The notes under the pieces: model-generated
Seen by the model: the letters and a program-made list of their open reading frames with translations, nothing else
The model's database searches: none
What the model was told of the DNA's origin: nothing
Part shown: positions 1 to 64,000 of the stretch, in pieces
How positions within the stretch are numbered: position 1 is the first letter of the stretch
Layout of the letters: every line of letters starts with the position of its first letter
Assembly (NCBI GenBank): GCA_903916255.1
Contig: CAIWVW010000074.1
Span: 1 to 64,000 of the forward strand
DNA: 64,000 nt
From: an uncultured Bacteroidota bacterium
GTDB taxonomy: Bacteria > Bacteroidota > Bacteroidia > JABEUT01
Direction of reading: 5' to 3'
Program-made: the position numbers and the translations under genes

Positions 1-1098
1 AATGGCTCTGTAAGCCTTAAAGAAAGTGGAATTGAGAATTTACTAACTGATCAATTTGTATCAGTGGTATTGATAAACGGAAAGTATATTCCGGAATATT
101 CCCGCTTGAAAAAATTACCTGAAGAGGTTACAATCAAAAGTTTATTCAAAGCACTTGAAGGAGGAAATGAAGTTGCAATAAAACATTTCAATTCCGGATT
201 AGAAAAGACTGCCAACCCGCTTGCTATACTGAATACAGCACTTGCCGGTGATGGTCTCTTTATCAGTATACCAGAAAATTTCTCATTCCCAATACCTATA
301 CATATTGCAAATATTTGCACCGGTGAGGCAAAAAGTTTTTATAACCCACGGCATTTGGTTTATCTACATAAAAATGCGGGCCTCACGCTTATAGAATCTT
401 ATCATTCAGTCAACCAAACAGGAAAAACATTCACCAATTCTGCAACAGAATTTATTATTGAGGATAATGCTTCACTGGAAAATTATATTTTACAGGACGA
501 AGATATTTTATCGCAACGGAATGATGTGCGCCACTTCACTGTTAATACCAGGGGCCGCATGAACAGTGTTGCTATAACACTTAATGGAGGCATGGTTCGT
601 AACGACCCGACAGTTTTTATTAATGGGGAAAATGCGGAAGTTCACCTCAACGGATTATTTGTGGTGAAAGAAAATTGCCATACCGATAACCATACTATGG
701 TGGAACACCGTGCACCAAATTGTATGAGCAATGAGCTTTACAAAGGAGTTATTGCTGATAATGCAACAGGTGTATTCAATGGAAAAATATTGGTATATCG
801 TGATGCACAAAAAACGAATGCCTATCAATCCAATAAAAATATTTTGATGGGTGACAAAGCCACTATCAACACCAAACCACAACTGGAAATTTATGCCGAT
901 GATGTACGTTGCACACATGGCACTACAACAGGTATGCTGAACGAAGAAGCTTTATTCTATATGCGTTCCCGCGGACTGAATGAAAAGCTGGCAAAGAATA
1001 TTTTGTTGCAGGCATTTGCGAAAGAAGTCAGCAATACTATTAAGAACGAGACTTTCAGAACGCTGATTGAACAGAAAATTGAAGAGAATATCCAATAA
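1..1098 (+). CDS. sufD: SufD, Fe-S cluster scaffold subunit (5' partial)
   Basis: Component of the SufBCD scaffold that assembles Fe-S clusters in the cytoplasm. The reading frame is open from base 1 with no stop, so the gene begins before the window; about 365 codons are present, against roughly 420-450 for a full SufD. The visible part is the beta-helix core and the C-terminal helical domain. The stretch HTDNHTMVEH near the middle and the region with ADDVRCTHGTTTGML and MRSRGLNEKLAKNILLQAF at the end are typical of the SufB/SufD family. A GTG at 64 could be mistaken for the start, but upstream in-frame codons continue without interruption. It is followed 9 nt later by sufS, giving the usual suf order. 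Family assignment is secure; SufD rather than SufB rests on position before sufS and the short C-terminus. Confidence 0.93.
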   Translation, partial: NGSVSLKESGIENLLTDQFVSVVLINGKYIPEYSRLKKLPEEVTIKSLFKALEGGNEVAIKHFNSGLEKTANPLAILNTALAGDGLFISIPENFSFPIPIHIANICTGEAKSFYNPRHLVYLHKNAGLTLIESYHSVNQTGKTFTNSATEFIIEDNASLENYILQDEDILSQRNDVRHFTVNTRGRMNSVAITLNGGMVRNDPTVFINGENAEVHLNGLFVVKENCHTDNHTMVEHRAPNCMSNELYKGVIADNATGVFNGKILVYRDAQKTNAYQSNKNILMGDKATINTKPQLEIYADDVRCTHGTTTGMLNEEALFYMRSRGLNEKLAKNILLQAFAKEVSNTIKNETFRTLIEQKIEENIQ

Positions 1099-1107
1099 TT
1101 TCCAACT

Positions 1108-2352
1108 ATGGATATTGTAGCAAAAATAGTGACAAAAGAATTGGATGTGGAAACTATCCGCAAGGATTTTCCCATACTACAAACTACGGTTCATGGCAAG
1201 GCTCTTGTATACTTCGATAATGCGGCTACCTCGCAGAAACCTTTAGTAATTATCAATGCTATTGAAAAATATTACAAGGAGACGAATAGCAATGTGCACC
1301 GGGGCATTCACTACTTAAGTAATAAAGCTACAAATGAATTCGAGGCATCCAGAAAAACTATTGCTGCACATCTGAATGCATCTCACGAAGAAATTATTTT
1401 CACCCGCGGAACTACAGAAGCCATAAACCTTGTAGCGTTTTCATTCGGAGAAGCTTTTGTAAAAAGCGGCGATGAAATTATTATCTCACACTTGGAGCAT
1501 CACTCGAACATTGTGCCCTGGCAAATGCTTTGCGAAAGGAAAGGTGCAGCATTGAAAGTTATTCCGATTACGAAGGAAGGTGAATTGAAAATGGAGGAAT
1601 TTAAAAAACTGCTTTCCGATAAAACCAAGCTGGTGGCTGTGAATCATGTCTCTAATACATTGGGCACAGTTAATCCGGTAGAAGAAATAATTGAACTTGC
1701 TCACTCAAAAAATATCCCCGTTTTATTAGACGGTGCGCAAGCCGTTCCACACATGAAGGTGGATGTAAAAAAACTCGATGTGGATTTTTATTCCTTCTCC
1801 GGGCATAAACTTTTTGGCCCAACCGGCATTGGAGTTTTATATGGAAAAAGCAAATGGTTAAACCAAATGCCGCCTTACCAAGGTGGCGGAGAAATGATCA
1901 AAGAAGTAACCTTTGAAAAGACTACTTATAATGATGCTCCGCTGCGATTTGAAGCCGGCACGCCCAATATTGAAGCATCTATAGTTTTGGCGAAAGCAAT
2001 AGATTATGTAAATAGAATAGGTTTAGATGTGATTGCAAAACACGAGCACGATTTGCTTTTATATACTACTGAAAGGTTAGAAAAAATAGAGGGGTTAAAA
2101 ATTATTGGAACTGCTCCGCACAAAACGGCTGTTGTTTCTTTTGTAGTGGAAGGCATTCATCCTTCCGACATTGGAATATTACTGGACAAGCAAGGTATCG
2201 CAGTCCGCACCGGGCACCATTGCACACAGCCCCTGATTGACTTTTATAAAATACCCGGAACGGTGCGTGCGTCCTTTGCATTTTATAATACCTTTGAGGA
2301 GATTGATATTTTTGTGAAAGCCCTTAACAAGGCAATAAGTATGTTGAAATAG
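1108..2352 (+). CDS. sufS: SufS-type cysteine desulfurase
   Basis: PLP-dependent enzyme that removes sulfur from cysteine, leaving a persulfide on its own cysteine for transfer to SufE and the SufBCD scaffold. At 414 aa it has normal family length. The PLP lysine is K234 in SFSGHKLFGPTG, and the catalytic cysteine is C372 in RTGHHCTQP, followed by the group II (SufS/CsdA) ending GTVRASFAFYNT. The RGIHYLSNKAT motif and HSNIVPW are also conserved. The ATG at 1108 lies 9 nt after the sufD stop and the stop is 3 nt before sufE, so co-transcription is very likely. The paired SufE downstream fits the SufS rather than IscS type. Confidence 0.96.
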   Translation: MDIVAKIVTKELDVETIRKDFPILQTTVHGKALVYFDNAATSQKPLVIINAIEKYYKETNSNVHRGIHYLSNKATNEFEASRKTIAAHLNASHEEIIFTRGTTEAINLVAFSFGEAFVKSGDEIIISHLEHHSNIVPWQMLCERKGAALKVIPITKEGELKMEEFKKLLSDKTKLVAVNHVSNTLGTVNPVEEIIELAHSKNIPVLLDGAQAVPHMKVDVKKLDVDFYSFSGHKLFGPTGIGVLYGKSKWLNQMPPYQGGGEMIKEVTFEKTTYNDAPLRFEAGTPNIEASIVLAKAIDYVNRIGLDVIAKHEHDLLLYTTERLEKIEGLKIIGTAPHKTAVVSFVVEGIHPSDIGILLDKQGIAVRTGHHCTQPLIDFYKIPGTVRASFAFYNTFEEIDIFVKALNKAISMLK

Positions 2353-2355
2353 TGT

Positions 2356-2778
2356 ATGAGCATCGAAGAAACAGAAAATGAAATTGTGGAAGAGTTTGAA
2401 CTTTTTACCGACTGGATGGAGAAATACGAGCACATTATTGAGATAGGGAATTCTGTGCCAAAGATTGACGAAAAATATAAAGATGAAGCCCATGAAATTA
2501 AAGGTTGCCAAAGCAAGGTATGGCTGCATTCAGAATTGAAAGACGGTAAAATAATTTATTCAGCAGACAGTGATGCCATCATTACAAAAGGCTTGGTAGG
2601 ATTGGTAATACGAGTTTTCTCGGACCATACTCCTGAAGAGATTATTAATGCTGATATTAATTTCATAGATAAGATAGGTTTGCATGAACATTTATCCCCT
2701 ACCCGCTCGAACGGACTTACCGCTATGATAAAACAGATTAAATTTGACGCGCTGGCGCTGCGTACAATTGGAAATTAG
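2356..2778 (+). CDS. sufE: SufE sulfur acceptor
   Basis: Small protein that accepts persulfide sulfur from SufS and stimulates it. 140 aa, normal length. The acceptor cysteine is C51 in EIKGCQSKVW, the SufE signature, and the C-terminal half contains LSPTRSNGL, also conserved. The ATG at 2356 is 3 nt after the sufS stop. The last residues and the TAG stop at 2776-2778 fall inside the left arm of the complementary sequence that encloses the next gene, so the C-terminal few codons may have been added or altered by insertion of that element. Confidence 0.94.
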   Translation: MSIEETENEIVEEFELFTDWMEKYEHIIEIGNSVPKIDEKYKDEAHEIKGCQSKVWLHSELKDGKIIYSADSDAIITKGLVGLVIRVFSDHTPEEIINADINFIDKIGLHEHLSPTRSNGLTAMIKQIKFDALALRTIGN

Positions 2779-3192
2779 AGATTACAAATTAGAAATGAAA
2801 ACAGACAATATAATAGTTGAAAAGAGCTACGCTTTTGCGAAAAGAGTGGTAGGTCTATATCGTTATTTAACAGAAGAGAAAAGAGAGTTTGTATTATCTA
2901 AACAAGTTTTGAGAAGTGGAACGTCTATTGGTGCAAATATAGAAGAGGCTGTTGGAGCCCAATCAGAAAGAGATTTTTATGCAAAATTTAATATCGCTCA
3001 CAAAGAGGCTCGAGAAACCCATTATTGGATAAGATTATTAAGAGATACTGATTATATTACCTCTAAAGAAGCAAAAAGTTTGTTAGATGATTGTTATGAA
3101 ATCATGAAAATTACCGCATCAATCACTAAAACAGTAAAAGCTAAACTTAATTGAATTTCATTTCTAATTTGTAATTTCCAATTTCTAATTAA
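2768..3192. repeat. Complementary arms enclosing the S23-type gene
   Basis: The left arm (2768-2799) and right arm (3157-3181) are reverse complements over 25 bp, the left arm carrying a 7-nt extra segment GAGATTA at 2778-2784. The right arm runs on into a further related word (AATTTCTAATT, 3181-3191). The transcript could fold into a long stem with the small gene in the loop. The start codon at 2795 is inside the left arm and the right arm begins 3 nt after the stop, so the boundaries fit the gene closely. Seen directly; folding and mobility are inference. Confidence 0.75.
2795..3154 (+). CDS. Four helix bundle protein, S23/IVP (TIGR02436) family
   Basis: 119 aa, all-helical. The segment RSGTSIGANIEEAVGAQSE and the later FNIAHKEARETHYW / LLRDTDY pattern are diagnostic of the S23 family, first known as proteins encoded by intervening sequences in 23S rRNA of Leptospira and Coxiella; the Avd protein of diversity-generating retroelements is a structural relative. 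The start chosen is ATG 2795 (MKTDNIIVEK); an upstream in-frame ATG at 2744 would read through the sufE end and does not match the family start. It sits between sufE and sufT in the same direction and is enclosed by complementary arms. Its molecular role is unknown; members form pentameric nucleic-acid-binding-like bundles. No reverse transcriptase or variable repeat lies nearby, so a retroelement role is not supported. Confidence 0.88.
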   Translation: MKTDNIIVEKSYAFAKRVVGLYRYLTEEKREFVLSKQVLRSGTSIGANIEEAVGAQSERDFYAKFNIAHKEARETHYWIRLLRDTDYITSKEAKSLLDDCYEIMKITASITKTVKAKLN

Positions 3193-3196
3193 CAAA

Positions 3197-3526
3197 ATGC
3201 CCGCAGTAATAAATAGCAAAAACGAGGAATTAAGCACGAAAGTAATAGACATGCTTAAAACCTGCTACGACCCTGAAATACCTGTGGATATTTGGGAACT
3301 CGGCCTTATATATGAAGTGAACGTGAACGAAACAAATGATGTTGTAGTTACCATGACCCTCACATCTCCTTCCTGCCCTGTTGCGGAATCATTACCTGTA
3401 GAAGTAGAACAAAAAATAAAAGATTTAGAAGGTGTTACAAGTGCTAAGATAAACTTAACCTTTGACCCGCCCTGGGAAAAAGAAATGATGAGCGAAGTAG
3501 CTCAATTGGAGTTGGGGTTTATGTAA
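3197..3526 (+). CDS. SufT/MIP18-family (DUF59) Fe-S assembly protein
   Basis: 109 aa member of the MIP18/PaaD/DUF59 family, which helps mature Fe-S proteins. The core signature is CYDPEIPVDIWELGLIY near residues 23-39, followed by TLTSPSCPVAESLP with the conserved cysteine and a DPPWEKEMMS ending. It is the last gene of the suf operon, as in many Bacteroidota where sufE, a DUF59 gene and DUF2480 lie together; DUF2480 is found 1.6 kb further on here. It starts 42 nt after the S23-type gene, immediately after the right complementary arm. Assignment to the family is secure; the name sufT is by context. Confidence 0.9.
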   Translation: MPAVINSKNEELSTKVIDMLKTCYDPEIPVDIWELGLIYEVNVNETNDVVVTMTLTSPSCPVAESLPVEVEQKIKDLEGVTSAKINLTFDPPWEKEMMSEVAQLELGFM

Positions 3527-3533
3527 ATACACT

Positions 3534-3695
3534 TTAAGCTTTGGGCTTAAGTTTACGTGCTTTAATCTTAACTATTTTCCCATTTTTTGAAAACACTAAG
3601 GATTCGTCATTCACTTGAGCCTCTTTAATTAGTTTCTCTACCGCAAGGCGTGCGCCTTTTAATATTTTATTATGGAGGGTTTTATAGTTTTCCAT
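3534..3695 (-). CDS. Small hypothetical protein, 53 aa
   Basis: Short basic protein that starts MENYKTLHNK and ends KIVKIKARKLKPKA, with a lysine-rich tail. The ATG at 3693-3695 was preferred over an upstream in-frame start because it is preceded by a purine-rich stretch and gives a compact helical N-terminus followed by a beta hairpin (ESLVFSKNGKIVKIKA). It converges on sufT with 7 nt between stops. I do not recognise a named family. The clean composition and position in otherwise packed DNA favour a real gene. It resembles small Bacteroidota proteins often found next to addiction or antirestriction genes, but that is only an impression. Confidence 0.55.
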   Translation of the reverse strand: MENYKTLHNKILKGARLAVEKLIKEAQVNDESLVFSKNGKIVKIKARKLKPKA

Positions 3696-3762
3696 TTTTT
3701 TCTTTTTTAATGAGATTCCAAAGTTCGGTATTATAAATTGATTTTTCGTGCGCAATTTATAC

Positions 3763-5004
3763 CTACGCCTTCTCCTCCCAAACCCTGCAAATATTCACAA
3801 CAACCTCGGCGGCTTTTTGCATATCCTGAACGCTTACCCATTCTTGTTTGCCATGGAAAGCATGTTCTCCGGCAAAAATATTAGGGCAGGGCATTCCCAT
3901 AAATGAAAGCCTTGAACCATCAGTTCCTCCACGTATGCTTTGAATGTGGGCTTTGAGGCCTGAACGTTTTACAGCTTCTTCGGCATATTGTATTACTTGT
4001 GGATGCTGGTCAATAATTTCTTTCATGTTGCGGTATTGCTCGGTTACCTTAAACATGTATGTTGAATTGGGATAATTCTTTAATACATTCTCTGTAATCG
4101 TGCGCAGCATATCTTCTTTTCCTTTCAGTCCTTCGGTAACAAAATCCCGGATAATAAATTTAATTGTCGCTTGTTCTATTGCACCGCCAATAGAGGTAGG
4201 ATGCACAAAGCCTTCCATATCCTGGGTTGATTCCGGCGAGAGTTTATCTTTTGGCAAAGCAGCCACAATTTCGGATACTATTTTAATGGCGCTTTCCATT
4301 TTACCCTTTGCGAAACCGGGATGTGCGCTTACTCCATTAATTACTACAGTAACAGCATCCGCCGAAAAATTCTCCGCTTCAATATGGCCGAGTGATTCAC
4401 CGTCCATCGTATAACCATATTGCGCTCCAAGTTTTTTCATATCCACTTTATCCACGCCTCTGCCTATTTCTTCATCAGGCGTAAAGAGTATTCTTATAGC
4501 TCCGTGCTTCACCTCCGGATGAGCCATTAAATATTCGGCGGCGGCCATAATTTCAGCCACACCGGCTTTGTTATCAGCGCCAAGTAAAGTAGTTCCATCG
4601 GTGGTTACAATATCGTTTCCTATTTGGTTGAGCAAATCAGGATGTGCGGTAGGAGTCAGCACTTGCGTTTTATCATTAGGCAATTGAATATTCCCTCCCT
4701 GATAATTTTTGTGAATTATAGGGTTCACATTCTCTCCAGTGCAATCGGGCGAAGTATCCATGTGCGAGCAAAAGCAAAGCACAGGTACGTTTTTATCCGT
4801 TGTAGCCGGGATAGTGGCATAGATATAGCCATATTCATCCAGTTCGGCATCTTTTATGCCCATAGCTTTCAATTCTTCCAGCAAAACTTTTGCCAGGTTC
4901 TTCTGCTTTTCCGTAGAAGGAATAGTAGGTGATTCGGGGTCTGATTGAGTGTCAATCTTTACATAGCGCAAAAAGCGCTCCGTTACTGCGTTTGGTGTAA
5001 TCAT
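3763..5004 (-). CDS. pepT: Peptidase T (tripeptide aminopeptidase)
   Basis: Cytosolic M20-family di-zinc aminopeptidase releasing the N-terminal residue from tripeptides. 413 aa from ATG 5004, the usual PepT length. Metal and catalytic residues are visible: H81 and D83 in CSHMDTSPD, D144 in LGADNKAGVAE, the glutamate pair E178-E179 in FTPDEEIGRG, the metal-binding TMDGE segment, and the C-terminal RGGTDGSRLSFMG and NIFAGEHAFHGKQEWV motifs. A longer frame extends upstream, but ATG 5004 matches the family N-terminus (MITPNAVTERFLRYVKIDTQ) and lies 4 nt after a perfect -7 box (5009-5016), suggesting a leaderless mRNA. Divergent from DUF2480. Confidence 0.96.
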   Translation of the reverse strand: MITPNAVTERFLRYVKIDTQSDPESPTIPSTEKQKNLAKVLLEELKAMGIKDAELDEYGYIYATIPATTDKNVPVLCFCSHMDTSPDCTGENVNPIIHKNYQGGNIQLPNDKTQVLTPTAHPDLLNQIGNDIVTTDGTTLLGADNKAGVAEIMAAAEYLMAHPEVKHGAIRILFTPDEEIGRGVDKVDMKKLGAQYGYTMDGESLGHIEAENFSADAVTVVINGVSAHPGFAKGKMESAIKIVSEIVAALPKDKLSPESTQDMEGFVHPTSIGGAIEQATIKFIIRDFVTEGLKGKEDMLRTITENVLKNYPNSTYMFKVTEQYRNMKEIIDQHPQVIQYAEEAVKRSGLKAHIQSIRGGTDGSRLSFMGMPCPNIFAGEHAFHGKQEWVSVQDMQKAAEVVVNICRVWEEKA

Positions 5005-5008
5005 ACGG

Positions 5009-5016
5009 CAAATGTA
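5009..5016 (-). promoter_or_regulatory. -7 box of pepT (TACATTTG)
   Basis: On the minus strand this reads TACATTTG, a perfect match to the Bacteroidota -7 consensus TAnnTTTG. Only 4 nt separate it from the pepT ATG, so the transcript would be leaderless or nearly so. No confident -33 TTTG is seen because the upstream region is occupied by the inverted repeat at 5024-5101. Confidence 0.6.
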
Positions 5017-5023
5017 AGAAAAT

Positions 5024-5101
5024 AGTGATAAGTTATGAGTGATAAGAGATAAGCAAAAAACGCATAACATGCTCATCACTTATATCTTATCTCTTATCCC
5101 T
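5024..5101. repeat. Imperfect inverted repeat between divergent promoters
   Basis: The left arm 5024-5054 is made of GATAAG/GATAAGTTATGAG words, and the right arm 5071-5101 contains the complementary CTTATC words. The arms overlap the likely -33 regions of pepT (minus) and the DUF2480 gene (plus). It belongs to the word-permuted repeat class seen at other junctions of this window. Confidence 0.6.
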
Positions 5102-5109
5102 ATTTTGCC

Positions 5110-5117
5110 TATCTTTG
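5110..5117 (+). promoter_or_regulatory. -7 box of DUF2480 gene (TATCTTTG)
   Basis: TATCTTTG matches TAnnTTTG exactly and lies 16 nt before ATG 5134, leaving a leader of only about 10 nt. It mirrors the pepT box on the other side of the inverted repeat. Confidence 0.55.
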
Positions 5118-5133
5118 CGCAGCAAAATTGAAC

Positions 5134-5667
5134 ATGGAAAACGAAACGGAAGAAATAAAGAATAAAGTTTCCAATAGCAGCCTTGAGCCGCTTAACCTGG
5201 GTGATTTTTATCCCGAAGGGGAACGGGTTATTATTGACCTGAAAGACCACCTTTTTGAAGGACTTATTTTACGCGAAAAAGATTTCAGGGCTTTCCTTAA
5301 GAATGAGGATTGGACAAAATACAAAAATACGTATGTTGCTATCACTTCCACTGCCGATGCAATCATTCCACAATGGACCTATATGCTGCTTGCTTCGGAA
5401 CTGCAACCTTATGCAAAAAGGGTTGTTTCGGGAAACCGTGATACGCTGGAAGCAATTATTTTCAGTGAATCATTGAAAGAGAAGTTGCATCCGGAAAATT
5501 ACAAAGACAAACGTGTGATGATCCGTGGATGCGGAGATAAGGAGTTACCTGTTTCCGCCTTCTCAGATGCGGTTACTTTGCTGAAACCTTTTGCCAAAAG
5601 CATTATGTATGGCGAGGCATGTTCCAATGTTCCCATTTATAAATCAAAATCTGAATTATCTGTTTAG
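5134..5667 (+). CDS. DUF2480 family protein
   Basis: 177 aa cytoplasmic protein of a Bacteroidota-specific family. Recognised from [32 protein letters not shown], read as a whole, plus the [18 protein letters not shown] stretch, the RGCGD motif and the C-terminal [15 protein letters not shown] segment. ATG 5134 is used; a TTG at 5128 is less likely. No biochemical function is established. The gene often sits at the end of suf operons, and the conserved cysteines (RGCGD, GEACS) fit a link to Fe-S or sulfur metabolism, which is inference. It ends 1 nt before the chosen ribBA start. Confidence 0.9.
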
Positions 5668-5668
5668 T

Positions 5669-6889
5669 ATGGAAAAACGAATGGCAAATATAGAAGCTGC
5701 AATTGACGACATTAAGAAAGGCAAATTAGTAATTGTGGTGGATGACGAGGACCGCGAAAATGAAGGTGATTTTATTACCGCTGCGCGGAATGTAACACCT
5801 GAAATGGTAAATTTCATGACCCAATATGGCCGTGGTTTGCTTTGCGCTCCTGTAGAGGAAGACAGATGCCATGAACTCGGACTTGAAATGATGGTTACAC
5901 AAAATACTTCGTTGCACCAGACACCATTTACCGTTACGGTTGATTTATTGGGCCATGGCTGTACAACAGGTGTATCGGCACATGACCGCTCCAAAACTAT
6001 TCAGGCACTTGCCAAAATTTCTACCAAGGCTTCCGACTTTGGCCGTCCGGGACATATATTCCCTTTACGTGCTATGAAAGGCGGTGTTCTTCGCCGTGCA
6101 GGACATACTGAAGCTGCCATTGATTTAGCACGCCTTGCAGGTTTTGAACCTGTCGGTGCTTTAATTGAAGTGATGAATGAAGATGGTTCTATGGCAAGGC
6201 TTCCGCAATTGCAGGAGATTGCAAAAAAGTTCGATTTGAAAGTTATTTCGATAAAAGATTTAATTGAATATCGCCTACACAAAGAAACCATTATCAAACG
6301 TGACATTGAAGTGAAGATGCCTACCCAATGGGGCGATTTTAAATTGATTGCTTACCGCCAAACCACCAATGAACAGGAGCATTTGGCATTGGTAAAAGGC
6401 ACATGGAAAAAAGACGAACCTGTTATGGTTCGTATGCATTCGTCCTGTGTTACCGGAGATATTTTCGGTTCACTGCGTTGCGATTGCGGTTCACAGTTAC
6501 ATAAAGCAATGGAGTTAATTGAGAAGGAAGGTAAAGGCGTTGTGGTTTATATTAATCAGGAAGGAAGAGGAATCGGATTACTCAATAAACTACGGGCATA
6601 TAAATTACAGGAAGAAGGCCGGGATACAGTGGAAGCAAATACAGACCTTGGTTTTAAACCTGATGAACGGGATTATGGAGTTGGCGCACAAATATTGAGG
6701 GACCTGAACATTTCCAAATTAAAACTGATGACCAACAACCCTAAGAAACGGGCAGGATTATTAGGCTATGGATTAGAAATTGTGGAGAATGTTCCATTGG
6801 AAGTGGAATCGAACCCGCATAACCATTTTTATTTGCAGACGAAGAGAGACAAAATGGGACATACACTACATTTGGACGAAAATAATTAG
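5669..6889 (+). CDS. ribBA: RibBA: DHBP synthase / GTP cyclohydrolase II
   Basis: Bifunctional enzyme opening both branches of riboflavin synthesis. 406 aa, typical. The N-terminal 3,4-dihydroxy-2-butanone 4-phosphate synthase domain shows the acidic loop [10 protein letters not shown] at residues 25-34 and the HDRSKTI and GHIFPLRAM segments. The C-terminal GTP cyclohydrolase II domain binds zinc through C260, C271 and C273 ([19 protein letters not shown]), with catalytic [10 protein letters not shown] after it. Start ATG 5669 gives the family N-terminus; ATG 5681 is an alternative. The stop is 10 nt before holB. Overlap-tight spacing with DUF2480 suggests one transcription unit. Confidence 0.95.
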
Positions 6890-6899
6890 ATTCGCTTTC

Positions 6900-8030
6900 A
6901 TGCAGTTTAAGGATATAGTAGGACATGCGGCTTTAAAACAGTCGATGATAAAAACCATAAATGAGGAAAGAATAAGCCATGCTCAAATGTTTCTGGGCGC
7001 AGAAGGAAGTGGCGCTTTGCCAATAGCACTAGCTTATATTCAATATTTATTTTGCACAAATAAAGGTGAGACTGATTCCTGCGGAAAATGCAGCCAGTGT
7101 CACCGTATATCAAAACTCACTCACCCCGATGTGCATTTTGTTTACCCTGTTGCGTTGTCCAAAGAAAAAGGCGTTGAGAAAAGCTCCGATTTGTTCCGTG
7201 AGTTTACAGAAGTTTTTTTGAATGACCCTTATTTATCCCTCGCCGATTGGATGGATTTTATCGGTGCGGAAAACAAGCAGCCAACCATTGCAGTAGAAGA
7301 AAGCAAAGACATTTTGCATAAAATGAGCCTCATGGCAATGGAAGGTTCTTACAAGACGATGATAATTTGGATGCCCGAAAAAATGAATCTCTCCACGGCC
7401 AATAAACTATTGAAAGTACTGGAAGAACCGCCTGATAAAACACTTTTCATACTTGTATCGGAAAGCAGCCAGATGCTTGCTACTATTTTATCGCGCACAC
7501 AACTTACCAAAGTTTTGCGTTGTGAAGAAAGTGAATTGACCGAGGCATTAATTGAACATCACGGTCTCCCCTTAGAGACGGCAACTGCTATTGCTAAGGC
7601 ATGTGAAGGCAATTACCGATTGGCACAAATGATGGTGAAAGGTGAAGTGGATGCAGAATTCAACATGCAGCGCTTTCAAACATGGATGCGTATTTGCTTA
7701 AACCTCGACGGATTAAAACTCTCCGAATGGATTAATGAAGTTGCCTCTATCGGCCGTGAAAAGCAAAAACAATTCATTGCATTTGCAATTAAAACCATAC
7801 GCCAAAGTATTCTACTTGGGTTAAATTATCCTTCGGGCATTAACCCGGCCGATGCAGATTTCCTGAATAAGTTTTCCCCTTTTATTAATTATGAAAATGG
7901 CGCACAGATAGCCGAAGAACTGAACAATGCTTACTATGCAATTGAACGGAATGCTCACACCAAAATATTATTTATGAGCGTCTCCATTAAGATTCATAAT
8001 TATTTCCCGCAGCGGAAAAAGTCGGCGTAG
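6900..8030 (+). CDS. holB: DNA polymerase III delta' subunit
   Basis: Clamp-loader subunit of the replicative polymerase. 376 aa from ATG 6900 (MQFKDIVGHAALKQ), the expected N-terminus; a longer frame starting inside ribBA is not credible. The AAA+ fold is visible with a degenerate P-loop region (LGAEGSGALP), as usual for delta', which does not hydrolyse ATP. A zinc module is formed by C52, C61, C64 and C67 (SCGKCSQCHR). The segments NLSTANKLLKVLEEPP and LSRTQ are hallmarks of the family. It ends the plus-strand run that begins with DUF2480 and converges on the NHL lipoprotein gene. Confidence 0.93.
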   Translation: MQFKDIVGHAALKQSMIKTINEERISHAQMFLGAEGSGALPIALAYIQYLFCTNKGETDSCGKCSQCHRISKLTHPDVHFVYPVALSKEKGVEKSSDLFREFTEVFLNDPYLSLADWMDFIGAENKQPTIAVEESKDILHKMSLMAMEGSYKTMIIWMPEKMNLSTANKLLKVLEEPPDKTLFILVSESSQMLATILSRTQLTKVLRCEESELTEALIEHHGLPLETATAIAKACEGNYRLAQMMVKGEVDAEFNMQRFQTWMRICLNLDGLKLSEWINEVASIGREKQKQFIAFAIKTIRQSILLGLNYPSGINPADADFLNKFSPFINYENGAQIAEELNNAYYAIERNAHTKILFMSVSIKIHNYFPQRKKSA

Positions 8031-8056
8031 ATTTTTTTTGCAGTTTTTTACGAATT

Positions 8057-8165
8057 TATATGTCGCTATATGTCGCACTTTTTCATGTTTTTAAATGTGT
8101 GAAAAACAATAATTCTGAATTTTATTAATTCACTCTCACACACATCCGCATATGTCGCATATGTC
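8057..8165. repeat. Two short tandem repeats sharing ATATGTC
   Basis: TATATGTCGC occurs twice in tandem at 8057-8076 and GCATATGTC twice in tandem at 8148-8165, in the convergent gap between holB and the NHL gene. The two sets share the word ATATGTC. No gene is seen in the 8031-8236 gap, which is otherwise A/T-rich. Confidence 0.6.
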
Positions 8166-8236
8166 ACATAAATAAATGGAATTCCGCTATAATTTTTTTG
8201 TGTTGTAAATGGGTGGCAAATATTTTGCACAAAACA

Positions 8237-9382
8237 CTATTTATAAACGATACGGACCCGATTAAAATATAAATCGGCAAGATATAAATTACCGGAGGCA
8301 TCAATTGTAAACCCTTCTCCAAAGCCTATTTCTGCTGCGGTGGCCATACCTCCATCTCCCGAAAAACCATTGTCTCCGATTCCCACTATAGTTGAGATAA
8401 TTCCATTAGCGTTTATTACCCGGATACGATAGTTAGATGCATCATATAAATATACATTGCTGGAGCCATCAACAAGAACATCGGTAGGTTCATATAATTC
8501 TGCATTGGTAGCCGGTCCCCCATCTCCATAATAAGCGCCGTCCGATGGTGCCCCGTAGCCATTCCCAGCAATGGTACTAATAATACCGTTTGTATTAACC
8601 ATCCGGATGCGATTATTGGCATATTCAGGTATGTAAATATCACCTGCATTATCTATAGCCACCCCTGTGGGAAGGCCTAATTCTGCCAGAGTAGCCGGTC
8701 CGCCATCACCGGAATAGCCCGAGTATTGAATCCCAGCAACTGTTGAAATCATACTATCCGTATTTATTTTCCGAATAGATTCATTACTGTAGTCAGCCAG
8801 ATAAATATTGCCTTTTACGTCTATCGCTAATCCGTAAGGAAGATTTAATTCTGCTGCTGTAGCAGGTCCTCCATCGCCCGAAAAACCGCTGACCCCATTG
8901 CCTGCAATAGTGGAAATTATACCACCGGCATTTACCTTACGGATACGATAATTCATGTTATCCGCGATATATAAATTATTTGAGCCATCCACAGCTAATC
9001 CATAGGGGTAGTGAAATTCTGCTGCCGTAGCAGGTCCTCCATCGCCAGAATAACCAAAATACCTTGCGCCAGCAAAAGTTGAAATAATTCCTTTGGTATT
9101 AACCTTACGCACAACATTGTTTTGACAGTCCGATATATATATATTTCCTATCGCATCTACCGTTACACCGTATGGTTGATTAATTTCAGCAGAGGTAGCT
9201 TTGCCACCATTCCCAGTATAACCACCCAATGCATACCCATTGCCCGCAATAGTAAAAATTTTTCCACTATTTGTGTCAGTCTTTCCCATGTTAACAGGAA
9301 TAGTAGGATAAATTACTTTTTTATCACATGAAAGCAAAAACAGCATTACTATGAATGAAAATAAGTGTGCTATTTTTCTCAT
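8237..9382 (-). CDS. NHL-repeat lipoprotein
   Basis: 381 aa lipoprotein: signal peptide ends in LLSC with the lipidation cysteine at about residue 19. The rest is about six NHL-type beta-propeller blades, each with the pattern SGDGGPATAAE, then a PYG/ PTG turn, then AVD-GN-YIAD and a (V)RKVN / IIST-AG ending. This predicts a six-bladed propeller exposed in the periplasm or on the cell surface, generally a protein or carbohydrate interaction surface; no enzyme active site can be named. The repeats are also visible at DNA level. It is preceded on the same strand by a second lipoprotein gene (9390-10694) with 7 nt between, so the two are probably co-transcribed. Confidence 0.85.
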   Translation of the reverse strand: MRKIAHLFSFIVMLFLLSCDKKVIYPTIPVNMGKTDTNSGKIFTIAGNGYALGGYTGNGGKATSAEINQPYGVTVDAIGNIYISDCQNNVVRKVNTKGIISTFAGARYFGYSGDGGPATAAEFHYPYGLAVDGSNNLYIADNMNYRIRKVNAGGIISTIAGNGVSGFSGDGGPATAAELNLPYGLAIDVKGNIYLADYSNESIRKINTDSMISTVAGIQYSGYSGDGGPATLAELGLPTGVAIDNAGDIYIPEYANNRIRMVNTNGIISTIAGNGYGAPSDGAYYGDGGPATNAELYEPTDVLVDGSSNVYLYDASNYRIRVINANGIISTIVGIGDNGFSGDGGMATAAEIGFGEGFTIDASGNLYLADLYFNRVRIVYK

Positions 9383-9389
9383 GCGATAA

Positions 9390-10694
9390 TTATTTGTTAT
9401 AAAGTATCCTTATATCCATCACGCTATCCGGAAGACTGACCGCTGTTACAAAAGTTCCTGAACTCAAACCATAATTATATTCGCTAACCATTTTACCTGA
9501 GGAAGTAATCACCTGGTTATTGATGCTGTCGTAGCGGATGTTGGAAGCCGTTATTCCATTTATATAAGGGGTAATGCTATTCGGGCTATAAGTGTATTGA
9601 TAAATTTTTCCGTCAGAGAAGCCAATGAGATATGTATTTGGATTTATCTGCACAGCCGAAAGAAGTTTGCCATAAGCAGATAATGAAATGGGTGAATAAA
9701 AAAGATTGGTGTGAATATTATACATCTGCATGTATGCCCCGACGGAACTGTTATTGCCAAATACAAACAAGTCGTTATTATCATACCCGAACATAGCTAC
9801 CAAAGGACCGCCCAATGCAGTTTGCTGATAGGAGGCAGTAGTCGCTTCGTAAAAACTCCAAAGGTTTTCCTGCGAGGAAGAAACACTTTTCTCCTCTACA
9901 AAAAGATACCCTTGCCACAAAAAGGTTTTAATTGGAAAATAGCCTGATAATATGGCATAGGTGGCCTGAATTGCACCCGAATGATTGTAAACTTTCACAT
10001 AGCCTAAATTATAGTAGGATACAAACTCATTATCCTCATTGCAATAAATATTGGTAAAATATGGCGTGGGAGAAACATCGCCAGTTATACTCCAATATGG
10101 ATTTATGGTAGGAACAGAATACACACTCAAATTTCCCGAATCGTGCGCAGCAATATAAAACTGCTGGTAATAGGAATTTACATCGGACGAAGAATAATCG
10201 CCGGAAACAGTATAACTGAGCGAATCCTGAAAAGCAGGATTTATTTTCCATGCATTTATTCCAGCACTGCTGCGGGTAACAGCATAAACAGCTGTTCGTT
10301 GGGTTGGCAGTGCATCCACATTAATTTGCCTGAAAGTGGTTTGTGTATTTGTTCCGTTAGAGGCGCTAATTGTTAAATAATATTGCCCGCTTGCCATGTG
10401 TATATCATTTAAGGAATAGGCATAAGAAATATTCATGTTGTTGGAAGTAATCGGAATTTGCACCACATGTTCCACAGGAGTGTTCTGGCTGTTGGCAATA
10501 TATATGCTTACCGAAGTAAGCGACTTTGCATCGCTCACCGTTCCTGTAACCTGTATGGTGGCCGGCACATTAAAATATTCCATGGAATAAGGAGAAGATA
10601 TTACCACGGTGGGGTAGCCTGTCGGTGAATCCTTCTTGCAGGAGTAAAACCCCAAAGTAATAGAGAAAAGGAATATAATATTTTTCCTTAGCAT
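9390..10694 (-). CDS. Hypothetical lipoprotein with beta-propeller-like body
   Basis: 434 aa. The N-terminus MLRKNIIFLFSITLGFYSC is a lipoprotein signal with the cysteine at about residue 19. Residues about 28-125 resemble an Ig-like/Bacterial-Ig domain (PTVVISSPYSMEYFNVPATIQVTGTVSD). The remainder is beta-rich with repeated aromatic-glycine strands (YAVTRSSAGINAW, SYYNLGYVKVYNHSG, NTYLIGFSDGKIYQYTY), consistent with a propeller. No catalytic motif is recognised. First gene of a two-gene minus-strand unit with the NHL lipoprotein; together they look like a surface-exposed pair. The family is not known to me. Confidence 0.75.
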   Translation of the reverse strand: MLRKNIIFLFSITLGFYSCKKDSPTGYPTVVISSPYSMEYFNVPATIQVTGTVSDAKSLTSVSIYIANSQNTPVEHVVQIPITSNNMNISYAYSLNDIHMASGQYYLTISASNGTNTQTTFRQINVDALPTQRTAVYAVTRSSAGINAWKINPAFQDSLSYTVSGDYSSSDVNSYYQQFYIAAHDSGNLSVYSVPTINPYWSITGDVSPTPYFTNIYCNEDNEFVSYYNLGYVKVYNHSGAIQATYAILSGYFPIKTFLWQGYLFVEEKSVSSSQENLWSFYEATTASYQQTALGGPLVAMFGYDNNDLFVFGNNSSVGAYMQMYNIHTNLFYSPISLSAYGKLLSAVQINPNTYLIGFSDGKIYQYTYSPNSITPYINGITASNIRYDSINNQVITSSGKMVSEYNYGLSSGTFVTAVSLPDSVMDIRILYNK

Positions 10695-10801
10695 TTCGTA
10701 AATTTACGAAAAATAATTTAATACAAAAGCATAATCCATTTATAAATAGGAAGTTTGGGCATTGTTCATAAGTTATCACCCCCTCTGCGTTTCTTATTTT
10801 A

Positions 10802-10809
10802 TATTTTTG
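10802..10809 (+). promoter_or_regulatory. -7 box of dnaB (TATTTTTG)
   Basis: Exact TAnnTTTG match 39 nt before the dnaB ATG at 10849, in the gap between divergent genes. It supports the ATG at 10849 over an upstream in-frame start at 10762, which would lie before the promoter. Confidence 0.5.
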
Positions 10810-10848
10810 GTTCCCCAAATAAAAAATAATCGGCTTCCGATAGCAAAA

Positions 10849-12327
10849 ATGAACAATAAAAAACAATATAATAAAAAAAACACGGCCCTTAATTTTGTAG
10901 AGCTGGAGATGGGCAAAATGCCACCTCAGGCGGTTGAACTGGAAGAAGCGGTATTGGGCGCACTGATGCTTGAAAAAGAAGCCCTCACCAGCGTTATCGA
11001 CATTTTGCGCGAGGATGCCTTTTATAAAGATGCCAATAAAAAGATATTTGCCGCTATCCGCCGCCTTTTCGAGCGTTCGGAGGCAATCGATATATTAACC
11101 GTAACTAACGAACTAAGAAAAACCAGCGAATTGGAATCTGTGGGCGGAGCGTATTACATCTCCCAACTCACCAGTAAAATTGCATCTTCTGCCAATATCG
11201 AGTACCACGCCCGTATTGTTCTGCAAAAATTTATTCAACGGGAGCTGATACGCTTTTCTTCCGAAACAATAGAAAACTCATACGATGACAGCATAGATGT
11301 TTTTGTTTTGCTGGATGAAGTGGAAAAAAACTTGTTCGCCATAGCCGACCAGAACATTAAGAAAGACCCGGCCAAGGCAGGCAGTTTAATACATGATGCC
11401 ATTAAACAGGTAGAGGCAGCACGTAACAGGGGAACAGGACTTACCGGGGTGCCGAGCGGCTTTACCAATCTTGACAGGCTTACCTCCGGATGGCAATCTT
11501 CCGACCTTATTATTTTAGCAGCCCGCCCAAGTATGGGTAAAACAGCTTTGGCTATTACACTTGCCCGTAATGCAGCCATCGACTACGGCGCAGCAGTTGC
11601 TGTGTTCTCTCTTGAAATGTCTAATCTCCAGCTTGCCCAGCGTTTAATTTCGAGCGAAACAGAACTTTCCCTAAGTAAATTACGGAAAGGAGAATTGGCC
11701 GACTATGAATTTGAACAGTTGACATCTAAAGTTGCAAAACTGTCCGATGCACCTATATATATAGATGATACGGCTGCCCTGTCGGTATTTGAATTACGTG
11801 CTAAGGCCCGCCGTTTAAAGGAAAATCACGACATCAAGATGATTGTAATCGACTACTTGCAGTTGATGACCAGCGGCAGCGATAACATGCGCGGAAACCG
11901 CGAGCAGGAAATAAGTATGATATCGCGTGCACTCAAAAGTTTGGCTAAGGAATTGAACATACCTATTATAGCGCTTTCCCAGCTAAGCCGTGCCGTGGAA
12001 CAGCGCGGAGGAGCAAAGCGCCCGCAGTTGTCCGACCTTCGTGAATCAGGAGCCATAGAGCAGGATGCCGATATGGTTCTTTTCGTTTACCGGGAAGATT
12101 ATTACGACATGCAGGACCCTGAGAATATTCCCGGAATGGCAGAAATCATTATTGCAAAGCATAGAAATGGAGCTTTAGACAGCGTACAGCTACGATTCCA
12201 GAAAGAATTTGCTAAATTTGTGGACGAACCTTCTCTGAGCGACTATCATAATTATGAAGTTGACGAACCGAAAACAATAACACGGGGGTCAAAAATGAAT
12301 GATATAGAAGAAGAAGGTCCGTTTTAA
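10849..12327 (+). CDS. dnaB: Replicative DNA helicase DnaB
   Basis: Hexameric helicase that unwinds DNA ahead of the replisome. 492 aa. The N-terminal primase-interacting domain begins at PPQAVELEEAVLGALMLE; the RecA-like domain has Walker A with K231 (AARPSMGKTALA), FSLEMS, the Walker B region IVIDYLQLM, and the H4 motif LSQLSRAVEQRGGAKRPQLSDLRESG. The C-terminal IIAKHRNG motif is present. ATG 10849 gives the canonical start. No intein interrupts the Walker A or other common insertion points. The next gene starts 5 nt after the stop. Confidence 0.97.
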   Translation: MNNKKQYNKKNTALNFVELEMGKMPPQAVELEEAVLGALMLEKEALTSVIDILREDAFYKDANKKIFAAIRRLFERSEAIDILTVTNELRKTSELESVGGAYYISQLTSKIASSANIEYHARIVLQKFIQRELIRFSSETIENSYDDSIDVFVLLDEVEKNLFAIADQNIKKDPAKAGSLIHDAIKQVEAARNRGTGLTGVPSGFTNLDRLTSGWQSSDLIILAARPSMGKTALAITLARNAAIDYGAAVAVFSLEMSNLQLAQRLISSETELSLSKLRKGELADYEFEQLTSKVAKLSDAPIYIDDTAALSVFELRAKARRLKENHDIKMIVIDYLQLMTSGSDNMRGNREQEISMISRALKSLAKELNIPIIALSQLSRAVEQRGGAKRPQLSDLRESGAIEQDADMVLFVYREDYYDMQDPENIPGMAEIIIAKHRNGALDSVQLRFQKEFAKFVDEPSLSDYHNYEVDEPKTITRGSKMNDIEEEGPF

Positions 12328-12332
12328 GGGCC

Positions 12333-13604
12333 ATGAAAAAAAGATTTTTTTTATTCCTCATTTCATTATTCACACTTACCGGTGCGAATGCAACCTACAT
12401 TTTCATTCCAATGGATGAAAGCCAGACCCAATGCCTGAAAGCATATGGTATTGCTTACATGGCATTGAAAGAAGGTGTAACCGTGGAATGGCTGCTGAAT
12501 TACCGCGGCGGAAGTTTTGCATTTCCCGACGCAACCATTTTTGAAGATGCCTGCAAAATAAGGAATGTAAAATTCGAGTTGATTGCCGATGCACAGGAAG
12601 CCTCCATCATTCAAGAAATAAGCAACCCGGAAGTTAATATGGATGCCGTAAAACTGGAGAAACCTCCGCGCATTGCAGTTTATTCCCCGAAAAATAAATT
12701 ACCCTGGGATGATGCGGTAACACTGGCGCTTACCTATGCGGAAATACCTTATGATGTAATTTATGATGAAGAAATTTTGAACGGGGCCCTGCCAAAATAT
12801 GATTGGCTTCATTTGCACCACGAAGATTTTACAGGCCAGTATGGAAAATTTTGGGGCGCATTTCAAAATGCGGCCTGGTACCAGGAAGATGTGAAAACGC
12901 AAGAAGCCATGGCGAAGAAAATGGGCTATCAAAAAGTATCGCAGATGAAACTGGCTGTTGCAAAAAAAATACGGGAGTTTGTTTCCGGCGGCGGTTTTCT
13001 ATTTGCCATGTGCTCCGCGCCCGATTCGTATGATATAGCATTAGCCGCAGAGGGCATCGATATTTGCCAAACACCTTTCGACGGTGACCCGGCAGACCCT
13101 GACTGCAATAAAAAATTGAATTTTGAAGCGTGTTTCGCTTTCCGCGATTTTACCTTAAACCTGAATGCCGCCGATTATGCCAAATCAGATATCGATACTT
13201 CGCCCTATAGGGTTCAGAAATATGGATTGAATCAGGAAAATGATTTTTTTACGCTGTTCGATTTCTCCGCTAAATGGGACCCTGTGCCTACCATGCTTTG
13301 CCAGGACCACACTAAGGTGATTAAAGGTTTTTGGGGACAGACAACCGGTTTCAATGAGCAATATTTGAAAACATCTACCACCATAATGGGCGAAAATAAA
13401 GGTGCGCACGAAGCCAAATATATTCACGGGGATTTTGGCAAAGGCACCTGGACATTTTACGGCGGCCACGACCCTGAATGTTACCAGCACCGCGTTGGCG
13501 ACCCACCTACCGATTTAAAACTCCACCCCAACTCAGCGGGATACAGGCTCATTTTAAATAATGTGCTATTCCCTGCTGCGAAAAAGAAAAAGAGAGAAAC
13601 TTAA
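12333..13604 (+). CDS. Exported protein of the family usually labelled asparagine synthetase B
   Basis: 423 aa with a signal peptide (cleavage near residue 20, after GANA). From memory, close Bacteroidota relatives starting with YI-IPMDESQ-LKAYGIAYW and LNYRGGSF are labelled asparagine synthetase B. I see neither the N-terminal cysteine nucleophile nor the ATP-pyrophosphatase SGGxDS loop of AsnB. Instead the region KKIREFVSGGGFLFAMCSAPDS looks like a nucleophile elbow of a class I glutamine-amidotransferase/ThuA-like fold, and YGGHDPECYQH near the C-terminus could supply a histidine. Export makes a role in asparagine synthesis unlikely. Function unknown; the protein is periplasmic or surface located. 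Its gene follows dnaB by 5 nt and its stop overlaps the stop of the convergent cyclase gene. Confidence 0.7.
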   Translation: MKKRFFLFLISLFTLTGANATYIFIPMDESQTQCLKAYGIAYMALKEGVTVEWLLNYRGGSFAFPDATIFEDACKIRNVKFELIADAQEASIIQEISNPEVNMDAVKLEKPPRIAVYSPKNKLPWDDAVTLALTYAEIPYDVIYDEEILNGALPKYDWLHLHHEDFTGQYGKFWGAFQNAAWYQEDVKTQEAMAKKMGYQKVSQMKLAVAKKIREFVSGGGFLFAMCSAPDSYDIALAAEGIDICQTPFDGDPADPDCNKKLNFEACFAFRDFTLNLNAADYAKSDIDTSPYRVQKYGLNQENDFFTLFDFSAKWDPVPTMLCQDHTKVIKGFWGQTTGFNEQYLKTSTTIMGENKGAHEAKYIHGDFGKGTWTFYGGHDPECYQHRVGDPPTDLKLHPNSAGYRLILNNVLFPAAKKKKRET

Positions 13605-15535
13605 CCATTCATTTTTTCATCCACGAAGTACATATCCACTTCGCCTTTGTTTTTGGCTTGAATTTTGCCTCGATGTGTGCAGATAAAATCATTTTTCACT
13701 AACTCATACGTGCTGCCTGAAATATTAATTTTGCCGGGCTCACCGCTACTCTCCATGCGCGATGCAAGATTAACCGTATCGCCCCAAATATCGTATGCGA
13801 ATTTTTTTACGCCAACTATTCCTGCCACAACAGGTCCGGTATGAATCCCTATTCTGATTTCAAACACTTCCTTACCATTTTTAGTTCGTTGGATTTTATG
13901 GTTTTCCATAAATTTTAAAATTTCCAGAGCAGCATTTGTCACATCATTTGCATTTGTTTTATTAGCCACTGGTAACCCACCTGCCGCCATATAACTATCG
14001 CCAATTGTCTTTATTTTCTCCAAATTATGGGAATGAACAATATCATCAAAGGCGTGAAATAAATAATGTAATTCAGCCACCAATTCAGTAGGTGAAAGCT
14101 TTTCGGATATCTTGGTGAAGTCTTTAAAATCGGTAAACATAACAGACACCATGTTAAAACTTTTCGCTTTAGCTTCTCCCGTATTTTTTAATTCTTCCGC
14201 TGTTTCTGAAGGGAGAATATTTAAAAGCAACTCATCGCTGCGTCTCTTTTCTTTGGCTATTCTTCGTCGCTGAAAGAAAAATAATCCCGCAGCCAAAAAC
14301 ATAATGGAAAAGCCACCTATAAAAGAATTTTTAATGACCTTTTGCCGTTGGGTTTCCTTGAGGTTTAAGGCTATTTGTTTGTCTTGTGCGGCTTTGGCAG
14401 AATCACTTTTTTTGTCATATTCATAGTTCATTTCAGTTTGCACAGTCTTCTGGTTGATTAAACTGTCATGGTAAATGAAATAATAATTTTTGTCTTGTAA
14501 TTCCGCTTTATAATCTCCTTTTGCACTGTCCAGTTCCGCTAATAAATAATAGGCGTTTTTTATATCATCTTTATTTCCTATTTCTTTTGAAACCAATAGG
14601 GCGGAATCAAGATAAATTTTTGATTCTCTGTACCTTGAAAGTTTTAAATAGCTGTATCCAATACTTTCCAACGGATCGTCGAACAATGCCTTCGAATTAA
14701 TCAGGTGAACCAAGGCCAACGCTTTGAAACCATATTCGAGCGCTGTATCATAAAGTTGTTTACTATTATACACTTCCCCTATATTTCCTAAATTAATTGC
14801 TTCACCACGCCTGTATTTAATTTTCATATCCATTTCCAAAGCTTTCAATGAATATACAAGCGCACTGTCATAGTTCCCACTGTTCCTGAACATATACCCC
14901 ATATTTCCCAGTGTTCTTGCTTCCTGTTCTTTATTCGCAATTTTCTTGGACAGACCAAGTGCTTTGTAATACAATTCAAGCGCTTTGGCGTAATTTTGCT
15001 GGTAGCAATAAATGTTGGCAATGTTGCAAATGGTTACAGCTGCATCCAAATTATCTTTTGCATCCTGGCTTGCTTCTAAGGCTTTATAATAATATTGTAA
15101 TGCCTTCGGATAATTACCGGCTTCATTATAAATATTCCCCATTCCATTGCAACAAAAAGAAATTCCTATTTTGTTCTCAATTTTTTGAAAAGCGGATAAT
15201 CCTTCCTCGTAATTACTTAATGCCTTAGGGAAAATTCCCTGGTAAGAGTAATAATTTCCAATTGTATTATGAGCAGAGCCAATGCCCGATTGAAACTCAA
15301 GCTTAGTGGCGAGGTCAAGGGCTTGCCGAGCAATCAATACAGAACTGTCATACTTTGAAATTCTCCGTAATTTATCAGCAAGTGCATTTAATGTTTGCGC
15401 CTTATTGGTATCTTCCTTTTCGGTTTTAAGAACCAGTTTCAAGGAATCGATTTTGTGCGTTTGCGCATGCATCCTTGGAAAAAACCAACTAATTATAAAC
15501 CCACACAGATATATTACTTTTGCCCGCATTGTCAT
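13601..15535 (-). CDS. TPR - class III adenylate cyclase membrane protein
   Basis: 644 aa. Order: signal peptide, about six kinesin-light-chain-type TPR units of 40 aa (roughly 60-330), a coiled region, one membrane helix (about 405-425, FIGGFSIMFLAAGLFFF), the linker ELLLNILPSETAEELKN, then a class III cyclase domain at the C-terminus. TPRs should be periplasmic and the cyclase cytoplasmic. Metal aspartates are in MFTDFKDFT and KTIGDSYMAAGG; the lysine in IKTIGD and aspartate in YDIWGDTVNLASRM are the ATP-type selectivity pair, and the N and R of NLASRM are the transition-state residues, so an active adenylate cyclase is likely. Tandem paralogue of the gene at 15579; its last 200 bp are almost identical to that gene. 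Start ATG 15535 or 15529. Confidence 0.92.
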   Translation of the reverse strand: MTMRAKVIYLCGFIISWFFPRMHAQTHKIDSLKLVLKTEKEDTNKAQTLNALADKLRRISKYDSSVLIARQALDLATKLEFQSGIGSAHNTIGNYYSYQGIFPKALSNYEEGLSAFQKIENKIGISFCCNGMGNIYNEAGNYPKALQYYYKALEASQDAKDNLDAAVTICNIANIYCYQQNYAKALELYYKALGLSKKIANKEQEARTLGNMGYMFRNSGNYDSALVYSLKALEMDMKIKYRRGEAINLGNIGEVYNSKQLYDTALEYGFKALALVHLINSKALFDDPLESIGYSYLKLSRYRESKIYLDSALLVSKEIGNKDDIKNAYYLLAELDSAKGDYKAELQDKNYYFIYHDSLINQKTVQTEMNYEYDKKSDSAKAAQDKQIALNLKETQRQKVIKNSFIGGFSIMFLAAGLFFFQRRRIAKEKRRSDELLLNILPSETAEELKNTGEAKAKSFNMVSVMFTDFKDFTKISEKLSPTELVAELHYLFHAFDDIVHSHNLEKIKTIGDSYMAAGGLPVANKTNANDVTNAALEILKFMENHKIQRTKNGKEVFEIRIGIHTGPVVAGIVGVKKFAYDIWGDTVNLASRMESSGEPGKINISGSTYELVKNDFICTHRGKIQAKNKGEVDMYFVDEKMNG

Positions 15536-15546
15536 TTTTTATTAAG

Positions 15547-15554
15547 CAAAGGTA
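15547..15554 (-). promoter_or_regulatory. -7 box of first TPR-cyclase (TACCTTTG)
   Basis: TACCTTTG on the minus strand, exact TAnnTTTG match, 11 nt before the ATG at 15535. It gives this cyclase its own promoter in the 43-bp gap after the upstream paralogue. Confidence 0.55.
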
Positions 15555-15578
15555 AAAATATTACCAAATGGAAATATC

Positions 15579-17633
15579 TTATTCGGATTTTCTTTCCACA
15601 AAGTACATATCCACTTCGCCTTTGTTTTTGGCTTGAATTTTGCCACGATGTGTGCAGATAAAATCATTTTTCACTAACGCATACGTGCTGCCTGAAATAT
15701 TAATCTTGCCGGGCTCACCGCTGCTCTCCATGCGCGATGCAAGATTAACCGTATCGCCCCAAATATCGTATGCGAATTTTTTTACGCCAACTATTCCTGC
15801 CACCACATGCCCTGTATTTATTCCTACCCGAATTTCAAAAACGGGTTTACCTTCTTTCGTTCTTTGTTGTTTATGCTTACCCATGAAATCAACAATTTCA
15901 AGTGCAGCATTTATTATATCTTTCGCATGGGTTTTATTAGGAACCGGCAAACCACCGGCAGCCATGTAACTATCGCCAATAGTTTTAATTTTTTCTATAT
16001 TATATTTATGAATGATATTATCAAAACCCTTAAAACAGTAATCAATTTCTGCTACCAATTCATTAGCCGAAAGTTTTTCAGCAATAGTTGTGAAGCCTTT
16101 AAAATCGGTAAACATTACGGTTACTTCATCAAAGGTTTTAGCCTCTGTGCTGCCTTTTTCTTTTAACTCTTCAGCTACTTCTTCGGGTAGAATATTGAGT
16201 AATAATTCATCGCTACGCTTTTTCTCTTTGGCAATTCTTTTGCGCTGAAAGAAAAATAATATTGCAGCAAGCAGTACAATAGAAAAGCCGCCAATGAATG
16301 AATTGCGAATTATTCTTTGCCGTTGATTTTCTTTTTCAGCTAAAACATTCAATTTATCCTGAACCGCTTGAGCTGAATCCGTCTTTTTGCTGAACAAATA
16401 ATTCATTTCTGCCTGCGTGCTTTTCTTAATAGCTGCCTCATTGATAAGGCTGTCGCGGTATTTAACATAATTCTTATAATCCGCCCAGCCTGTTTTAAAA
16501 TCGCCGGTTGCACTATCAAGTTTAGCCAGCGTGTAATACATAGCTTTTACATTATCTTTATCGCCTATACTTTTTGAAAGTGCAAGGGCAGAGTCCAAAT
16601 AAGCTTTTGCCTCTTTATAGTTTTTCTCGCTTGCATAAATATTCCCAATACTTCCGATAACATCAGCAATCCCCTCTTTATTGCCAATTTCCCTATTTAT
16701 ACCTAATGCCTTTTCATCATATTCCAATGCTTTTAGGGTATTCCCCATTTCATGGTATATATTTCCGGCATTTCCAATATCATCTGCCATGCCTTCTTTA
16801 TTGCCAATTTCTTGGTCTATGGTTAACGCCTGCAAGTTGTATTCCAGAGCCTGAGGAAGCTTGCCCATAGCATGATAAATACTTCCAAGGTTGCCAAGGG
16901 TACTGGCAATTCCATATTTATTACCAATTTCCCTGACAATCGGCAATGCTTTCAAATCATATTGCAGCGCTTGACTATAATTACCCTGCTCATTATAAAT
17001 ATTACCAAGGTTTCCAAGGTTAATGGCAATGCCTCTTTTATCGCCAATTTCCTGTTCAATAGCCAGTGCTTTCAAATCATATTCCAGTGCCTGGGGATAG
17101 TTACCTTGTTCATCGTAAATTATGCCAATATTACCAAGCGCTTTAGCTATAAATAATTTATTGCCGGCTCCCCTGGAAATAGTTAATGCTTTTAACTTGT
17201 ATTCCAGCGCCAGTGAATAATTACCTTGTTCATCATAAATACTTCCAATGTTGCCCAGATTAAGGGCAACACCGTTTTTATCACCTATTTCCTGTTCGAT
17301 TGTTAGTGCATTAAAATTATATCCCAGCGCTTGTGAATATTCGCTTTTATAATAGTATCCCATCCCTAAATTACTGAAAGCAGCAGCCAAGCCCGTTTTA
17401 AAATTTAACTTTTCAGCAAGTTTCCGAGCGTCGGTGCTGCAAATTATAGAAGTATCGTATTTACTGATTGCCCATAACTTGCTGCTGAGAGCATTCAGTG
17501 TATTTACTTTATTGGTGTCTTCTTTTTCGGTTTGCAGAACTTGTTTTAGCGAATCAACAACACGGTTTTGTGCGGATATAGAAAAAAAGGAAAGGCATAA
17601 GAAATGGCCCAGTATATATTTCTTCAGTCTCAT
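15579..17633 (-). CDS. TPR - class III adenylate cyclase membrane protein (paralogue)
   Basis: 684 aa, same architecture as the gene at 13601: signal peptide, about eight TPR units of 40 aa with repeated LGNIGNIYNEQGNYSQAL-type cores, a coiled linker, one membrane helix (FIGGFSIVLLAAILFFF), the ELLLNILPEEVAEELKEKG linker and a class III cyclase domain. The metal aspartates (MFTDFKGFT, KTIGDSYMAAGG), the lysine/aspartate ATP-selectivity pair and NLASRM are all present. It has two more TPR units than its neighbour, and its repeats are similar enough at DNA level to recombine. Likely a receptor or scaffold that couples periplasmic TPR contacts to cAMP production; the signal sensed is unknown. 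Confidence 0.92.
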   Translation of the reverse strand: MRLKKYILGHFLCLSFFSISAQNRVVDSLKQVLQTEKEDTNKVNTLNALSSKLWAISKYDTSIICSTDARKLAEKLNFKTGLAAAFSNLGMGYYYKSEYSQALGYNFNALTIEQEIGDKNGVALNLGNIGSIYDEQGNYSLALEYKLKALTISRGAGNKLFIAKALGNIGIIYDEQGNYPQALEYDLKALAIEQEIGDKRGIAINLGNLGNIYNEQGNYSQALQYDLKALPIVREIGNKYGIASTLGNLGSIYHAMGKLPQALEYNLQALTIDQEIGNKEGMADDIGNAGNIYHEMGNTLKALEYDEKALGINREIGNKEGIADVIGSIGNIYASEKNYKEAKAYLDSALALSKSIGDKDNVKAMYYTLAKLDSATGDFKTGWADYKNYVKYRDSLINEAAIKKSTQAEMNYLFSKKTDSAQAVQDKLNVLAEKENQRQRIIRNSFIGGFSIVLLAAILFFFQRKRIAKEKKRSDELLLNILPEEVAEELKEKGSTEAKTFDEVTVMFTDFKGFTTIAEKLSANELVAEIDYCFKGFDNIIHKYNIEKIKTIGDSYMAAGGLPVPNKTHAKDIINAALEIVDFMGKHKQQRTKEGKPVFEIRVGINTGHVVAGIVGVKKFAYDIWGDTVNLASRMESSGEPGKINISGSTYALVKNDFICTHRGKIQAKNKGEVDMYFVERKSE

Positions 17634-17652
17634 TACGATTGGGTATAATGAA

Positions 17653-17660
17653 CAAATGTA
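17653..17660 (-). promoter_or_regulatory. -7 box of second TPR-cyclase (TACATTTG)
   Basis: Exact TAnnTTTG match on the minus strand, 19 nt before ATG 17633. Confidence 0.55.
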
Positions 17661-17726
17661 AAATTAATTTGTAGTCGCCGGGTATTCCGAATAGTAGAAA
17701 CAACTGTAATTACATACTACTTCTTG

Positions 17727-18980
17727 TTACTCTTTGAAATAACCTATTTCCCTCTCCGTAATTTTAACGGCCCTGTCATTATTAAACTGAATTTTTGCAG
17801 TCCAGTTTCCTGTATCGTCGTAGGTATATTGATAGGACTTTTGCGAGACTGGTTTTCCGTTATTTGAAAAATTATCGTCTACCACTGTGTTAAAATGGTT
17901 GTCATTTATTATGTGATGCACCATTACTGTATCTCCGGGTGCACTATTATGGTAGCGGCGGTCAGCACCCATAACTTTCCGATAGGTGATATGGAACACG
18001 CCCTTGTCCATTAAATGCTTAGCTGAATCGTGCGCGATAGTATATTCGGTTAAAAAACCATCCCCGTCATACGTATCTTCTTGTGTAGTATTGGTTGATT
18101 TAAAAATTCTTTTCACTACCGTTCCGGTCAGCACCCTGCCGGGAGCATAGGAATAGGTGGTTATTGTTTTTCCGCTGCTGTCGTATGTTGTTTTTTCATC
18201 TTTTACAAGGCCCGCCTGCGGGTGATATGTTGCTTTATCGTAGAGCCTCCCTTTACTGTCATACCAAAAATCGTTTTTCTCGAACGGTACCATTTGCGGA
18301 GGATTTCCTTCTCTTTTTCTTTCATCTGTTTCCACCACCTTTCCTTTTTCGTTGTAGGTTTTCCAAATAATAGATACCGGATTAATAGTGTCCCGTTCAA
18401 AATTCATAGTTTCTCGCAGTTTTCCCAGTGAATCATAAAAATTCATCTCCCTGCTAAACTTAGAATTGTCTCTGTTCAATGCGTTGTAATCCCATTTATT
18501 TTGTACCAGTATTTTGCCGGATATGTCATATTTATAAATGTATTGCTGAATCTGAATATTGGGCGGCATTGCGTTCCGAATAGCAGAATCAATTACTTCT
18601 TTTACATCCCCATTTTCATCATAGATATGCACCTTCCCATTATAAAGCATACCGTTGGCATGGAATTTATCATTTTGTATTTCATTGCCATATCCATCAT
18701 AAATCCATAATTGAATTGGCGGTTCTGAAGATGGTATCTTTCGCTGCATATCGCTCTTTATTTCTTCCATTCTGTCGTAATCCGTATCACTTACTATATC
18801 GCCTTTGCTAATGTTGCCCGAACTGTCTTCCACGGCATGATAGGTAATTTCCTTAACCCATTGAACATGCCCCCAAGGAGCTTTGTCGGCTGGTTTCATT
18901 TTCCGTTCTTTGCGATTAGAAATAAATGATAGCATTGCCAAAGCAACAATAACTATAGTTAAATACTTAATGTATTTCAT
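17727..18980 (-). CDS. Secreted YD-like repeat protein, function unknown
   Basis: 417 aa with an N-terminal hydrophobic segment (residues about 4-20) that is a signal peptide or anchor. The body consists of short strand-turn units with the pattern YDxxGK and YNEKGK (YDGYGNEI, YDENGDVK, YDISGKIL, YDSLGKLRET, YNEKGKVVET, YDSSGKTITTYSY, YDDTGNW), similar to the YD repeats of RHS/teneurin proteins and to the MORN-like toxin-antidote family in Bacteroidota. No C-terminal toxin domain or immunity gene is visible, so a polymorphic toxin is not supported. A TATCTTTA sequence (18984-18991) just before the ATG is a one-mismatch -7 box. Confidence 0.7.
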   Translation of the reverse strand: MKYIKYLTIVIVALAMLSFISNRKERKMKPADKAPWGHVQWVKEITYHAVEDSSGNISKGDIVSDTDYDRMEEIKSDMQRKIPSSEPPIQLWIYDGYGNEIQNDKFHANGMLYNGKVHIYDENGDVKEVIDSAIRNAMPPNIQIQQYIYKYDISGKILVQNKWDYNALNRDNSKFSREMNFYDSLGKLRETMNFERDTINPVSIIWKTYNEKGKVVETDERKREGNPPQMVPFEKNDFWYDSKGRLYDKATYHPQAGLVKDEKTTYDSSGKTITTYSYAPGRVLTGTVVKRIFKSTNTTQEDTYDGDGFLTEYTIAHDSAKHLMDKGVFHITYRKVMGADRRYHNSAPGDTVMVHHIINDNHFNTVVDDNFSNNGKPVSQKSYQYTYDDTGNWTAKIQFNNDRAVKITEREIGYFKE

Positions 18981-19046
18981 AGTGTTAAAGATACTGCTTT
19001 ATTCAACAGTACATGGTTTATTCAGTAAAATTCAACGGGGAGCTAT

Positions 19047-20021
19047 CTATACGTTCTGCAATCCTATCATCTTACCTTGGACAGGGTCCCAAACTTTTAG
19101 TTTAAAGCAGGCAAGTATATCTTTCGGGGAAAGGGATGTCCTTTTCACATTTTGCAGTTCGGGGATGGCTTTCATCACCTCCGGCAAACGGTAGAATGGG
19201 ATGCGGGCATTTAAGTGGTGAATATGATGGAAACCGATATTAGCAGTGAACCATTGCATTACCGGGTTCATCTTCATAAAACTGGATGATTCCAGAGCGG
19301 CTTTTTCATAAGTCCATCCATCTGCTTCACTAAAGGAAACACCCGGAAAGTTATGCTGGGCATAAAACAAGTAAGCCCCAATGGCATCACCGGTTATAAA
19401 AGGAATAATAATGGTTAGAAGCCATACTTCCCAACCGAAGAAATAGAATACAGTTACATTTAAAAGGAGGTGAACAATTAATGCCACCAGTGAATCGCGG
19501 TGTTTTTTAGGGTTGCTTAAATAGGATTGCATTGCCATTCCAACCATAAACATCGAAAAATAACCGAAAGCAATAGTTAGCGGATGACGGGATACTAAAT
19601 AAGCGTATTTCTCTGCCCTCGAAAAACTTTGGAATTTTTCTTTGGTCACAATCTGATAGGACCCGATACTTGAGGTGAATAGCTTGGAATTATGTTTATG
19701 GTGATAATCATGTGAACGTTTCCAGATACTTTCCGGTGCCATTACATATATGCCAAAAGCGGTCATTATATAATGCGCAAGCTTTGACTTATTCAAGATT
19801 GCATGATGCTCATAATCATGATATATCACAAACATACGGATAGTTAGCAAGCCGGCTAAAATACTACATGCCAAACGGGCCAGAAAGAAATGCGCAATAA
19901 TTGTTCCTGTTAGCGCCGCCAGCAATAAAAATAGTGTGGAAAGCGCATAAAACCAAGACTTTGCCCTATCTTCCTTGGCATAGTCTTTGGTTGCTAATAT
20001 GAGTTCTTTACCTGTTAACAT
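19047..20021 (-). CDS. Membrane fatty acid desaturase
   Basis: 324 aa integral membrane di-iron desaturase. Three histidine clusters typical of the family are present: YHDYEHHAI near residue 70, RSHDYHHKHN near residue 104, and GFHHIHHL near residue 270, separated by paired membrane helices (LYALSTLFLLLAAL, LLLNVTVFYFFGW). It introduces a double bond into acyl chains, probably of membrane lipids or lipid-linked fatty acids. The exact regiochemistry cannot be read. It lies downstream of an LpxL-type acyltransferase on the same strand but has its own -7 box at 20040. Confidence 0.9.
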   Translation of the reverse strand: MLTGKELILATKDYAKEDRAKSWFYALSTLFLLLAALTGTIIAHFFLARLACSILAGLLTIRMFVIYHDYEHHAILNKSKLAHYIMTAFGIYVMAPESIWKRSHDYHHKHNSKLFTSSIGSYQIVTKEKFQSFSRAEKYAYLVSRHPLTIAFGYFSMFMVGMAMQSYLSNPKKHRDSLVALIVHLLLNVTVFYFFGWEVWLLTIIIPFITGDAIGAYLFYAQHNFPGVSFSEADGWTYEKAALESSSFMKMNPVMQWFTANIGFHHIHHLNARIPFYRLPEVMKAIPELQNVKRTSLSPKDILACFKLKVWDPVQGKMIGLQNV

Positions 20022-20039
20022 TTACTTGATGAAAGTTTG

Positions 20040-20047
20040 CAAATATA
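20040..20047 (-). promoter_or_regulatory. -7 box of desaturase gene (TATATTTG)
   Basis: Exact TAnnTTTG match on the minus strand, 18 nt before the ATG at 20021, inside the 28-bp gap after the acyltransferase stop. Confidence 0.5.
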
Positions 20048-20049
20048 GT

Positions 20050-20931
20050 TCAATTTTCTTTAAGCCGCTTATGTTTCCATCTGCGGTGCGACCAGAGCCA
20101 TATTTCCGGTTGTGCAAGTATATCACTTTCTAATGCTTTTGTATGTGACTTAGATATCATATCAGGCTCTGTTTTTGCCGGGTTTTCAAACAAAAGTTCC
20201 GCTGAAATTTCATAATAGCCTCGTTTTATTCGCTTTACCCTTCCAAATATGACCGGATAATTAAAACGCTGGGCTATTTTTTCTGTGCCTTTAAATACGG
20301 GGGTGTCCTGATTCAGAAAAGTGGTCCAGAATGCACCTTCGGGTGAAGGGGTTTGGTCTGCTATAAAAGCGGTGGCTGTTAATTCGTTTCGTTTACCGGC
20401 CATTTCCCGGAAGGTATCTTTCATAGCTATTAGCTTGGTACCGAATCGGGTGCGCATTTTATACATTAATCCATCGAAGTATTTATTGCTCAAGGGATGG
20501 TATATAACATAAAGCTGTTGTTTGCAGAGTAAACTGAACGTGTTGCCGCTCCACTCCCAATTCCCAAAATGCCCCGATACAAATATGATGGACCTGTTTT
20601 CATCTGCATACTTATTAAAGAGTTTCAATGTATCGGGTTGAATGGTGCAATGCTTCAGCATTTTTTCCTTACTGATAGTAAGTGTTTTGAAAGTCTCCAA
20701 CGTAAGGTCGCAGAGATAGTGGTAATAATCTTTGCGTATTTTCTTTATTTCCGCATCGCTTTTATCAGGGAAAGAATTACGAAGGTTTTGATAAACCACT
20801 TCCTTGCGGTAGCCAATTACATAATATAATATAGCATACAACCCATCTGAAACCAAATAGAGAATTGGAAACGGCAATAGCGAGAGCAGATAAATAAAAG
20901 GAAGAGTAAGGTAATAAACTATTGCAGACAA
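20050..20931 (-). CDS. LpxL/HtrB-type lysophospholipid acyltransferase
   Basis: 293 aa inner-membrane acyltransferase that adds a secondary acyl chain to lipid A or acylates a lysolipid. Catalytic HX4E motif HFGNWE with H121 and E126; the ADQTPSPEGAFWTTFLN segment and the C-terminal QPEIWLWSHRRWK are also typical of the LpxL family. One N-terminal membrane helix. The start codon appears to be TTG (20929-20931): an in-frame stop lies about 12 codons upstream and no ATG falls in between. The protein start LSAIVYYLTLPFIYLLS aligns with the family. LpxD is encoded 11 kb away. Confidence 0.88.
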   Translation of the reverse strand: MSAIVYYLTLPFIYLLSLLPFPILYLVSDGLYAILYYVIGYRKEVVYQNLRNSFPDKSDAEIKKIRKDYYHYLCDLTLETFKTLTISKEKMLKHCTIQPDTLKLFNKYADENRSIIFVSGHFGNWEWSGNTFSLLCKQQLYVIYHPLSNKYFDGLMYKMRTRFGTKLIAMKDTFREMAGKRNELTATAFIADQTPSPEGAFWTTFLNQDTPVFKGTEKIAQRFNYPVIFGRVKRIKRGYYEISAELLFENPAKTEPDMISKSHTKALESDILAQPEIWLWSHRRWKHKRLKEN

Positions 20932-20973
20932 TTCGGTGAATTTTAAAATATATTCAAACTAAAACGTGCTGAA

Positions 20974-21066
20974 GAGATTGCTTCGCGGAGCCTCGCAATG
21001 ACGATTAGGCTTTTGTGAATAGCCAACAGAGCGGTAATACGTCATTGCGAGGAACGAAGCAATCTC
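20974..21066. mobile_element. Small palindromic repeat element (MITE/REP-like)
   Basis: 93 bp. Left arm begins GAGATTGCTTCG and continues to CTCGCAATGACG (20974-21003); the right arm (21040-21066) is its reverse complement, CGTCATTGCGAG then CGAAGCAATCTC, except that the central CGGAGC of the left arm is replaced by 3 nt. A 36-nt loop separates them. The word GTCATTGCGAGGAACGAAGCAATCT is a repeat I recall from many Bacteroidota and other genomes as a non-autonomous palindromic repeat. It carries no gene. It lies in the gap between the divergent acyltransferase and aldehyde dehydrogenase genes. Confidence 0.8.
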
Positions 21067-21143
21067 AATTATACTTTTTAAACCTGCGTTCATTTTTATA
21101 AATAGAGTACAAATATCGCATAAACAGATTATTCACAATGCTG

Positions 21144-21151
21144 TATATTTG
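21144..21151 (+). promoter_or_regulatory. -7 box of aldehyde dehydrogenase gene (TATATTTG)
   Basis: Exact TAnnTTTG match 31 nt before ATG 21183. Because it falls inside the extended upstream reading frame, it supports the start at 21183 rather than an ATG at 21138. Confidence 0.55.
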
Positions 21152-21182
21152 CCTTACAGGATTAATTAGCCCTAATAATACT

Positions 21183-22625
21183 ATGGAAAAACTGCAGAAT
21201 TATATTGACGGTGCATTAGTTGCACCTAAAAGTGGAAAATATATTGACAACTATAATCCTTCCATCGGAAAGGTTTATTCTTTAATTCCCGATTCAGATG
21301 AGGCGGATGTGCAACTGGCTGTGGATGCAGCTAAAAGGGCTTTCCCATCCTGGTCCGCTATGCGCAAAGATGACCGTTCACAATGGATGATGAAACTTGC
21401 CGACTTGCTGGAAGAAAGACTGGAACAATTTGCTTTGGCGGAATCTATTGATAATGGTAAGCCGCTTTGGCTTTCGCGCTCGGTAGATATTCCGAGGGCC
21501 GTTAGCAACCTCCGATTTTTTGCGACAGGCATTTTACATTTCCCATCCGAGGCACACAATATGGATGGACATGCCATTAATTACACCCTCCGCGACCCGG
21601 TGGGAGTTGTAGGTTGTATCTCCCCATGGAATTTGCCGCTCTATTTATTTACATGGAAAGTTGCCCCTGCATTGGCTGCCGGATGCTGCGTGGTTTCCAA
21701 ACCATCAGAAATCACACCTATGACTGCTTATATGCTTTCACAACTTTGCGCAGAAATTGGTTTCCCAAAAGGTGTTTTTAATATTTTGCATGGGTTAGGA
21801 AGTAAAGTGGGCAGCGCTATTGTTGCCCATCCCGAAATAAAAGCTATTTCTTTCACAGGTGGAACTGCAACCGGAAAAAATATTGCGAGTGTTGCGGCAC
21901 CCATGTTTAAAAAACTTTCATTGGAATTGGGCGGTAAAAACCCCGTTGTTATTTTTTCCGATTGCAATTGGGATAAAATGATGAAAACAACATTGGATTC
22001 TTCTTTCAGCAACCAGGGAGAAATATGTCTGTGCGGCTCACGCATTATGGTTGAAAAGAATGTGTATGAAAAATTCCGCGATGAATTCGTGCAGAAAGTA
22101 AAAGCATTGCGGGTAGGCCCGCCGCTTGATGATAACAATAAGCTTGGTGCTATTGTATCTAAGCCACATTTTGAAAAAATCCTCTCCTTTATCGAAATTG
22201 CGAAGCAGGAAGGCGGGAAAATTCTTTGCGGTGGAAAAGCCGTCAAGATGAGTGGAGAACATAGCGAGGGCTGGTATATCGAGCCTACCGTAATTGAAGG
22301 GCTGCCTCAAAATTGCCGTACCAATAAAGAAGAAATTTTCGGGCCGGTTGTCACTATTATGCCATTTGAAACGGAAGAAGAAGCAATAGAATTAGCCAAT
22401 GGAACTGAATATGGCCTCACCTCTATGCTATGGACAGAAAACCTAACGCGCACCCATAAAATGGCGGCGCAATTTAAGTCAGGTATTGTATGGGTAAACT
22501 GCTGGCTGCTCCGCGACTTGCGTACTCCATTCGGCGGAATGAAAAACTCCGGCGTGGGCAGGGAAGGCGGTTGGGAAGCGTTGCGCTTTTTTACAGAGCC
22601 TAAGAATGTGTGTGTGAAATTGTAA
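21183..22625 (+). CDS. Aldehyde dehydrogenase, semialdehyde type
   Basis: 480 aa NAD(P)-dependent aldehyde dehydrogenase. Catalytic cysteine is in NQGEICLCGSR and the general base glutamate in LELGGKNP; the Rossmann loop FTGGTATGKNIA and the C-terminal FGGMKNSGVGREGG are typical. WNLPLYLFTWKVAPALAAG is conserved. The closest relatives I can recall are 2-aminomuconic or 2-hydroxymuconic semialdehyde dehydrogenases (ALDH8-like), which would place it in kynurenine or aromatic degradation, but no other pathway gene is nearby. Start ATG 21183 (MEKLQNYIDG) fits the family and the promoter. Confidence 0.9.
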   Translation: MEKLQNYIDGALVAPKSGKYIDNYNPSIGKVYSLIPDSDEADVQLAVDAAKRAFPSWSAMRKDDRSQWMMKLADLLEERLEQFALAESIDNGKPLWLSRSVDIPRAVSNLRFFATGILHFPSEAHNMDGHAINYTLRDPVGVVGCISPWNLPLYLFTWKVAPALAAGCCVVSKPSEITPMTAYMLSQLCAEIGFPKGVFNILHGLGSKVGSAIVAHPEIKAISFTGGTATGKNIASVAAPMFKKLSLELGGKNPVVIFSDCNWDKMMKTTLDSSFSNQGEICLCGSRIMVEKNVYEKFRDEFVQKVKALRVGPPLDDNNKLGAIVSKPHFEKILSFIEIAKQEGGKILCGGKAVKMSGEHSEGWYIEPTVIEGLPQNCRTNKEEIFGPVVTIMPFETEEEAIELANGTEYGLTSMLWTENLTRTHKMAAQFKSGIVWVNCWLLRDLRTPFGGMKNSGVGREGGWEALRFFTEPKNVCVKL

Positions 22626-22662
22626 GTAGAAAGTTTAAAGTAGAAAGTTTATAAAGTCTTAT
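22626..22662. repeat. Word-type A/T repeat after aldehyde dehydrogenase
   Basis: The words GTAGAAAGTTTAAA and GTAGAAAGTTTATAAAG follow in tandem. Same class as the junction repeats at 5024, 34534, 35113 and 61720. Confidence 0.5.
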
Positions 22663-22674
22663 TGGAATATTTTT

Positions 22675-22682
22675 TACTTTTG
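22675..22682 (+). promoter_or_regulatory. -7 box of SRPBCC gene (TACTTTTG)
   Basis: Exact TAnnTTTG match 26 nt before ATG 22709. Confidence 0.5.
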
Positions 22683-22708
22683 TGATATAAACCAATACCC
22701 CCATCATT

Positions 22709-23236
22709 ATGACAATTCTACTAATTGTACTCTGCATTATTGCAATCCCATTTATTATTGCGCTTTTCACAACCAATAAGTTTAAGGTGGAGCGGGAAAT
22801 AACCATCAACAAACCCAAGCAAGAGGTTTTTGATTATGTAAAACATATTAAGAATCAGGACAACTTTGCCGTTTGGATGAGTTTAGACCCCGGCATGAAG
22901 CGGGAATACAGCGGAATAGATGGAACTGTAGGTTTTGTTTCAGGTTGGGAGAGCAACCACAAACAAGTGGGGCATGGGAAACAATCTATCACCGCCATTA
23001 AAGAAGGCGAACGTGTAGATATGCAAATCCACTTTTTGAAACCCTGGGATAATGTTGCCAATGCCTATTTTACTACCGAAACTGTCTCCGGTAACCAAAC
23101 CAAGGTGAAATGGGGATTTTACAATGATGTTAAATATCCCATGAAGGTGATGCGCCTCTTTATGAATATGGAAAAAATGATTGGAAAAGATTTTGATAAG
23201 GGTTTGGCGAAACTGAAAGAGGTGATGGAGAAGTGA
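22709..23236 (+). CDS. SRPBCC-family protein with N-terminal membrane anchor
   Basis: 175 aa. A membrane helix at residues about 2-21 is followed by a START/SRPBCC ligand-binding domain starting at FKVEREITINKPKQEVFDYVKHIKNQDNFAVWM. The KWGFYNDVKYPMKVMRLF segment and the C-terminal helix (GKDFDKGLAKLKEVME) are usual for the polyketide cyclase/dehydrase-like branch common in Bacteroidota. Ligand unknown. The gene has its own -7 box. It is separated from the ArsR-SRPBCC operon by an unrelated gene. Confidence 0.85.
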   Translation: MTILLIVLCIIAIPFIIALFTTNKFKVEREITINKPKQEVFDYVKHIKNQDNFAVWMSLDPGMKREYSGIDGTVGFVSGWESNHKQVGHGKQSITAIKEGERVDMQIHFLKPWDNVANAYFTTETVSGNQTKVKWGFYNDVKYPMKVMRLFMNMEKMIGKDFDKGLAKLKEVMEK

Positions 23237-23271
23237 GGGTTTGATGTGAAAACGAACTTTAGATTAGTTCC

Positions 23272-23775
23272 ATGAATAACTGGGAAAAAATTACAGAAGA
23301 AGATTATAAAAAGATTTGGGGTTGGTTTTATAAAGAATTTTCATTTAATCCAAGCACAAGTCTTGAAGAATGGCCTTCCATAAGGACTATTAAGCCGAAT
23401 ATCAAAATTGATATTACAAACCTTTGGGGTAATAATTACAATGAAATAATTTGGGATGATTTCCTTCAAAAGGCCATCGAAGCTTTTATCCAAATTACAA
23501 ATCCAGAAGAAAAAATATTTGCATTAGATTGGCATCACGAATGTTTCTATATAAACCCAAGAGAATTAACACCAGCTATCTTGAATGATGATGAATCAAG
23601 TATTCCTATTATTTCGTTTATTCCAGATGGCGATTATTATATTTTCATAACTAAAGATTTTGAAAATGTTTGGTTTGGACATCCATGGGAAAAGACAGTA
23701 ACAATCATAGGTTCTAAACTAATTAATGCCTTTAATAATAACCTGCCTCTTTTAGTTCAGAAAGCAAAAACCTAA
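23272..23775 (+). CDS. DUF2716-like protein
   Basis: 167 aa soluble protein. The segment FALDWHHECFYINPRE and the later ISFIPDGDYYIFITKDFENVWFGHPWEKT agree with my memory of DUF2716, a family of unknown role found scattered in bacteria, often as immunity-like or stand-alone genes. It is lower in GC and reads differently from neighbours, which may mean it was acquired separately. No promoter box is evident and it starts 35 nt after the previous gene. Confidence 0.75.
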   Translation: MNNWEKITEEDYKKIWGWFYKEFSFNPSTSLEEWPSIRTIKPNIKIDITNLWGNNYNEIIWDDFLQKAIEAFIQITNPEEKIFALDWHHECFYINPRELTPAILNDDESSIPIISFIPDGDYYIFITKDFENVWFGHPWEKTVTIIGSKLINAFNNNLPLLVQKAKT

Positions 23776-23848
23776 GGGTTAATCTCTTTCGACTTAAATT
23801 TATCGCCTATTTTTCAATGTGTTATATGTTTTCCTCGAAATTTAATAC

Positions 23849-23892
23849 GTAACCAATCAGTTTCATATATATATTTGTAACCGATTAGTTAC
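23849..23892. promoter_or_regulatory. Double ArsR-type operator with embedded -7 box
   Basis: Two near-palindromic 16-bp sites, GTAACCAATCAGTTTC (23849-23864) and GTAACCGATTAGTTAC (23877-23892), lie 28 bp apart centre to centre. The perfect -7 box TATATTTG (23870-23877) is between them, and the second site ends 8 nt before the ArsR start. Binding would block the promoter, so autorepression is expected. Sites of this GTAACC...GTTAC form are used by ArsR repressors linked to SRPBCC genes; that identification is from memory. Confidence 0.7.
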
Positions 23893-23900
23893 ACATCCAC

Positions 23901-24239
23901 ATGAGAAGAGACGTATTTCAAGCCATAGCAGACCCAACCCGCAGGGAGATACTCGGTTTGTTAACGGCACAATCATTAAACTTAAATTCCGTTGCCGAGA
24001 ATTTCGACATCAGCCGCCCCGCAGTTTCAAAGCATATTAAAATACTTACCGAATGCGGGCTTGTAATCATTACAAAAGAAGGCCGCGACCATTACTGCGA
24101 AGCTAAACTGGATAAACTGCAAGAGGTATCGGATTGGATAGAACAATACCGCAAATTCTGGGAAGAGCGGTTTGATGCACTGGAAATCTATTTGAATAAG
24201 TTACAAAAGAAAAACAAGAAAAAAACAAGAAAAAAATGA
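23901..24239 (+). CDS. ArsR-family transcriptional repressor
   Basis: 112 aa winged-helix regulator. IADPTRREILGLL, the helix-turn-helix SVAENFDISRPAVSKHIKILTECGLV and the wing KEGRDHYCEAKL are typical of the ArsR branch that accompanies AHSA1/SRPBCC genes. It lacks the metal-site cysteines of ArsR/SmtB metal sensors (no CxC in helix 3), so the signal is probably not a metal. The stop overlaps the next ATG (ATGA), so the operon is translationally coupled. Two operator sites precede it. Confidence 0.93.
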   Translation: MRRDVFQAIADPTRREILGLLTAQSLNLNSVAENFDISRPAVSKHIKILTECGLVIITKEGRDHYCEAKLDKLQEVSDWIEQYRKFWEERFDALEIYLNKLQKKNKKKTRKK

Positions 24240-24721
24240 CCACAAATCAATCAAACATCTCACCATTTTTATGGTTCAATGGCAATGTGGAAGAAGCAGT
24301 GAATTTTTACACATCCACATTTAAAAATACAAAAGTACTTATGCAAAACCACCTGCCCGGCGATGTTCCCGGCAAAAAGGGAAAAGTTTTTACAGCTACA
24401 ATTGAACTGGATGGCCAGAAATTTATGTTGCTGGATGGCGGGCCTAATTTTAAATTCTCCCCTGCTGTTTCCTTTTTTGTAGATTGCACTACACAAAAAG
24501 AAGTGGATGATTTGTGGGAAAAACTCTCGGAAGGAGGCAAACCCAACCGTTGCGGATGGATTGATGATAAGTTTGGCGTAACCTGGCAAATTGTGCCAAA
24601 AGCGTTGGGGGAACTGATGTATGACAAAGACCCCGCTAAATCAAAACGGGTAATGGAAGCCATGATGAAAATGGGTAAGATTGAAATTGCAAAATTGGAG
24701 GAAGCATATAATCAAAAATAA
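24236..24721 (+). CDS. VOC-family protein, PhnB/3-demethylubiquinone-like
   Basis: 161 aa. Glyoxalase/bleomycin-resistance fold of the PhnB type, recognised from the beginning ISPFLWFNGNVEEAVNFYTSTF, the LMLLDGGP segment, the CGWIDDKFGVTWQIVP motif and the C-terminal AMMKMGKIEIAKLEEAY. Often called 3-demethylubiquinone-9 3-methyltransferase, but methyltransferase activity is not supported. Commonly found with ArsR and AHSA1-type genes. The start overlaps the arsR stop by 4 nt. Ligand unknown. Confidence 0.88.
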   Translation: MTTNQSNISPFLWFNGNVEEAVNFYTSTFKNTKVLMQNHLPGDVPGKKGKVFTATIELDGQKFMLLDGGPNFKFSPAVSFFVDCTTQKEVDDLWEKLSEGGKPNRCGWIDDKFGVTWQIVPKALGELMYDKDPAKSKRVMEAMMKMGKIEIAKLEEAYNQK

Positions 24722-24744
24722 AATTAATTATTAAATAAGGTATT

Positions 24745-25689
24745 ATGGAAACACAAACAATAAGCAAAACAGCAGACCGTGAAATTTCTATCACACGCAT
24801 ATTGAATGCCCCGAAAGAATTAGTATTTGAAGTCTGGACCGACCCAAAGCATTTATCTGAATGGTGGGGCCCAAATGGATTTACCAACACTTTACAGCAA
24901 ATGGACTTGCGGCCGGGTGGCAAGTGGATTCACACTATGCATGGCCCCGACGGTAGGAACTATCCCAACGAAGCTACTTTTACAGAAATAGTAAAACCCG
25001 ACCTGATAAAATTTACGCATGCAATACCGAAATTTGATGTAACAGTAACTTTTGAAGCAATCGGCAACAAAACAAAACTTACTATGCGTAATGTTTTTGA
25101 GTCTGCCGAAATAAGGAATTTTCTGGCAAAAGAACATGGCGCTGTTGAAGGCCAGGTGCAAACAATTACTCGCTTTGAAGCACTATTATCAAAAATGTCG
25201 GAAGGAAAAGAGTTGGTTATTACCCGTACTTTCAATGCCCCGAAGAAACTTGTTTATAAAGCCTTCTCTGAAGCAGAGGCATTGGCTCAATGGTGGGGGC
25301 CAAAAGGTGCGGAACTCGAAGTAAATAAACTTGATTTTAAACCCGGCGGTATATTCCTCTATAGTATGAAATCTCCAATGGGTGAAATGTGGGGAAGATT
25401 CCATTATATGGAAATTGTTGAGCCAGAGCGTATCGTATTTACCAACTCTTTCTCCGATAAAGATGGAAACATAACACGGGCACCTTTCAGTAATGACTTT
25501 CCCTTGGAAATACTAAATATACTCACGCTACATGAACAGGAAGGAAAAACTACCGTAACATTAAAGGGCTCGCCCATGAATGCTACAGAAGCTGAAATGA
25601 ACTTCTTCACCAATATGTTTGGTGGCTTGCAACAGGGATTTGCCGGCACATTTGACCAACTTGAAGAATATCTTTCTAAATCTAAATAA
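24745..25689 (+). CDS. Tandem-domain SRPBCC (AHSA1-like) protein
   Basis: 314 aa with two SRPBCC domains in one chain. Each starts with an R-FNAPKELV pattern (ITRILNAPKELVFEVWTDPKHLSEWWGPNGF near residue 14 and ITRTFNAPKKLVYKAFSEAEALAQWWGPKG near residue 160) and has the conserved acidic/glycine loop. The two copies diverge in sequence, so the fusion is old. Genes of this type usually occur as single domains in these operons. Named for Aha1, activator of Hsp90 ATPase, but no Hsp90 role is implied. Same operon as arsR and the VOC gene. Confidence 0.88.
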   Translation: METQTISKTADREISITRILNAPKELVFEVWTDPKHLSEWWGPNGFTNTLQQMDLRPGGKWIHTMHGPDGRNYPNEATFTEIVKPDLIKFTHAIPKFDVTVTFEAIGNKTKLTMRNVFESAEIRNFLAKEHGAVEGQVQTITRFEALLSKMSEGKELVITRTFNAPKKLVYKAFSEAEALAQWWGPKGAELEVNKLDFKPGGIFLYSMKSPMGEMWGRFHYMEIVEPERIVFTNSFSDKDGNITRAPFSNDFPLEILNILTLHEQEGKTTVTLKGSPMNATEAEMNFFTNMFGGLQQGFAGTFDQLEEYLSKSK

Positions 25690-25701
25690 CATATTTTTAT
25701 T

Positions 25702-26163
25702 ATGGAAACACAAAATAAAGAACTCACAATTACCCGCTTGTTCGATGCACCAATAGACCTTGTTTGGGCGGCCTGGACGGATGAGGAGCATATAAAAAAC
25801 TGGTGGGGCCCAAAAGGGTTTACCAATCCCGTTTGCAATTGGAATGCAACCGCAGGAAATAAAATTCTTATTCATATGAAAGCACCTGATGGTGTTACAT
25901 ATCCTATGGATGGAGAGTTTAAAGAAATAAAACTGCATGAAAAAATTGTTTTCTCAAGTGGCGCGTTGGATAAAAACGGCAAGCGTTTGTTTGATATTCA
26001 AAACACAATAGACTTTGTAGAAGAAGGAGATAAAACAAAACTCATTCTCCATTTCACTATGTCCAATATTACTGCAGAAGGCGCTCCATACCTGAAAGGA
26101 CAAGAGATGGGCTGGAACATGAGTTTGGATAAATTAGTAGTTTTACTCAACACTTTAAAATAA
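25702..26163 (+). CDS. SRPBCC (AHSA1-like) protein
   Basis: 153 aa, single domain. ITRLFDAPIDLVWAAWTDEEHIKNWWGPKGF matches the first half of the tandem-domain protein just upstream, so it is a further paralogue. The WNATAGNKILIHMKAPDG loop and the C-terminal amphipathic helix (KGQEMGWNMSLDKLVVLL) complete the fold. It begins 12 nt after the previous stop. Probably binds a small hydrophobic ligand; none can be assigned. Confidence 0.87.
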   Translation: METQNKELTITRLFDAPIDLVWAAWTDEEHIKNWWGPKGFTNPVCNWNATAGNKILIHMKAPDGVTYPMDGEFKEIKLHEKIVFSSGALDKNGKRLFDIQNTIDFVEEGDKTKLILHFTMSNITAEGAPYLKGQEMGWNMSLDKLVVLLNTLK

Positions 26164-26171
26164 ATAAACCA

Positions 26172-26543
26172 ATGAAAAAAACAAACATCATCTACTGGAT
26201 TTTTACCGGATTACTATGCCTGGGAATGCTGGTTGCATCGGTACCAAGTTTAATATTCAGGGCTCAAGCCGAAACATTCTTCGCTGCATTGAGCTTTCCC
26301 GCTTATATGATTACATTTTTAGATGTAGCAAAAATATTGGGAGTGATCGCTATTCTTATTCCGGGCTACCCGAGACTCAAGGAATGGGCGTATGCAGGGC
26401 TTGCGTTTGATTTAATCGGAGCCACCTACGCACAAATTGCAAAAGGGTATCCGGCCGCTAACTGTGCCTTTATGATTATCTGGTTTATTCCGCTTGCAGG
26501 TTCGTATATTTACCATCATAAAAGATTAAAAGCAACCGAATAA
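26172..26543 (+). CDS. DoxX-family membrane protein
   Basis: 123 aa with four predicted membrane helices, starting at residues about 7, 45, 75 and 97. The second helix segment DVAKILGVIAILIPG and RLKEWAYAGLAFDLIGATY are characteristic of DoxX proteins. The family accompanies stress or detoxification operons in Bacteroidota and is thought to act with partner oxidoreductases, which is uncertain. It starts 8 nt after the SRPBCC gene. Confidence 0.87.
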   Translation: MKKTNIIYWIFTGLLCLGMLVASVPSLIFRAQAETFFAALSFPAYMITFLDVAKILGVIAILIPGYPRLKEWAYAGLAFDLIGATYAQIAKGYPAANCAFMIIWFIPLAGSYIYHHKRLKATE

Positions 26544-26553
26544 ACACCCCGCC

Positions 26554-26769
26554 ATGTCATTTCAGGCATATATTGACAACATAAAAAAGAAGACCGGAAA
26601 AACATCGGATGATTTTAAGAAACTTGCCGAAGGGAAAGGGTTACTGAAACCCGGGGTTAAAGCTATGGAAGTGGTAAACTGGCTGAAAAAAGATTTTGGA
26701 TTGGGGCATGGGCATGCCATGGCAATTTATGCCGTTTTTAAAGGTATCAAACAATCGAAGGAGGAATAA
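26554..26769 (+). CDS. DUF4287 small protein
   Basis: 71 aa, all-helical. SFQAYIDNIKKKTGKTSDDFKKLAEGKG and VVNWLKKDFGLGHGHAMAIYAVFKG are the DUF4287 signature; the pattern GLGHGHAMA recurs in this family. Commonly co-encoded with AHSA1-type proteins and ArsR. Function unknown. Last gene of the ArsR-SRPBCC operon, 10 nt after the DoxX gene, converging on a TPR lipoprotein. Confidence 0.87.
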   Translation: MSFQAYIDNIKKKTGKTSDDFKKLAEGKGLLKPGVKAMEVVNWLKKDFGLGHGHAMAIYAVFKGIKQSKEE

Positions 26770-26809
26770 ACAAATTAAGAACTGATAAAGGAATGTTTGG
26801 AGAAATAAA

Positions 26810-27763
26810 CTATTTCTTGCCCCCCATTGCCTTTTCAATGGCATCTTTCCAGCCTTGCCCCTGTTTAAGGGAACCATCTGATTGAATAGCCAGATTAATA
26901 TCAGCTAATGCAGAGCTATAGTCCTTTAAATAGTATTCATCAACGGCGCGCCCTTCATAATCTTTCCCTTTATTGGCAGCTATTTTCAACGACATGGTGT
27001 AATCATTCATTGAACCTGTATAGTCTTTCATCTCCTGCTTTATTCGGCCTCTCCAGTTATAGGCGTTTTTTAAGGAAGTATCTGCGGCAATAGCCACATT
27101 AATATATTCCAGCGCTTTATCAAGGTTGCCTAAATTATCTTCATCGGAAGCAAGCCCTTCATAGTCCATACCTTTATTCTCTGCTTTATCCATAGACAGC
27201 ATGTGGTCATCAATAGCGCCTTTGAAATCGCCCATGGCTTCTTTAATCTGCGCTCTCCAATAATAAACATTTTCTATATCGGGGTCCATTTGCAATGCCT
27301 TAGTTTCATCTTGCATAGCTTTATCATAATCTCCCAAATGATATTCAGCCGCGCCTCTTCCCACATAATCTTTAGCGCTGCCGCCCATTTCGATAGATTT
27401 ATTGTAATACTCCAACGAGCCCCGGTAATCGCCCGTTTCCAATTTAATCAACCCAATCCAGTTTCTCACATTCTTTAAGTCCGGTGTTAATTTTAAGGCG
27501 GTAAATTCATCGGCCAATGCCGAGTCTTTCATGTTCAAATTATATTCGTCAGAACCTTTCCCTTCATATGCGTTTCCATTGCTGCCATCCAAGGCTATGG
27601 CTTTTTTATAATCGTCCAAAGACTGTTTATAATTTTTTGCATTATATTCATCAAGCGCCGTTATGCAAAGTTTATTGCTTTTATCGGCATTACTTTCGCA
27701 GCCAGAAAAAACAACAACTGAAAGAAGCGCCATTCCGGCAATGGGTATATGTTTATAATTCAT
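26810..27763 (-). CDS. TPR lipoprotein
   Basis: 317 aa from ATG 27763. Signal peptide with lipidation cysteine near residue 23 (VVVFSGC). About seven TPR-type helical repeats alternate two variants, one with YEG(K/R)GSDEYNL and one with W(R/K)..IKE..GD..GA, so the repeat unit is about 72 aa. Predicted periplasmic protein scaffold. A GTG codon just upstream was not chosen. The gene converges on the DUF4287 gene and is divergent from the histidine kinase. Client unknown. Confidence 0.85.
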   Translation of the reverse strand: MNYKHIPIAGMALLSVVVFSGCESNADKSNKLCITALDEYNAKNYKQSLDDYKKAIALDGSNGNAYEGKGSDEYNLNMKDSALADEFTALKLTPDLKNVRNWIGLIKLETGDYRGSLEYYNKSIEMGGSAKDYVGRGAAEYHLGDYDKAMQDETKALQMDPDIENVYYWRAQIKEAMGDFKGAIDDHMLSMDKAENKGMDYEGLASDEDNLGNLDKALEYINVAIAADTSLKNAYNWRGRIKQEMKDYTGSMNDYTMSLKIAANKGKDYEGRAVDEYYLKDYSSALADINLAIQSDGSLKQGQGWKDAIEKAMGGKK

Positions 27764-27944
27764 CACTTAGGTTTAACAGATACTTTAATGTTTTAAGGGA
27801 CGGTGAACATACTAAAAAAGCGCTTGGCAGAGAAGTATAATTCTGCATAAACCCTAAAAAAATGGGAATAGTTGCATACTATCATAAATTTCCTTTTCTT
27901 TGTAGGTGAATTCCTGTTGTGATTTGAATTATTGAATAACACCC

Positions 27945-29516
27945 ATGAAAAAATTTATCGACAAGTTTGCAACTATTGGTGTCCTTCCTCAGGATGACGG
28001 AAACGCCATTCACCAAAAGCGGTTTCTGGTTATGCAGGCTTTCCTGATGAGCCTTGGCAGCTTGTTATGGGGATTAATCACCATCAGTTTCAAACTTTAT
28101 TATGCAGCCGTAATACCTATTGGGTATGTTGTACTCAGCTTTGTTAACATGTCTGCCTTTGCCAGCACTAAAAATTTTCCTAAAGTCCGGGATATCCAAA
28201 CTTCCGCTACCTTACTGATGCCTTTCTTTTTTCAATGGGCATTGGGCGGGTTTCTTAATTCGGGGTGCGTAATGCTTTGGTCTATTCTGGCTGTGGCCGC
28301 CTCCCTTACCTATCAAAGCATAAAAGCAAGTGCTCTTTGGGTTTCTTTGTTTCTTACACTTACGTTGATTTCAGGCATACTAGAAGGCTTTTTTCAAGCA
28401 TGGCTGCAACACACAGGGCATAGCTTACTACCATCTAACCTGCAGGTAGATTTGCTTATGCTGAATATTGTTGCCGTATCACTTATTCTTTTTATCCTGG
28501 TTATTGTGGTTATGAAAAATTCCACTTCATTAGCATTGAAAGAAACATACACCAAACTTGTTCAGGCTGAAAAAATGGGTGCACTCGGACAACTGGCTGC
28601 CGGTATTGCCCATGAAGTAAATACCCCTTTAGGCGCTATTAAATCCTCTGCCGAAGATTCTACTGTTTCTTTAACGGAACTCTATACAAAAATGCCCCAA
28701 TTGTTGAATTCGGTTGATAATGATACAAGAGATACCTTTTGGAAATTTGCCGGAATAGTAAAAAATAACCAGCGGATTTTATCTTCCAAAGAAGAACGGG
28801 AAAAGCGCAAAATACTGAGCGATGAACTCGATAAACAAAACATACCCAACTCCCGCGTTTTGGCTGAAAGGCTGGTACAAATGGGAATGGACAGCCTGGA
28901 CACTACTACTCAAAAACTGCTTGCCCACCCTAAAGCAGAGGAATTGATTATGCTGGCATATAATTTAGCCAACCTGAGCCGTAATACTGAAAACATATCG
29001 GTAGCTGTGGAAAAAGCATCGAGGGTTGTATTAGCCCTTAAAAAATACCTGCACTCTGCCAGCCAGGAAGAAAAAGTGGAAACCGATGTACGCGATAATA
29101 TTGAAACTGTGCTTGGCATATACCATAACCAACTGAAACATGGTATCGAAATAATTAAAAATTATGAAGAAGTGCCTAAAATTATGGCTTATGTCGACCA
29201 ACTTAACCAAGTTTGGACCAACTTAATTCATAATGCCATTTATGCCATGAAATACAATGGCAAACTTACCGTCGGCATAAAAAATATCGACCGCTGGGTG
29301 GAAATCCGGATAGGAGACACGGGAGGAGGAATACCGGATGAAATTAAAAATAAAATTTTTGAACCGTTCTTTACTACTAAGCCTAAAGGGGAAGGAAGCG
29401 GATTAGGATTGGATATTGTAAAAACCATTATAAAAGAACACGGAGGATTTATTAACTTTGAAACGGAGCTGGGAAAAGGAACCACTTTCATTATCCGTTT
29501 ACCGGCAAAAAAATAA
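27945..29516 (+). CDS. Membrane sensor histidine kinase
   Basis: 523 aa. Residues about 25-190 form five or six membrane helices with almost no extracytoplasmic domain, so the sensor probably reads the membrane or a cytoplasmic signal. The dimerisation/phosphoacceptor region has H223 in [13 protein letters not shown], followed by an unusually long helical stretch, then an HATPase domain with N box [13 protein letters not shown]1 DTGGGIPDE, and G2 [11 protein letters not shown]. It heads a three-gene operon with two response regulators. The unusual insertion between H box and ATPase (residues about 235-365) contains conserved helices typical of this Bacteroidota subclass. Confidence 0.9.
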
Positions 29517-29522
29517 AACACT

Positions 29523-29933
29523 ATGAGCAACCACGAAAATGAAAAAGCCATTGTATGTGTAGATGATGAAAAAATCATTCTGAACAGTCTGCAATCTATG
29601 TTGTCTCGCAATTTAGGCAGCGATTATATTTATGAGTTTGCCGAATCGGCTGAAGAGGCTATCGAAGTAATCGGAGAACTCTCTAAAGAAGGATATAAAC
29701 TGGAAGCTGTTATTTCCGATTGGCTGATGCCCGGCATGAAAGGCGATGAATTCCTAAGCAAGGTTCATGAAAAATATCCCGAAATAACCAAAGTATTGCT
29801 CACAGGCCATGTGGACAGCAAAGTGGTTCAACGGCTGGAAAATGATAACCACGAAGGCATACATTGCATTTTTAAACCCTGGAAAGATGGCAATATACTG
29901 GAAGTTATAAAACACGAGGATACCCACAAATGA
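29523..29933 (+). CDS. Single-domain response regulator
   Basis: 136 aa receiver domain. Acidic pair in VCVDDEKII, phosphoacceptor D66 in [15 protein letters not shown], the threonine in LLTGHVD and the lysine in FKPWKDGN are all present. It has no output domain, so it may shuttle phosphate or compete with the second regulator. It starts 6 nt after the kinase and overlaps the next gene by ATGA. Confidence 0.93.
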
Positions 29934-31051
29934 GCACCCCTGTTATTTTGTGTGTAGATGATGAACGCATTGTTCTACACGGATTACGAGAACAATTAGG
30001 CCGCGCTTTCGGCAACGAATACAGCGTTGAAATTGCCCAAAGCGGAGAAGAAGCTCTGGAACTGGTAGATGAATTGGTAAAAGCCGGAACCGCTGTTCCT
30101 ATTGTAATTGCCGACCAGCTTATGCCCGGCATGAAAGGACATGAACTCCTTATCAATATCCATAAATCATCGGCTAAAACATTTAAAATATTGCTTACCG
30201 GGCAGGTAGAAGTAAATGCCATCGGCGAAGCGGTGAACCATGCCAATCTCTATCGTTTTATTTCAAAACCATGGGATGGAACAGACCTGGTGCTTACGGT
30301 AAAAGAAGCCATGCGCAGCTTCTTTATGGACCAGAAAGTGGAAGAGCAAAACGAAATGCTCAAAAAATATAATGAAGAGCTTGAACAGATGGTGGATGAA
30401 CGCACCCACCAACTGGCGCAGGAAAAAGAGAAGAGCGAACAATTGCTTTTAAGTATATTTCCGGAAGAAACCGCAGAAGAATTGAAAAATAAGGGGTTTT
30501 CTTCTCCCCGTCATTACGATAATGTATCTGTGCTGTTTACTGATTTTAAAGGGTTCAGTAAAATAGCCATGTCGGTTACGCCCGATAAACTTGTACAAGA
30601 GTTGGATGAATGTTTCAGCGCTTTTGATGAAATAATAGAAAAGCATAATCTGGAGCGCATAAAAACCATTGGCGATTCCTATATGTGCGCGGGTGGCATA
30701 CCAACCCCCAACTCTACCAATGCGGTTGATGCCGTTACCGTAGCTAAAGAAATGTATGCCTGGCTGGATAACTGGAACAAAAACAGCGGCAACGACCATG
30801 CATGGGAAATGCGCATAGGCATTCATACCGGAGCTTTGGTGGCAGGCGTTATAGGCAAAAAGAAATTCGCCTATGATTTATGGGGCGATGCCGTAAATGT
30901 GGCCAGCCGCCTTGTATCAAATGGTGAGGAAGGGAAAATAAATATCTCGGCTGATACATATAATTTGGTGAAAGAGAAATATCCATGCATTTACCGCGGC
31001 GAAATTGCCACCAAGAACAGGGGTAATATTGCCATGTATTTTGTAGAGTAA
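29930..31051 (+). CDS. Response regulator with class III adenylate cyclase output
   Basis: 373 aa. Receiver at residues 1-125 with D62 in IADQLMPGMKGHELL, then a coiled coil (about 130-165), the linker LLLSIFPEETAEELKNKG shared with the TPR-cyclases, and a C-terminal class III cyclase. Metal aspartates in LFTDFKGFS and KTIGDSYMCAGG, ATP-type lysine/aspartate pair (IKTIGD, YDLWGD) and NVASRL. A receiver directly coupled to cAMP production. The catalytic half is paralogous to the TPR-cyclases 14 kb away. Starts inside the stop of the first regulator. Confidence 0.93.
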   Translation: MSTPVILCVDDERIVLHGLREQLGRAFGNEYSVEIAQSGEEALELVDELVKAGTAVPIVIADQLMPGMKGHELLINIHKSSAKTFKILLTGQVEVNAIGEAVNHANLYRFISKPWDGTDLVLTVKEAMRSFFMDQKVEEQNEMLKKYNEELEQMVDERTHQLAQEKEKSEQLLLSIFPEETAEELKNKGFSSPRHYDNVSVLFTDFKGFSKIAMSVTPDKLVQELDECFSAFDEIIEKHNLERIKTIGDSYMCAGGIPTPNSTNAVDAVTVAKEMYAWLDNWNKNSGNDHAWEMRIGIHTGALVAGVIGKKKFAYDLWGDAVNVASRLVSNGEEGKINISADTYNLVKEKYPCIYRGEIATKNRGNIAMYFVE

Positions 31052-31087
31052 TTGAAAATTACCAGCGATATTACTGAAATATATTTC

Positions 31088-31095
31088 TAATTTTG
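31088..31095 (+). promoter_or_regulatory. -7 box (TAATTTTG) before gene at 31145
   Basis: Exact TAnnTTTG match 49 nt before ATG 31145, after the cyclase stop. Confidence 0.45.
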
Positions 31096-31144
31096 TTTCG
31101 GAATTATATTTTTCCTTACTTTCACATTTTAATCCCCTAAAAAA

Positions 31145-31801
31145 ATGAACGATTCAATAAAATTCTGGGTGTCTTCATTGGGTATTCCTATTGTGCTGGC
31201 AATTGTAGGCTTTATGATTAATAACTCCCTGCAACAAAATCAGCAAGCCCTCGACAAAATAAAATTCTCCGACCAGATGATTTCAGAGGTTTTTGATACA
31301 TCGAACGTAAATAAATCATTGGCGCGTGTGGAGCTTTTGCCTGACATGGTGAGCGATAAAAAATTTGTAAAGACACTGACAAACCTTGTGATAAATTTTT
31401 GGATGGAAAAAGCTAAGGAAGCTGCAAAAGAGGGTAACGACAGCGTATTCGAGAAGATATATACCGCAGCTAAAAACTTTAAACAGGAAGGAAAAGCGCT
31501 TAGAGATTCTATAGAAATAAACCCGCAGACAAGAAAAGCAGACAGCGCATATATGGCTGAACAGGATGGGCTGCATTATCTGCAATTAGGAAAATTGGAG
31601 GATGCGAAAAGAAGCTTTGAAACTGCAAAAAAAGAACAGGTGGAATTTCATTCGACCGATAACATTCTGAATATTTTAAAGACCTACTCAAAACCTGTTT
31701 CCGATTCAGAATCAAGTGCCATTGGGCAGGAAGTTATAGGAAAAATAAAAACGCTGTATGCCTATAAGTTTCATGCAGCAAAAATAACACCGGCGCCTTA
31801 A
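31145..31801 (+). CDS. Membrane-anchored helical protein, unknown
   Basis: 218 aa. One membrane helix at residues about 8-26 (VSSLGIPIVLAIVGFMI), then a long all-helical domain with a TPR-like pair in the middle (DGLHYLQLGKLEDAKRSFETAKK). No family is recognised. It follows the kinase-regulator operon on the same strand with its own -7 box, so a link to that signalling system is possible but unproven. Confidence 0.75.
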   Translation: MNDSIKFWVSSLGIPIVLAIVGFMINNSLQQNQQALDKIKFSDQMISEVFDTSNVNKSLARVELLPDMVSDKKFVKTLTNLVINFWMEKAKEAAKEGNDSVFEKIYTAAKNFKQEGKALRDSIEINPQTRKADSAYMAEQDGLHYLQLGKLEDAKRSFETAKKEQVEFHSTDNILNILKTYSKPVSDSESSAIGQEVIGKIKTLYAYKFHAAKITPAP

Positions 31802-31851
31802 AAAGAATTTGAAATTATTGGTTAGAACAGCGCCTCTTAGTTCTTAACTCT

Positions 31852-32790
31852 TCACTTAATCTCCCTTCCTTCCCTTTCTTCAGTAATCTGCTTCAGCGTA
31901 ATAAGTTCCCGCATCTTGTCTTTGGCTTCTCCCGCAGGGCTTCCAAGGTAGGCTTTGCCTCCTTCCAGATTTTTGCTAGGCGCAGATTGGCCCAATAAAA
32001 CCGCTCCTTTTCCAATATGTATATTGCTAGGTATACCTACCTGGCCCCAAAGTGTAACGCCATCTTCTAACGTTACGCAACCGGCGATACCAACTTGTGC
32101 TGCAATAAGGCACATTTTGCCTATGCGCGTATCGTGGCCCACATGCACATGATTGTCTAATTTGCTTCCCGCACCTATTATGGTTTGCTCAGAAACGCCT
32201 CTGTCAATGGTGCACATGGCGCCTAAATCCACATCATCTTCTATCACTACAACTCCGCAGGAAAGCATCTTTTCAAAATGGGTTGCACGCTTTTTATAGT
32301 AAAAAGCATCGGCACCCAGCACAGTGCCTGAATGTATTGTTACACGGTTTCCGATTATGATTTCATCGTAAATAGTAACATTCGGGTGAATCACGCAATC
32401 ATCGCCTATGGTTACATTATTTCCAATAAATACCCCAGGCATAATTACGGTATTCTTCCCGATTTTAGCCGATGGGTTTATCAGTTCCTTTTGCGAAAAA
32501 TTATCCGGGTGGAAATGACGGATTATTTTATTATACGCACTAAACGGGTCATCAGAAAAAAGCAAAGCCTTCCCTTCGGGACAAGCGACCTTTTTATTAA
32601 TAATAATAGTAGTAGCATTTGACTGCAACGCTTTATCGTAGTACTTAGGATGGTCCACAAAAACAATATCGCCGTTTTCTACCCGGTGAATTTCGTTTAA
32701 CCCTGTAATCAGATGCCCGGGATTGCCATCAAACTCTGCTCCTATTATAGATGCAATTTGTTCAAGAGTTTGTGCCGGATTTATTTTCAT
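31852..32790 (-). CDS. lpxD: LpxD-like UDP-acylglucosamine N-acyltransferase
   Basis: 312 aa. LpxD adds the amide-linked acyl chain in lipid A synthesis in the cytoplasm. The C-terminal two-thirds is a left-handed beta-helix of hexapeptide repeats (IGNNVTIGDDCVIHPNVTIYD and onward); the catalytic histidine is in LDNHVHVGHDTRIG. The N-terminal uridine-binding domain is shortened compared with E. coli (341 aa). Start ATG 32790 (MKINPAQTLEQIASIIGAEFDG) was chosen over longer in-frame starts; a perfect -7 box lies 5 nt upstream, giving a leaderless mRNA. The C-terminus ends in a charged helix (LITLKQITEEREGRE). Name is likely but a related stand-alone acyltransferase cannot be excluded. Confidence 0.8.
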   Translation of the reverse strand: MKINPAQTLEQIASIIGAEFDGNPGHLITGLNEIHRVENGDIVFVDHPKYYDKALQSNATTIIINKKVACPEGKALLFSDDPFSAYNKIIRHFHPDNFSQKELINPSAKIGKNTVIMPGVFIGNNVTIGDDCVIHPNVTIYDEIIIGNRVTIHSGTVLGADAFYYKKRATHFEKMLSCGVVVIEDDVDLGAMCTIDRGVSEQTIIGAGSKLDNHVHVGHDTRIGKMCLIAAQVGIAGCVTLEDGVTLWGQVGIPSNIHIGKGAVLLGQSAPSKNLEGGKAYLGSPAGEAKDKMRELITLKQITEEREGREIK

Positions 32791-32795
32791 GGGCC

Positions 32796-32803
32796 CAAAG
32801 ATA
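32796..32803 (-). promoter_or_regulatory. -7 box of lpxD (TATCTTTG)
   Basis: Exact TAnnTTTG match on the minus strand, 5 nt before ATG 32790. Supports that start and implies almost no 5' leader. Confidence 0.6.
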
Positions 32804-32855
32804 CGGATTCTTGGAATTAAGCAGGCAATAAATAGCATGCAACTATTTTTTCGGC

Positions 32856-32863
32856 TATGTTTG
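32856..32863 (+). promoter_or_regulatory. -7 box of TPR gene at 32880 (TATGTTTG)
   Basis: Exact TAnnTTTG match 16 nt before ATG 32880; divergent from the lpxD promoter. Confidence 0.5.
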
Positions 32864-32879
32864 TAGTTTAAGAATAAAA

Positions 32880-33791
32880 ATGAAAAATTTTCTTCTTGCA
32901 TTTTCTTTTATTTTTCTGACAGTTGGATGTAATATGTTTGGCTATCACAATAAACCCAACAACTATACTGAACAAAATATTAATAACTGGCAGGAGGCAT
33001 ACCATCATAACCTTATACCAATGTATGGTAGAGTCAAAAAGAGCGAAGAAGAGCAAGCAATAGATAAAGCATTTACTAATAGCGAACTGCAAGCATATCA
33101 TGATACGATAATTGCAGCTAAGCATATGGCACGCATCGGATGGTATTACTTTTTTCATAAAAAAATGGATACTGCTATGTTTCGATTTAACCAAAGCTGG
33201 TTAATTGACAGTAATTATCCTGCCAGTTATTTTGGTTTTGCTGCAATTCGGGAATATCAAGGGCTTATGAATGAATCTGAGTACTACTATAAATTAGCTT
33301 ATATGCATGATAAGTCAGATACGTTATCGCTGCAAAACCTGCATACTATAGCAGACATCAAGGAACAGCAACATGATACGATTGGCTTAATTAAAGCTTA
33401 TGAGAGGCTTTTTTATAAATTTCCCAAAGATGGTAACGCATCGGCAAAATTGGGATATTTTTACTCTACACAGCATCAACCTGATAGTGCATTGAAATAT
33501 TACAATATTTCAATTAACATAAATCCAGACTACTTTCAAAATTATATTAATCGAGGTTGGATATATCTTAAAAGCGGAAATGTACAGAAAGCAATAGATG
33601 ATTTTTCAATCGCTATTAATAAAAATAGCGCATCAATAAGCGCATACGCTAACAGATATTATGCATTAATGTCTGTTAAGCGATATAGAGAGGCCTTGGA
33701 AGATATAAACAAGTGTATAGAATTAGACCCGAATGCTTCTGAATTTTATCTTGATAGGGTAAAATGCAAAGATCATTTGAATCAGAAATAA
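32880..33791 (+). CDS. TPR lipoprotein
   Basis: 303 aa. Signal peptide with lipidation cysteine in FLTVGC near residue 17. Four or more TPR units in the C-terminal half, for example DSALKYYNISININPDYFQNYINRGWIYLKSGN, NAYANRYY-type and ALEDINKCIELDPNASE. Predicted periplasmic. The composition is more A/T-rich and less biased than neighbours. It converges on the DUF7793-like gene with 19 nt between stops. Confidence 0.8.
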   Translation: MKNFLLAFSFIFLTVGCNMFGYHNKPNNYTEQNINNWQEAYHHNLIPMYGRVKKSEEEQAIDKAFTNSELQAYHDTIIAAKHMARIGWYYFFHKKMDTAMFRFNQSWLIDSNYPASYFGFAAIREYQGLMNESEYYYKLAYMHDKSDTLSLQNLHTIADIKEQQHDTIGLIKAYERLFYKFPKDGNASAKLGYFYSTQHQPDSALKYYNISININPDYFQNYINRGWIYLKSGNVQKAIDDFSIAINKNSASISAYANRYYALMSVKRYREALEDINKCIELDPNASEFYLDRVKCKDHLNQK

Positions 33792-33810
33792 AGGATAATT
33801 TTAAAGCAGT

Positions 33811-34206
33811 TTATTTCGCTTTGTACTGCTTCGACCATTCGATAGCCGATTCCAAGTTGCTGAAAATTTTAGTAGGTACAGCTTGTTTATTCGTTTCAAT
33901 GAAAAAATTCAATTGCAGTTTTCCCTGTTCCTTTTCCACTAAAAAAGCGCGCGACAAGGTATTTTTAGCACCTTCTCCGGCCAAATATTCTCGCGATGTT
34001 TTGTCCATAGACATCAATTCCTGCCCAAAAATAATTACAGGGTAAGAAAACCCTTCGGTGTATTCAATCCTTTCTGCTATATTCCTTTTCAAATTCTCTA
34101 CAATATACTGAACCCTCACCAGTCTCTCAATGTATACGATTCCGTCCTTAATTTCATAAATATGGTCCCTGGCGATTAAAGGTGCTTTATTTTGAACAGG
34201 AGGCAT
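33811..34206 (-). CDS. Small protein resembling DUF7793/SpoIIAA-STAS-like
   Basis: 131 aa cytoplasmic protein with a beta-alpha pattern ending LNFFIETNKQAVPTKIFSNLESAIEWSKQYK. The segments YIERLVRVQYIVENLKRNIAERIEYTEGFSYP and MDKTSREYLAGEGAKN recall the Bacteroidota proteins placed in DUF7793, related to SEC14/STAS folds. No function known. The resemblance is from memory and weak. Isolated gene facing the 361-bp gap before nuoE. Confidence 0.55.
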   Translation of the reverse strand: MPPVQNKAPLIARDHIYEIKDGIVYIERLVRVQYIVENLKRNIAERIEYTEGFSYPVIIFGQELMSMDKTSREYLAGEGAKNTLSRAFLVEKEQGKLQLNFFIETNKQAVPTKIFSNLESAIEWSKQYKAK

Positions 34207-34567
34207 AAAATATAAAATTCTATTGGTTAATCAGAGGGTAAAGAGAGCATTTACACAAAAATACAATTTTAATATTACCTCATTAATCTATTCAATATGG
34301 ATAGTTGGCATTTGCCACATAAATGCCTGCTAAAAAATATGCAACAGTTGTTCTTAAATCACAATTTTAATAATACTATTTGATTATCTGCCACTTATTT
34401 ACTACTAAGATAATTTAAAAAGCCCCTTAAAGTGTTGCATAACAGTTTTTAAAACCATCCGTAAAATTACCTGTATTCAATAATGCCAAAGAGCCTATAT
34501 TTGCCATTAATTAAAAAGGGGATTGACCCTTTTACTGATTACTGACCACTAACAACTGACTACTATT
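34207..34567. other. Gap with nuoE promoter region
   Basis: No open frame of interest. A/T-rich with two features: an exact -7 box TATATTTG at 34496-34503 (plus strand) that probably drives nuoE, and a run of related words (ACTGATT, ACTGACC, ACTAACAACTGAC) at 34534-34563 immediately before the nuoE start. Confidence 0.5.
34496..34503 (+). promoter_or_regulatory. -7 box upstream of nuoE (TATATTTG)
   Basis: Exact TAnnTTTG match 64 nt before nuoE ATG 34568. The leader would contain the ACTGA-type words. Confidence 0.5.
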
Positions 34568-35101
34568 ATGAAGTTCTCTGATGATGCCCTTGAACTAATA
34601 AGCCGAATTAAGAAACGCTATCCGGAAGGCAAGCAAAAGTCTGCTTTATTGCCTGTATTGCATCTGGCACAAGCCGAATTTGGCGGATGGCTAAGTTCTG
34701 AAACCATGGATTACGTGGCAACCATTTTAAACATATTACCTGTTGAGGTTTATGAAGTGGCTTCTTTTTACAGCATGTTCAACCTTACTCCGGTTGGCAA
34801 ATGCGTAATTGAGGTTTGCCGTACAGGCCCTTGCTGGCTGCTGGGCGCAGAAGATATTGTTAACTATTTGGAAAGTAAATTGGGTATTAAAGTAGGCCAA
34901 ACCACAGCTGACGGAATGTTCACCTTAAAAACGGTGGAATGTTTAGCAGCTTGCGGAACAGCCCCCGTAATACAATTAGGAGAGACCTATTTAGAAAATA
35001 TGAATATTGAAAAGGTGGATAAAATGCTTAGCGATTGTCGCGCCAACGTGAAAGAACCCATATCGCACTGGGATAAAAAGCATATAAAGTCCGTAAAGTA
35101 A
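34568..35101 (+). CDS. nuoE: NADH dehydrogenase subunit E (24 kDa, 2Fe-2S)
   Basis: 177 aa. Peripheral-arm subunit of complex I or an electron-transfer subunit of an NAD-linked hydrogenase or formate dehydrogenase. The 2Fe-2S ligands C84, C89, C125 and C129 (CRTGPC, CLAAC) have the exact CX4C and CX3C spacing. The N-terminal helical bundle (LLPVLHLAQAEFGGWLS) is normal. Followed by nuoF 56 nt downstream across a tandem 18-bp repeat. No other nuo gene lies within the window, so whether it serves complex I cannot be told from here. Confidence 0.93.
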   Translation: MKFSDDALELISRIKKRYPEGKQKSALLPVLHLAQAEFGGWLSSETMDYVATILNILPVEVYEVASFYSMFNLTPVGKCVIEVCRTGPCWLLGAEDIVNYLESKLGIKVGQTTADGMFTLKTVECLAACGTAPVIQLGETYLENMNIEKVDKMLSDCRANVKEPISHWDKKHIKSVK

Positions 35102-35112
35102 AAATCTATAAA

Positions 35113-35148
35113 CTTTATGAACTTTAAAAACTTTATGAACTTTAAAAA
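35113..35148. repeat. Perfect 18-bp tandem repeat between nuoE and nuoF
   Basis: CTTTATGAACTTTAAAAA occurs twice without a gap (35113-35130 and 35131-35148), preceded by a partial copy (CTATAAA). It fills almost the whole 56-bp spacer between the nuoE stop and the nuoF ATG. Confidence 0.85.
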
Positions 35149-35157
35149 CTAATTTAC

Positions 35158-36489
35158 ATGAGCAGGAAATTATTGCTGAACACTATCGATATTCCGGGAA
35201 TAGAAACATACGATGTATATCGCGCCAATGGCGGATATAAAAGCGTAGAGAAAGCCCTCAAAATGAAACCGGACGATATTGTGGAAGAAGTTAAAAAATC
35301 AGGACTGCGCGGACGCGGAGGAGCCGGATTCCCTACCGGAATGAAATGGAGTTTTATTGACAAGAAAACGCCCAATCCGCATTACCTTGTTTGCAATGCC
35401 GATGAAAGCGAACCGGGCACTTTTAAGGACCGTTACCTAATGCAAAAAAACCCGCATTTGCTTATTGAAGGAATGATTGTATCCAGTTTTGCATTGGATG
35501 CGCATACCTCTTATATCTATATCCGTGGCGAGCTTTTGTATGTTTACCATATCCTTGAAAAAGCCATCAATGAAGCCTACAAAGCCGGATGGTTGGGTAA
35601 AAACATTATGGGTACAGGTTATGATTTGGACCTGTATGTTCAACCCGGCGGCGGCGCTTACATTTGCGGAGAAGAAACCGGATTAATAGAATCACTCGAA
35701 GGCAAGCGTGGTAACCCACGCATGAAACCGCCATTCCCTGCCATACAAGGTTTGTGGATGTGCCCTACCGTAGTAAATAATGTAGAAACTTTGGCAGCTG
35801 TTGTTCCTATCATGAATATGGGCGGCGAAGAATATGCTAAAATAGGGATAGGAAAAAGTACCGGAACCAAACTTATTTCCGCTTGCGGGCATTTGAACAA
35901 GCCGGGGGTTTATGAAATAGAACTCGGTTTGCCTGTGGAAGAATTTATTTATTCCGATGAATATTGCGGTGGAATTAAGAATGGCAAAAAACTGAAAGCA
36001 GTTGTAGCCGGAGGCTCTTCCGTACCAATACTTCCGGCTGAATTAATTATTACAACAGCAAAAGGAGAAAAGCGCTTGATGAGTTATGAATCGTTGGCTG
36101 ATGGCGGATTTACAACCGGCACTATGCTTGGTTCAGGCGGATTTATTGCCATGGATGAAACCACCAGCGTAGTAAAAAACCTGTATAACTTCACGCGTTT
36201 CTATCACCATGAATCATGCGGACAATGCAGCCCTTGCAGGGAAGGCACAGGCTGGATGGAGAAAGTACTTCACAAAATATTGGACGGGCATGGTAAAATG
36301 TCCGACATCGATTTGCTGTGGGATATTCAAAGTAAAATTGAAGGGCGCACTATCTGCCCGCTGGGCGATGCCGCTGCATGGCCTGTTGCTGCTGCCATTC
36401 GCCACTTCCGTAGCGAGTTTGAAGATTATATTAAGAATCCTCAAAACATAAAAGAGGTGAGTTATTTAAATGAGTTGGCAGAGGCGTAA
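35158..36489 (+). CDS. nuoF: NADH dehydrogenase subunit F (51 kDa, FMN/4Fe-4S)
   Basis: 443 aa NADH-oxidising flavoprotein. NADH/FMN-binding GRGGAGFPTGMKW and NADESEPGTFKDR near residues 50-90, the FMN segment GAYICGEETGLIESLEGKRG, and the 4Fe-4S ligands in SCGQCSPCREGT plus TICPLGDAAAWP near the C-terminus. Normal length, start ATG 35158. Convergent with the sugar transporter, 2 nt between stops. It pairs with nuoE upstream; the lack of nuoG or other subunits is notable. Confidence 0.95.
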   Translation: MSRKLLLNTIDIPGIETYDVYRANGGYKSVEKALKMKPDDIVEEVKKSGLRGRGGAGFPTGMKWSFIDKKTPNPHYLVCNADESEPGTFKDRYLMQKNPHLLIEGMIVSSFALDAHTSYIYIRGELLYVYHILEKAINEAYKAGWLGKNIMGTGYDLDLYVQPGGGAYICGEETGLIESLEGKRGNPRMKPPFPAIQGLWMCPTVVNNVETLAAVVPIMNMGGEEYAKIGIGKSTGTKLISACGHLNKPGVYEIELGLPVEEFIYSDEYCGGIKNGKKLKAVVAGGSSVPILPAELIITTAKGEKRLMSYESLADGGFTTGTMLGSGGFIAMDETTSVVKNLYNFTRFYHHESCGQCSPCREGTGWMEKVLHKILDGHGKMSDIDLLWDIQSKIEGRTICPLGDAAAWPVAAAIRHFRSEFEDYIKNPQNIKEVSYLNELAEA

Positions 36490-36491
36490 GG

Positions 36492-37919
36492 TTAATTAGT
36501 AGCCTCTACGGCAGGATATTCTTCATTAACCGCATCAGCATTAATGCCCTGTGCTTTTAATACCGCGCGTACTTTCCAACCATAAAAAGCCAGATACGCA
36601 TAGCAAAACACAGGAACAACATACGCAATATGTGCATTGGAGTTATCTACGATATATCCTTGCAATGGGGGTATGCAAGCCCCTCCCAGTATCATCATAA
36701 CAAGCAGCGATGAGCCTTGTGTGGTAAACTTACCCAAGCCTGCAATGGCAAGTGTAAATATGCATGGCCACATAACAGAACAAAACAACCCGCCACTGAT
36801 AAAAGAAAACAAAGCGAGTGTGCCATTGGTGCATAACCCAAGCACCATCATGCCTGCCGAAACGCAACTAAAAAGGGTCAGCGTTAAGGCAGGCTTATCT
36901 TTCCCGATGAAGAAAATAATGATAGCTAAAACAATAAACGGGATATAATACACATATTCTGAAATATCATTGTGGCTTAAATAATTTACCCCTGCAATTA
37001 CCCCAAAAGCTACAAACGGAACAACTATATTCATTATGTTTTTCCACATTTTGGAAAGATTGAAAACTGTAAGTGAACCTCTCCATCTTCCTATCATTAA
37101 ACTTCCCCAGAAAAGAGAAACATAAGGCGCGATTTTATCTACTCCTATCCCTTTGATAGATGGCATTTGCAAAAGCTTACCGAGATTGCTTCCCGTTGTT
37201 ACCTCTACTCCAACATAAAAGAAAATAGCAGCCATACCTAAAGTCAACTGTGGATACTTTAAAGCACCCAGGCTTTTTTCGGTGTGTTCGTGCGTGGTAA
37301 TTGGCGGCAGTTTAGATAAGCTAAGCAAGATGGCTGAAAGCACTAACATTCCACTAAGTATGAAAGAAGGCAGCTTTACCGCACTAATATCGGCATGGGC
37401 CGCTGAACCTGAAACTTGCCCGAAAAGAGCAAGGCTTAACAACACCGGGCCAATAGTAGTTCCGAAAGAATTAATTCCACCGGCAAGGCTTAAGCGATGT
37501 GAACCCGTTGATGGGTCGCCCAAGGCAATTACATAAGGATTGGCAACTATTTGCTGTAAAGTGAATCCAAGACCTACCGTAAACAAACAGGTGAGTAATA
37601 AAGGATAGGAATTTAAATTGGCGGCGGGAATAAAACCAATGGCTCCAATGGCTGAAATAAGCAGCCCAATTACCAACCCCTTTTTATAACTTATTTTTCC
37701 AAGCGGGTCGCCAACAAAATAGGAAAGCGAAAAATATACAATGGAACCAAAGAAATAGGAAATGTAAAAAGCCCACTCCACCAGTTGGGCTCGGAACTGG
37801 GTGAGATTAAAAAGTTCTTTAAATAAAGGTGTAAGTATGCCATTAGAAGCTGCTACAAAGCCCCAAAAGAAAAACACACTTAGCAGGGTAATGAGGGAAG
37901 AAAGGCGGGAATTATTCAT
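36492..37919 (-). CDS. FucP-like sugar/H+ symporter (MFS)
   Basis: 475 aa, twelve membrane helices. Related to FucP and the glucose/galactose symporters of Bacteroidota, recognised from FFFWGFVAASNGILTPLFKELFNLTQF at the start, LGFTLQQIVANPYVIALGDP, and GGACIPPLQGYIVD in the seventh-eighth helices. Imports a hexose with protons, substrate not readable. A near -7 box (TACTTTTA) lies 26-33 nt upstream of the ATG on the minus strand. Stands alone, without sugar catabolism genes. Confidence 0.88.
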   Translation of the reverse strand: MNNSRLSSLITLLSVFFFWGFVAASNGILTPLFKELFNLTQFRAQLVEWAFYISYFFGSIVYFSLSYFVGDPLGKISYKKGLVIGLLISAIGAIGFIPAANLNSYPLLLTCLFTVGLGFTLQQIVANPYVIALGDPSTGSHRLSLAGGINSFGTTIGPVLLSLALFGQVSGSAAHADISAVKLPSFILSGMLVLSAILLSLSKLPPITTHEHTEKSLGALKYPQLTLGMAAIFFYVGVEVTTGSNLGKLLQMPSIKGIGVDKIAPYVSLFWGSLMIGRWRGSLTVFNLSKMWKNIMNIVVPFVAFGVIAGVNYLSHNDISEYVYYIPFIVLAIIIFFIGKDKPALTLTLFSCVSAGMMVLGLCTNGTLALFSFISGGLFCSVMWPCIFTLAIAGLGKFTTQGSSLLVMMILGGACIPPLQGYIVDNSNAHIAYVVPVFCYAYLAFYGWKVRAVLKAQGINADAVNEEYPAVEATN

Positions 37920-38040
37920 GGAGAATACATATTTATGCGGCTAAAAGTAAACATTTTAGCTTGGTCGGAAGCCCGACTGGCAATAATTTGGCCGTCTGCA
38001 TTATTTTTGATTGGCAGTCTATTGGTGATACAAATTTGGC

Positions 38041-38048
38041 TATTTTTG
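38041..38048 (+). promoter_or_regulatory. -7 box of SRP RNA gene (TATTTTTG)
   Basis: Exact TAnnTTTG match ending 4 nt before the first paired base of the SRP RNA. A weak -33 candidate, TTG at 38022-38024, has a short 16-bp spacing. Confidence 0.6.
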
Positions 38049-38052
38049 CGGC

Positions 38053-38150
38053 GGGTAAGCCTTATACGACCAGCTCCTGCATAACTCCCCCAGGTCCGGA
38101 AGGAAGCAAGGGTACCGTGGTTGAGCGGTGCGATGTAAGTAGCTTACCCT
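38053..38150 (+). ncRNA. ffs: Signal recognition particle RNA (4.5S type)
   Basis: About 98 nt. The domain IV core CCAGGTCCGGAAGGAAGCA (38090-38108) is the Ffh-binding motif, with its GGAA-type tetraloop. The ends pair perfectly: GGGTAAGC (38053-38060) with GCTTACCC (38142-38149), followed by a T-run that acts as terminator. The small form without Alu domain is expected in this phylum. With Ffh it targets nascent membrane proteins. Preceded by a -7 box and flanked by near-direct repeats. Confidence 0.95.
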
Positions 38151-38196
38151 TTTTTATCGGAGCCCGACCGGCAATTACAAAATCTTACTGACATAA

Positions 38197-38228
38197 AAAA
38201 TTAAACCCCTAAAAAGGGGCTTAATTTT
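38197..38228. terminator. Bidirectional terminator between SRP RNA and FKBP cluster
   Basis: Stem AAAATTAA + CCCC (38197-38209) pairs with GGGG + TTAATTTT (38216-38228), loop TAAAAA. A-run on the left, T-run on the right, so it can stop transcripts from either side. It lies 23 nt after the FKBP gene stop on the minus strand. Confidence 0.8.
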
Positions 38229-38251
38229 CGTACTGAATGTTTTTATAAAGT

Positions 38252-39199
38252 TTATTTATCAAGCGGAGAAGTAACCTTTACCACTTCAATTTCAAATAAT
38301 AATGGCGAGTAAGGCTTGATGTCTTTACCCATAGCGTTTGGTCCATAAGCTACACAGGAAGGCAACAAAATCCGAACTTTCTCGCCTTCGTGCATGGTTG
38401 CTATTACTTCCAGCCAACCTCTGATAAGTTGTGCATTACGCTTGTATTGAAATTTGAATGTTCCTTTGCCGCCATCTCCCTTGTCAGATTGGTCGAATAC
38501 TGTACCGTCCAATAACATACCTGTGTATTTTACTTCAATAGAGTCGCCGTCATTAATTTGTTTTCCGAGCGTGCCTGTGCGTTGCAAAATATAAAGGCTA
38601 TCCAATATCCAGGGCTTGGTTTTAATATTGTTGTCGGTTAAATATTTTTGAATGGCTTTGCCTTCAGCAGTTTGCATGTTTTTAGCCTCAACCCTGCGCT
38701 TTTCTATCAGGGCATATTGGTCATCCTTCATCTCCTTTACGGTTTCAAATTTTGTCAGTTTAATATAAAACTTCAAATTGGTACCTGATTTAACAAATGG
38801 AGGAATAGCTTTCAGTTTGAAAGCTTTCAGATAAATAGAATCAGCATTAATAAGGAAGCTGGCACTGTCTCCAACTGCCATCAAACTGATGCCTTGTTCC
38901 AGAGAACCATGAAAACTTTTTTGCAATGAAAGTGGAATTATGCTGGTAGAATCGGTACGCCCGCCTGCATGAGAATCAAATAATATGGAATCATCATCTC
39001 TTTTGTAAACAATACGTACAAATGCAATATCTCCCATAGCAGGTTTTGCCGCTTTTGCATCGTGTTTTAAAAACATGTATTTAATGCCTGTGGCAGGGTC
39101 GGTTTTATACTCATTTTTTGCACCACCGCCGGCAGTACAATTAAAAGCAACCAGAATTGTAAATACACCTAACAGGGAAAATTTTGTAAAATAATTCAT
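38252..39199 (-). CDS. FKBP-type prolyl isomerase lipoprotein (4th of cluster)
   Basis: 315 aa. Signal peptide with cysteine in FNCTAGG, probably lipidated. The C-terminal FKBP domain (about 200-312) has DSIEVKYTGMLLDGTVFDQS, GWLEVIATMHEGEKVRILLPS and SPLLFEIEVVKV. The N-terminal half repeats the FKBP pattern in weakened form, with DIAFVRIVYKRDD, an EQGISLMAVGDSA segment and LKFYIKLTKFET, so the protein looks like two FKBP folds. Periplasmic chaperone or isomerase. Last gene of a minus-strand series headed by the M1 peptidase. Confidence 0.88.
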   Translation of the reverse strand: MNYFTKFSLLGVFTILVAFNCTAGGGAKNEYKTDPATGIKYMFLKHDAKAAKPAMGDIAFVRIVYKRDDDSILFDSHAGGRTDSTSIIPLSLQKSFHGSLEQGISLMAVGDSASFLINADSIYLKAFKLKAIPPFVKSGTNLKFYIKLTKFETVKEMKDDQYALIEKRRVEAKNMQTAEGKAIQKYLTDNNIKTKPWILDSLYILQRTGTLGKQINDGDSIEVKYTGMLLDGTVFDQSDKGDGGKGTFKFQYKRNAQLIRGWLEVIATMHEGEKVRILLPSCVAYGPNAMGKDIKPYSPLLFEIEVVKVTSPLDK

Positions 39200-39208
39200 G
39201 GTTGATTT

Positions 39209-40132
39209 TTATTTAGCGGATTTAAGATTCACTATTTCCATTTCAAAAATGAGCGGAGTATAGGGAGGAATAGAGCCCATTCCACGCGTTCCGTAAGCCA
39301 TCATGGAAGGTATTAGTATCTTTACTTTCTCGCCCTGGTTCATTTTACCCAGAACACTTATCCAGCCTTTTATCAAAGGAATAGGTTGTTTATAGTGTAC
39401 TGGTATGGTACCCTTTCCGCGGCCTTCTGATTTATCAAAAACCTTTCCGTCTAAAAACATTCCGGTATATTTCACATCCAGTGAATCTCCGTCCTGCACT
39501 TGCGGGCCTGTTCCTTTTGTGGTTTCCAGATAGAAAATACTATCGGCATCGGGCTTGGCATTCGGATAATTCTTTTTCAAATAAGCCGCTATATCCGTTT
39601 TCTCCTTTGTTTTATGAGCTTGAAGTTCGGCTAATTTGGCCGCCATCATTTCTTCCTGTGTCTGGAAATCTACCAGTTTAATGGCAAAAGTAAAAGTTGG
39701 ATTTGTTTTAACATAAGGTGGCAGGGGCCTGTTAGTTGGATAATTGAAAGTTTTATAAATTAAGGAATCACTGTTTATTTTAAAAATAGCGCTGTCTCCT
39801 TTTGCCATCATCAAAATGCCCTGCTCCAAAGAACCCTGAAAAGTTTTTTTCAATGGAATAGCCTGTAACAACACTCCTGCCGAGTCACCGCCTTTTATGT
39901 GAGAATCGAGAAAAATAGAGTCAGCATCGCCTTTCGTATTTTTACCCGACCATACCATTACTATGCGGGCCATATCATTTTCAACAGGTTTTACTCCTTT
40001 CGCATTATGCCTTATGAAACGGTACTGAACACCAGTTACAGGGTCAGTTTTAAAAGCCTTCTGCTGCGCATTAATTGAAAATGCGAAGGAAAATGCAACT
40101 GAAAAAAGACCAAGAAATTTGATACCTTTCAT
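39209..40132 (-). CDS. FKBP-type prolyl isomerase, exported (3rd of cluster)
   Basis: 307 aa with a Sec signal (cleavage near ANAQQ, INAQQ), not a clear lipoprotein. C-terminal FKBP domain: DSLDVKYTGMFLDGKVFDKS, GWISVLGKMNQGEKVKILIPSMMAYG, TPLIFEMEIVN. The N-terminal half shows the degenerate FKBP-like pattern VWSGKNTKGDADSIFLDSHI and EQGILMMAKGDSAIFKI. Close paralogue of the gene at 40161, less close to the one at 41144. Spacing of 9 nt to the next gene supports one operon. Confidence 0.88.
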   Translation of the reverse strand: MKGIKFLGLFSVAFSFAFSINAQQKAFKTDPVTGVQYRFIRHNAKGVKPVENDMARIVMVWSGKNTKGDADSIFLDSHIKGGDSAGVLLQAIPLKKTFQGSLEQGILMMAKGDSAIFKINSDSLIYKTFNYPTNRPLPPYVKTNPTFTFAIKLVDFQTQEEMMAAKLAELQAHKTKEKTDIAAYLKKNYPNAKPDADSIFYLETTKGTGPQVQDGDSLDVKYTGMFLDGKVFDKSEGRGKGTIPVHYKQPIPLIKGWISVLGKMNQGEKVKILIPSMMAYGTRGMGSIPPYTPLIFEMEIVNLKSAK

Positions 40133-40160
40133 GGTAAAAAAATTAGGGACCGTTTAAAAC

Positions 40161-41126
40161 TTACTTGGCTGACTTAACACTCACCATTTCAATATCGAAT
40201 ATCAATGGAGTGTATGGTTGAATCGGCCCTCCACCTCTCTGTCCGTAGGCTAAAGAAGAAGGAATTAAAACCTTCACTTTATCGCCTTCGTGCATTTTGC
40301 CAAGTACATCAATCCAGCCTTGAATAACACGGATAACATTAGGGTCTTTAGAATATTTTAAAGAAAAGGTGCGGTGGCCTGCGCCTTTATCGCTTTGGTC
40401 AAATATTTTTCCATCCAGAAACATTCCGGTATATCCAACTTCAATAGAATCGCCTTCTTTCACTTGTTTGCCTTTGCCTTTTACGTTTTCAAGGTAGAAA
40501 ATGCTGTCAGCATCGGGCTTAACATTTGGGTAATTTTTTTGAAGATATGCAGAAATAGCTCCCGGTTCCTGACCTTTCATAACCTGTGCAGCTGCCATGC
40601 GCTTTTGCATTTCGGCTTGCATTTCGGCTTGTCTTTCCTGTTGGGTTTGGAAACCTACCAATTTGATAGAGAACGTGAATGTAGGGTTGCTCTTTACAAA
40701 AGCAGGTACTCTTTCTTTCGGGAAACGGAACGTTTTCATATATAAGGAATCGCCGTTTACCTTGAATACAGCACTATCACCTTTTGCCATCATCATAATA
40801 CCTTGTTCAAGGCAACCATCGAATGATTTTCTTAATTGGATAGCCTGCATAAGCACACCGTTGGAATCGCCAAATCCCTTTTTATGAGAATCAATGAAAA
40901 CGGTATCTGCATCCCCTTTGGTGTTTTTACCTGTCCAAAGCATTTCTATTTTAGCAAAACTGTTTAACTTCGGCTTATTGGTATCACTATCGTTATGATT
41001 AATGAAACGATATTGCACCCCTGTTTTAGCATCGGTTTTAAACTCTCCCGAACCTCCGCAGGAAGTCATTATTGCTGCTGTTGCAAATGAAAATAAAATA
41101 AAATTAATTGTTGTCCTGGTTCTCAT
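40161..41126 (-). CDS. FKBP-type prolyl isomerase lipoprotein (2nd of cluster)
   Basis: 321 aa lipoprotein with cysteine in AIMTSCGG. C-terminal FKBP domain: DSIEVGYTGMFLDGKIFDQS, GWIDVLGKMHEGDKVKVLIPSSLAYG, TPLIFDIEMVS. The N-terminal half repeats LWTGKNTKGDADTVFIDSH and EQGIMMMAKGDSAVFKV. An EMQAEMQKRMAAAQ stretch between the halves is a short coiled insertion (about residues 175-195). The best conserved member of the four, with the YTG, FD and LAYG residues of active FKBPs. Confidence 0.89.
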   Translation of the reverse strand: MRTRTTINFILFSFATAAIMTSCGGSGEFKTDAKTGVQYRFINHNDSDTNKPKLNSFAKIEMLWTGKNTKGDADTVFIDSHKKGFGDSNGVLMQAIQLRKSFDGCLEQGIMMMAKGDSAVFKVNGDSLYMKTFRFPKERVPAFVKSNPTFTFSIKLVGFQTQQERQAEMQAEMQKRMAAAQVMKGQEPGAISAYLQKNYPNVKPDADSIFYLENVKGKGKQVKEGDSIEVGYTGMFLDGKIFDQSDKGAGHRTFSLKYSKDPNVIRVIQGWIDVLGKMHEGDKVKVLIPSSLAYGQRGGGPIQPYTPLIFDIEMVSVKSAK

Positions 41127-41143
41127 TGGAACGTATTGTTTAG

Positions 41144-42040
41144 TTATTTTTTCAGAGTCTCTTTTACCTTTAACATTGTAACCTCATATACTATTGTTGT
41201 ATAGGGGGGAACAATACCTGTGGATGACCCTTTTTCTCCAAAGGCGGAGTGCGAAGGTATAATAATTTTTGCTTTCTCACCCTCTCTCATTTTTTTTATA
41301 CCTCTTTCCAAGCCACTTATTACTTGCCCCGAATCGCCTATTACAAAGTCGAGCGGGTCATTTACAGGAATAGAATCGAAGGTTTTATGGTTTAAAAAAT
41401 AGCCTGTGTATGAAATAGTTACCCTACACCCGGCGGTAATCTCCGGTCCATTTCCTTGCAACATGGGAATGAGGTAAATATCCCCGTTTTTATCAGAATC
41501 GGGAACATTATTATACAGCAAATAACGAGTAAGTTCAACTTGTTCCCTAATTTCTTTGTCTTTGCCTAAAAGGGCATATTTTTCCAGTTTGGCTTTTAAT
41601 TGGGTCGAATCTAGTATTGCAGCTATGCGGATATTTACCTTTACCATGCTATCAGAAATGGAATAAGCCAATTTCAAACCTCCACCTAATATCATATCCT
41701 TTTTTACTATCAGATTTATGCTGTCGCCTTCATTGCATTTCAGCAGCATTTTACGATAGGTATTGCTTTTTAAAACAGAATCATAGGGTATAAGCATTGT
41801 AAAAGGGTACCACAATCCGCGTGAATCCCAAAAAACAGAATCATTCATTCGGGCATAGTTAATAAAAACCTCCAGGGTTTTCCCGGGCGCAACTCTAACT
41901 CCCTTCACCCCCAAGTCGGCATATTTGTAATAGATTCCATTATCGTACACCATATATCCTTTATAAGGACCCTGTTTTTTATTGAAACTGCAGGAGTAAA
42001 TAAACAGGATAACAAATAGAAAAAGGAACCTTTTCTGCAT
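41144..42040 (-). CDS. FKBP-type prolyl isomerase lipoprotein (1st of cluster, divergent)
   Basis: 298 aa from ATG 42040 (MQKRFLFLFVILFIYSC), with the lipidation cysteine at residue 17. C-terminal FKBP domain: CRVTISYTGYFLNHKTFDS, GLERGIKKMREGEKAKIIIPSHSAFG, YTTIVYEVTMLKV. The N-terminal half is least similar to the others but keeps the layout (LEVFINYARMNDSVFWDSRG, NEGDSINLIVKKD). A longer in-frame start overlaps the M1 gene and is unlikely. It begins 13 nt after the M1 peptidase stop. Confidence 0.85.
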   Translation of the reverse strand: MQKRFLFLFVILFIYSCSFNKKQGPYKGYMVYDNGIYYKYADLGVKGVRVAPGKTLEVFINYARMNDSVFWDSRGLWYPFTMLIPYDSVLKSNTYRKMLLKCNEGDSINLIVKKDMILGGGLKLAYSISDSMVKVNIRIAAILDSTQLKAKLEKYALLGKDKEIREQVELTRYLLYNNVPDSDKNGDIYLIPMLQGNGPEITAGCRVTISYTGYFLNHKTFDSIPVNDPLDFVIGDSGQVISGLERGIKKMREGEKAKIIIPSHSAFGEKGSSTGIVPPYTTIVYEVTMLKVKETLKK

Positions 42041-42053
42041 AAGAATAGTTGAA

Positions 42054-43727
42054 TTATTCTTCCTTTTTGGGAATAACATAAAACTCATCCACATCTACCG
42101 AAAAATCGGACGGGCTAAGATTATCAAGCTGTATGGTTTTCCAATCATTGCCGGGCGTAATGGTTGTATATGTTTTAACACTGTCTTTTATGGCAGAAGT
42201 AATTTTTATTGGCATAATGAAATCTTGTGAAACTCCTTTCCATCTATAATATACTATGGTGGAGGTTCCTTGTTTTTTCAGTTTGTAATAAAATATGGGC
42301 GGAGATGTTTTATATAAATATTCAGTAAAGAAAGCCGTATAGTCCTTGCCTGCAATTTTATTAATACAAGCAATAACCTCACTGGTATTGGTGCTGGCAT
42401 ATTTAAACTTGGTTTGAAGCCCTTTGAGAATTGCAAAAAAAAGTGAATCGTTATTTATAACGTGCCGGAAGGTGTGAAGCATCCATGTGCCTTTAAAATA
42501 CATATCATCATCGTTTTCCGTGCCCTGAAAATTGACATCATAGGGCCCGATAATGGGGTATTGATTATCTATTCTTTTTTGCTGGGTGTAGAGGTATTTA
42601 ACCGACGCTTTATAATTTTGAGTGCATTCAATATAGAGAGCTTCGGCATAGGTTGCAAAAGCTTCGTGCAGCCACATATCTGCAGCATCGGAACAGCTTA
42701 AACTATTGCCCCACCATTCATGGGCGCTTTCATGAATAATAATAAAATCGAACCCGAAAGCATTATTTTTATAGTGGTTTCCATACGCCACGCAACTCTG
42801 GTGCTCCATTCCCCAATAGGTTGTCTCTACCAGTTTGTAACCATCTTTATAAAATGGATATTTCCCAAAATACTTTTCATAACATGCCAGCATAGGCTTT
42901 ACCTGTTGAAAATGTGCTCGCGCTTTATCAGCATTATATTTTAGAACATAGTAATCCAGCGTGAGAGTATCCTTACCATTTAAATAGTAATTGGATATGT
43001 GCGCATAATCGGCAATATTCAAAGTAACATCGTAATTAATAATAGGCACCGAAACAAACCAGGTGAAGCGGGTATACCCATTATCCAAAATTTTTTGCGA
43101 ACGCAAACGTCCGTTGCTAACACACATCAACCCGTTCGGGATATCAAATATCATGCGCATACTATCCGGTTTATCGGAAAGATGGTCTTTGCAAGGCCAC
43201 CACAGGGAGGCTCCGGTACCTTCGCAAGCCACATCGGCAAATAGTTTTCCTAATGAGTCATGCCCCCAAACAAAACCTCCATCCCAGGGTGGTTTTTTAG
43301 CAGTTTGAGGTATGCCGTGGTAGTAAATTTTGATGGAATCCATTTTTCCTTCCGGCAAAAAAAACAGCCTGCCTATATTATTTCTGCGCGGGCTGAATTC
43401 GATAAATACAGCATTGCTGTCTCTTGTATAGGTAAGTAAATTATTGCCAAATAGTATACTGTCTATTACCATATTCTTAAACAGGTCCACTTGCATCAGA
43501 TGAAACCTGTTGACTACTTTAAATGCTATTACATTATATCCTGAAATGGAATGGTTAGCCGTATCGATTTTTAGGTGAAGGTCATAGTAATAAACATTAT
43601 AACAGGCGCGTTCGGGAGTAAGTTTACCACGCAGTGTATCTGCATGGGTAAATAACGGATACTTCTGTGCACCGCAATTTGCGGCAACAAACAATACTAA
43701 AAAAATGTATAAAAATCTTTTTGCCAT
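42054..43727 (-). CDS. M1-family metallopeptidase, exported
   Basis: 557 aa with signal peptide (MAKRFLYIFLVLFVAANCG; the cysteine at residue 18 may be lipidated). Zinc motif HExxH at residues 332-336 in IIHESAHEWWGNSL, with the third ligand in HEAFATYAEALY 18 residues later, and the GAMEN-like recognition loop as YWGMEHQS. An N-terminal beta domain and a short C-terminal beta domain flank it. Shorter than full aminopeptidase N because it lacks the helical C-terminal domain. Aminopeptidase acting in the periplasm. First gene of an apparent operon with four FKBPs. Confidence 0.9.
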   Translation of the reverse strand: MAKRFLYIFLVLFVAANCGAQKYPLFTHADTLRGKLTPERACYNVYYYDLHLKIDTANHSISGYNVIAFKVVNRFHLMQVDLFKNMVIDSILFGNNLLTYTRDSNAVFIEFSPRRNNIGRLFFLPEGKMDSIKIYYHGIPQTAKKPPWDGGFVWGHDSLGKLFADVACEGTGASLWWPCKDHLSDKPDSMRMIFDIPNGLMCVSNGRLRSQKILDNGYTRFTWFVSVPIINYDVTLNIADYAHISNYYLNGKDTLTLDYYVLKYNADKARAHFQQVKPMLACYEKYFGKYPFYKDGYKLVETTYWGMEHQSCVAYGNHYKNNAFGFDFIIIHESAHEWWGNSLSCSDAADMWLHEAFATYAEALYIECTQNYKASVKYLYTQQKRIDNQYPIIGPYDVNFQGTENDDDMYFKGTWMLHTFRHVINNDSLFFAILKGLQTKFKYASTNTSEVIACINKIAGKDYTAFFTEYLYKTSPPIFYYKLKKQGTSTIVYYRWKGVSQDFIMPIKITSAIKDSVKTYTTITPGNDWKTIQLDNLSPSDFSVDVDEFYVIPKKEE

Positions 43728-43740
43728 AGTACAATATTGG

Positions 43741-43748
43741 CAAAGATA
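43741..43748 (-). promoter_or_regulatory. -7 box of M1-FKBP operon (TATCTTTG)
   Basis: Exact TAnnTTTG match on the minus strand, 13 nt before ATG 43727. No clear -33 element. Confidence 0.55.
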
Positions 43749-43859
43749 ATTTAATGCCGGTATTGATGTATCGAATTAAGAAGACGCTTCATTTTTCACC
43801 TTGAAAAGAAAATATTCGTAATATTACCTTTTGAAAGGTTTCTCTTTTTCACAAAAAAA

Positions 43860-43884
43860 GAGGCCCCGTTACCAGCGGAGCCTC
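43860..43884 (-). terminator. Rho-independent terminator after TonB receptor
   Basis: Hairpin with arms GAGGC-CCCG and CGG-GCCTC around loop TTACCAG, followed on the minus strand by a run of seven T. Strong terminator for the TonB receptor transcript. The loop is shared with the hairpin at 43935. Confidence 0.75.
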
Positions 43885-43934
43885 AACATACCAATTTACC
43901 TTTCTATCATCATGTACCTCATCTTTAAGAAAAT

Positions 43935-43959
43935 GGAACCCTGTTACCAGCAGGGTTCC
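43935..43959 (-). terminator. Hairpin with same loop as neighbouring terminator
   Basis: Perfect 9-bp stem GGAACCCTG / CAGGGTTCC around loop TTACCAG. On the minus strand it is followed by ATTTTCTT, a weaker U-tract. Lies 42 nt after the TonB receptor stop. Confidence 0.6.
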
Positions 43960-44000
43960 TAACATTTATTAAAAACACACATCTATCCTATGAACCACAC

Positions 44001-46589
44001 TTAAGATTTTATATCAATGGGAATTATAAGTTTTACGCTTACGTTTCTTCCCATATTAAATACGCCTACCCTATCTGTCGCAGGATTTACGGGGTAGTAT
44101 TTAAACCGGCTCAAATAATCCATATATCCGGTATTCATCAGGTTGTTGCAAATCACATAAAGTTCGCAAAATTCTTTTCCGCCACGTTTCAGAATATGCC
44201 CGCCCAATCCTGCATTGAAAAGGGTATAACCGGCTTCAGCATTCTGGCTGGCTGCGTATTCATAAGGTGTTGAACCAGTACCTAATTGGGTATATGTGGC
44301 TGCTTCCTTATAAACATCACTTTGCTGTGCAACATTCATAACACCGAAACGGATATAGGCATCATTCATGAATTTGCCGATTTTTCCGAAATGAATTATC
44401 AAATCACCCGTAATTCGCATGGGGGGTACAAATGGCAAATATTTAGTAGAGTCGGTAATACCGGTTAAACCGCCAGTAACGTAACTTAAGGTGGAGTTTA
44501 TTTCTAGCCATTTGAGCCCGGAAGGATGAATATCAAGGCTGATTTCACCTCCTTCGAGCTGGGCATTGCCATTTACATACTTAAATACAGGGGCATTGGG
44601 GAATAGCGTACTGTTTACGCTAAGAATATTGGTGGTGGAATCTCTATTTGTAAACCCTTCAGCCTGTAAAACAGATAATGGTAGTTTGCTCAATAATCCC
44701 TGTGCATAAATAAAGTCATTAATGGTATTTACAAATCCATCCACTTCAAAATTCACATCCTTTGAATTAATGCCAAAAGTAACATCCTCCTCAAGGCTTG
44801 TTTCGGGCTTAATGTTATTATCGCCTTCTTCGAACACTACTGTGCCATCATGTACGCCATAGGCACCGCATTCATTTACATTAGGCGCTCTCCATCCGCG
44901 TGCAATGTTAGCTTTCATATATACATTATGCGTGAAATCGTATGTTGCACCAAAACTGCCTGAAACACCACTGAATACTGTAGTAAATGGATGGAATTCT
45001 TCAAATGAACCGTAGGTACCGGCAGCCACAGGTGATTGTGGCGCATCAGGCAAAGTATCAATATAGCGTTCGCCACCTGTAAAAGTCCTTGTGTCATAAC
45101 GCAGCCCCCCACTTAAGTTAAGGTGCCCGATTTTTTCACTGGCAATCGCAAAACCTCCAATCTGAATGTAGTTATAGTTCGGCACCAATTGAACCGCACC
45201 AAGGCTTTGGGAGTTTTGATAAACTCCGTTTGCTCCGACTGAAAAATTAAAACCACCAATTTGCGGGGCAACATACCGAGCGTCATAAGTAAGCCCGTTT
45301 GAATAATAATAAATAATGGGTAAATTAGGTTGTGTTGGGTCGTTCATTTCCTCACGTTGGTTTTTCTGGTAGGAAAAGATGGCTTTTATTTGTCCTTTAC
45401 CAACCGAAATACTGTTATCCCAAACCAGTTTATAGTGGTGAATATATTGGTAAATAACAAATGGGGTATAGGTTTGCTGATCCTGTTGGTTAGGTTCTAC
45501 ATAAGCAAAAGGGAATGGAGGAGTGGGTGTAATTCCGGTATAATAAACAGGCATTAATTGATTGCCTGCCGAGTCTCTAGTACCATCCACAATACCTGTA
45601 GTTAACTCAAAATAGCTGGCGTGTAATTGTGAATACCCCCATTTTTTATGTATCCCAATTGTTCCGTCAGCATTGAAATTACTGAATTGTGAATTCAGAA
45701 CGTAGCCATCATACGGGTCCTGATAGGCATGAGCCATCGTATTATCTATTCTTCCGCTCCAGGAAATTCCGTTAAGAGATGTCCCTTTAAGTTCAGCCAT
45801 ATTATTTATTAGGCCATTATTTGTTTGGTAATCGAATAAAACCTTTCCTTCAGTATGTCCTGCGGGAAGCGGTTCTTCAGGAATGAGGTTCAATACCCCT
45901 GAAATAGCATCTGAACCATACGCAAGCGACCCGGGGCCTTTCAATATTTCATACCTGTCTACGGCATCACCATCAGCTTCTATCCCAAATTCATCAAACC
46001 AAGGTTGGTCAACCTGTTCAACACCATCATTAATAGTTAGTACCCGGTTATAACCCAATCCTCTGATAAAAGGCTTGGAAATACTTTGCCCGTCTGTTTC
46101 CGCGGCAACCCCAGGTGTAGTAGCAATAGCATCAATCACATTTGTGGAAGAGTGTTGGTTAATATATTCATTTGTTACGTCCGTGGTTGGTTGCGGGTTA
46201 TGTTTGGTTTCTGAAGCTTTGGAATTACCCGTAACTACTATCTCATCTTCCTGAAATTCGGATTCAACTAAAGCAAAATTTCGTGTTACTGCACCATCGA
46301 TCTTAATGCGTTCCGAAATTACTTCATAACCTAAAATATGCACTTCCACCACAAAGGTTCCTTTCGGAAGGTTATGCAGGGTATATGAGCCGCCAGCATC
46401 TGCCTGTGCAGCCACTTTAAGGTCGGGAATATAAATTACAGTACCTGGCAAACTGCTTTTACTTGCTGAATCGGTAATTTTTCCGGTCAGCATGTTTTCT
46501 ACAACCTCCGGTTTGGCCGCATTCTGGGCAAACCCGGTAAGGCAGGAGAAGAGAAAAATTGCAAATGATACTAGTCGTAAGTGTTTCAT
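44001..46589 (-). CDS. TonB-dependent receptor
   Basis: 862 aa outer-membrane transporter. Signal peptide, then a carboxypeptidase regulatory-like domain (about 30-110, GKITDSASKSSLPGTVIYIPD), a plug domain (about 120-235, with IRGLGYNRVLTINDGVEQVDQ and LAYGSDAISGVLNLIPEEP) and a C-terminal barrel ending KLIIPIDIKS. No adjacent SusD gene, so it is not a SusCD glycan system; substrate may be a siderophore or metal. Upstream 183-aa protein is in the same direction with 134 bp between. Barrel aromatic C-terminus is not the usual terminal F, but length is normal. Confidence 0.92.
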   Translation of the reverse strand: MKHLRLVSFAIFLFSCLTGFAQNAAKPEVVENMLTGKITDSASKSSLPGTVIYIPDLKVAAQADAGGSYTLHNLPKGTFVVEVHILGYEVISERIKIDGAVTRNFALVESEFQEDEIVVTGNSKASETKHNPQPTTDVTNEYINQHSSTNVIDAIATTPGVAAETDGQSISKPFIRGLGYNRVLTINDGVEQVDQPWFDEFGIEADGDAVDRYEILKGPGSLAYGSDAISGVLNLIPEEPLPAGHTEGKVLFDYQTNNGLINNMAELKGTSLNGISWSGRIDNTMAHAYQDPYDGYVLNSQFSNFNADGTIGIHKKWGYSQLHASYFELTTGIVDGTRDSAGNQLMPVYYTGITPTPPFPFAYVEPNQQDQQTYTPFVIYQYIHHYKLVWDNSISVGKGQIKAIFSYQKNQREEMNDPTQPNLPIIYYYSNGLTYDARYVAPQIGGFNFSVGANGVYQNSQSLGAVQLVPNYNYIQIGGFAIASEKIGHLNLSGGLRYDTRTFTGGERYIDTLPDAPQSPVAAGTYGSFEEFHPFTTVFSGVSGSFGATYDFTHNVYMKANIARGWRAPNVNECGAYGVHDGTVVFEEGDNNIKPETSLEEDVTFGINSKDVNFEVDGFVNTINDFIYAQGLLSKLPLSVLQAEGFTNRDSTTNILSVNSTLFPNAPVFKYVNGNAQLEGGEISLDIHPSGLKWLEINSTLSYVTGGLTGITDSTKYLPFVPPMRITGDLIIHFGKIGKFMNDAYIRFGVMNVAQQSDVYKEAATYTQLGTGSTPYEYAASQNAEAGYTLFNAGLGGHILKRGGKEFCELYVICNNLMNTGYMDYLSRFKYYPVNPATDRVGVFNMGRNVSVKLIIPIDIKS

Positions 46590-46698
46590 GGTAATTGATT
46601 GGTTTTGGTTAAGAAGTTATGGCTATTGAAGAAATCAATAGAAAAGTGCCCGAATTCCAAACTCTGCAAAAATTGCGGAATCAGGAATGAGAATCTAT

Positions 46699-46717
46699 CC
46701 CGACGATTATTGTCGGG
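46699..46717. repeat. CCCGAC hairpin between TonB receptor and its upstream gene
   Basis: CCCGAC (46699-46704), loop GATTATT, GTCGGG (46712-46717), a compact stem extending by one or two weak pairs. It lies 7 nt from the stop of the 183-aa gene on the minus strand and lacks a T-run, so a processing or partial-termination element is more likely than a full terminator. Confidence 0.5.
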
Positions 46718-46723
46718 GACAGA

Positions 46724-47275
46724 TTAACAGTTGACAGGCGGATGCCAAATAGTATAGGAAATTTGCTGTAGATGCTGTTGCGCATCAATTGTGGGTTGTG
46801 ATAACCCAGTAGCAAAAATATTTATCTTGAATTCAGATACAGTTGTATATTCTTTCTGGAAGGAGGACATTACATCTTCGGCAGATTTAGCCCCTTTGGA
46901 GTTTTGGTCGGGATGGAATATTTCCTTTTCAAAATTATGGAAAGAGGAAACCCACCCGGTTTCTTTATCATCCGTATAAACAGTAATGATATAATTATCT
47001 CCTGATTTTTGTATGCTTGTTACGTCATACATTTCATTATGAAATGAAAATTCATTATTTCCTTCTGTCCATTTCAGGGAATTGAAATCAGCGGCAGAAA
47101 GCGTAAGTTTTTGAACATTGTTTTTCTCTACCATGCATTCCTTGGCTTGTTCCTTTGAATAAAGAATGCCCAATGAATACATTAACCGATAACCCGCCAC
47201 ATAATGAAACATGGCTACAAGCATTATGAATGCTATTGCACGAACATATATTGGGTATCCTTTTTTAGGTGTCAT
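46724..47275 (-). CDS. Membrane-anchored protein upstream of TonB receptor
   Basis: 183 aa. One N-terminal membrane helix (RAIAFIMLVAMFHYVAGY), then a periplasmic beta-rich domain ending in the short tail WHPPVNC. Bacteroidota genes of this look often precede TonB receptors in metal-uptake loci. No catalytic motif. A perfect -7 box (47283-47290) lies 7 nt upstream. Function unknown. The spacing and hairpin to the receptor suggest partial co-transcription. Confidence 0.7.
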   Translation of the reverse strand: MTPKKGYPIYVRAIAFIMLVAMFHYVAGYRLMYSLGILYSKEQAKECMVEKNNVQKLTLSAADFNSLKWTEGNNEFSFHNEMYDVTSIQKSGDNYIITVYTDDKETGWVSSFHNFEKEIFHPDQNSKGAKSAEDVMSSFQKEYTTVSEFKINIFATGLSQPTIDAQQHLQQISYTIWHPPVNC

Positions 47276-47282
47276 GGAAAGG

Positions 47283-47290
47283 CAAATGTA
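47283..47290 (-). promoter_or_regulatory. -7 box of TonB-receptor locus (TACATTTG)
   Basis: Exact TAnnTTTG match on the minus strand, 7 nt before ATG 47275; a very short leader is implied. Confidence 0.55.
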
Positions 47291-47356
47291 GAAAGTTTTT
47301 CAATAAACAAGCAAAAAATAGCGATTTTTGTCTGCCTAACCTCTACTTATTAAAGC

Positions 47357-47764
47357 ATGATTAAAAAGATTGAACATATAGGCATCGCTGTTAAAAGCAT
47401 TGAAACTGCTAATGACATTTACACCAAATTACTGGGTGTTGCACCCTATAAAAGTGAAGAAGTAGAATCGGAAATGGTTGTTACATCCTTTTTTAAAATA
47501 GGTGAAAATAAGGTGGAGCTATTGGAAGCCAAATCGGCTGACAGCGCTATATCTAAATTTATTGAAAAGAAAGGAGAAGGCATTCACCATATAGCTTTTG
47601 AGGTAGATGATATTGTTGCTGAAATGGAAAATCTTAAACAACAGGGCTTTACTTTATTATCAGACCAACCCAAGCGGGGAGCCGACAACAAACTAATATG
47701 CTTTGTCCATCCTAAAAGCGCGAATGGTGTGCTTGTGGAACTTTGTCAGGAGATACGACCCTAA
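47357..47764 (+). CDS. mce: Methylmalonyl-CoA epimerase
   Basis: 135 aa VOC-fold enzyme interconverting the two stereoisomers of methylmalonyl-CoA between propionyl-CoA carboxylation and the B12-dependent mutase. Typical motifs: KIEHIGIAVKSIE with the metal histidine at residue 7, GEGIHHIAFEVDD, and FVHPKSANGVLVEL with the terminal glutamate ligand. Stand-alone here, no mutase gene nearby. Converges on the HAD gene. Confidence 0.94.
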   Translation: MIKKIEHIGIAVKSIETANDIYTKLLGVAPYKSEEVESEMVVTSFFKIGENKVELLEAKSADSAISKFIEKKGEGIHHIAFEVDDIVAEMENLKQQGFTLLSDQPKRGADNKLICFVHPKSANGVLVELCQEIRP

Positions 47765-47776
47765 CTTATTCTCCAT

Positions 47777-48412
47777 TTATTCCTCAAAGTATTCTTTCAG
47801 GCTCACATCCGCGGTGCAATGGAGTGTTTGAAGCCCTAGCACTTGCGCACCTTCTATATTTTGTATTAAATCATCTATAAAAATAGTAGAGGACGGGTCC
47901 AGGTTATTTTCCATAATCACCCTTTCATAAATCAGTTTTTCAGGTTTCCGCAAATTCATACGGCAGGAATAATATTCTTTATTGAATAGTTTGCCTAATT
48001 GCCCGGGAGTATGGGCATTATCAATCATCTTCAAAACCTCCGGCAGGTGAATTTCGTTCGTGTTGCTTAACAGGTAAAGGTTATATTTCTGCTTCAGCTT
48101 ACTTAAAAGCTCCACTTTATCTGGTGGGAAGCCTATTAACAGGGCGTTCCAGGCATTGTCAATCTGTTTATCGGTTACATGCGGGGGCAGCCATTGCCTT
48201 AGCCCTTCCCTGAATTGGGCAGGGGAAATATTTCCTTTTTCGAATTCATCGAAAATACCGGCCTGTTTTTGCTGGGAATAAACAGCTTGGAAATCGGTTG
48301 TAGAACCCAGTTGCTGAAAGGCTTCCTGCGTATATTTATAATCAATATCAAACAACACTCCACCCAGGTCAAAAATGACCGTTTTAATATTTTTAGAAAT
48401 CTTTTTCTTCAT
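47777..48412 (-). CDS. HAD-family hydrolase, phosphatase type
   Basis: 211 aa from ATG 48412. HAD motif I is VIFDLGGVLFDID with the nucleophile aspartate, motif II LLSNTNEIH, and the motif III/IV region RKPEKLIYER and TIFIDDLIQNIEGAQVLG. The cap domain is helical, as in subfamily IA (haloacid dehalogenase and phosphoglycolate phosphatase-like). Substrate cannot be assigned. A longer in-frame start at 48445 is not supported. The tRNA gene follows on the other strand 46 bp away. Confidence 0.9.
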   Translation of the reverse strand: MKKKISKNIKTVIFDLGGVLFDIDYKYTQEAFQQLGSTTDFQAVYSQQKQAGIFDEFEKGNISPAQFREGLRQWLPPHVTDKQIDNAWNALLIGFPPDKVELLSKLKQKYNLYLLSNTNEIHLPEVLKMIDNAHTPGQLGKLFNKEYYSCRMNLRKPEKLIYERVIMENNLDPSSTIFIDDLIQNIEGAQVLGLQTLHCTADVSLKEYFEE

Positions 48413-48457
48413 AATAAGGTGCAAATATCTAAATTCGCAACCCAATTCAAAAAAATC

Positions 48458-48531
<74 letters not shown>

Positions 48532-48534
48532 CAG

Positions 48535-48566
48535 AAAAAGCACCTATGCACACATAGGTGCTTTTT
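48535..48566 (+). terminator. Terminator of tRNA gene
   Basis: 14-bp perfect stem AAAAAGCACCTATG / CATAGGTGCTTTTT with loop CACA, followed by T-run. Begins 3 nt after the tRNA. Confidence 0.9.
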
Positions 48567-48591
48567 TATTTATTGGGTTTGGGACTTCTGA

Positions 48592-48646
48592 ATTTTATTA
48601 AACTGAAAAGGAGAACATTCTGTTCTCCTTTTCAGTTTAATAAAAT
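48592..48646. terminator. Perfect 26-bp hairpin between tRNA and SprB-like gene
   Basis: The arms 48592-48617 and 48621-48646 are perfectly complementary, with a 3-nt loop TTC. Inner part reads AAAAGGAGAACA / TGTTCTCCTTTT. A/T-rich ends on both sides give U-tracts in either direction. Serves as bidirectional terminator for the SprB-like gene (minus) and the tRNA side. Confidence 0.85.
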
Positions 48647-48660
48647 GTTCTTACAAAGCC

Positions 48661-50949
48661 TTAGTTTGTCTTTACAACTTTCTTCCGGCTTAACAAGTTA
48701 CCATCTTTATCCATTATCCGCATTAAGTAAATACCATTTGGCTGGTCTGCCATATTTAAATAAATACTTACATCGGAAGCAACTGCACCCGATATCTTTC
48801 TTCCTGTGTAATCATATATTTCTATGGTTTCTCCAGCTTCCAGACCAGCCAAGTTAAACTGCCCCGAATTTGGATTGGGGTAAAGATTTATAGTTGCACA
48901 ACAAGTTATATTTCCCCCTTTATCTTGGCCTACTTTTTTATGCAGCACCATATCTTTACAACTTACGTTTTGCGTAATATAATTCGAGCAACCATTGGCA
49001 TCTGTCACCGTAATGGTATATATTCCGGGAGTGAGCCCTGAAACTGTTTGTGATGAACCATTTCCAGGTGACCATTGATATGCATAGGGGGCAGTTCCGC
49101 CGCTAACACCGATAGAAGCTTCAATCAGGCTATCTGTACAGATTATGGAACTGATACTGTCAATTAATGGATTCGGCTGGGTAATTGTAAAGCTAATCGG
49201 TGCGGAATAACATCCTTGCGCATCTTGCACTGCAACTTGGTAGACAACATCCGGAACAAGATTATTTAATGAATCCGAAGAAGTGTTGTTAATGAATCCC
49301 CATATATAGGTATATGGAGCTGCTCCTCCTGCAACACCTATATGCACGCTACCTAACCCGCCATAGCACAAAGGTCCTGTGATTGACGCAATGCTATCAA
49401 TTGGAACATTCATTGTAAGAGCCAGCGTATCCGTCGCTCTGCATCCGTTAGCATCCGTAACTGTTACAGTATAAATTCCCATATTAAGGTTACTTGCCAA
49501 GGCAGTAGTGGCAGTAGTTTCCCCTGCCCATAGATAGTTGTATGGCGGTGTTCCTCCTGCCGGAGATACCATAGCACTGCCTTTGCCTTGATTTTTACAG
49601 GTAACATTCGTTACAATACTTGCATTAGCCAAAAGTAAACTTGGGGCAACTACATTAACATTAGAATAGGCATTGCAACCATGATTATCGGTTACAGTTA
49701 TATTATAAGCACCTGCAGAAAGCATGCACGTAGGCATATAAGTATATCTGCTTGTGGTACCTCCGTCTGACCATAGGTAGGTATATGGGGCAGTTCCGTT
49801 CTTTACCCCTAAAGTTACAACCCCGTTGCTATTGCTACATGCAGGATTAACTAAATTAGTCACACTGTCTCGCATTGCCAAAGGCTGCGTAATAGTAACT
49901 GATGTTGTAGAAGAGCACCCATTGTTGTCAGTTACGGTAACAGAATAGGTTCCGGCACTTAAACCGGTTGCATTAGCCAAAGAACTTACATTGGGGCTCC
50001 AGGTATATGTATAAGGCTGTACACCATACTTTACACCAATTCTTGCACTACCGGTATTTCCGCCATTACATGTTAAATTCACTTTGCTGGTTGTTACCGA
50101 ACTGTCGCGTATAGCTAAAGGTTGTGTTACAGTAAATGTTACAGCAGGGCCACTGCAACTGTGTGCATCTTTTACCGTAACGGTATAACTGCCAGGAGTA
50201 AGATTCGTTGCTGTAGCCGTGGTAGTGTATCCATGTGTCCAAGTAAAGGTATATGGTGACGTTCCCCCTGAAATATTTATTGTTGCACTGCCTAGACCGC
50301 CATTGCAGGAAGGATTTGTAAGGCTTCCCAAGTTATCCGTAATTACATTTGGCTGGGTAATGGTTGTTGATACTGTATGGCTGCAACCCAACTTATCCGT
50401 AATGGTTACCGAATAGCTACCGGCTGACAAGTTTGATGCTGTTGCCATAGTGCTTCCGTTTGACCATGCATAAAAATACGGGCTGGTGCCACCCTTAACA
50501 CCCACCTTTGCACTTCCGCCATTACCGCCGCTGCAACCCACGCCTGAGTTGGTTGCTATGCTATCCCTCAGTAGCGAAGGCTGGGTAATAGTAACAACTG
50601 CTGTAGTGCCGGAATTACCCATAGCATCCATAACAGATACTGAATAGGTGCCCGCGCTTAATCCGGTGGCACTGCCTGTGGAACTTACATTTGGTGTCCA
50701 AGTATATGTATAGGGGGACGTTCCGTTTTTCACCCCTATTGTGGCTTTTCCGTTTGCACCTGCGTTACAGGATACATTTACGGTTAATGATTTTACAACA
50801 CTGTCACGCAACGTTACCGCGGGAAATGTATTGTATGATTTAGTTGAGAAATTATTTGCCTTTGAAATTAAAGGACTTGCTGTGAGAGAAAGGAATAAAA
50901 TGCATGCATAGAATGATTTATCCCTTTTAGAGTAAAATTGTGCTTCCAT
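48661..50949 (-). CDS. SprB-repeat protein with type IX secretion signal
   Basis: 762 aa surface protein. After the signal peptide there are about eight SprB repeats of 75-80 aa, each with C(N/S)GG near the start, a GT(S/A)PY-Y-W core, L(S/T)-G-Y-VTV and a TDxxGC ending, plus an ITQP link. The C-terminus is a type A sorting domain (INLYPNPNSGQFNLAGLEAGE to YLMRIMDKDGN), which routes the protein through the type IX secretion system. Related to SprB, the mobile adhesin of gliding Flavobacterium, but much shorter. Probable adhesin. A single gene with long upstream gap. Confidence 0.92.
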   Translation of the reverse strand: MEAQFYSKRDKSFYACILFLSLTASPLISKANNFSTKSYNTFPAVTLRDSVVKSLTVNVSCNAGANGKATIGVKNGTSPYTYTWTPNVSSTGSATGLSAGTYSVSVMDAMGNSGTTAVVTITQPSLLRDSIATNSGVGCSGGNGGSAKVGVKGGTSPYFYAWSNGSTMATASNLSAGSYSVTITDKLGCSHTVSTTITQPNVITDNLGSLTNPSCNGGLGSATINISGGTSPYTFTWTHGYTTTATATNLTPGSYTVTVKDAHSCSGPAVTFTVTQPLAIRDSSVTTSKVNLTCNGGNTGSARIGVKYGVQPYTYTWSPNVSSLANATGLSAGTYSVTVTDNNGCSSTTSVTITQPLAMRDSVTNLVNPACSNSNGVVTLGVKNGTAPYTYLWSDGGTTSRYTYMPTCMLSAGAYNITVTDNHGCNAYSNVNVVAPSLLLANASIVTNVTCKNQGKGSAMVSPAGGTPPYNYLWAGETTATTALASNLNMGIYTVTVTDANGCRATDTLALTMNVPIDSIASITGPLCYGGLGSVHIGVAGGAAPYTYIWGFINNTSSDSLNNLVPDVVYQVAVQDAQGCYSAPISFTITQPNPLIDSISSIICTDSLIEASIGVSGGTAPYAYQWSPGNGSSQTVSGLTPGIYTITVTDANGCSNYITQNVSCKDMVLHKKVGQDKGGNITCCATINLYPNPNSGQFNLAGLEAGETIEIYDYTGRKISGAVASDVSIYLNMADQPNGIYLMRIMDKDGNLLSRKKVVKTN

Positions 50950-51322
50950 AACAATTTTTATTTAAAAGTTTATATACCCTCGTAACGATAGGTTTTTTAT
51001 AATGTTACAGAATATTTTTAATGAAAATAAAAGCGGAGGCATCCTTTACAATAAATAATATACTCATAAACAATGCATTACATTTATTTTTGCAACTGAT
51101 TGAGAAGGGAAAAAACACCTATTTATTATGATAAAAGTCATACTAAAAGTCAGACTTTTCAGTCCTATTTACTTATTTAAAGTTTTAATTTCATTCCTTG
51201 AAAAAAAACCGAAATATTGTTCCTGAACAAATAATTAATTCTATAAAAACCCGCAGGAATATGTTTCTCCAATGATGAAATCTCAATCAATCCAAATGTA
51301 AAATATATATACTTTTGCCTAC
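50950..51322. other. Intergenic gap between SprB-like gene and methyltransferase
   Basis: A/T-rich, no convincing small gene. Contains a local repeat of AAAAGTC with a 7-bp AAAAGTC-A-GACTTTT hairpin around 51153-51167, and the -7 box of the methyltransferase at its right end. No clear TAnnTTTG on the minus strand for the SprB-like gene was found. Confidence 0.4.
51310..51317 (+). promoter_or_regulatory. -7 box of methyltransferase gene (TACTTTTG)
   Basis: Exact TAnnTTTG match only 5 nt before ATG 51323, so a leaderless mRNA is expected. Confidence 0.6.
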
Positions 51323-51949
51323 ATGTCAAATAATACAAAAGGATTACGGGCCTTTCTTTCCATGCCGCAAATGCACAATTTGGTGCAGAATTCTGTCGGA
51401 ATTCCGAAAGTAAGGAAACAATTACTGCAAAATAAAGTGCCGCTAAACCCGGGAGCCAAGGTGCTGGATGTTGGATGCGGTACCGGTGAGCTATTGCCAT
51501 ATTTACCAGCAAACATTGACTATACGGGGTTTGATATGCTGCAAACCTATATTGATTATGCCAATAAAAAATTTGCCGGAAAAGGCAGATTCCTTTGTAT
51601 AGATGTGAATGAAAACCTGGAGACTATTTTTTCTGAAAACTCATACGATTTAATACTTATCTTTTCCGTTTTTCATCATTTGAACGATACTGAAATGGAT
51701 AACCTGCTCCGCTTCACATATAGCCGTCTCAAAAAAGGTGGAATGCTTCTTACCCTGGATGGCGTTTTTTGGGATGGCCAATCCAAAGCGGCAAGAAGAA
51801 TTCTTGAAAAAGACCGCGGTCAATTTGTAAGAACAGAACAGGGATATAAAAACTTATTGCAAAAATACTTTCCCAACCCTTCGTGTATAATTATGAAGGG
51901 AGCTATCCGGATACCGACTGATTTAATTTCCTTCAGAATAGTGAAGTAG
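51323..51949 (+). CDS. Class I SAM-dependent methyltransferase
   Basis: 208 aa. SAM-binding motif I is VLDVGCGTGELLPYLP (residues about 46-61), with motif II DYTGFDMLQTYIDYA, motif III FLCIDVN, and IFSVFHHL in motif IV. Substrate unknown; the small size and lack of an extra domain fit a small-molecule or lipid methyltransferase. The gene lies alone between divergent and convergent genes. Start ATG 51323 agrees with the promoter. Confidence 0.9.
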   Translation: MSNNTKGLRAFLSMPQMHNLVQNSVGIPKVRKQLLQNKVPLNPGAKVLDVGCGTGELLPYLPANIDYTGFDMLQTYIDYANKKFAGKGRFLCIDVNENLETIFSENSYDLILIFSVFHHLNDTEMDNLLRFTYSRLKKGGMLLTLDGVFWDGQSKAARRILEKDRGQFVRTEQGYKNLLQKYFPNPSCIIMKGAIRIPTDLISFRIVK

Positions 51950-51952
51950 CCA

Positions 51953-52723
51953 CTACTTATTAAACGCCTTCAACCTTAATTTAGTAATTACTCTTTTGGT
52001 GGAAAGCGGAAAATCGCCATCCATCATCCAGTTGTAATAGGAAGGTTCGCTTTTAAATATTTCAGCCACAGGCTTCCCTTTATGCTTGCCGAAGTTAAAC
52101 ACCTCAATTCCTTTTTTGTCGCGCACAATGCGGCCGGCTAAATCAACCGCGTCGCTTGCCGAACTGAATTTTTGCAGAAAGGCTACATTGCCTTCCAGGC
52201 TGTCATATTTTTCAAGTTGGGCTATTAGAACCTCATAGGTGGCTTTTACATCCGCCTCGGCGCCATGTGCCCCTATCAAATCTTTGTGGCAGTAAAACTT
52301 ATATGCGGCCGATAAGGTACGCTGTTCCATTTTATGGAATATATTTTGTACATCGATAAACTTGCGGTTTTCAATATCGAAATCTACCTCGGCCCTTAAA
52401 AATTCTTCTACAAGCAGGGGTATATCAAACTTATTAGAATTATAGCCCGCCAAATCACAATGTTCCAGTAGCTTCATTAATTCAGACGCCAATTGCTTAA
52501 AGGTTGGTGAATCTTTCACATCCTTATCAAAAATACCATGAATAGCAGAAGTTTCAGCAGGAATAGGAATAGTAGGGTTCACCCTAAAAGTATCCGTCCG
52601 CATGGTTTCGTCCGGCATTATTTTTAAAATGGATATTTCAACTATCCTGTCTACAGCAATATTGGTTCCGGTAGTTTCAAGGTCAATAAAGGCAATAGGC
52701 CTATTTAGCTTTAGTTTCGACAT
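51953..52723 (-). CDS. DEDDh 3'-5' exonuclease with ExoX-like C-terminal domain
   Basis: 256 aa. DnaQ-type exonuclease: ExoI FIDLETTGTN with D and E ligands, ExoII in GYNSNKFDIPLLVEEF, ExoIII HGAEADVKAT with catalytic H and final D. The C-terminal segment GIEVFNFGKHKGKPVAEIFKSEPSYYNWMMDGDFP resembles the small DNA-binding domain of exonuclease X-like proteins. Could be a repair or proofreading nuclease; not the polymerase epsilon subunit as far as I can tell. Converges on the methyltransferase. Confidence 0.92.
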   Translation of the reverse strand: MSKLKLNRPIAFIDLETTGTNIAVDRIVEISILKIMPDETMRTDTFRVNPTIPIPAETSAIHGIFDKDVKDSPTFKQLASELMKLLEHCDLAGYNSNKFDIPLLVEEFLRAEVDFDIENRKFIDVQNIFHKMEQRTLSAAYKFYCHKDLIGAHGAEADVKATYEVLIAQLEKYDSLEGNVAFLQKFSSASDAVDLAGRIVRDKKGIEVFNFGKHKGKPVAEIFKSEPSYYNWMMDGDFPLSTKRVITKLRLKAFNK

Positions 52724-52756
52724 AAATTACAGTGTAATAATTTGTTATAGCTGATA

Positions 52757-52849
52757 TTTTGGATAATGAGTTGGCTAAGTTATTCTATTTTGTTTTCCCG
52801 TAATAGCAATTAGGTGGGTAAATAGCCATTTACCTGTTCATTATCCATT
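52757..52849. repeat. GGATAATGA words around a small hairpin
   Basis: GGATAATGA near 52758 is complementary to TTCATTATCC near 52840, and GGTAAAT / ATTTACC inside forms a 7-bp hairpin with loop AGCC (about 52818-52835). Part of the word-type intergenic repeat class, between divergent exonuclease and parvulin genes. Confidence 0.4.
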
Positions 52850-52889
52850 AACCAATAGAGGTTTTGCGCACACAATTCACCAAAATTAT

Positions 52890-52897
52890 TACTTTTG
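52890..52897 (+). promoter_or_regulatory. -7 box of parvulin gene (TACTTTTG)
   Basis: Exact TAnnTTTG match 42 nt before ATG 52940, with a TTTG at 52863-52866 that could be the -33 element at 23-bp spacing. Confidence 0.5.
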
Positions 52898-52939
52898 CGC
52901 TTCCTTTTTAATAACCGGAAGTATAATTAAACTGTAACT

Positions 52940-54898
52940 ATGATAAAACGAAACATTATTCTCGGCACTCTTTTCCTGACAACTGTTGGGATTTCAAATG
53001 CCCAAACAAATGATTCACAAACGCTTATGACAGTTGGAACCCAACCCGTTCCACTGAGTGAATTTAAGTCGATGTATTACAATAACCTTTCAAAAGACTC
53101 ACTGAAAAACCAGAAAGCGCTCGACAATTATATGAAGCTTTTTATTGAATTCAGGCTGAAGGTGAATGCCGCCATGGACGCCCATTTAGATACCACCCCT
53201 TCCTTTAAGCAGGAAATGAACGAATATCGTTCCAAGCTTGCCGAACCAAAGATGCGTGATACAGTGGTGCAAAATCATCTTATAAAAGAAGCATACGACC
53301 GTACCAAATGGGATATACGTGCCGAACACATTCTTATTAAAGTAGCCCCGGATGCAGCGCCGGCAGATACATTAGCTGTTTATAACAAGCTCATGAAAAT
53401 CCGCACTAAAATATTGAAAGGCGATACTACTTTTGAAGCTGCCGCCGCTAAATATTCGGAAGACACTTATTCAAAAGATAAAGGCGGAGATTTAGGTTAT
53501 TTCACCAGCATGGGCATGGTTTACCCGTTTGAAACGGCTGCTTTTAATACTAAGCCCGGAGAGATATCGAAACCAGTGCGTACACAATTCGGCTACCATC
53601 TTATAAAGGTATTGGATAAAAAAGCGGATGTGGGCCTTATAGCAATATCCCATATCATGATTCGCACCAATTCAAAAATGACTGCAGCCGATTCGTTAAA
53701 AGCCAAAGCCCATGCCGATTCTATTTATCAGTTGGCAAAACAAGGCCAGGATTTTTCTGATTTAGCCCGAAAATATTCCCAGGACCAAAGTTCCAGCCGC
53801 AAGGGTGGCTCACTCGGGTGGGTTGGCATTGGCAGATATGGCAAGGTTCCGGAATTTGAAAAGGCTGCCTTTGCTATTCAAAATGTAGGGGATGTTACAG
53901 AAGTTAAAACAGGTTATGGCTGGCATATTATTAAGCTGGATGCTAAAAAGCCTGTATTACCTTTCGATTCTGTAAAAGAATCTATCACTACAAGGCTTAT
54001 GAAAGATGGCCGGTCCGATTTATCGGTAGACGCTTTGGTGGTAGAAGTTAAAAAGCAATACAATTTCAAAGAATTCCCCGAAGCCAAAAAAAGTTTTGCT
54101 TCTTTAATCGATGATTCATTCTACAAAACAAAATGGACAACCGACAAGGCAAAAGGGCATACCGCTGCTATGTTTAACATTGGAGGGAAAAACTATACTC
54201 AGGAAGATTTTGCTGTTTTTGTGGCAAAAAACCAAATGAACGGTATCGATAAGGGAGGCGAATATGCTGTGAATATGCTTTATCCGAAATTTGTAAAACA
54301 ATCTGTATTACAATTTAAAAACGACCAACTCGAAAAAGAAGACCCAAAATTTGCCGATATGCTTTCGCAATATAAAGACGGCATTTTGCTTTTTGATATT
54401 ACCGACCAAATGGTATGGTCTAAAGCTTTAAAAGACACAACAGGATTAAAGAAATTCCACGAAGACCATAAGAACAACTACATGTGGCCTGAACGTGCTG
54501 ATGCTTCCATATATACCTGCTCTACCAAAGATGTTGCAAAAGAAGTACGGAAAATGATAAAGGATGGAAAAACCGATAAGGAAATTCAAGATGCTGTAAA
54601 TGGCAAAACGTCCAAATCGCTTACCATTCTAAGCAACAAATTTGAAAAGAAAGATAACCCAACTGTGGATGCCAACTGGAAAAAAGGAATTTCGGAAGAT
54701 ATGGATAAAGATGGGAAAGTGGTATTTGTAAACGTTAGAGCTATTCTTGCCCCTGTGCCGAAATCATTGGATGAAGTAAGAGGCTTGGCAACGACCGATT
54801 ACCAAAACTACCTGATGGACCAATGGCTGAAAGATTTGAAAGCAAAATATCCTGTAAGCATTAATCAGCAGGTATTGAGCCAGGTTATTCCCAAATAA
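52940..54898 (+). CDS. Periplasmic parvulin-type prolyl isomerase, two domains
   Basis: 652 aa with Sec signal (cleavage after SNAQ). N-terminal SurA-like helical part (to about residue 120), then two PpiC rotamase domains: RAEHILIKVAPD to FGYHLIKVLDK (about 130-230) and ISHIMIRTNS to GYGWHIIKLDAK (about 235-335). Then a second, weaker region containing a further chaperone-like domain with LSQYKDGILLFDITDQMVW. Chaperone/isomerase for outer-membrane proteins, similar in layout to long Bacteroidota SurA/PpiD-like proteins. Own promoter and a terminator after it. Confidence 0.93.
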   Translation: MIKRNIILGTLFLTTVGISNAQTNDSQTLMTVGTQPVPLSEFKSMYYNNLSKDSLKNQKALDNYMKLFIEFRLKVNAAMDAHLDTTPSFKQEMNEYRSKLAEPKMRDTVVQNHLIKEAYDRTKWDIRAEHILIKVAPDAAPADTLAVYNKLMKIRTKILKGDTTFEAAAAKYSEDTYSKDKGGDLGYFTSMGMVYPFETAAFNTKPGEISKPVRTQFGYHLIKVLDKKADVGLIAISHIMIRTNSKMTAADSLKAKAHADSIYQLAKQGQDFSDLARKYSQDQSSSRKGGSLGWVGIGRYGKVPEFEKAAFAIQNVGDVTEVKTGYGWHIIKLDAKKPVLPFDSVKESITTRLMKDGRSDLSVDALVVEVKKQYNFKEFPEAKKSFASLIDDSFYKTKWTTDKAKGHTAAMFNIGGKNYTQEDFAVFVAKNQMNGIDKGGEYAVNMLYPKFVKQSVLQFKNDQLEKEDPKFADMLSQYKDGILLFDITDQMVWSKALKDTTGLKKFHEDHKNNYMWPERADASIYTCSTKDVAKEVRKMIKDGKTDKEIQDAVNGKTSKSLTILSNKFEKKDNPTVDANWKKGISEDMDKDGKVVFVNVRAILAPVPKSLDEVRGLATTDYQNYLMDQWLKDLKAKYPVSINQQVLSQVIPK

Positions 54899-54918
54899 TT
54901 GAAATACCTGCAAATATT

Positions 54919-54953
54919 AACCGGCTTGAAGTATCTTTAAGCCGGTTTTTTTA
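54919..54953 (+). terminator. Terminator after parvulin gene
   Basis: AACCGGCTT (54919-54927) pairs with AAGCCGGTT (54939-54947), loop GAAGTATCTTT-like, followed by six T. Lies only 6-12 nt before the aminotransferase ATG. Confidence 0.85.
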
Positions 54954-54959
54954 TTTACC

Positions 54960-56147
54960 ATGACGACCCTGAAACAAGATTTTTACAGCTTTTTGGCACA
55001 AACCAGCAAAACACCTGTTGGGCTGGAAATTGCAAGTGCAAAAGGATTATGGCTGAAAGATGCAAATGGCAAAAAATACCTTGACCTTATTTCAGGTATT
55101 GCAGTAAGTAACCTGGGGCACAGTAATCCTACAGTTATTAAAGCCATTAAAAAACAAGCAGACAGGCATACCCATTTAATGGTGTATGGAGAATATGTTC
55201 AGTCTGCACAGGTGCGGTTTGCAAAGTTAATTTGCAGTTTATTACCCAAATCATTGAGCTCTGTTTATTTTGTCAATTCCGGCAGTGAAGCAGTTGAAGG
55301 CGCTCTTAAACTTGCTAAAAGATATACCGGAAGGAAAGAAATCATATCTTTTAAAAATGCCTACCACGGCTCAACGCATGGTGCATTAAGTGTGATGGGT
55401 GATGATACCTTGAAAACACCTTATGGCCCATTATTACCGGGAATAAAAATATTACCATATAATGATGTTGCCGCTTTAAAAAACATCAACGAAAAAACTG
55501 CCTGCGCAATTATTGAACCTATACAAGGTGAAGGGGGAACAATTGTTCCGGATAAGCTATTTCTGAAAGCGTTGCAAAAGCGTTGCAAAGATACAGGCAC
55601 ACTTCTGATATTGGATGAAATACAAACCGGATTCGGCCGCACAGGTAAATTATTTGCATTCGAACATTTTGGAATTATACCGGATATTATAACTATAGGG
55701 AAGGCCATGGGCGGTGGTTTGCCATTGGGAGGGTTTGTTGCAAACAGGAAAATTATGCAGGTGCTTGCTGATAATCCGCCACTGGGACATATAACTACTT
55801 TCGGCGGGCATCCGCTTTGCTGTGCTGCCGGGTTGGCGGCCCTGGAAGTGTTAATAAAAGATAAATTTAACGAACAGGCGGCAGAAAAGGAAAAATTATT
55901 CCGAACTTTACTCAGGCACCTTGCCATTAAAGAAATACGTGGCAAAGGATTGATGCTTGCCATTGAATTTCACAACGAAGAATTATGCAAAAAAGCAATA
56001 GAGAAATGCCTCAAAAAAGGTATAATTGTGGATTGGTTCCTTTTTTGCCCAACAGCCATGCGAATTGCACCACCTTTAATTATCACGGAAAAAGAAATCA
56101 AACGGGCCTGCCGGGTAATCATATCGGCCATAAATGAAGTAATATAA
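54960..56147 (+). CDS. Class III aminotransferase (acetylornithine-like)
   Basis: 395 aa PLP enzyme. LILDEIQTGFGRTGKLFAFEHFGIIPDIITIGKAMGGGLPLG is the PLP lysine region (K in TIGKAMGGG), with the phosphate-binding NSGSEAVEGALKLAKRYTGR and PIQGEGG segments. Resembles ArgD/ornithine or 4-aminobutyrate-type enzymes; no arginine or ornithine genes nearby. The ATG comes right after the upstream terminator and no promoter fits between, so expression must depend on read-through or a promoter inside the parvulin gene. Confidence 0.93.
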   Translation: MTTLKQDFYSFLAQTSKTPVGLEIASAKGLWLKDANGKKYLDLISGIAVSNLGHSNPTVIKAIKKQADRHTHLMVYGEYVQSAQVRFAKLICSLLPKSLSSVYFVNSGSEAVEGALKLAKRYTGRKEIISFKNAYHGSTHGALSVMGDDTLKTPYGPLLPGIKILPYNDVAALKNINEKTACAIIEPIQGEGGTIVPDKLFLKALQKRCKDTGTLLILDEIQTGFGRTGKLFAFEHFGIIPDIITIGKAMGGGLPLGGFVANRKIMQVLADNPPLGHITTFGGHPLCCAAGLAALEVLIKDKFNEQAAEKEKLFRTLLRHLAIKEIRGKGLMLAIEFHNEELCKKAIEKCLKKGIIVDWFLFCPTAMRIAPPLIITEKEIKRACRVIISAINEVI

Positions 56148-56159
56148 AATTAGAATACT

Positions 56160-56837
56160 ATGAATGTACTAATCATTGAAGATGAAAAATCGCTCTCGAA
56201 AGAAGTTCAGGATTTCCTGAAAAAAGAAGGATATACCTGCGAAATTGCATTTAACGGAAAAGAAGCGTCCGAAAAATTATTTGTAAACCCCTACGATTTT
56301 ATTTTACTTGATTTAGGCCTGCCTGATTATGACGGACTGCAATTGTTGAAAGAATGCAAAGAAGCGGGACAGGAGGCTGCGGTTATAATTCTTACCGCCC
56401 GAGGCAGCACCGACGATAAAGTAAAAGGGCTCGACCTGGGTGCAGATGATTACCTTGCCAAACCTTTTTCATTGCTCGAACTTTCTTCGCGGATGCAAGC
56501 CATAATTCGCCGCAAGCACGGTTTGAAAAGAAATATTGTTGAATTGGGCGGTTTCCAGGTAGATTTAACAAACCGTTCAGTAAATTTTAATACTACCCTT
56601 ATTAATCTTACAAAAAAAGAATTTGATATTTTGCAATATCTTCTTATCAATAAAAACCGTGTAATTACCCGTATGCAGCTTACGGAGCACATTTGGGACA
56701 ATGCGCTGGAAGTGGATTATGACTCGAATTATGTAGATGTGCACATTAAAAACCTCCGAAAAAAATTAACTCAATACGCCCCGGTAGAATTTATCGAAAC
56801 AGTACGGGGTATTGGCTACAGGCTCAATTTAAATTAA
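56160..56837 (+). CDS. OmpR-family response regulator
   Basis: 225 aa. Receiver with acidic pair in IIEDEKS, D51 in ILLDLGLPDYDG, ILTARGS and KPFSLLEL; winged-helix DNA-binding C-terminus with ELGGFQVDLTNRSVNF, the recognition region NVDVHIKNLRKKL-like (YVDVHIKNLRKKL) and RGIGYRLN. Paired with the kinase 14 nt downstream. Co-transcribed with the aminotransferase, 12 nt apart. Confidence 0.95.
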   Translation: MNVLIIEDEKSLSKEVQDFLKKEGYTCEIAFNGKEASEKLFVNPYDFILLDLGLPDYDGLQLLKECKEAGQEAAVIILTARGSTDDKVKGLDLGADDYLAKPFSLLELSSRMQAIIRRKHGLKRNIVELGGFQVDLTNRSVNFNTTLINLTKKEFDILQYLLINKNRVITRMQLTEHIWDNALEVDYDSNYVDVHIKNLRKKLTQYAPVEFIETVRGIGYRLNLN

Positions 56838-56851
56838 AATAATTTTAAAAA

Positions 56852-58162
56852 ATGAAGCTCTACTATAAGCTTACGCTTATTAACGCCATATCACGCGTTA
56901 CTATTGTAGCGGCTTTTTTAATTTTTGTACCCGACCTTATTTACAAAGCAGCCATACAGCATACCGATGACCTTTTGGCAAAACGGAAAGTTGAGTTTAT
57001 TCATATCATGGATAAAATGGGCGTTAACCAGTTTATTAGGGAAGAAAGTGACAGTACCTATGCCGATTACACCATTTTCAAAGAGAAATATGTATCTATA
57101 GAGCCTGCAAAAAAAATAATTAATGATACTATTGTAACAGGCCGCAGAGATATTGAAGGCGATACAGTGGAAGCACGTATTCTGAAGCATTTGTTTAAAT
57201 ACAATAATACCTCCTATTTGCTTGAAATAGGAGAAAGCCTCCAATATGTAGATGACTTGAAAGCAGTGTTGAGCAAGGTGGCATTGTATATACTATTGGG
57301 TGTTATTTTCCTTACTGTGTTTGTAGATTTATCGGTAATGCAATACCTGTTGCGGCCTTTGCAAAAAATTGAAGCCAAGCTGAAAGGTATCCGGACACCG
57401 GAAAAATTCGATTACACATTGGTAAAAACAAATACCACCGATTTCCGCTATCTGGACCGCACCATCCGCAACATGATGCGCAAAATCCGCAACACATTTT
57501 ACATAGAAAAAGAATTTATTGCCAATGTTTCCCATGAACTCCTCACTCCTGTTTCAATTCTACAGACAAGGCTGGAAAATATGCTGGAAGCGGGAAATCT
57601 GGATGAAGAAACAGAAACAAAAATCATCGAATCGCAAAAAACGTTGGGGCGTTTGAAACAAATTGTACGTTCGCTTTTACTTATTTCCCAAATAGAAAAT
57701 AACCAACCACCAAAGGAAGACAGGGTAGATATTCCGGAGTTGTTAAAGGAAGTAAAATCGGAAATAGAAGTGCGGCTGGTCGAAAAAAGCATCACACTTG
57801 AATTGGAACTCCATGATGATTTTATTTATGCTCCGGCTAACCGCTCCCTGCTTTACACATTATTTTTCAATCTTATAAATAATGCTATAAAGTACAACAA
57901 ACAGAATGGCTGGATTATTGTAACCGCGGAAAAAACAAAAAATGAATACCTTGTTCATATCCGTGATACCGGCAAAGGAATAGCCCCGGAAAATCTGAAA
58001 TCGATTTTCCAGCGTTTTAAAAAATTCAATAATTCTGAAACGGAGAGCTATGGGCTTGGTTTGGCCATGGTTAAAACCATTGCCGATTTTCATGACGCGG
58101 AAATTATGGTTGAGTCAAAACCGAATGAAGGCTCTACATTCACAATTGCCTTTAAGCTATAG
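56852..58162 (+). CDS. Membrane sensor histidine kinase
   Basis: 436 aa. Two membrane helices (about 10-32 and 145-168) frame a 110-aa periplasmic sensor domain with no recognised name. H228 in VSHELLTPVSILQ is the phosphoacceptor; N box YTLFFNLINNAIKYN, G1 RDTGKGIAPEN, F box IFQRFKKF, G2 SYGLGLAMVKTI. Partner of the OmpR-type regulator. Signal unknown. Followed 5 nt later by a TIGR02757 gene. Confidence 0.95.
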   Translation: MKLYYKLTLINAISRVTIVAAFLIFVPDLIYKAAIQHTDDLLAKRKVEFIHIMDKMGVNQFIREESDSTYADYTIFKEKYVSIEPAKKIINDTIVTGRRDIEGDTVEARILKHLFKYNNTSYLLEIGESLQYVDDLKAVLSKVALYILLGVIFLTVFVDLSVMQYLLRPLQKIEAKLKGIRTPEKFDYTLVKTNTTDFRYLDRTIRNMMRKIRNTFYIEKEFIANVSHELLTPVSILQTRLENMLEAGNLDEETETKIIESQKTLGRLKQIVRSLLLISQIENNQPPKEDRVDIPELLKEVKSEIEVRLVEKSITLELELHDDFIYAPANRSLLYTLFFNLINNAIKYNKQNGWIIVTAEKTKNEYLVHIRDTGKGIAPENLKSIFQRFKKFNNSETESYGLGLAMVKTIADFHDAEIMVESKPNEGSTFTIAFKL

Positions 58163-58167
58163 CTAAA

Positions 58168-58935
58168 ATGAAATTAGCGGAAAAAGACCTGAAAGATTTC
58201 CTCGAAGAAAAAACGGAACTATACAACCGGCCCACTTTTATTGAATCGGACCCGATTAGCATCCCGCACCAATTTACCCGTAAGGAAGATATAGAGATAG
58301 CCGCTTTTTTTACGGCTACTATATCATGGGGACAAAGGACAACCATACTGAAGAACGCTAATCGCCTGACAGAGCTTATGGGAAATGAGCCTCACCAATT
58401 TATTTTAAACGCTGAAAAGAAAGACTTACAAAAATTTGAAGGCTTTGTTCACCGGACATTCCAGTATATTGATGTTATTTATTTTATCCGCTCATTGCAG
58501 AATATTTACCGGAATGAAGGTGGGCTGGAAAAAACTTTTGCCACCAACAATATGAAGGATATGAAGGACGGCATTCAACATTTCAGAAAGGTTTTCTTAT
58601 CTTTAAATACTGCAGGAAGAACCGCCAAACACATTTCTAATATAGAAAAGAACGCGTCTGCCAAAAGAATAAACATGTTTTTGCGGTGGATGGTGCGAAA
58701 TGATAAACGCGGTGTCGATTTCGGAATATGGAAGAGTATTTCTCCTGCCGTGCTTTACTGTCCGCTTGATTTGCATTCAGGTCGGGTAGCCCGTAAACTG
58801 GGATTACTGAACCGAAAGCAGGATGATTGGAAAGCCGTTTATGAATTAACTTTAAATTTAAGAGCACTGGATAGGAAAGACCCAGTTAAATATGATTTTG
58901 CCCTTTTCGGCTTGGGTGTGTTTGAACGGTTCTAA
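58168..58935 (+). CDS. TIGR02757 (DUF2400) family protein
   Basis: 255 aa. Recognised from DPISIPHQFTRKEDIEIAAFFTATISWGQRTTI, HRTFQ and the C-terminal LYCPLDLHSGRVARKLGLLNRKQDDWKAVYELTLNLRALDRKDPVKYDFALFGLGV. Common in Bacteroidota, sometimes next to cell-envelope genes; it is distantly related to HhH/HD-type folds, and its role is not known. Last gene in the aminotransferase-two-component series, 5 nt from the kinase stop. Confidence 0.88.
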   Translation: MKLAEKDLKDFLEEKTELYNRPTFIESDPISIPHQFTRKEDIEIAAFFTATISWGQRTTILKNANRLTELMGNEPHQFILNAEKKDLQKFEGFVHRTFQYIDVIYFIRSLQNIYRNEGGLEKTFATNNMKDMKDGIQHFRKVFLSLNTAGRTAKHISNIEKNASAKRINMFLRWMVRNDKRGVDFGIWKSISPAVLYCPLDLHSGRVARKLGLLNRKQDDWKAVYELTLNLRALDRKDPVKYDFALFGLGVFERF

Positions 58936-59035
58936 TATGAGTTTAAACCTCTAATATCTTTATTTAGTCAAATATGTAAGATGGTATCGAATAAAGCGCT
59001 ATAACTTCGCTCAAAACAACCAAAATACATAAATC

Positions 59036-59689
59036 ATGAAAAAATATCTTGTACTGCTATCTATTGTGTTCGTCTCTTATACAATGCGTGCGCAATTTAG
59101 CTTCGGAGTTGACGGCGGCCTCTCCATACCAACAGGACAATATGCCGGAACAGTTTCAACATCAGACAATACCTTAAACGGTTATGCCAAAATTGGTTCT
59201 TGTTATGATGCCTATGTTGGCTTTAAATTTATCCCCGTTTTAGGCGCTATGATTCAATATGGAGCAAACAATAACTCTTTTGATGTAGCCAAACTAAATA
59301 ATTCAGGAACATAGACATTCACAACAAGCGGCGGTGATAAAATTGCTGAATATCTTGTCGGGCCCTATTTATCCATTAAATTAGCCAACATCCGGTTGGA
59401 AGCAAAGTTATTGGGAGGTGTAGTTTCCAGTAGTTACCCTACCATTACAGAAAGTACATCCTTAAACGGTGTTACTAACTCAGTAAGCAACTCATTTCAA
59501 ACAGGAAATGATTTTGGTTTTTGTGCCGGAGCAAAAATAAAATTTATGGTGGCGCCGATTGTTGGTATTGGATTGGGAGTAGACTACCTAGCCTCTGATG
59601 TTACTTTTAAAGGAGTGGGCAATAGCGATACGTATAAAATGTCGGAAGGTGTAATACAAGCAACCTTGGGGGTATCTATCGATTTGTAA
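59036..59689 (+). pseudogene. Outer-membrane barrel gene with in-frame amber stop
   Basis: 217 codons in one frame, split by a single TAG at 59312-59314 (after NNSGT). Reading through gives TFTTSGGDKIAEYLVGPYLSIKLANIRLEAKLLGG, colinear with the intact paralogue downstream (SAEYLIGPFISFKIAKIKIEAKLLGG). Signal peptide (cleavage after MRAQ) and C-terminal barrel strands (SEGVIQATLGVSIDL) are both intact. So only one base separates it from a full gene. Disabled gene, programmed read-through or sequencing error are all possible. Confidence 0.8.
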
Positions 59690-59710
59690 AACGTTTTAAA
59701 ATATTTTTTG

Positions 59711-59740
59711 GCCCTTAGATTAATTTCTAAGGGCTTTTTT
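59711..59740 (+). terminator. Terminator after barrel gene
   Basis: GCCCTTAGA (59711-59719) pairs with TCTAAGGGC (59726-59734), loop TTAATT, then six T. Confidence 0.85.
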
Positions 59741-59770
59741 ATTTGCAGGCCTAAGTATTGTTAAAATCTG

Positions 59771-59778
59771 TAGGTTTG
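59771..59778 (+). promoter_or_regulatory. -7 box of second barrel gene (TAGGTTTG)
   Basis: Exact TAnnTTTG match 18 nt before ATG 59797. The surrounding promoter is almost duplicated before lemA. Confidence 0.55.
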
Positions 59779-59796
59779 CATTAGAATAAATTTAAA

Positions 59797-60501
59797 ATGA
59801 AAAAATATTTTTTACTGGTTGGCCTTTTTATGGCAAGTATTGCTGCAAAAGCTCAGGACGGCAACCTTCCCGATAAATTTACCGCAGGAATTGATGTTGG
59901 GCTGGCATTGCCTTCCAGTGATTTTGCTTCAGCAAGCTCAGCTATAGAAAATGGACAGAACACCATAAACGGTTCTGCAAATACAGGCTTTTATTATGAT
60001 GCTTATTGCGGATATAAAGTGATAAAATTTTTGGGCATCATGGCGCAATATGGCCGAAACAGCAATTCCTATAACACGTCCAATTTAACCAGTGGCTCCA
60101 GTGCAAGCGGAGGCTACACATCGGCCGAATATCTGATAGGCCCTTTTATTTCCTTTAAAATAGCCAAAATAAAAATAGAAGCTAAGCTTTTGGGAGGAAT
60201 GCTCACCAGTAATTACCCTACCCTAACTATACAAAATTACGGATACTCCACCATCGACGCTTTTGAAAACGGAAAAGGTTTTGGTTATTGTGCAGGGGCC
60301 AAAGTCAAGTACATGCTTTTTGATGGGCTTTTGGGGGTTGGTATTGGTTTTAACTACGTAAGTTCTGATATCACCTACTCCAATTGGACACAAACTTATT
60401 CAGGCACATATCCTTTGGGGTTTCAACCTACATTGAATGGCAGCACCAAAATGTCTCTGGGCCTTGTTCAACTCACTGCCGGCCTATCGTTAGATATTTA
60501 G
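59797..60501 (+). CDS. Outer-membrane beta-barrel protein
   Basis: 234 aa with signal peptide (cleavage after AKAQ). Alternating hydrophobic strands and a terminal strand MSLGLVQLTAGLSLDI predict an eight-strand barrel, OmpA-N/porin-family type. Intact paralogue of the interrupted gene before it, with which it shares SAEYL, EAKLLGG and the CAGAKVKYM segment. Function unknown. Own terminator-promoter unit. Confidence 0.85.
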   Translation: MKKYFLLVGLFMASIAAKAQDGNLPDKFTAGIDVGLALPSSDFASASSAIENGQNTINGSANTGFYYDAYCGYKVIKFLGIMAQYGRNSNSYNTSNLTSGSSASGGYTSAEYLIGPFISFKIAKIKIEAKLLGGMLTSNYPTLTIQNYGYSTIDAFENGKGFGYCAGAKVKYMLFDGLLGVGIGFNYVSSDITYSNWTQTYSGTYPLGFQPTLNGSTKMSLGLVQLTAGLSLDI

Positions 60502-60564
60502 GGGCCCTTGCCAGAAAACTTTAAGGGCATTTGCATTTATAAACGTTATTATAGTTAAAATTTG

Positions 60565-60572
60565 TAGGTTTG
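60565..60572 (+). promoter_or_regulatory. -7 box of lemA (TAGGTTTG)
   Basis: Exact TAnnTTTG match 18 nt before ATG 60591, in a 40-bp context matching the promoter at 59757-59799. Confidence 0.55.
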
Positions 60573-60590
60573 CATTAAAATCAATTTAAC

Positions 60591-61196
60591 ATGAAAAAGG
60601 GATATATTGTTCTTATAGCTGTAGTTGCTTTCTTCTTAATCATCTTTATGTGGGTGAAAGGGATTTACAATGATATGGTTACTCAGGATGAGGCCGTAAC
60701 AGCCCAATGGCACCAGGTGGAAACCCAATATCAACGAAGGCTGGACCTAATACCAAATTTGGTAAGCACTGTTCAGGGATATGCCAATTTTGAAAAATCG
60801 ACACTTACTGATGTGGTTAATGCAAGGGCAAGCGCCACTAAAGTAACTATCGACCCAAGTCATTTAGATGCTGCAAGTTTGCAGCAGTTTCAACAGGCAC
60901 AACAACAAGTATCTTCTTCGCTTTCACGTTTGCTTGTTTCAGTAGAAAACTATCCTGACTTGAAAGCAGACCAAAACTTTATGGCTTTACAGGCCCAACT
61001 GGAAGGAACAGAAAACCGCATAGCTACTGAAAGAAGGCGTTTCAATGAAGTAGCTCAGGGATTCAACACCTATATCCGCCGTTTCCCTCAAAATATATTT
61101 GCCGGAATGTTTGGTATGCAATCAAGGGCTTATTTCGAAGCTGATGCTGCTGCTTCACAAGCACCGAAGGTTAGCTTTCCGGATAATAAGAAGTAA
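60591..61196 (+). CDS. lemA: LemA-family membrane protein
   Basis: 201 aa. N-terminal membrane helix (residues about 5-22), then the helical LemA domain: VTAQWHQVETQYQRRLDLIPNLVSTVQGYA and ADQNFMALQAQLEGTENRIATERRRFNEVAQGFNTYIRRFP are the family signature. Usually followed by a TPM-domain protein, but here the next gene is recX on the other strand. Possibly linked to envelope stress or protein quality control. Function not established. Confidence 0.93.
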   Translation: MKKGYIVLIAVVAFFLIIFMWVKGIYNDMVTQDEAVTAQWHQVETQYQRRLDLIPNLVSTVQGYANFEKSTLTDVVNARASATKVTIDPSHLDAASLQQFQQAQQQVSSSLSRLLVSVENYPDLKADQNFMALQAQLEGTENRIATERRRFNEVAQGFNTYIRRFPQNIFAGMFGMQSRAYFEADAAASQAPKVSFPDNKK

Positions 61197-61207
61197 AGTT
61201 CAGCCGG

Positions 61208-61715
61208 TTATAGTATCTTTTTTAGCCTTTCAACTACTAAATCATACTCGAAGCCTTTTTGCATGGCATAGTTAATTAGCTTTTGCTTAGCAGGAGTAAA
61301 TAAGTCGCTGTCGGAATATTCAGAATTGCTTGTTTTCGCTTTCAATTGTTTCCATTTCTTTATAAGCAAGGTATCCAATACCTTTAAATAGTCTGCATTT
61401 TCAATTTCATTTAGCCCTTTTTGGAGCAAATCTTTTGAAATGCCTTGCTTTTTCAGTTCCATTTCTATCTTCTTCTTCCCCCCATTTCTTATTCCTGAAC
61501 TTCCCTCTTGCATAAGCAGATGCATAACGATTTTCATTCAGAAAACCCTCTTCCTTTAATTTTTCAACGATTAGAGGAACCTTGTCTTCCATTACATCCA
61601 ATTCAAAAAGCTTTTTGTTTACCTCCTTCACACTTCGCTCCCGCAAGGCACAATATTTACGCACTCGCAGCATTATTGCTACCTCTGAAAGCGTTTTTTT
61701 CGTTCTTTTGTCCAT
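61208..61715 (-). pseudogene. recX: RecX regulator, frameshifted at a G6 run
   Basis: RecX inhibits RecA. The first part (from ATG 61715) reads MDKRTKKTLSEVAIMLRVRKYCALRERSVKE through FLNENRYASAYARGKFRNKKWG and then leaves the family frame. The continuation KKKIEMELKKQGISKDLLQKGLNEI is in another frame and begins at the same place. The break is at a six-base C run on the plus strand (61478-61483; six G in the gene). With five G the reading frame is continuous. Together they match a normal RecX of about 165 aa. Sequencing slip, real mutation or slippage-based expression are possible. Confidence 0.85.
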
Positions 61716-61719
61716 TATT

Positions 61720-61797
61720 AGGGATAAGGAGTAAGGGATAAGGAATAAGTATATGCAAAATAACGACTTATTCAGTATTCCACATCCCTAACTACTC
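61720..61797. repeat. Word-type inverted repeat between recX and tatC
   Basis: Left arm 61720-61750 is built of GGGATAAGGA/GTAAGGGATAAGGAATAAG words; right arm 61768-61797 contains the complementary CTTATTC, ATTCC and ATCCCTAACTACTC words. It fills the gap between the divergent genes and belongs to the same class as the repeat at 5024. Confidence 0.6.
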
Positions 61798-61801
61798 ATT
61801 T

Positions 61802-62635
61802 ATGCTGGAACGCCTTAAAAACATTTTTGGAACAAATAATAACATGACCTTTCTCGACCATATTGAGTCGTTAAGGTGGCATATTATCAGGTCGGTATTG
61901 GTGCTTTGTGTGGTTACCGGCGTAATGTTTTTCTACAACGATTTTGTTTTTAATACGGTTCTTTTCGGCCCTACAAAACCAACTTTTTATACCTATCATG
62001 CGCTTCGCCACCTTTCCAGAGTTTTCCACTTAGGAATAGATATAAACATGAACCCAAACATAAATCTTATTAATACAGTTATGGCCGGGCAGTTGATGAT
62101 GAGCATTTGGGGAACCTTTATTGCAGCATTAATAGTAACTATTCCTTATATACTCTGGGAACTATGGAGATTCATTAAACCAGCATTAAAGGAGAAAGAA
62201 TTGAAATCAGCTCGCGGTTTTGTAGCCATCAGCAGTTTGCTTTTTCTTACCGGCGCCCTGTTCAGCTACTATATTATTGTGCCCTGGACCGTTACATTTT
62301 TAAGCAGTTTCCGGATGAGCGGAGCCGTTGTCCAAAACTTTATAGATGTTCGCTCTTATATTTCTATGGTAACAACATTGGTGCTTTGGTCGGGTGTAAT
62401 TTTTGAATTGCCCGTGGTATCCTATATTCTTACCAGCATTGGAATTATTTCACCGGCATTTTTAAAAAAATACCGCCGCCATGCTGCTGTAGTAATACTC
62501 GTTGTAGCTGCCTTAATAGCCCCACCCGATGTGGCTTCGCAAGTAATTGTTTCAATTCCGTTGTTTATCCTGTTTGAAGTGAGTATTTTTGTAGCGAAAT
62601 ATGCGGAACGAAAAAAACGATTAAAGACCAGTTAA
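61802..62635 (+). CDS. tatC: Sec-independent translocase subunit TatC
   Basis: 277 aa, six membrane helices. Core component of the twin-arginine transport system for folded proteins. MTFLDHIESLRWHIIRSV is the conserved N-terminus with the E and R residues, followed by PYILWELWRFIKPALKEKE, and the late FELPVVSYILTSIGI-type segment. No tatA/B genes in the window. The following epimerase is 15 nt downstream. Confidence 0.95.
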   Translation: MLERLKNIFGTNNNMTFLDHIESLRWHIIRSVLVLCVVTGVMFFYNDFVFNTVLFGPTKPTFYTYHALRHLSRVFHLGIDINMNPNINLINTVMAGQLMMSIWGTFIAALIVTIPYILWELWRFIKPALKEKELKSARGFVAISSLLFLTGALFSYYIIVPWTVTFLSSFRMSGAVVQNFIDVRSYISMVTTLVLWSGVIFELPVVSYILTSIGIISPAFLKKYRRHAAVVILVVAALIAPPDVASQVIVSIPLFILFEVSIFVAKYAERKKRLKTS

Positions 62636-62650
62636 TACCACAAAAAAACT

Positions 62651-63586
62651 ATGAATAGAATTCTTGTAACGGGCGGCGCCGGATTTATTGGCAGTTCAAT
62701 GGCTGAAAAGTTGGCTGCCGATAAAAACAACTACGTAGTTATTATCGATGACCTGACAACAGGAAGCATAAATAAAATTCCGCAATCTGCTCACAAAAAT
62801 GTGCGCTTTATTAAATGTGATGTAAACGACTGGATGGATGTTTCCGGCATTATGTATTCCCAGCCCTTCGATTATGTTTTTCACTATGCGGCAGTTGTAG
62901 GCGTTACCCGTACCCTTGAAAATCCGGTAAAGGTTTTGAATGACCTTTCAGGTATCCGCCATCTGCTTTATTTGGCTAAAAATAGCGGAGTAAAAAGAGT
63001 TTATTTTTCTTCTTCCTCCGAAGTTTATGGCGAGTCGTTTCATTTTCCGCAGCATGAAGAAACCACCCCGTTGAATTCCCGATTGCCATACGCTATTGTA
63101 AAAAATGCCAGTGAATCGTACCTGAAAGCCTTTCAGCAGGAATATGGATTGGAATATACCATTTTCCGTTTCTTTAATACCTATGGGCCCCGCCAATCAA
63201 AAGACTTTGTAGTTTCCAAATTCCTTGCCAAAGCATTGAAAAATGAACCTATAGAATTGTATGGCGGTGGCTCCCAAACCCGTACATTCTGTTATATTGA
63301 TGATAACGTGGATGCATGCCTGAATGCGTTTAAACAGAATCTTTATATAAATGATGTGGTAAATATCGGCGGAGAGGACGAGGTTCCTATTATCGACTTA
63401 GCGAAACTCATTATTAAAATTACCAAATCCAAATCGGAGATACTGAATTTACCTCCTTTGCCGGAAGGTGACATGACACGCAGAAAGCCTGACCTTACCC
63501 GAATGAAGAAATTGCTTTCGAGAAATCATCTGTCGTTAGAAGAAGGGCTGAGAAAGATTTTAGATAATACAAAGTTCATTTTGTAA
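62651..63586 (+). CDS. NAD-dependent sugar-nucleotide epimerase/dehydratase
   Basis: 311 aa extended SDR. Rossmann GGAGFIGSSM at residues about 7-16, the YxxxK pair as Y147 and K151 (YAIVKNASESYLKAF), the serine triad in FSSSSEVYGESFHFP, and NTYGPRQSK. Likely UDP-glucuronate decarboxylase or GDP-mannose/dTDP-glucose dehydratase type. Downstream neighbour is a polyprenyl synthetase. Confidence 0.9.
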   Translation: MNRILVTGGAGFIGSSMAEKLAADKNNYVVIIDDLTTGSINKIPQSAHKNVRFIKCDVNDWMDVSGIMYSQPFDYVFHYAAVVGVTRTLENPVKVLNDLSGIRHLLYLAKNSGVKRVYFSSSSEVYGESFHFPQHEETTPLNSRLPYAIVKNASESYLKAFQQEYGLEYTIFRFFNTYGPRQSKDFVVSKFLAKALKNEPIELYGGGSQTRTFCYIDDNVDACLNAFKQNLYINDVVNIGGEDEVPIIDLAKLIIKITKSKSEILNLPPLPEGDMTRRKPDLTRMKKLLSRNHLSLEEGLRKILDNTKFIL

Positions 63587-63597
63587 AGCTTCGATTT

Positions 63598-64000
63598 GTG
63601 AATATACCGGTATTAATAGAGGAAAAGGTTAAGAAAGAAATAAACGATTTTTGCAAAAGCCTTCCTAAAGAACCCCAAGAGCTTTACGAGCCGATGCGAT
63701 ACATGCTGTTGCTGGGTGGAAAAAATTTACGCCCATCGTTGCTTTTGCTGACCTGTAAAATGCTCGGCGGAAAAATAAATGATGCTGTTCCTCCGGCTAT
63801 TGCAATAGAACTCTTTCATAATTTTACTCTAATTCACGATGATGTAACCGATAACTCGCCATTACGCCGGGGCAAACCAACCGTCTATAAAAAATGGAAT
63901 TTGAATGTTGCCTTATTGAGCGGCGATGCATTACTTATAAAATCGTACCAGGAATTAAGTAAGACTCCGGCAAAATATCTAGCTCAAATATTCCAACTGT
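63598..64000 (+). CDS. Polyprenyl synthetase (3' partial)
   Basis: About 134 residues to the window end. LGGKNLRPSLLLL, and the first aspartate-rich motif DDVTDNSPLRRGKPT (LIHDDVTD), are typical of trans-isoprenyl diphosphate synthases (FPP, GGPP or octaprenyl type), which feed menaquinone and cell-wall carriers. GTG 63598 is the likely start, 11 nt after the epimerase stop; there is no ATG upstream of the conserved part. Product length class cannot be read before the second motif. Confidence 0.9.
   Translation, partial: MNIPVLIEEKVKKEINDFCKSLPKEPQELYEPMRYMLLLGGKNLRPSLLLLTCKMLGGKINDAVPPAIAIELFHNFTLIHDDVTDNSPLRRGKPTVYKKWNLNVALLSGDALLIKSYQELSKTPAKYLAQIFQL

What the first reader, a model, noticed from the sequence alone, without database searches (positions are those of the whole stretch)
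2764..3192. S23-type small gene boxed by complementary arms inside the suf operon
A four-helix-bundle gene sits between sufE and sufT. Complementary arms of 25 bp (one with a 7-nt bulge) bound it almost exactly: the left arm contains the sufE stop and the gene's own ATG, and the right arm begins 3 nt after its stop. In 23S rRNA, S23 genes lie in intervening sequences that fold into a stem with the gene in the loop. Here the same arrangement appears in an mRNA operon, suggesting an RNA-level or mobile element. The start codon inside the arm implies translational gating.
Basis: partly seen in the sequence, partly recalled or inferred. Interest (0 to 1): 0.62.

Follow-up and report, generated by a model that had tools for sequence, protein, structure and literature searches.

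The report
Mobile S23 gene in heptad-repeat arms
A small gene sitting between two iron-sulphur assembly genes is one copy of a tiny, very widespread mobile element, made of one gene of long-unknown function between mirror-image runs of 7-base repeats, and such elements look like the source of the puzzling 7-base repeats scattered through many bacterial genomes.

Summary
In detail: inverted arms 2766-2800/3156-3190 (32/35 complementary) box an S23/PF05635 gene (2795-3154) between sufE and sufT. Each arm is a run of five 7-nt units (AATTNNN). This is a general anatomy, not a one-off. Ten of 11 PF05635 genes in this genome, about 90% in the genus, 72% in a class-wide sample (2.6% in swapped controls), about 70 of 79 named relatives in many phyla, and most plasmid copies checked are boxed by such heptad arms. 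Only 2 of 359 other ORFs are. The word differs between elements, matches within one, and follows the S23 protein tree (Mantel p<=5e-4). Orthologous sites are empty, occupied, or hold a lone array or gene-less hairpin, so the element moves. Elements fill stop-start junctions and read with the operon (114:1). Dispersed AATT-heptad arrays track S23: 0 in the one complete S23-free congener, against 45 and 67. I read it as a compact mobile element whose protein, a homopentamer in solved relatives, recognises its heptads; binding and the copying enzyme are inferred. The closest known things are the S23 IVS of 23S rRNA, REP/RAYT, and unexplained heptanucleotide repeats (cyanobacteria, Beggiatoaceae, Xanthomonas).

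The parts
2766..2800 (+). left arm: five heptads AATTGGA-AATTAGA-GATTACA-AATTAGA-AATGAAA; contains the sufE stop and the S23 start codon
2795..3154 (+). S23 / four-helix-bundle gene (PF05635, TIGR02436), 119 aa
   Evidence: homologue of solved 2rld, E 9.6e-35
3156..3190 (+). right arm: the same heptads inverted, TTTCATT-TCTAATT-TGTAATT-TCCAATT-TCTAATT
2356..2778 (+). sufE, host gene upstream; its stop lies in the left arm
   Evidence: orthologues in 6 congeners
3197..3526 (+). SUF-associated PF01883 gene (sufT-like), host gene downstream; ATG 7 nt after the right arm
5016..5118 (.). gene-less heptad hairpin in an intergenic gap (GTGATAA-GTTATGA-GTGATAA-GAGATAA and inverted partner), the presumed non-autonomous form

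Best explanation
It is a copy of a compact (about 430 nt) mobile element: one S23 gene between inverted arrays of about five tandem heptads, with nothing else. SHOWN: arms and gene travel together; the arm word follows the protein clade; sites are polymorphic between congeners; insertions sit in stop-start junctions of operons, in sense; gene-less arrays and hairpins of the same words are scattered in S23-bearing genomes; the protein is under purifying selection. INFERRED: S23 is a sequence-specific nucleic-acid-binding ring (solved homologues are homopentamers) that holds one heptad per subunit. It marks the element's transcript or single strand at both ends, and that molecule is copied into a new junction by an enzyme supplied in trans (a reverse transcriptase, a single-strand transposase or host replication). 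Hairpins and solo arrays are its non-autonomous by-products. The start codon in the arm would let S23 repress its own translation.
For: Heptad arms around nearly all S23 genes. Lag-7 self-identity of arms 0.69 against 0.19-0.35 at lags 3-6 and 8-13; median 5.0 (left) and 4.6 (right) units. Word follows protein: tree; Mantel r=0.60 (genus) and 0.45 (class). Same AATTNNN word with the same protein clade in Bacteroidota, Chloroflexi, Verrucomicrobiota, Cyanobacteria, Patescibacteria and a Methanophagales archaeon. Empty, occupied and solo states at orthologous sites. The suf-site S23 of G000 and G004 are only 67% identical, while G004's is 84% identical to another-locus copy in G000, suggesting repeated invasion of one site. 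Orientation 114:1 and junction filling (upstream stop to left arm, median 0 nt). Arrays depend on S23. dN/dS about 0.12. Pentamers: 2rld and 2gsc entries each hold five chains; pentamer stated in PMC4990558.
Against: No catalytic domain is in the element and no partner enzyme was found or searched for. No consistent target-site duplication was seen. The protein-to-heptad contact and the ring stoichiometry are not tested. The class-wide association is not corrected for phylogeny and has exceptions: G148 has six arrays and no S23, and G098 and G100 have many AATT arrays without a close window-type S23. Some S23 genes lack visible arms (L011, L117, L127).
Confidence: 0.72

Rival explanations
1. 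An RNA-level insert like the 23S rRNA IVS: the arms pair in the mRNA, RNase III cuts the stem, and the operon mRNA is split, so insertion between genes is neutral; mobility is incidental.
For: Same gene and same boxed-stem layout as the IVS (PMC4990558); stem predicted; nearly always sense to the operon.
Against: G.U-type mismatches are not favoured over A.C-type. RNA pairing does not explain why arms are 7-mers, why the word follows the protein clade, or why solo arrays without a partner arm exist.
Confidence: 0.12
2. An ordinary transposon or MITE moved by an unrelated transposase; S23 is cargo.
For: Terminal inverted repeats, gene-less hairpin forms and empty sites.
Against: Arms differ between copies in one genome and follow the S23 clade; no consistent target duplication; S23 is under strong constraint.
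Confidence: 0.1
3. A non-mobile regulator: heptads are operators or RNA sites for S23 autoregulation, and copies spread by homologous recombination between pre-existing heptad arrays (cassette exchange).
For: ATG inside the arm; gene-less hairpins and arrays offer homology; G010 has a solo array at the suf site.
Against: Several orthologous sites in congeners have no array at all (L002, L006 and L010 in G010; L008 in G004), so recombination between arrays does not readily explain how the element arrived there.
Confidence: 0.1
4. Chance or low-complexity artefact of an AT-rich genome.
For: Arms are AT-rich and repetitive.
Against: Swapped-flank and other-ORF controls; reversed-pattern control 0-4 in the congeners against 28-69 for the real pattern in six of them.
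Confidence: 0.01

Closest known systems
S23-encoding intervening sequences (IVS) of 23S rRNA (Leptospira, Coxiella; PMC4990558)
   Same: PF05635 ORF boxed by complementary arms; about 430 nt; described there as a selfish, horizontally acquired element
   Different: Here between protein genes in an operon, with tandem-heptad arms, many copies per genome, and gene-less arrays; heptads in rRNA IVS arms were not examined
REP/RAYT (repetitive extragenic palindromes with their TnpA-REP transposase; own knowledge)
   Same: One protein gene flanked by inverted repeats, with many gene-less intergenic copies matching the resident protein type
   Different: No Y1/HUH transposase; tandem 7-mers instead of a short palindrome with GTAG-type tag
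Heptanucleotide repeats: cyanobacterial STRR, Beggiatoaceae TAACTGA (PMC4679880), Xanthomonas GGGAATC and Nostoc GGGGA(C/T)T (PMC4692102)
   Same: Intergenic tandem 7-mers, often near start or stop codons; inverted pairs in Xanthomonas
   Different: The two reports read link them to no S23 gene; PMC4679880 only speculated that a repeat-binding protein might be the mobile element. I did not test those genomes themselves
Avd of diversity-generating retroelements (own knowledge)
   Same: Related four-helix-bundle pentamer that works with nucleic acid and a reverse transcriptase
   Different: No RT or template/variable repeat was looked for; partner enzyme not searched
TRAP (own knowledge), as an analogy only
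   Same: A ring protein binding evenly spaced tandem repeats, one per subunit
   Different: Unrelated fold; S23 binding is only inferred

Membership tests
PF05635 / TIGR02436 S23 four-helix-bundle protein | profile match over cut-off across the protein | tested here: met
   101.5 bits vs 33.8; 109.2 vs 24
23S rRNA IVS | lies within a rRNA gene | tested here: not met
   between sufE and the SUF-associated gene
23S rRNA IVS | complementary arms forming a stem around the ORF | tested here: met
23S rRNA IVS | excision from RNA by RNase III without ligation | not testable with these tools
   needs RNA end mapping
REP/RAYT | Y1 (HUH) transposase gene between the repeats | tested here: not met
   only PF05635 found
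REP/RAYT | dispersed gene-less repeats tied to the resident protein | tested here: met
Insertion sequence / MITE | transposase gene, or copies of one terminal repeat shared by all members | tested here: not met
   no transposase in the element; arms differ among copies in one genome
Insertion sequence / MITE | target-site duplication | tested here: inconclusive
   none consistent over 9 elements, but arm ends are fuzzy
Heptanucleotide repeat families (STRR, TAACTGA, GGGAATC) | tandem 7-nt units in intergenic DNA | tested here: met
   period 7 enriched alone: 19 arrays in 332 kb of G000 vs 0-3 at other periods
Diversity-generating retroelement (Avd) | reverse transcriptase with template and variable repeats | not tested
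   no search for RT was made

The most novel reading that the evidence does not exclude
S23 elements are a distinct class of mobile element in bacteria (and at least one archaeal genome), with a ring-shaped heptad-recognising protein as their only gene. The heptanucleotide repeats reported separately from cyanobacteria, Beggiatoaceae, Xanthomonas and Bacteroidetes are their arms and non-autonomous copies. The rRNA IVS is the special case that landed in rRNA.
Probability: 0.5. Interest if true: 0.92.

Novelty: new variant of a known kind. Interest (0 to 1): 0.8.

Why it matters
S23 proteins are annotated in very many genomes as 'four helix bundle protein', have solved structures and no known function. 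Heptanucleotide repeats have been reported in several phyla without an accepted origin. Linking the two through arm-protein covariation, and showing presence/absence polymorphism, turns both into one testable question: does S23 bind its heptads, and what copies the element? A mobile element with only a small non-catalytic protein would be unusual. Its consistent placement in stop-start junctions, with the arm often supplying the upstream stop codon, would also matter for operon annotation.

Tried and rejected
RNA-pairing selection by wobble bias: not seen. Target-site duplications: none consistent. Strand bias of gene-less arrays: none (8 sense, 10 antisense), so the 114:1 bias of gene-bearing copies more likely reflects the need for read-through expression than strand-specific insertion. 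Clean subclade test (AATT arrays only where a window-type S23 exists): not clean, because other S23 clades also use AATT words. Heptads as all-frame stop cassettes (7 = 1 mod 3): holds for many words but not AATTACG, so not adopted as the reason for the period. Family and order searches added nothing, since the order holds one genus in the set. Literature searches found no prior S23-heptad link, but the library is open-access only.

Full report
WHAT IS THERE. They box a 119-aa S23/PF05635 gene, 2795-3154, between sufE and a SUF-associated PF01883 gene. Each arm is five 7-nt units (AATTNNN, slightly decayed). The '7-nt bulge' is the same pairing slipped by one unit. The left arm supplies the sufE stop and contains the S23 ATG.

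IT IS NOT UNIQUE. The genome has 11 PF05635 hits. Ten are boxed by inverted arms, each with a different repeat word: AATTAGT, AAGTTAT, AAGCTAT, AAAAATG, AAAGTAG, GAATATC and so on. In the genus, 31 of 40 own pairs score >=34, against 3.6% of left and right flanks swapped between elements. In a class-wide sample of 69, 72% score >=28 against 2.6% swapped. Another 28 relatives behave the same. Only 2 of 359 other ORFs in 450 kb score >=34, against 7 of 7 S23 genes. Arms are tandem heptads: lag-7 self-identity 0.69 against 0.19-0.35 at lags 3-6 and 8-13. Median length is 5.0 units on the left and 4.6 on the right.

ARM AND PROTEIN GO TOGETHER. On an S23 tree the words cluster by clade. Arm similarity rises with protein identity (Mantel r 0.60 in the genus and 0.45 in the class, permutation p<=5e-4). 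The window's own clade was followed with one scan of named genomes. Sixty-seven of 76 carry AATTNNN heptads on both sides. They come from Bacteroidota but also MAGs or contigs labelled Chloroflexi, Verrucomicrobiota, Caldithrix, Patescibacteria, a Pseudanabaena and a Methanophagales archaeon (MAG labels may hide some binning errors). S23 genes on plasmids of Nostoc, Anabaena, Dolichospermum, Planktothrix, Euhalothece, Bernardetia, Treponema, Monoglobus and Chlorohelix have inverted heptad or near-heptad arms too: 13 of 13, up to 39/39 matched, although in three of these the own pair does not exceed the best swapped flank. Plasmid homologues of the Xanthomonas S23 have mostly G-rich 7-mers (7 of 8 with score >=29, one without arms).

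IT MOVES. At the nine G000 sites examined, G010 (SufE 94% identical) is empty at four, occupied at two (one copy frameshifted), has a lone array at suf, a gene-less hairpin at one and other sequence at one. G004, G001 and G009 give further empty sites. The G010 lone array at suf is identical to the arms of another S23 element in G010. The suf-site S23 of G000 and G004 are only 67% identical, whereas G004's is 84% identical to a different-locus copy in G000, suggesting the site was invaded more than once. No consistent target duplication is visible. The protein is under purifying selection (median dN/dS 0.12; many pairs are near saturation, so this is approximate).

WHERE IT SITS. Of 139 boxed genes, neighbours relative to S23 are (+,+) 114, (+,-) 15, (-,+) 3 and (-,-) 1; six lack a called downstream gene. 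The upstream stop ends at a median of 0 nt from the left arm (54 of 112 inside it), and the next ATG is a median of 8 nt past the right arm. Gene-less arrays show no orientation bias (8 to 10). The sense bias of gene-bearing copies therefore probably reflects the need for read-through transcription.

GENOME-WIDE REPEATS DEPEND ON S23. The pattern (AATTNNN)3AATT occurs 45 times in G000, 67 in G010, 28-69 in four other congeners, 4 in the partial genome G001, and 0 in the only complete congener without S23, G009. Over 148 class-level genomes, S23-free ones average 0.5 (max 6) and those with five or more S23 average 12.2 (max 109), Mann-Whitney p=6e-7, not phylogeny-corrected. Of tandem periods 5-11, only 7 stands out: 19 arrays in 332 kb of G000 against 1 in 244 kb of G009. 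Of 43 gene-less array stretches inspected, 13 had a strong inverted partner nearby, mostly 18-41 nt away, and the rest were solo or weakly paired. The window holds one such hairpin at about 5016-5118.

MECHANISM. The shown parts support a mobile element made of S23 and its heptads. The protein has no catalytic domain that I could recognise. Solved homologues 2rld and 2gsc have five chains each, and the Xanthomonas protein is described as a toroidal homopentamer (PMC4990558). Five subunits and about five heptads suggest one heptad per subunit, as in ring proteins that bind evenly spaced repeats. This is inference. The copying enzyme is unknown and is presumed to act in trans. RNA folding predicts the long stem, but arm mismatches are not biased towards G.U (90 against 115 A.C-type), so I favour recognition of the heptads over selection for an RNA stem.

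KNOWN OR NEW. The S23-containing IVS of 23S rRNA is the nearest relative by gene and layout, but the rRNA location is not met. REP/RAYT is the nearest by logic, but there is no Y1 transposase. Heptanucleotide repeats are known in cyanobacteria, Beggiatoaceae (PMC4679880) and Xanthomonas/Nostoc (PMC4692102) without a linked S23 gene. PMC4679880 speculated that a repeat-binding protein might itself be the mobile element. No searched paper links S23 to heptads, within an open-access library. I call it a new variant of a known kind, with a real chance that it is a class of its own.

Noticed in passing
window 5016-5118: Gene-less heptad hairpin (GTGATAA/GTTATGA words) between two genes, probably a non-autonomous S23-type copy.
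   Followed up: partly
window 20974-21066: Inverted repeat with CCTCGCAATGACG / CGTCATTGCGAGG ends, a different repeat family.
   Followed up: no
window 48592-48646: Perfect or near-perfect 55-nt palindrome beside a second hairpin (48535-48566), likely terminators.
   Followed up: no
L049 (G005 sufE-sufT junction): The same junction holds an unrelated palindromic insert with CAGAGAACCGCAGAGG / CTCTGCGTTCTCTGCGG, so this site accepts different elements.
   Followed up: no
L322, L330, L370, L373: S23 elements sit inside defence operons on plasmids: between hsdS and hsdR, between a helicase and an N-6 methylase, between cas10 and a cmr3-like gene, and between cas6 and cas4. Tools that infer defence genes by neighbourhood could mistake S23 for a component.
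   Followed up: partly
L011 (G000:C85): Weak PF05635 hit of 196 aa without arms, possibly a domesticated or distant relative.
   Followed up: no
L071 537-1524: Three heptad arrays in a row: an S23 element, a 161-aa ORF (biotin carboxyl carrier-like by its neighbourhood), then another array, as in a composite element.
   Followed up: no
L070 13666-14121: A 152-aa non-S23 ORF boxed by 55-56 nt inverted repeats, perhaps an insertion sequence.
   Followed up: no
G148: An S23-free genome with six AATT-heptad matches; the listed ones are nearly one sequence, so probably another repeat family.
   Followed up: no
L018, L024, L030, L040, L002: Some S23 clades use 8-nt units (ATTTGATA) or irregular spacing (AAAGTT), an exception to the heptad rule.
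   Followed up: partly
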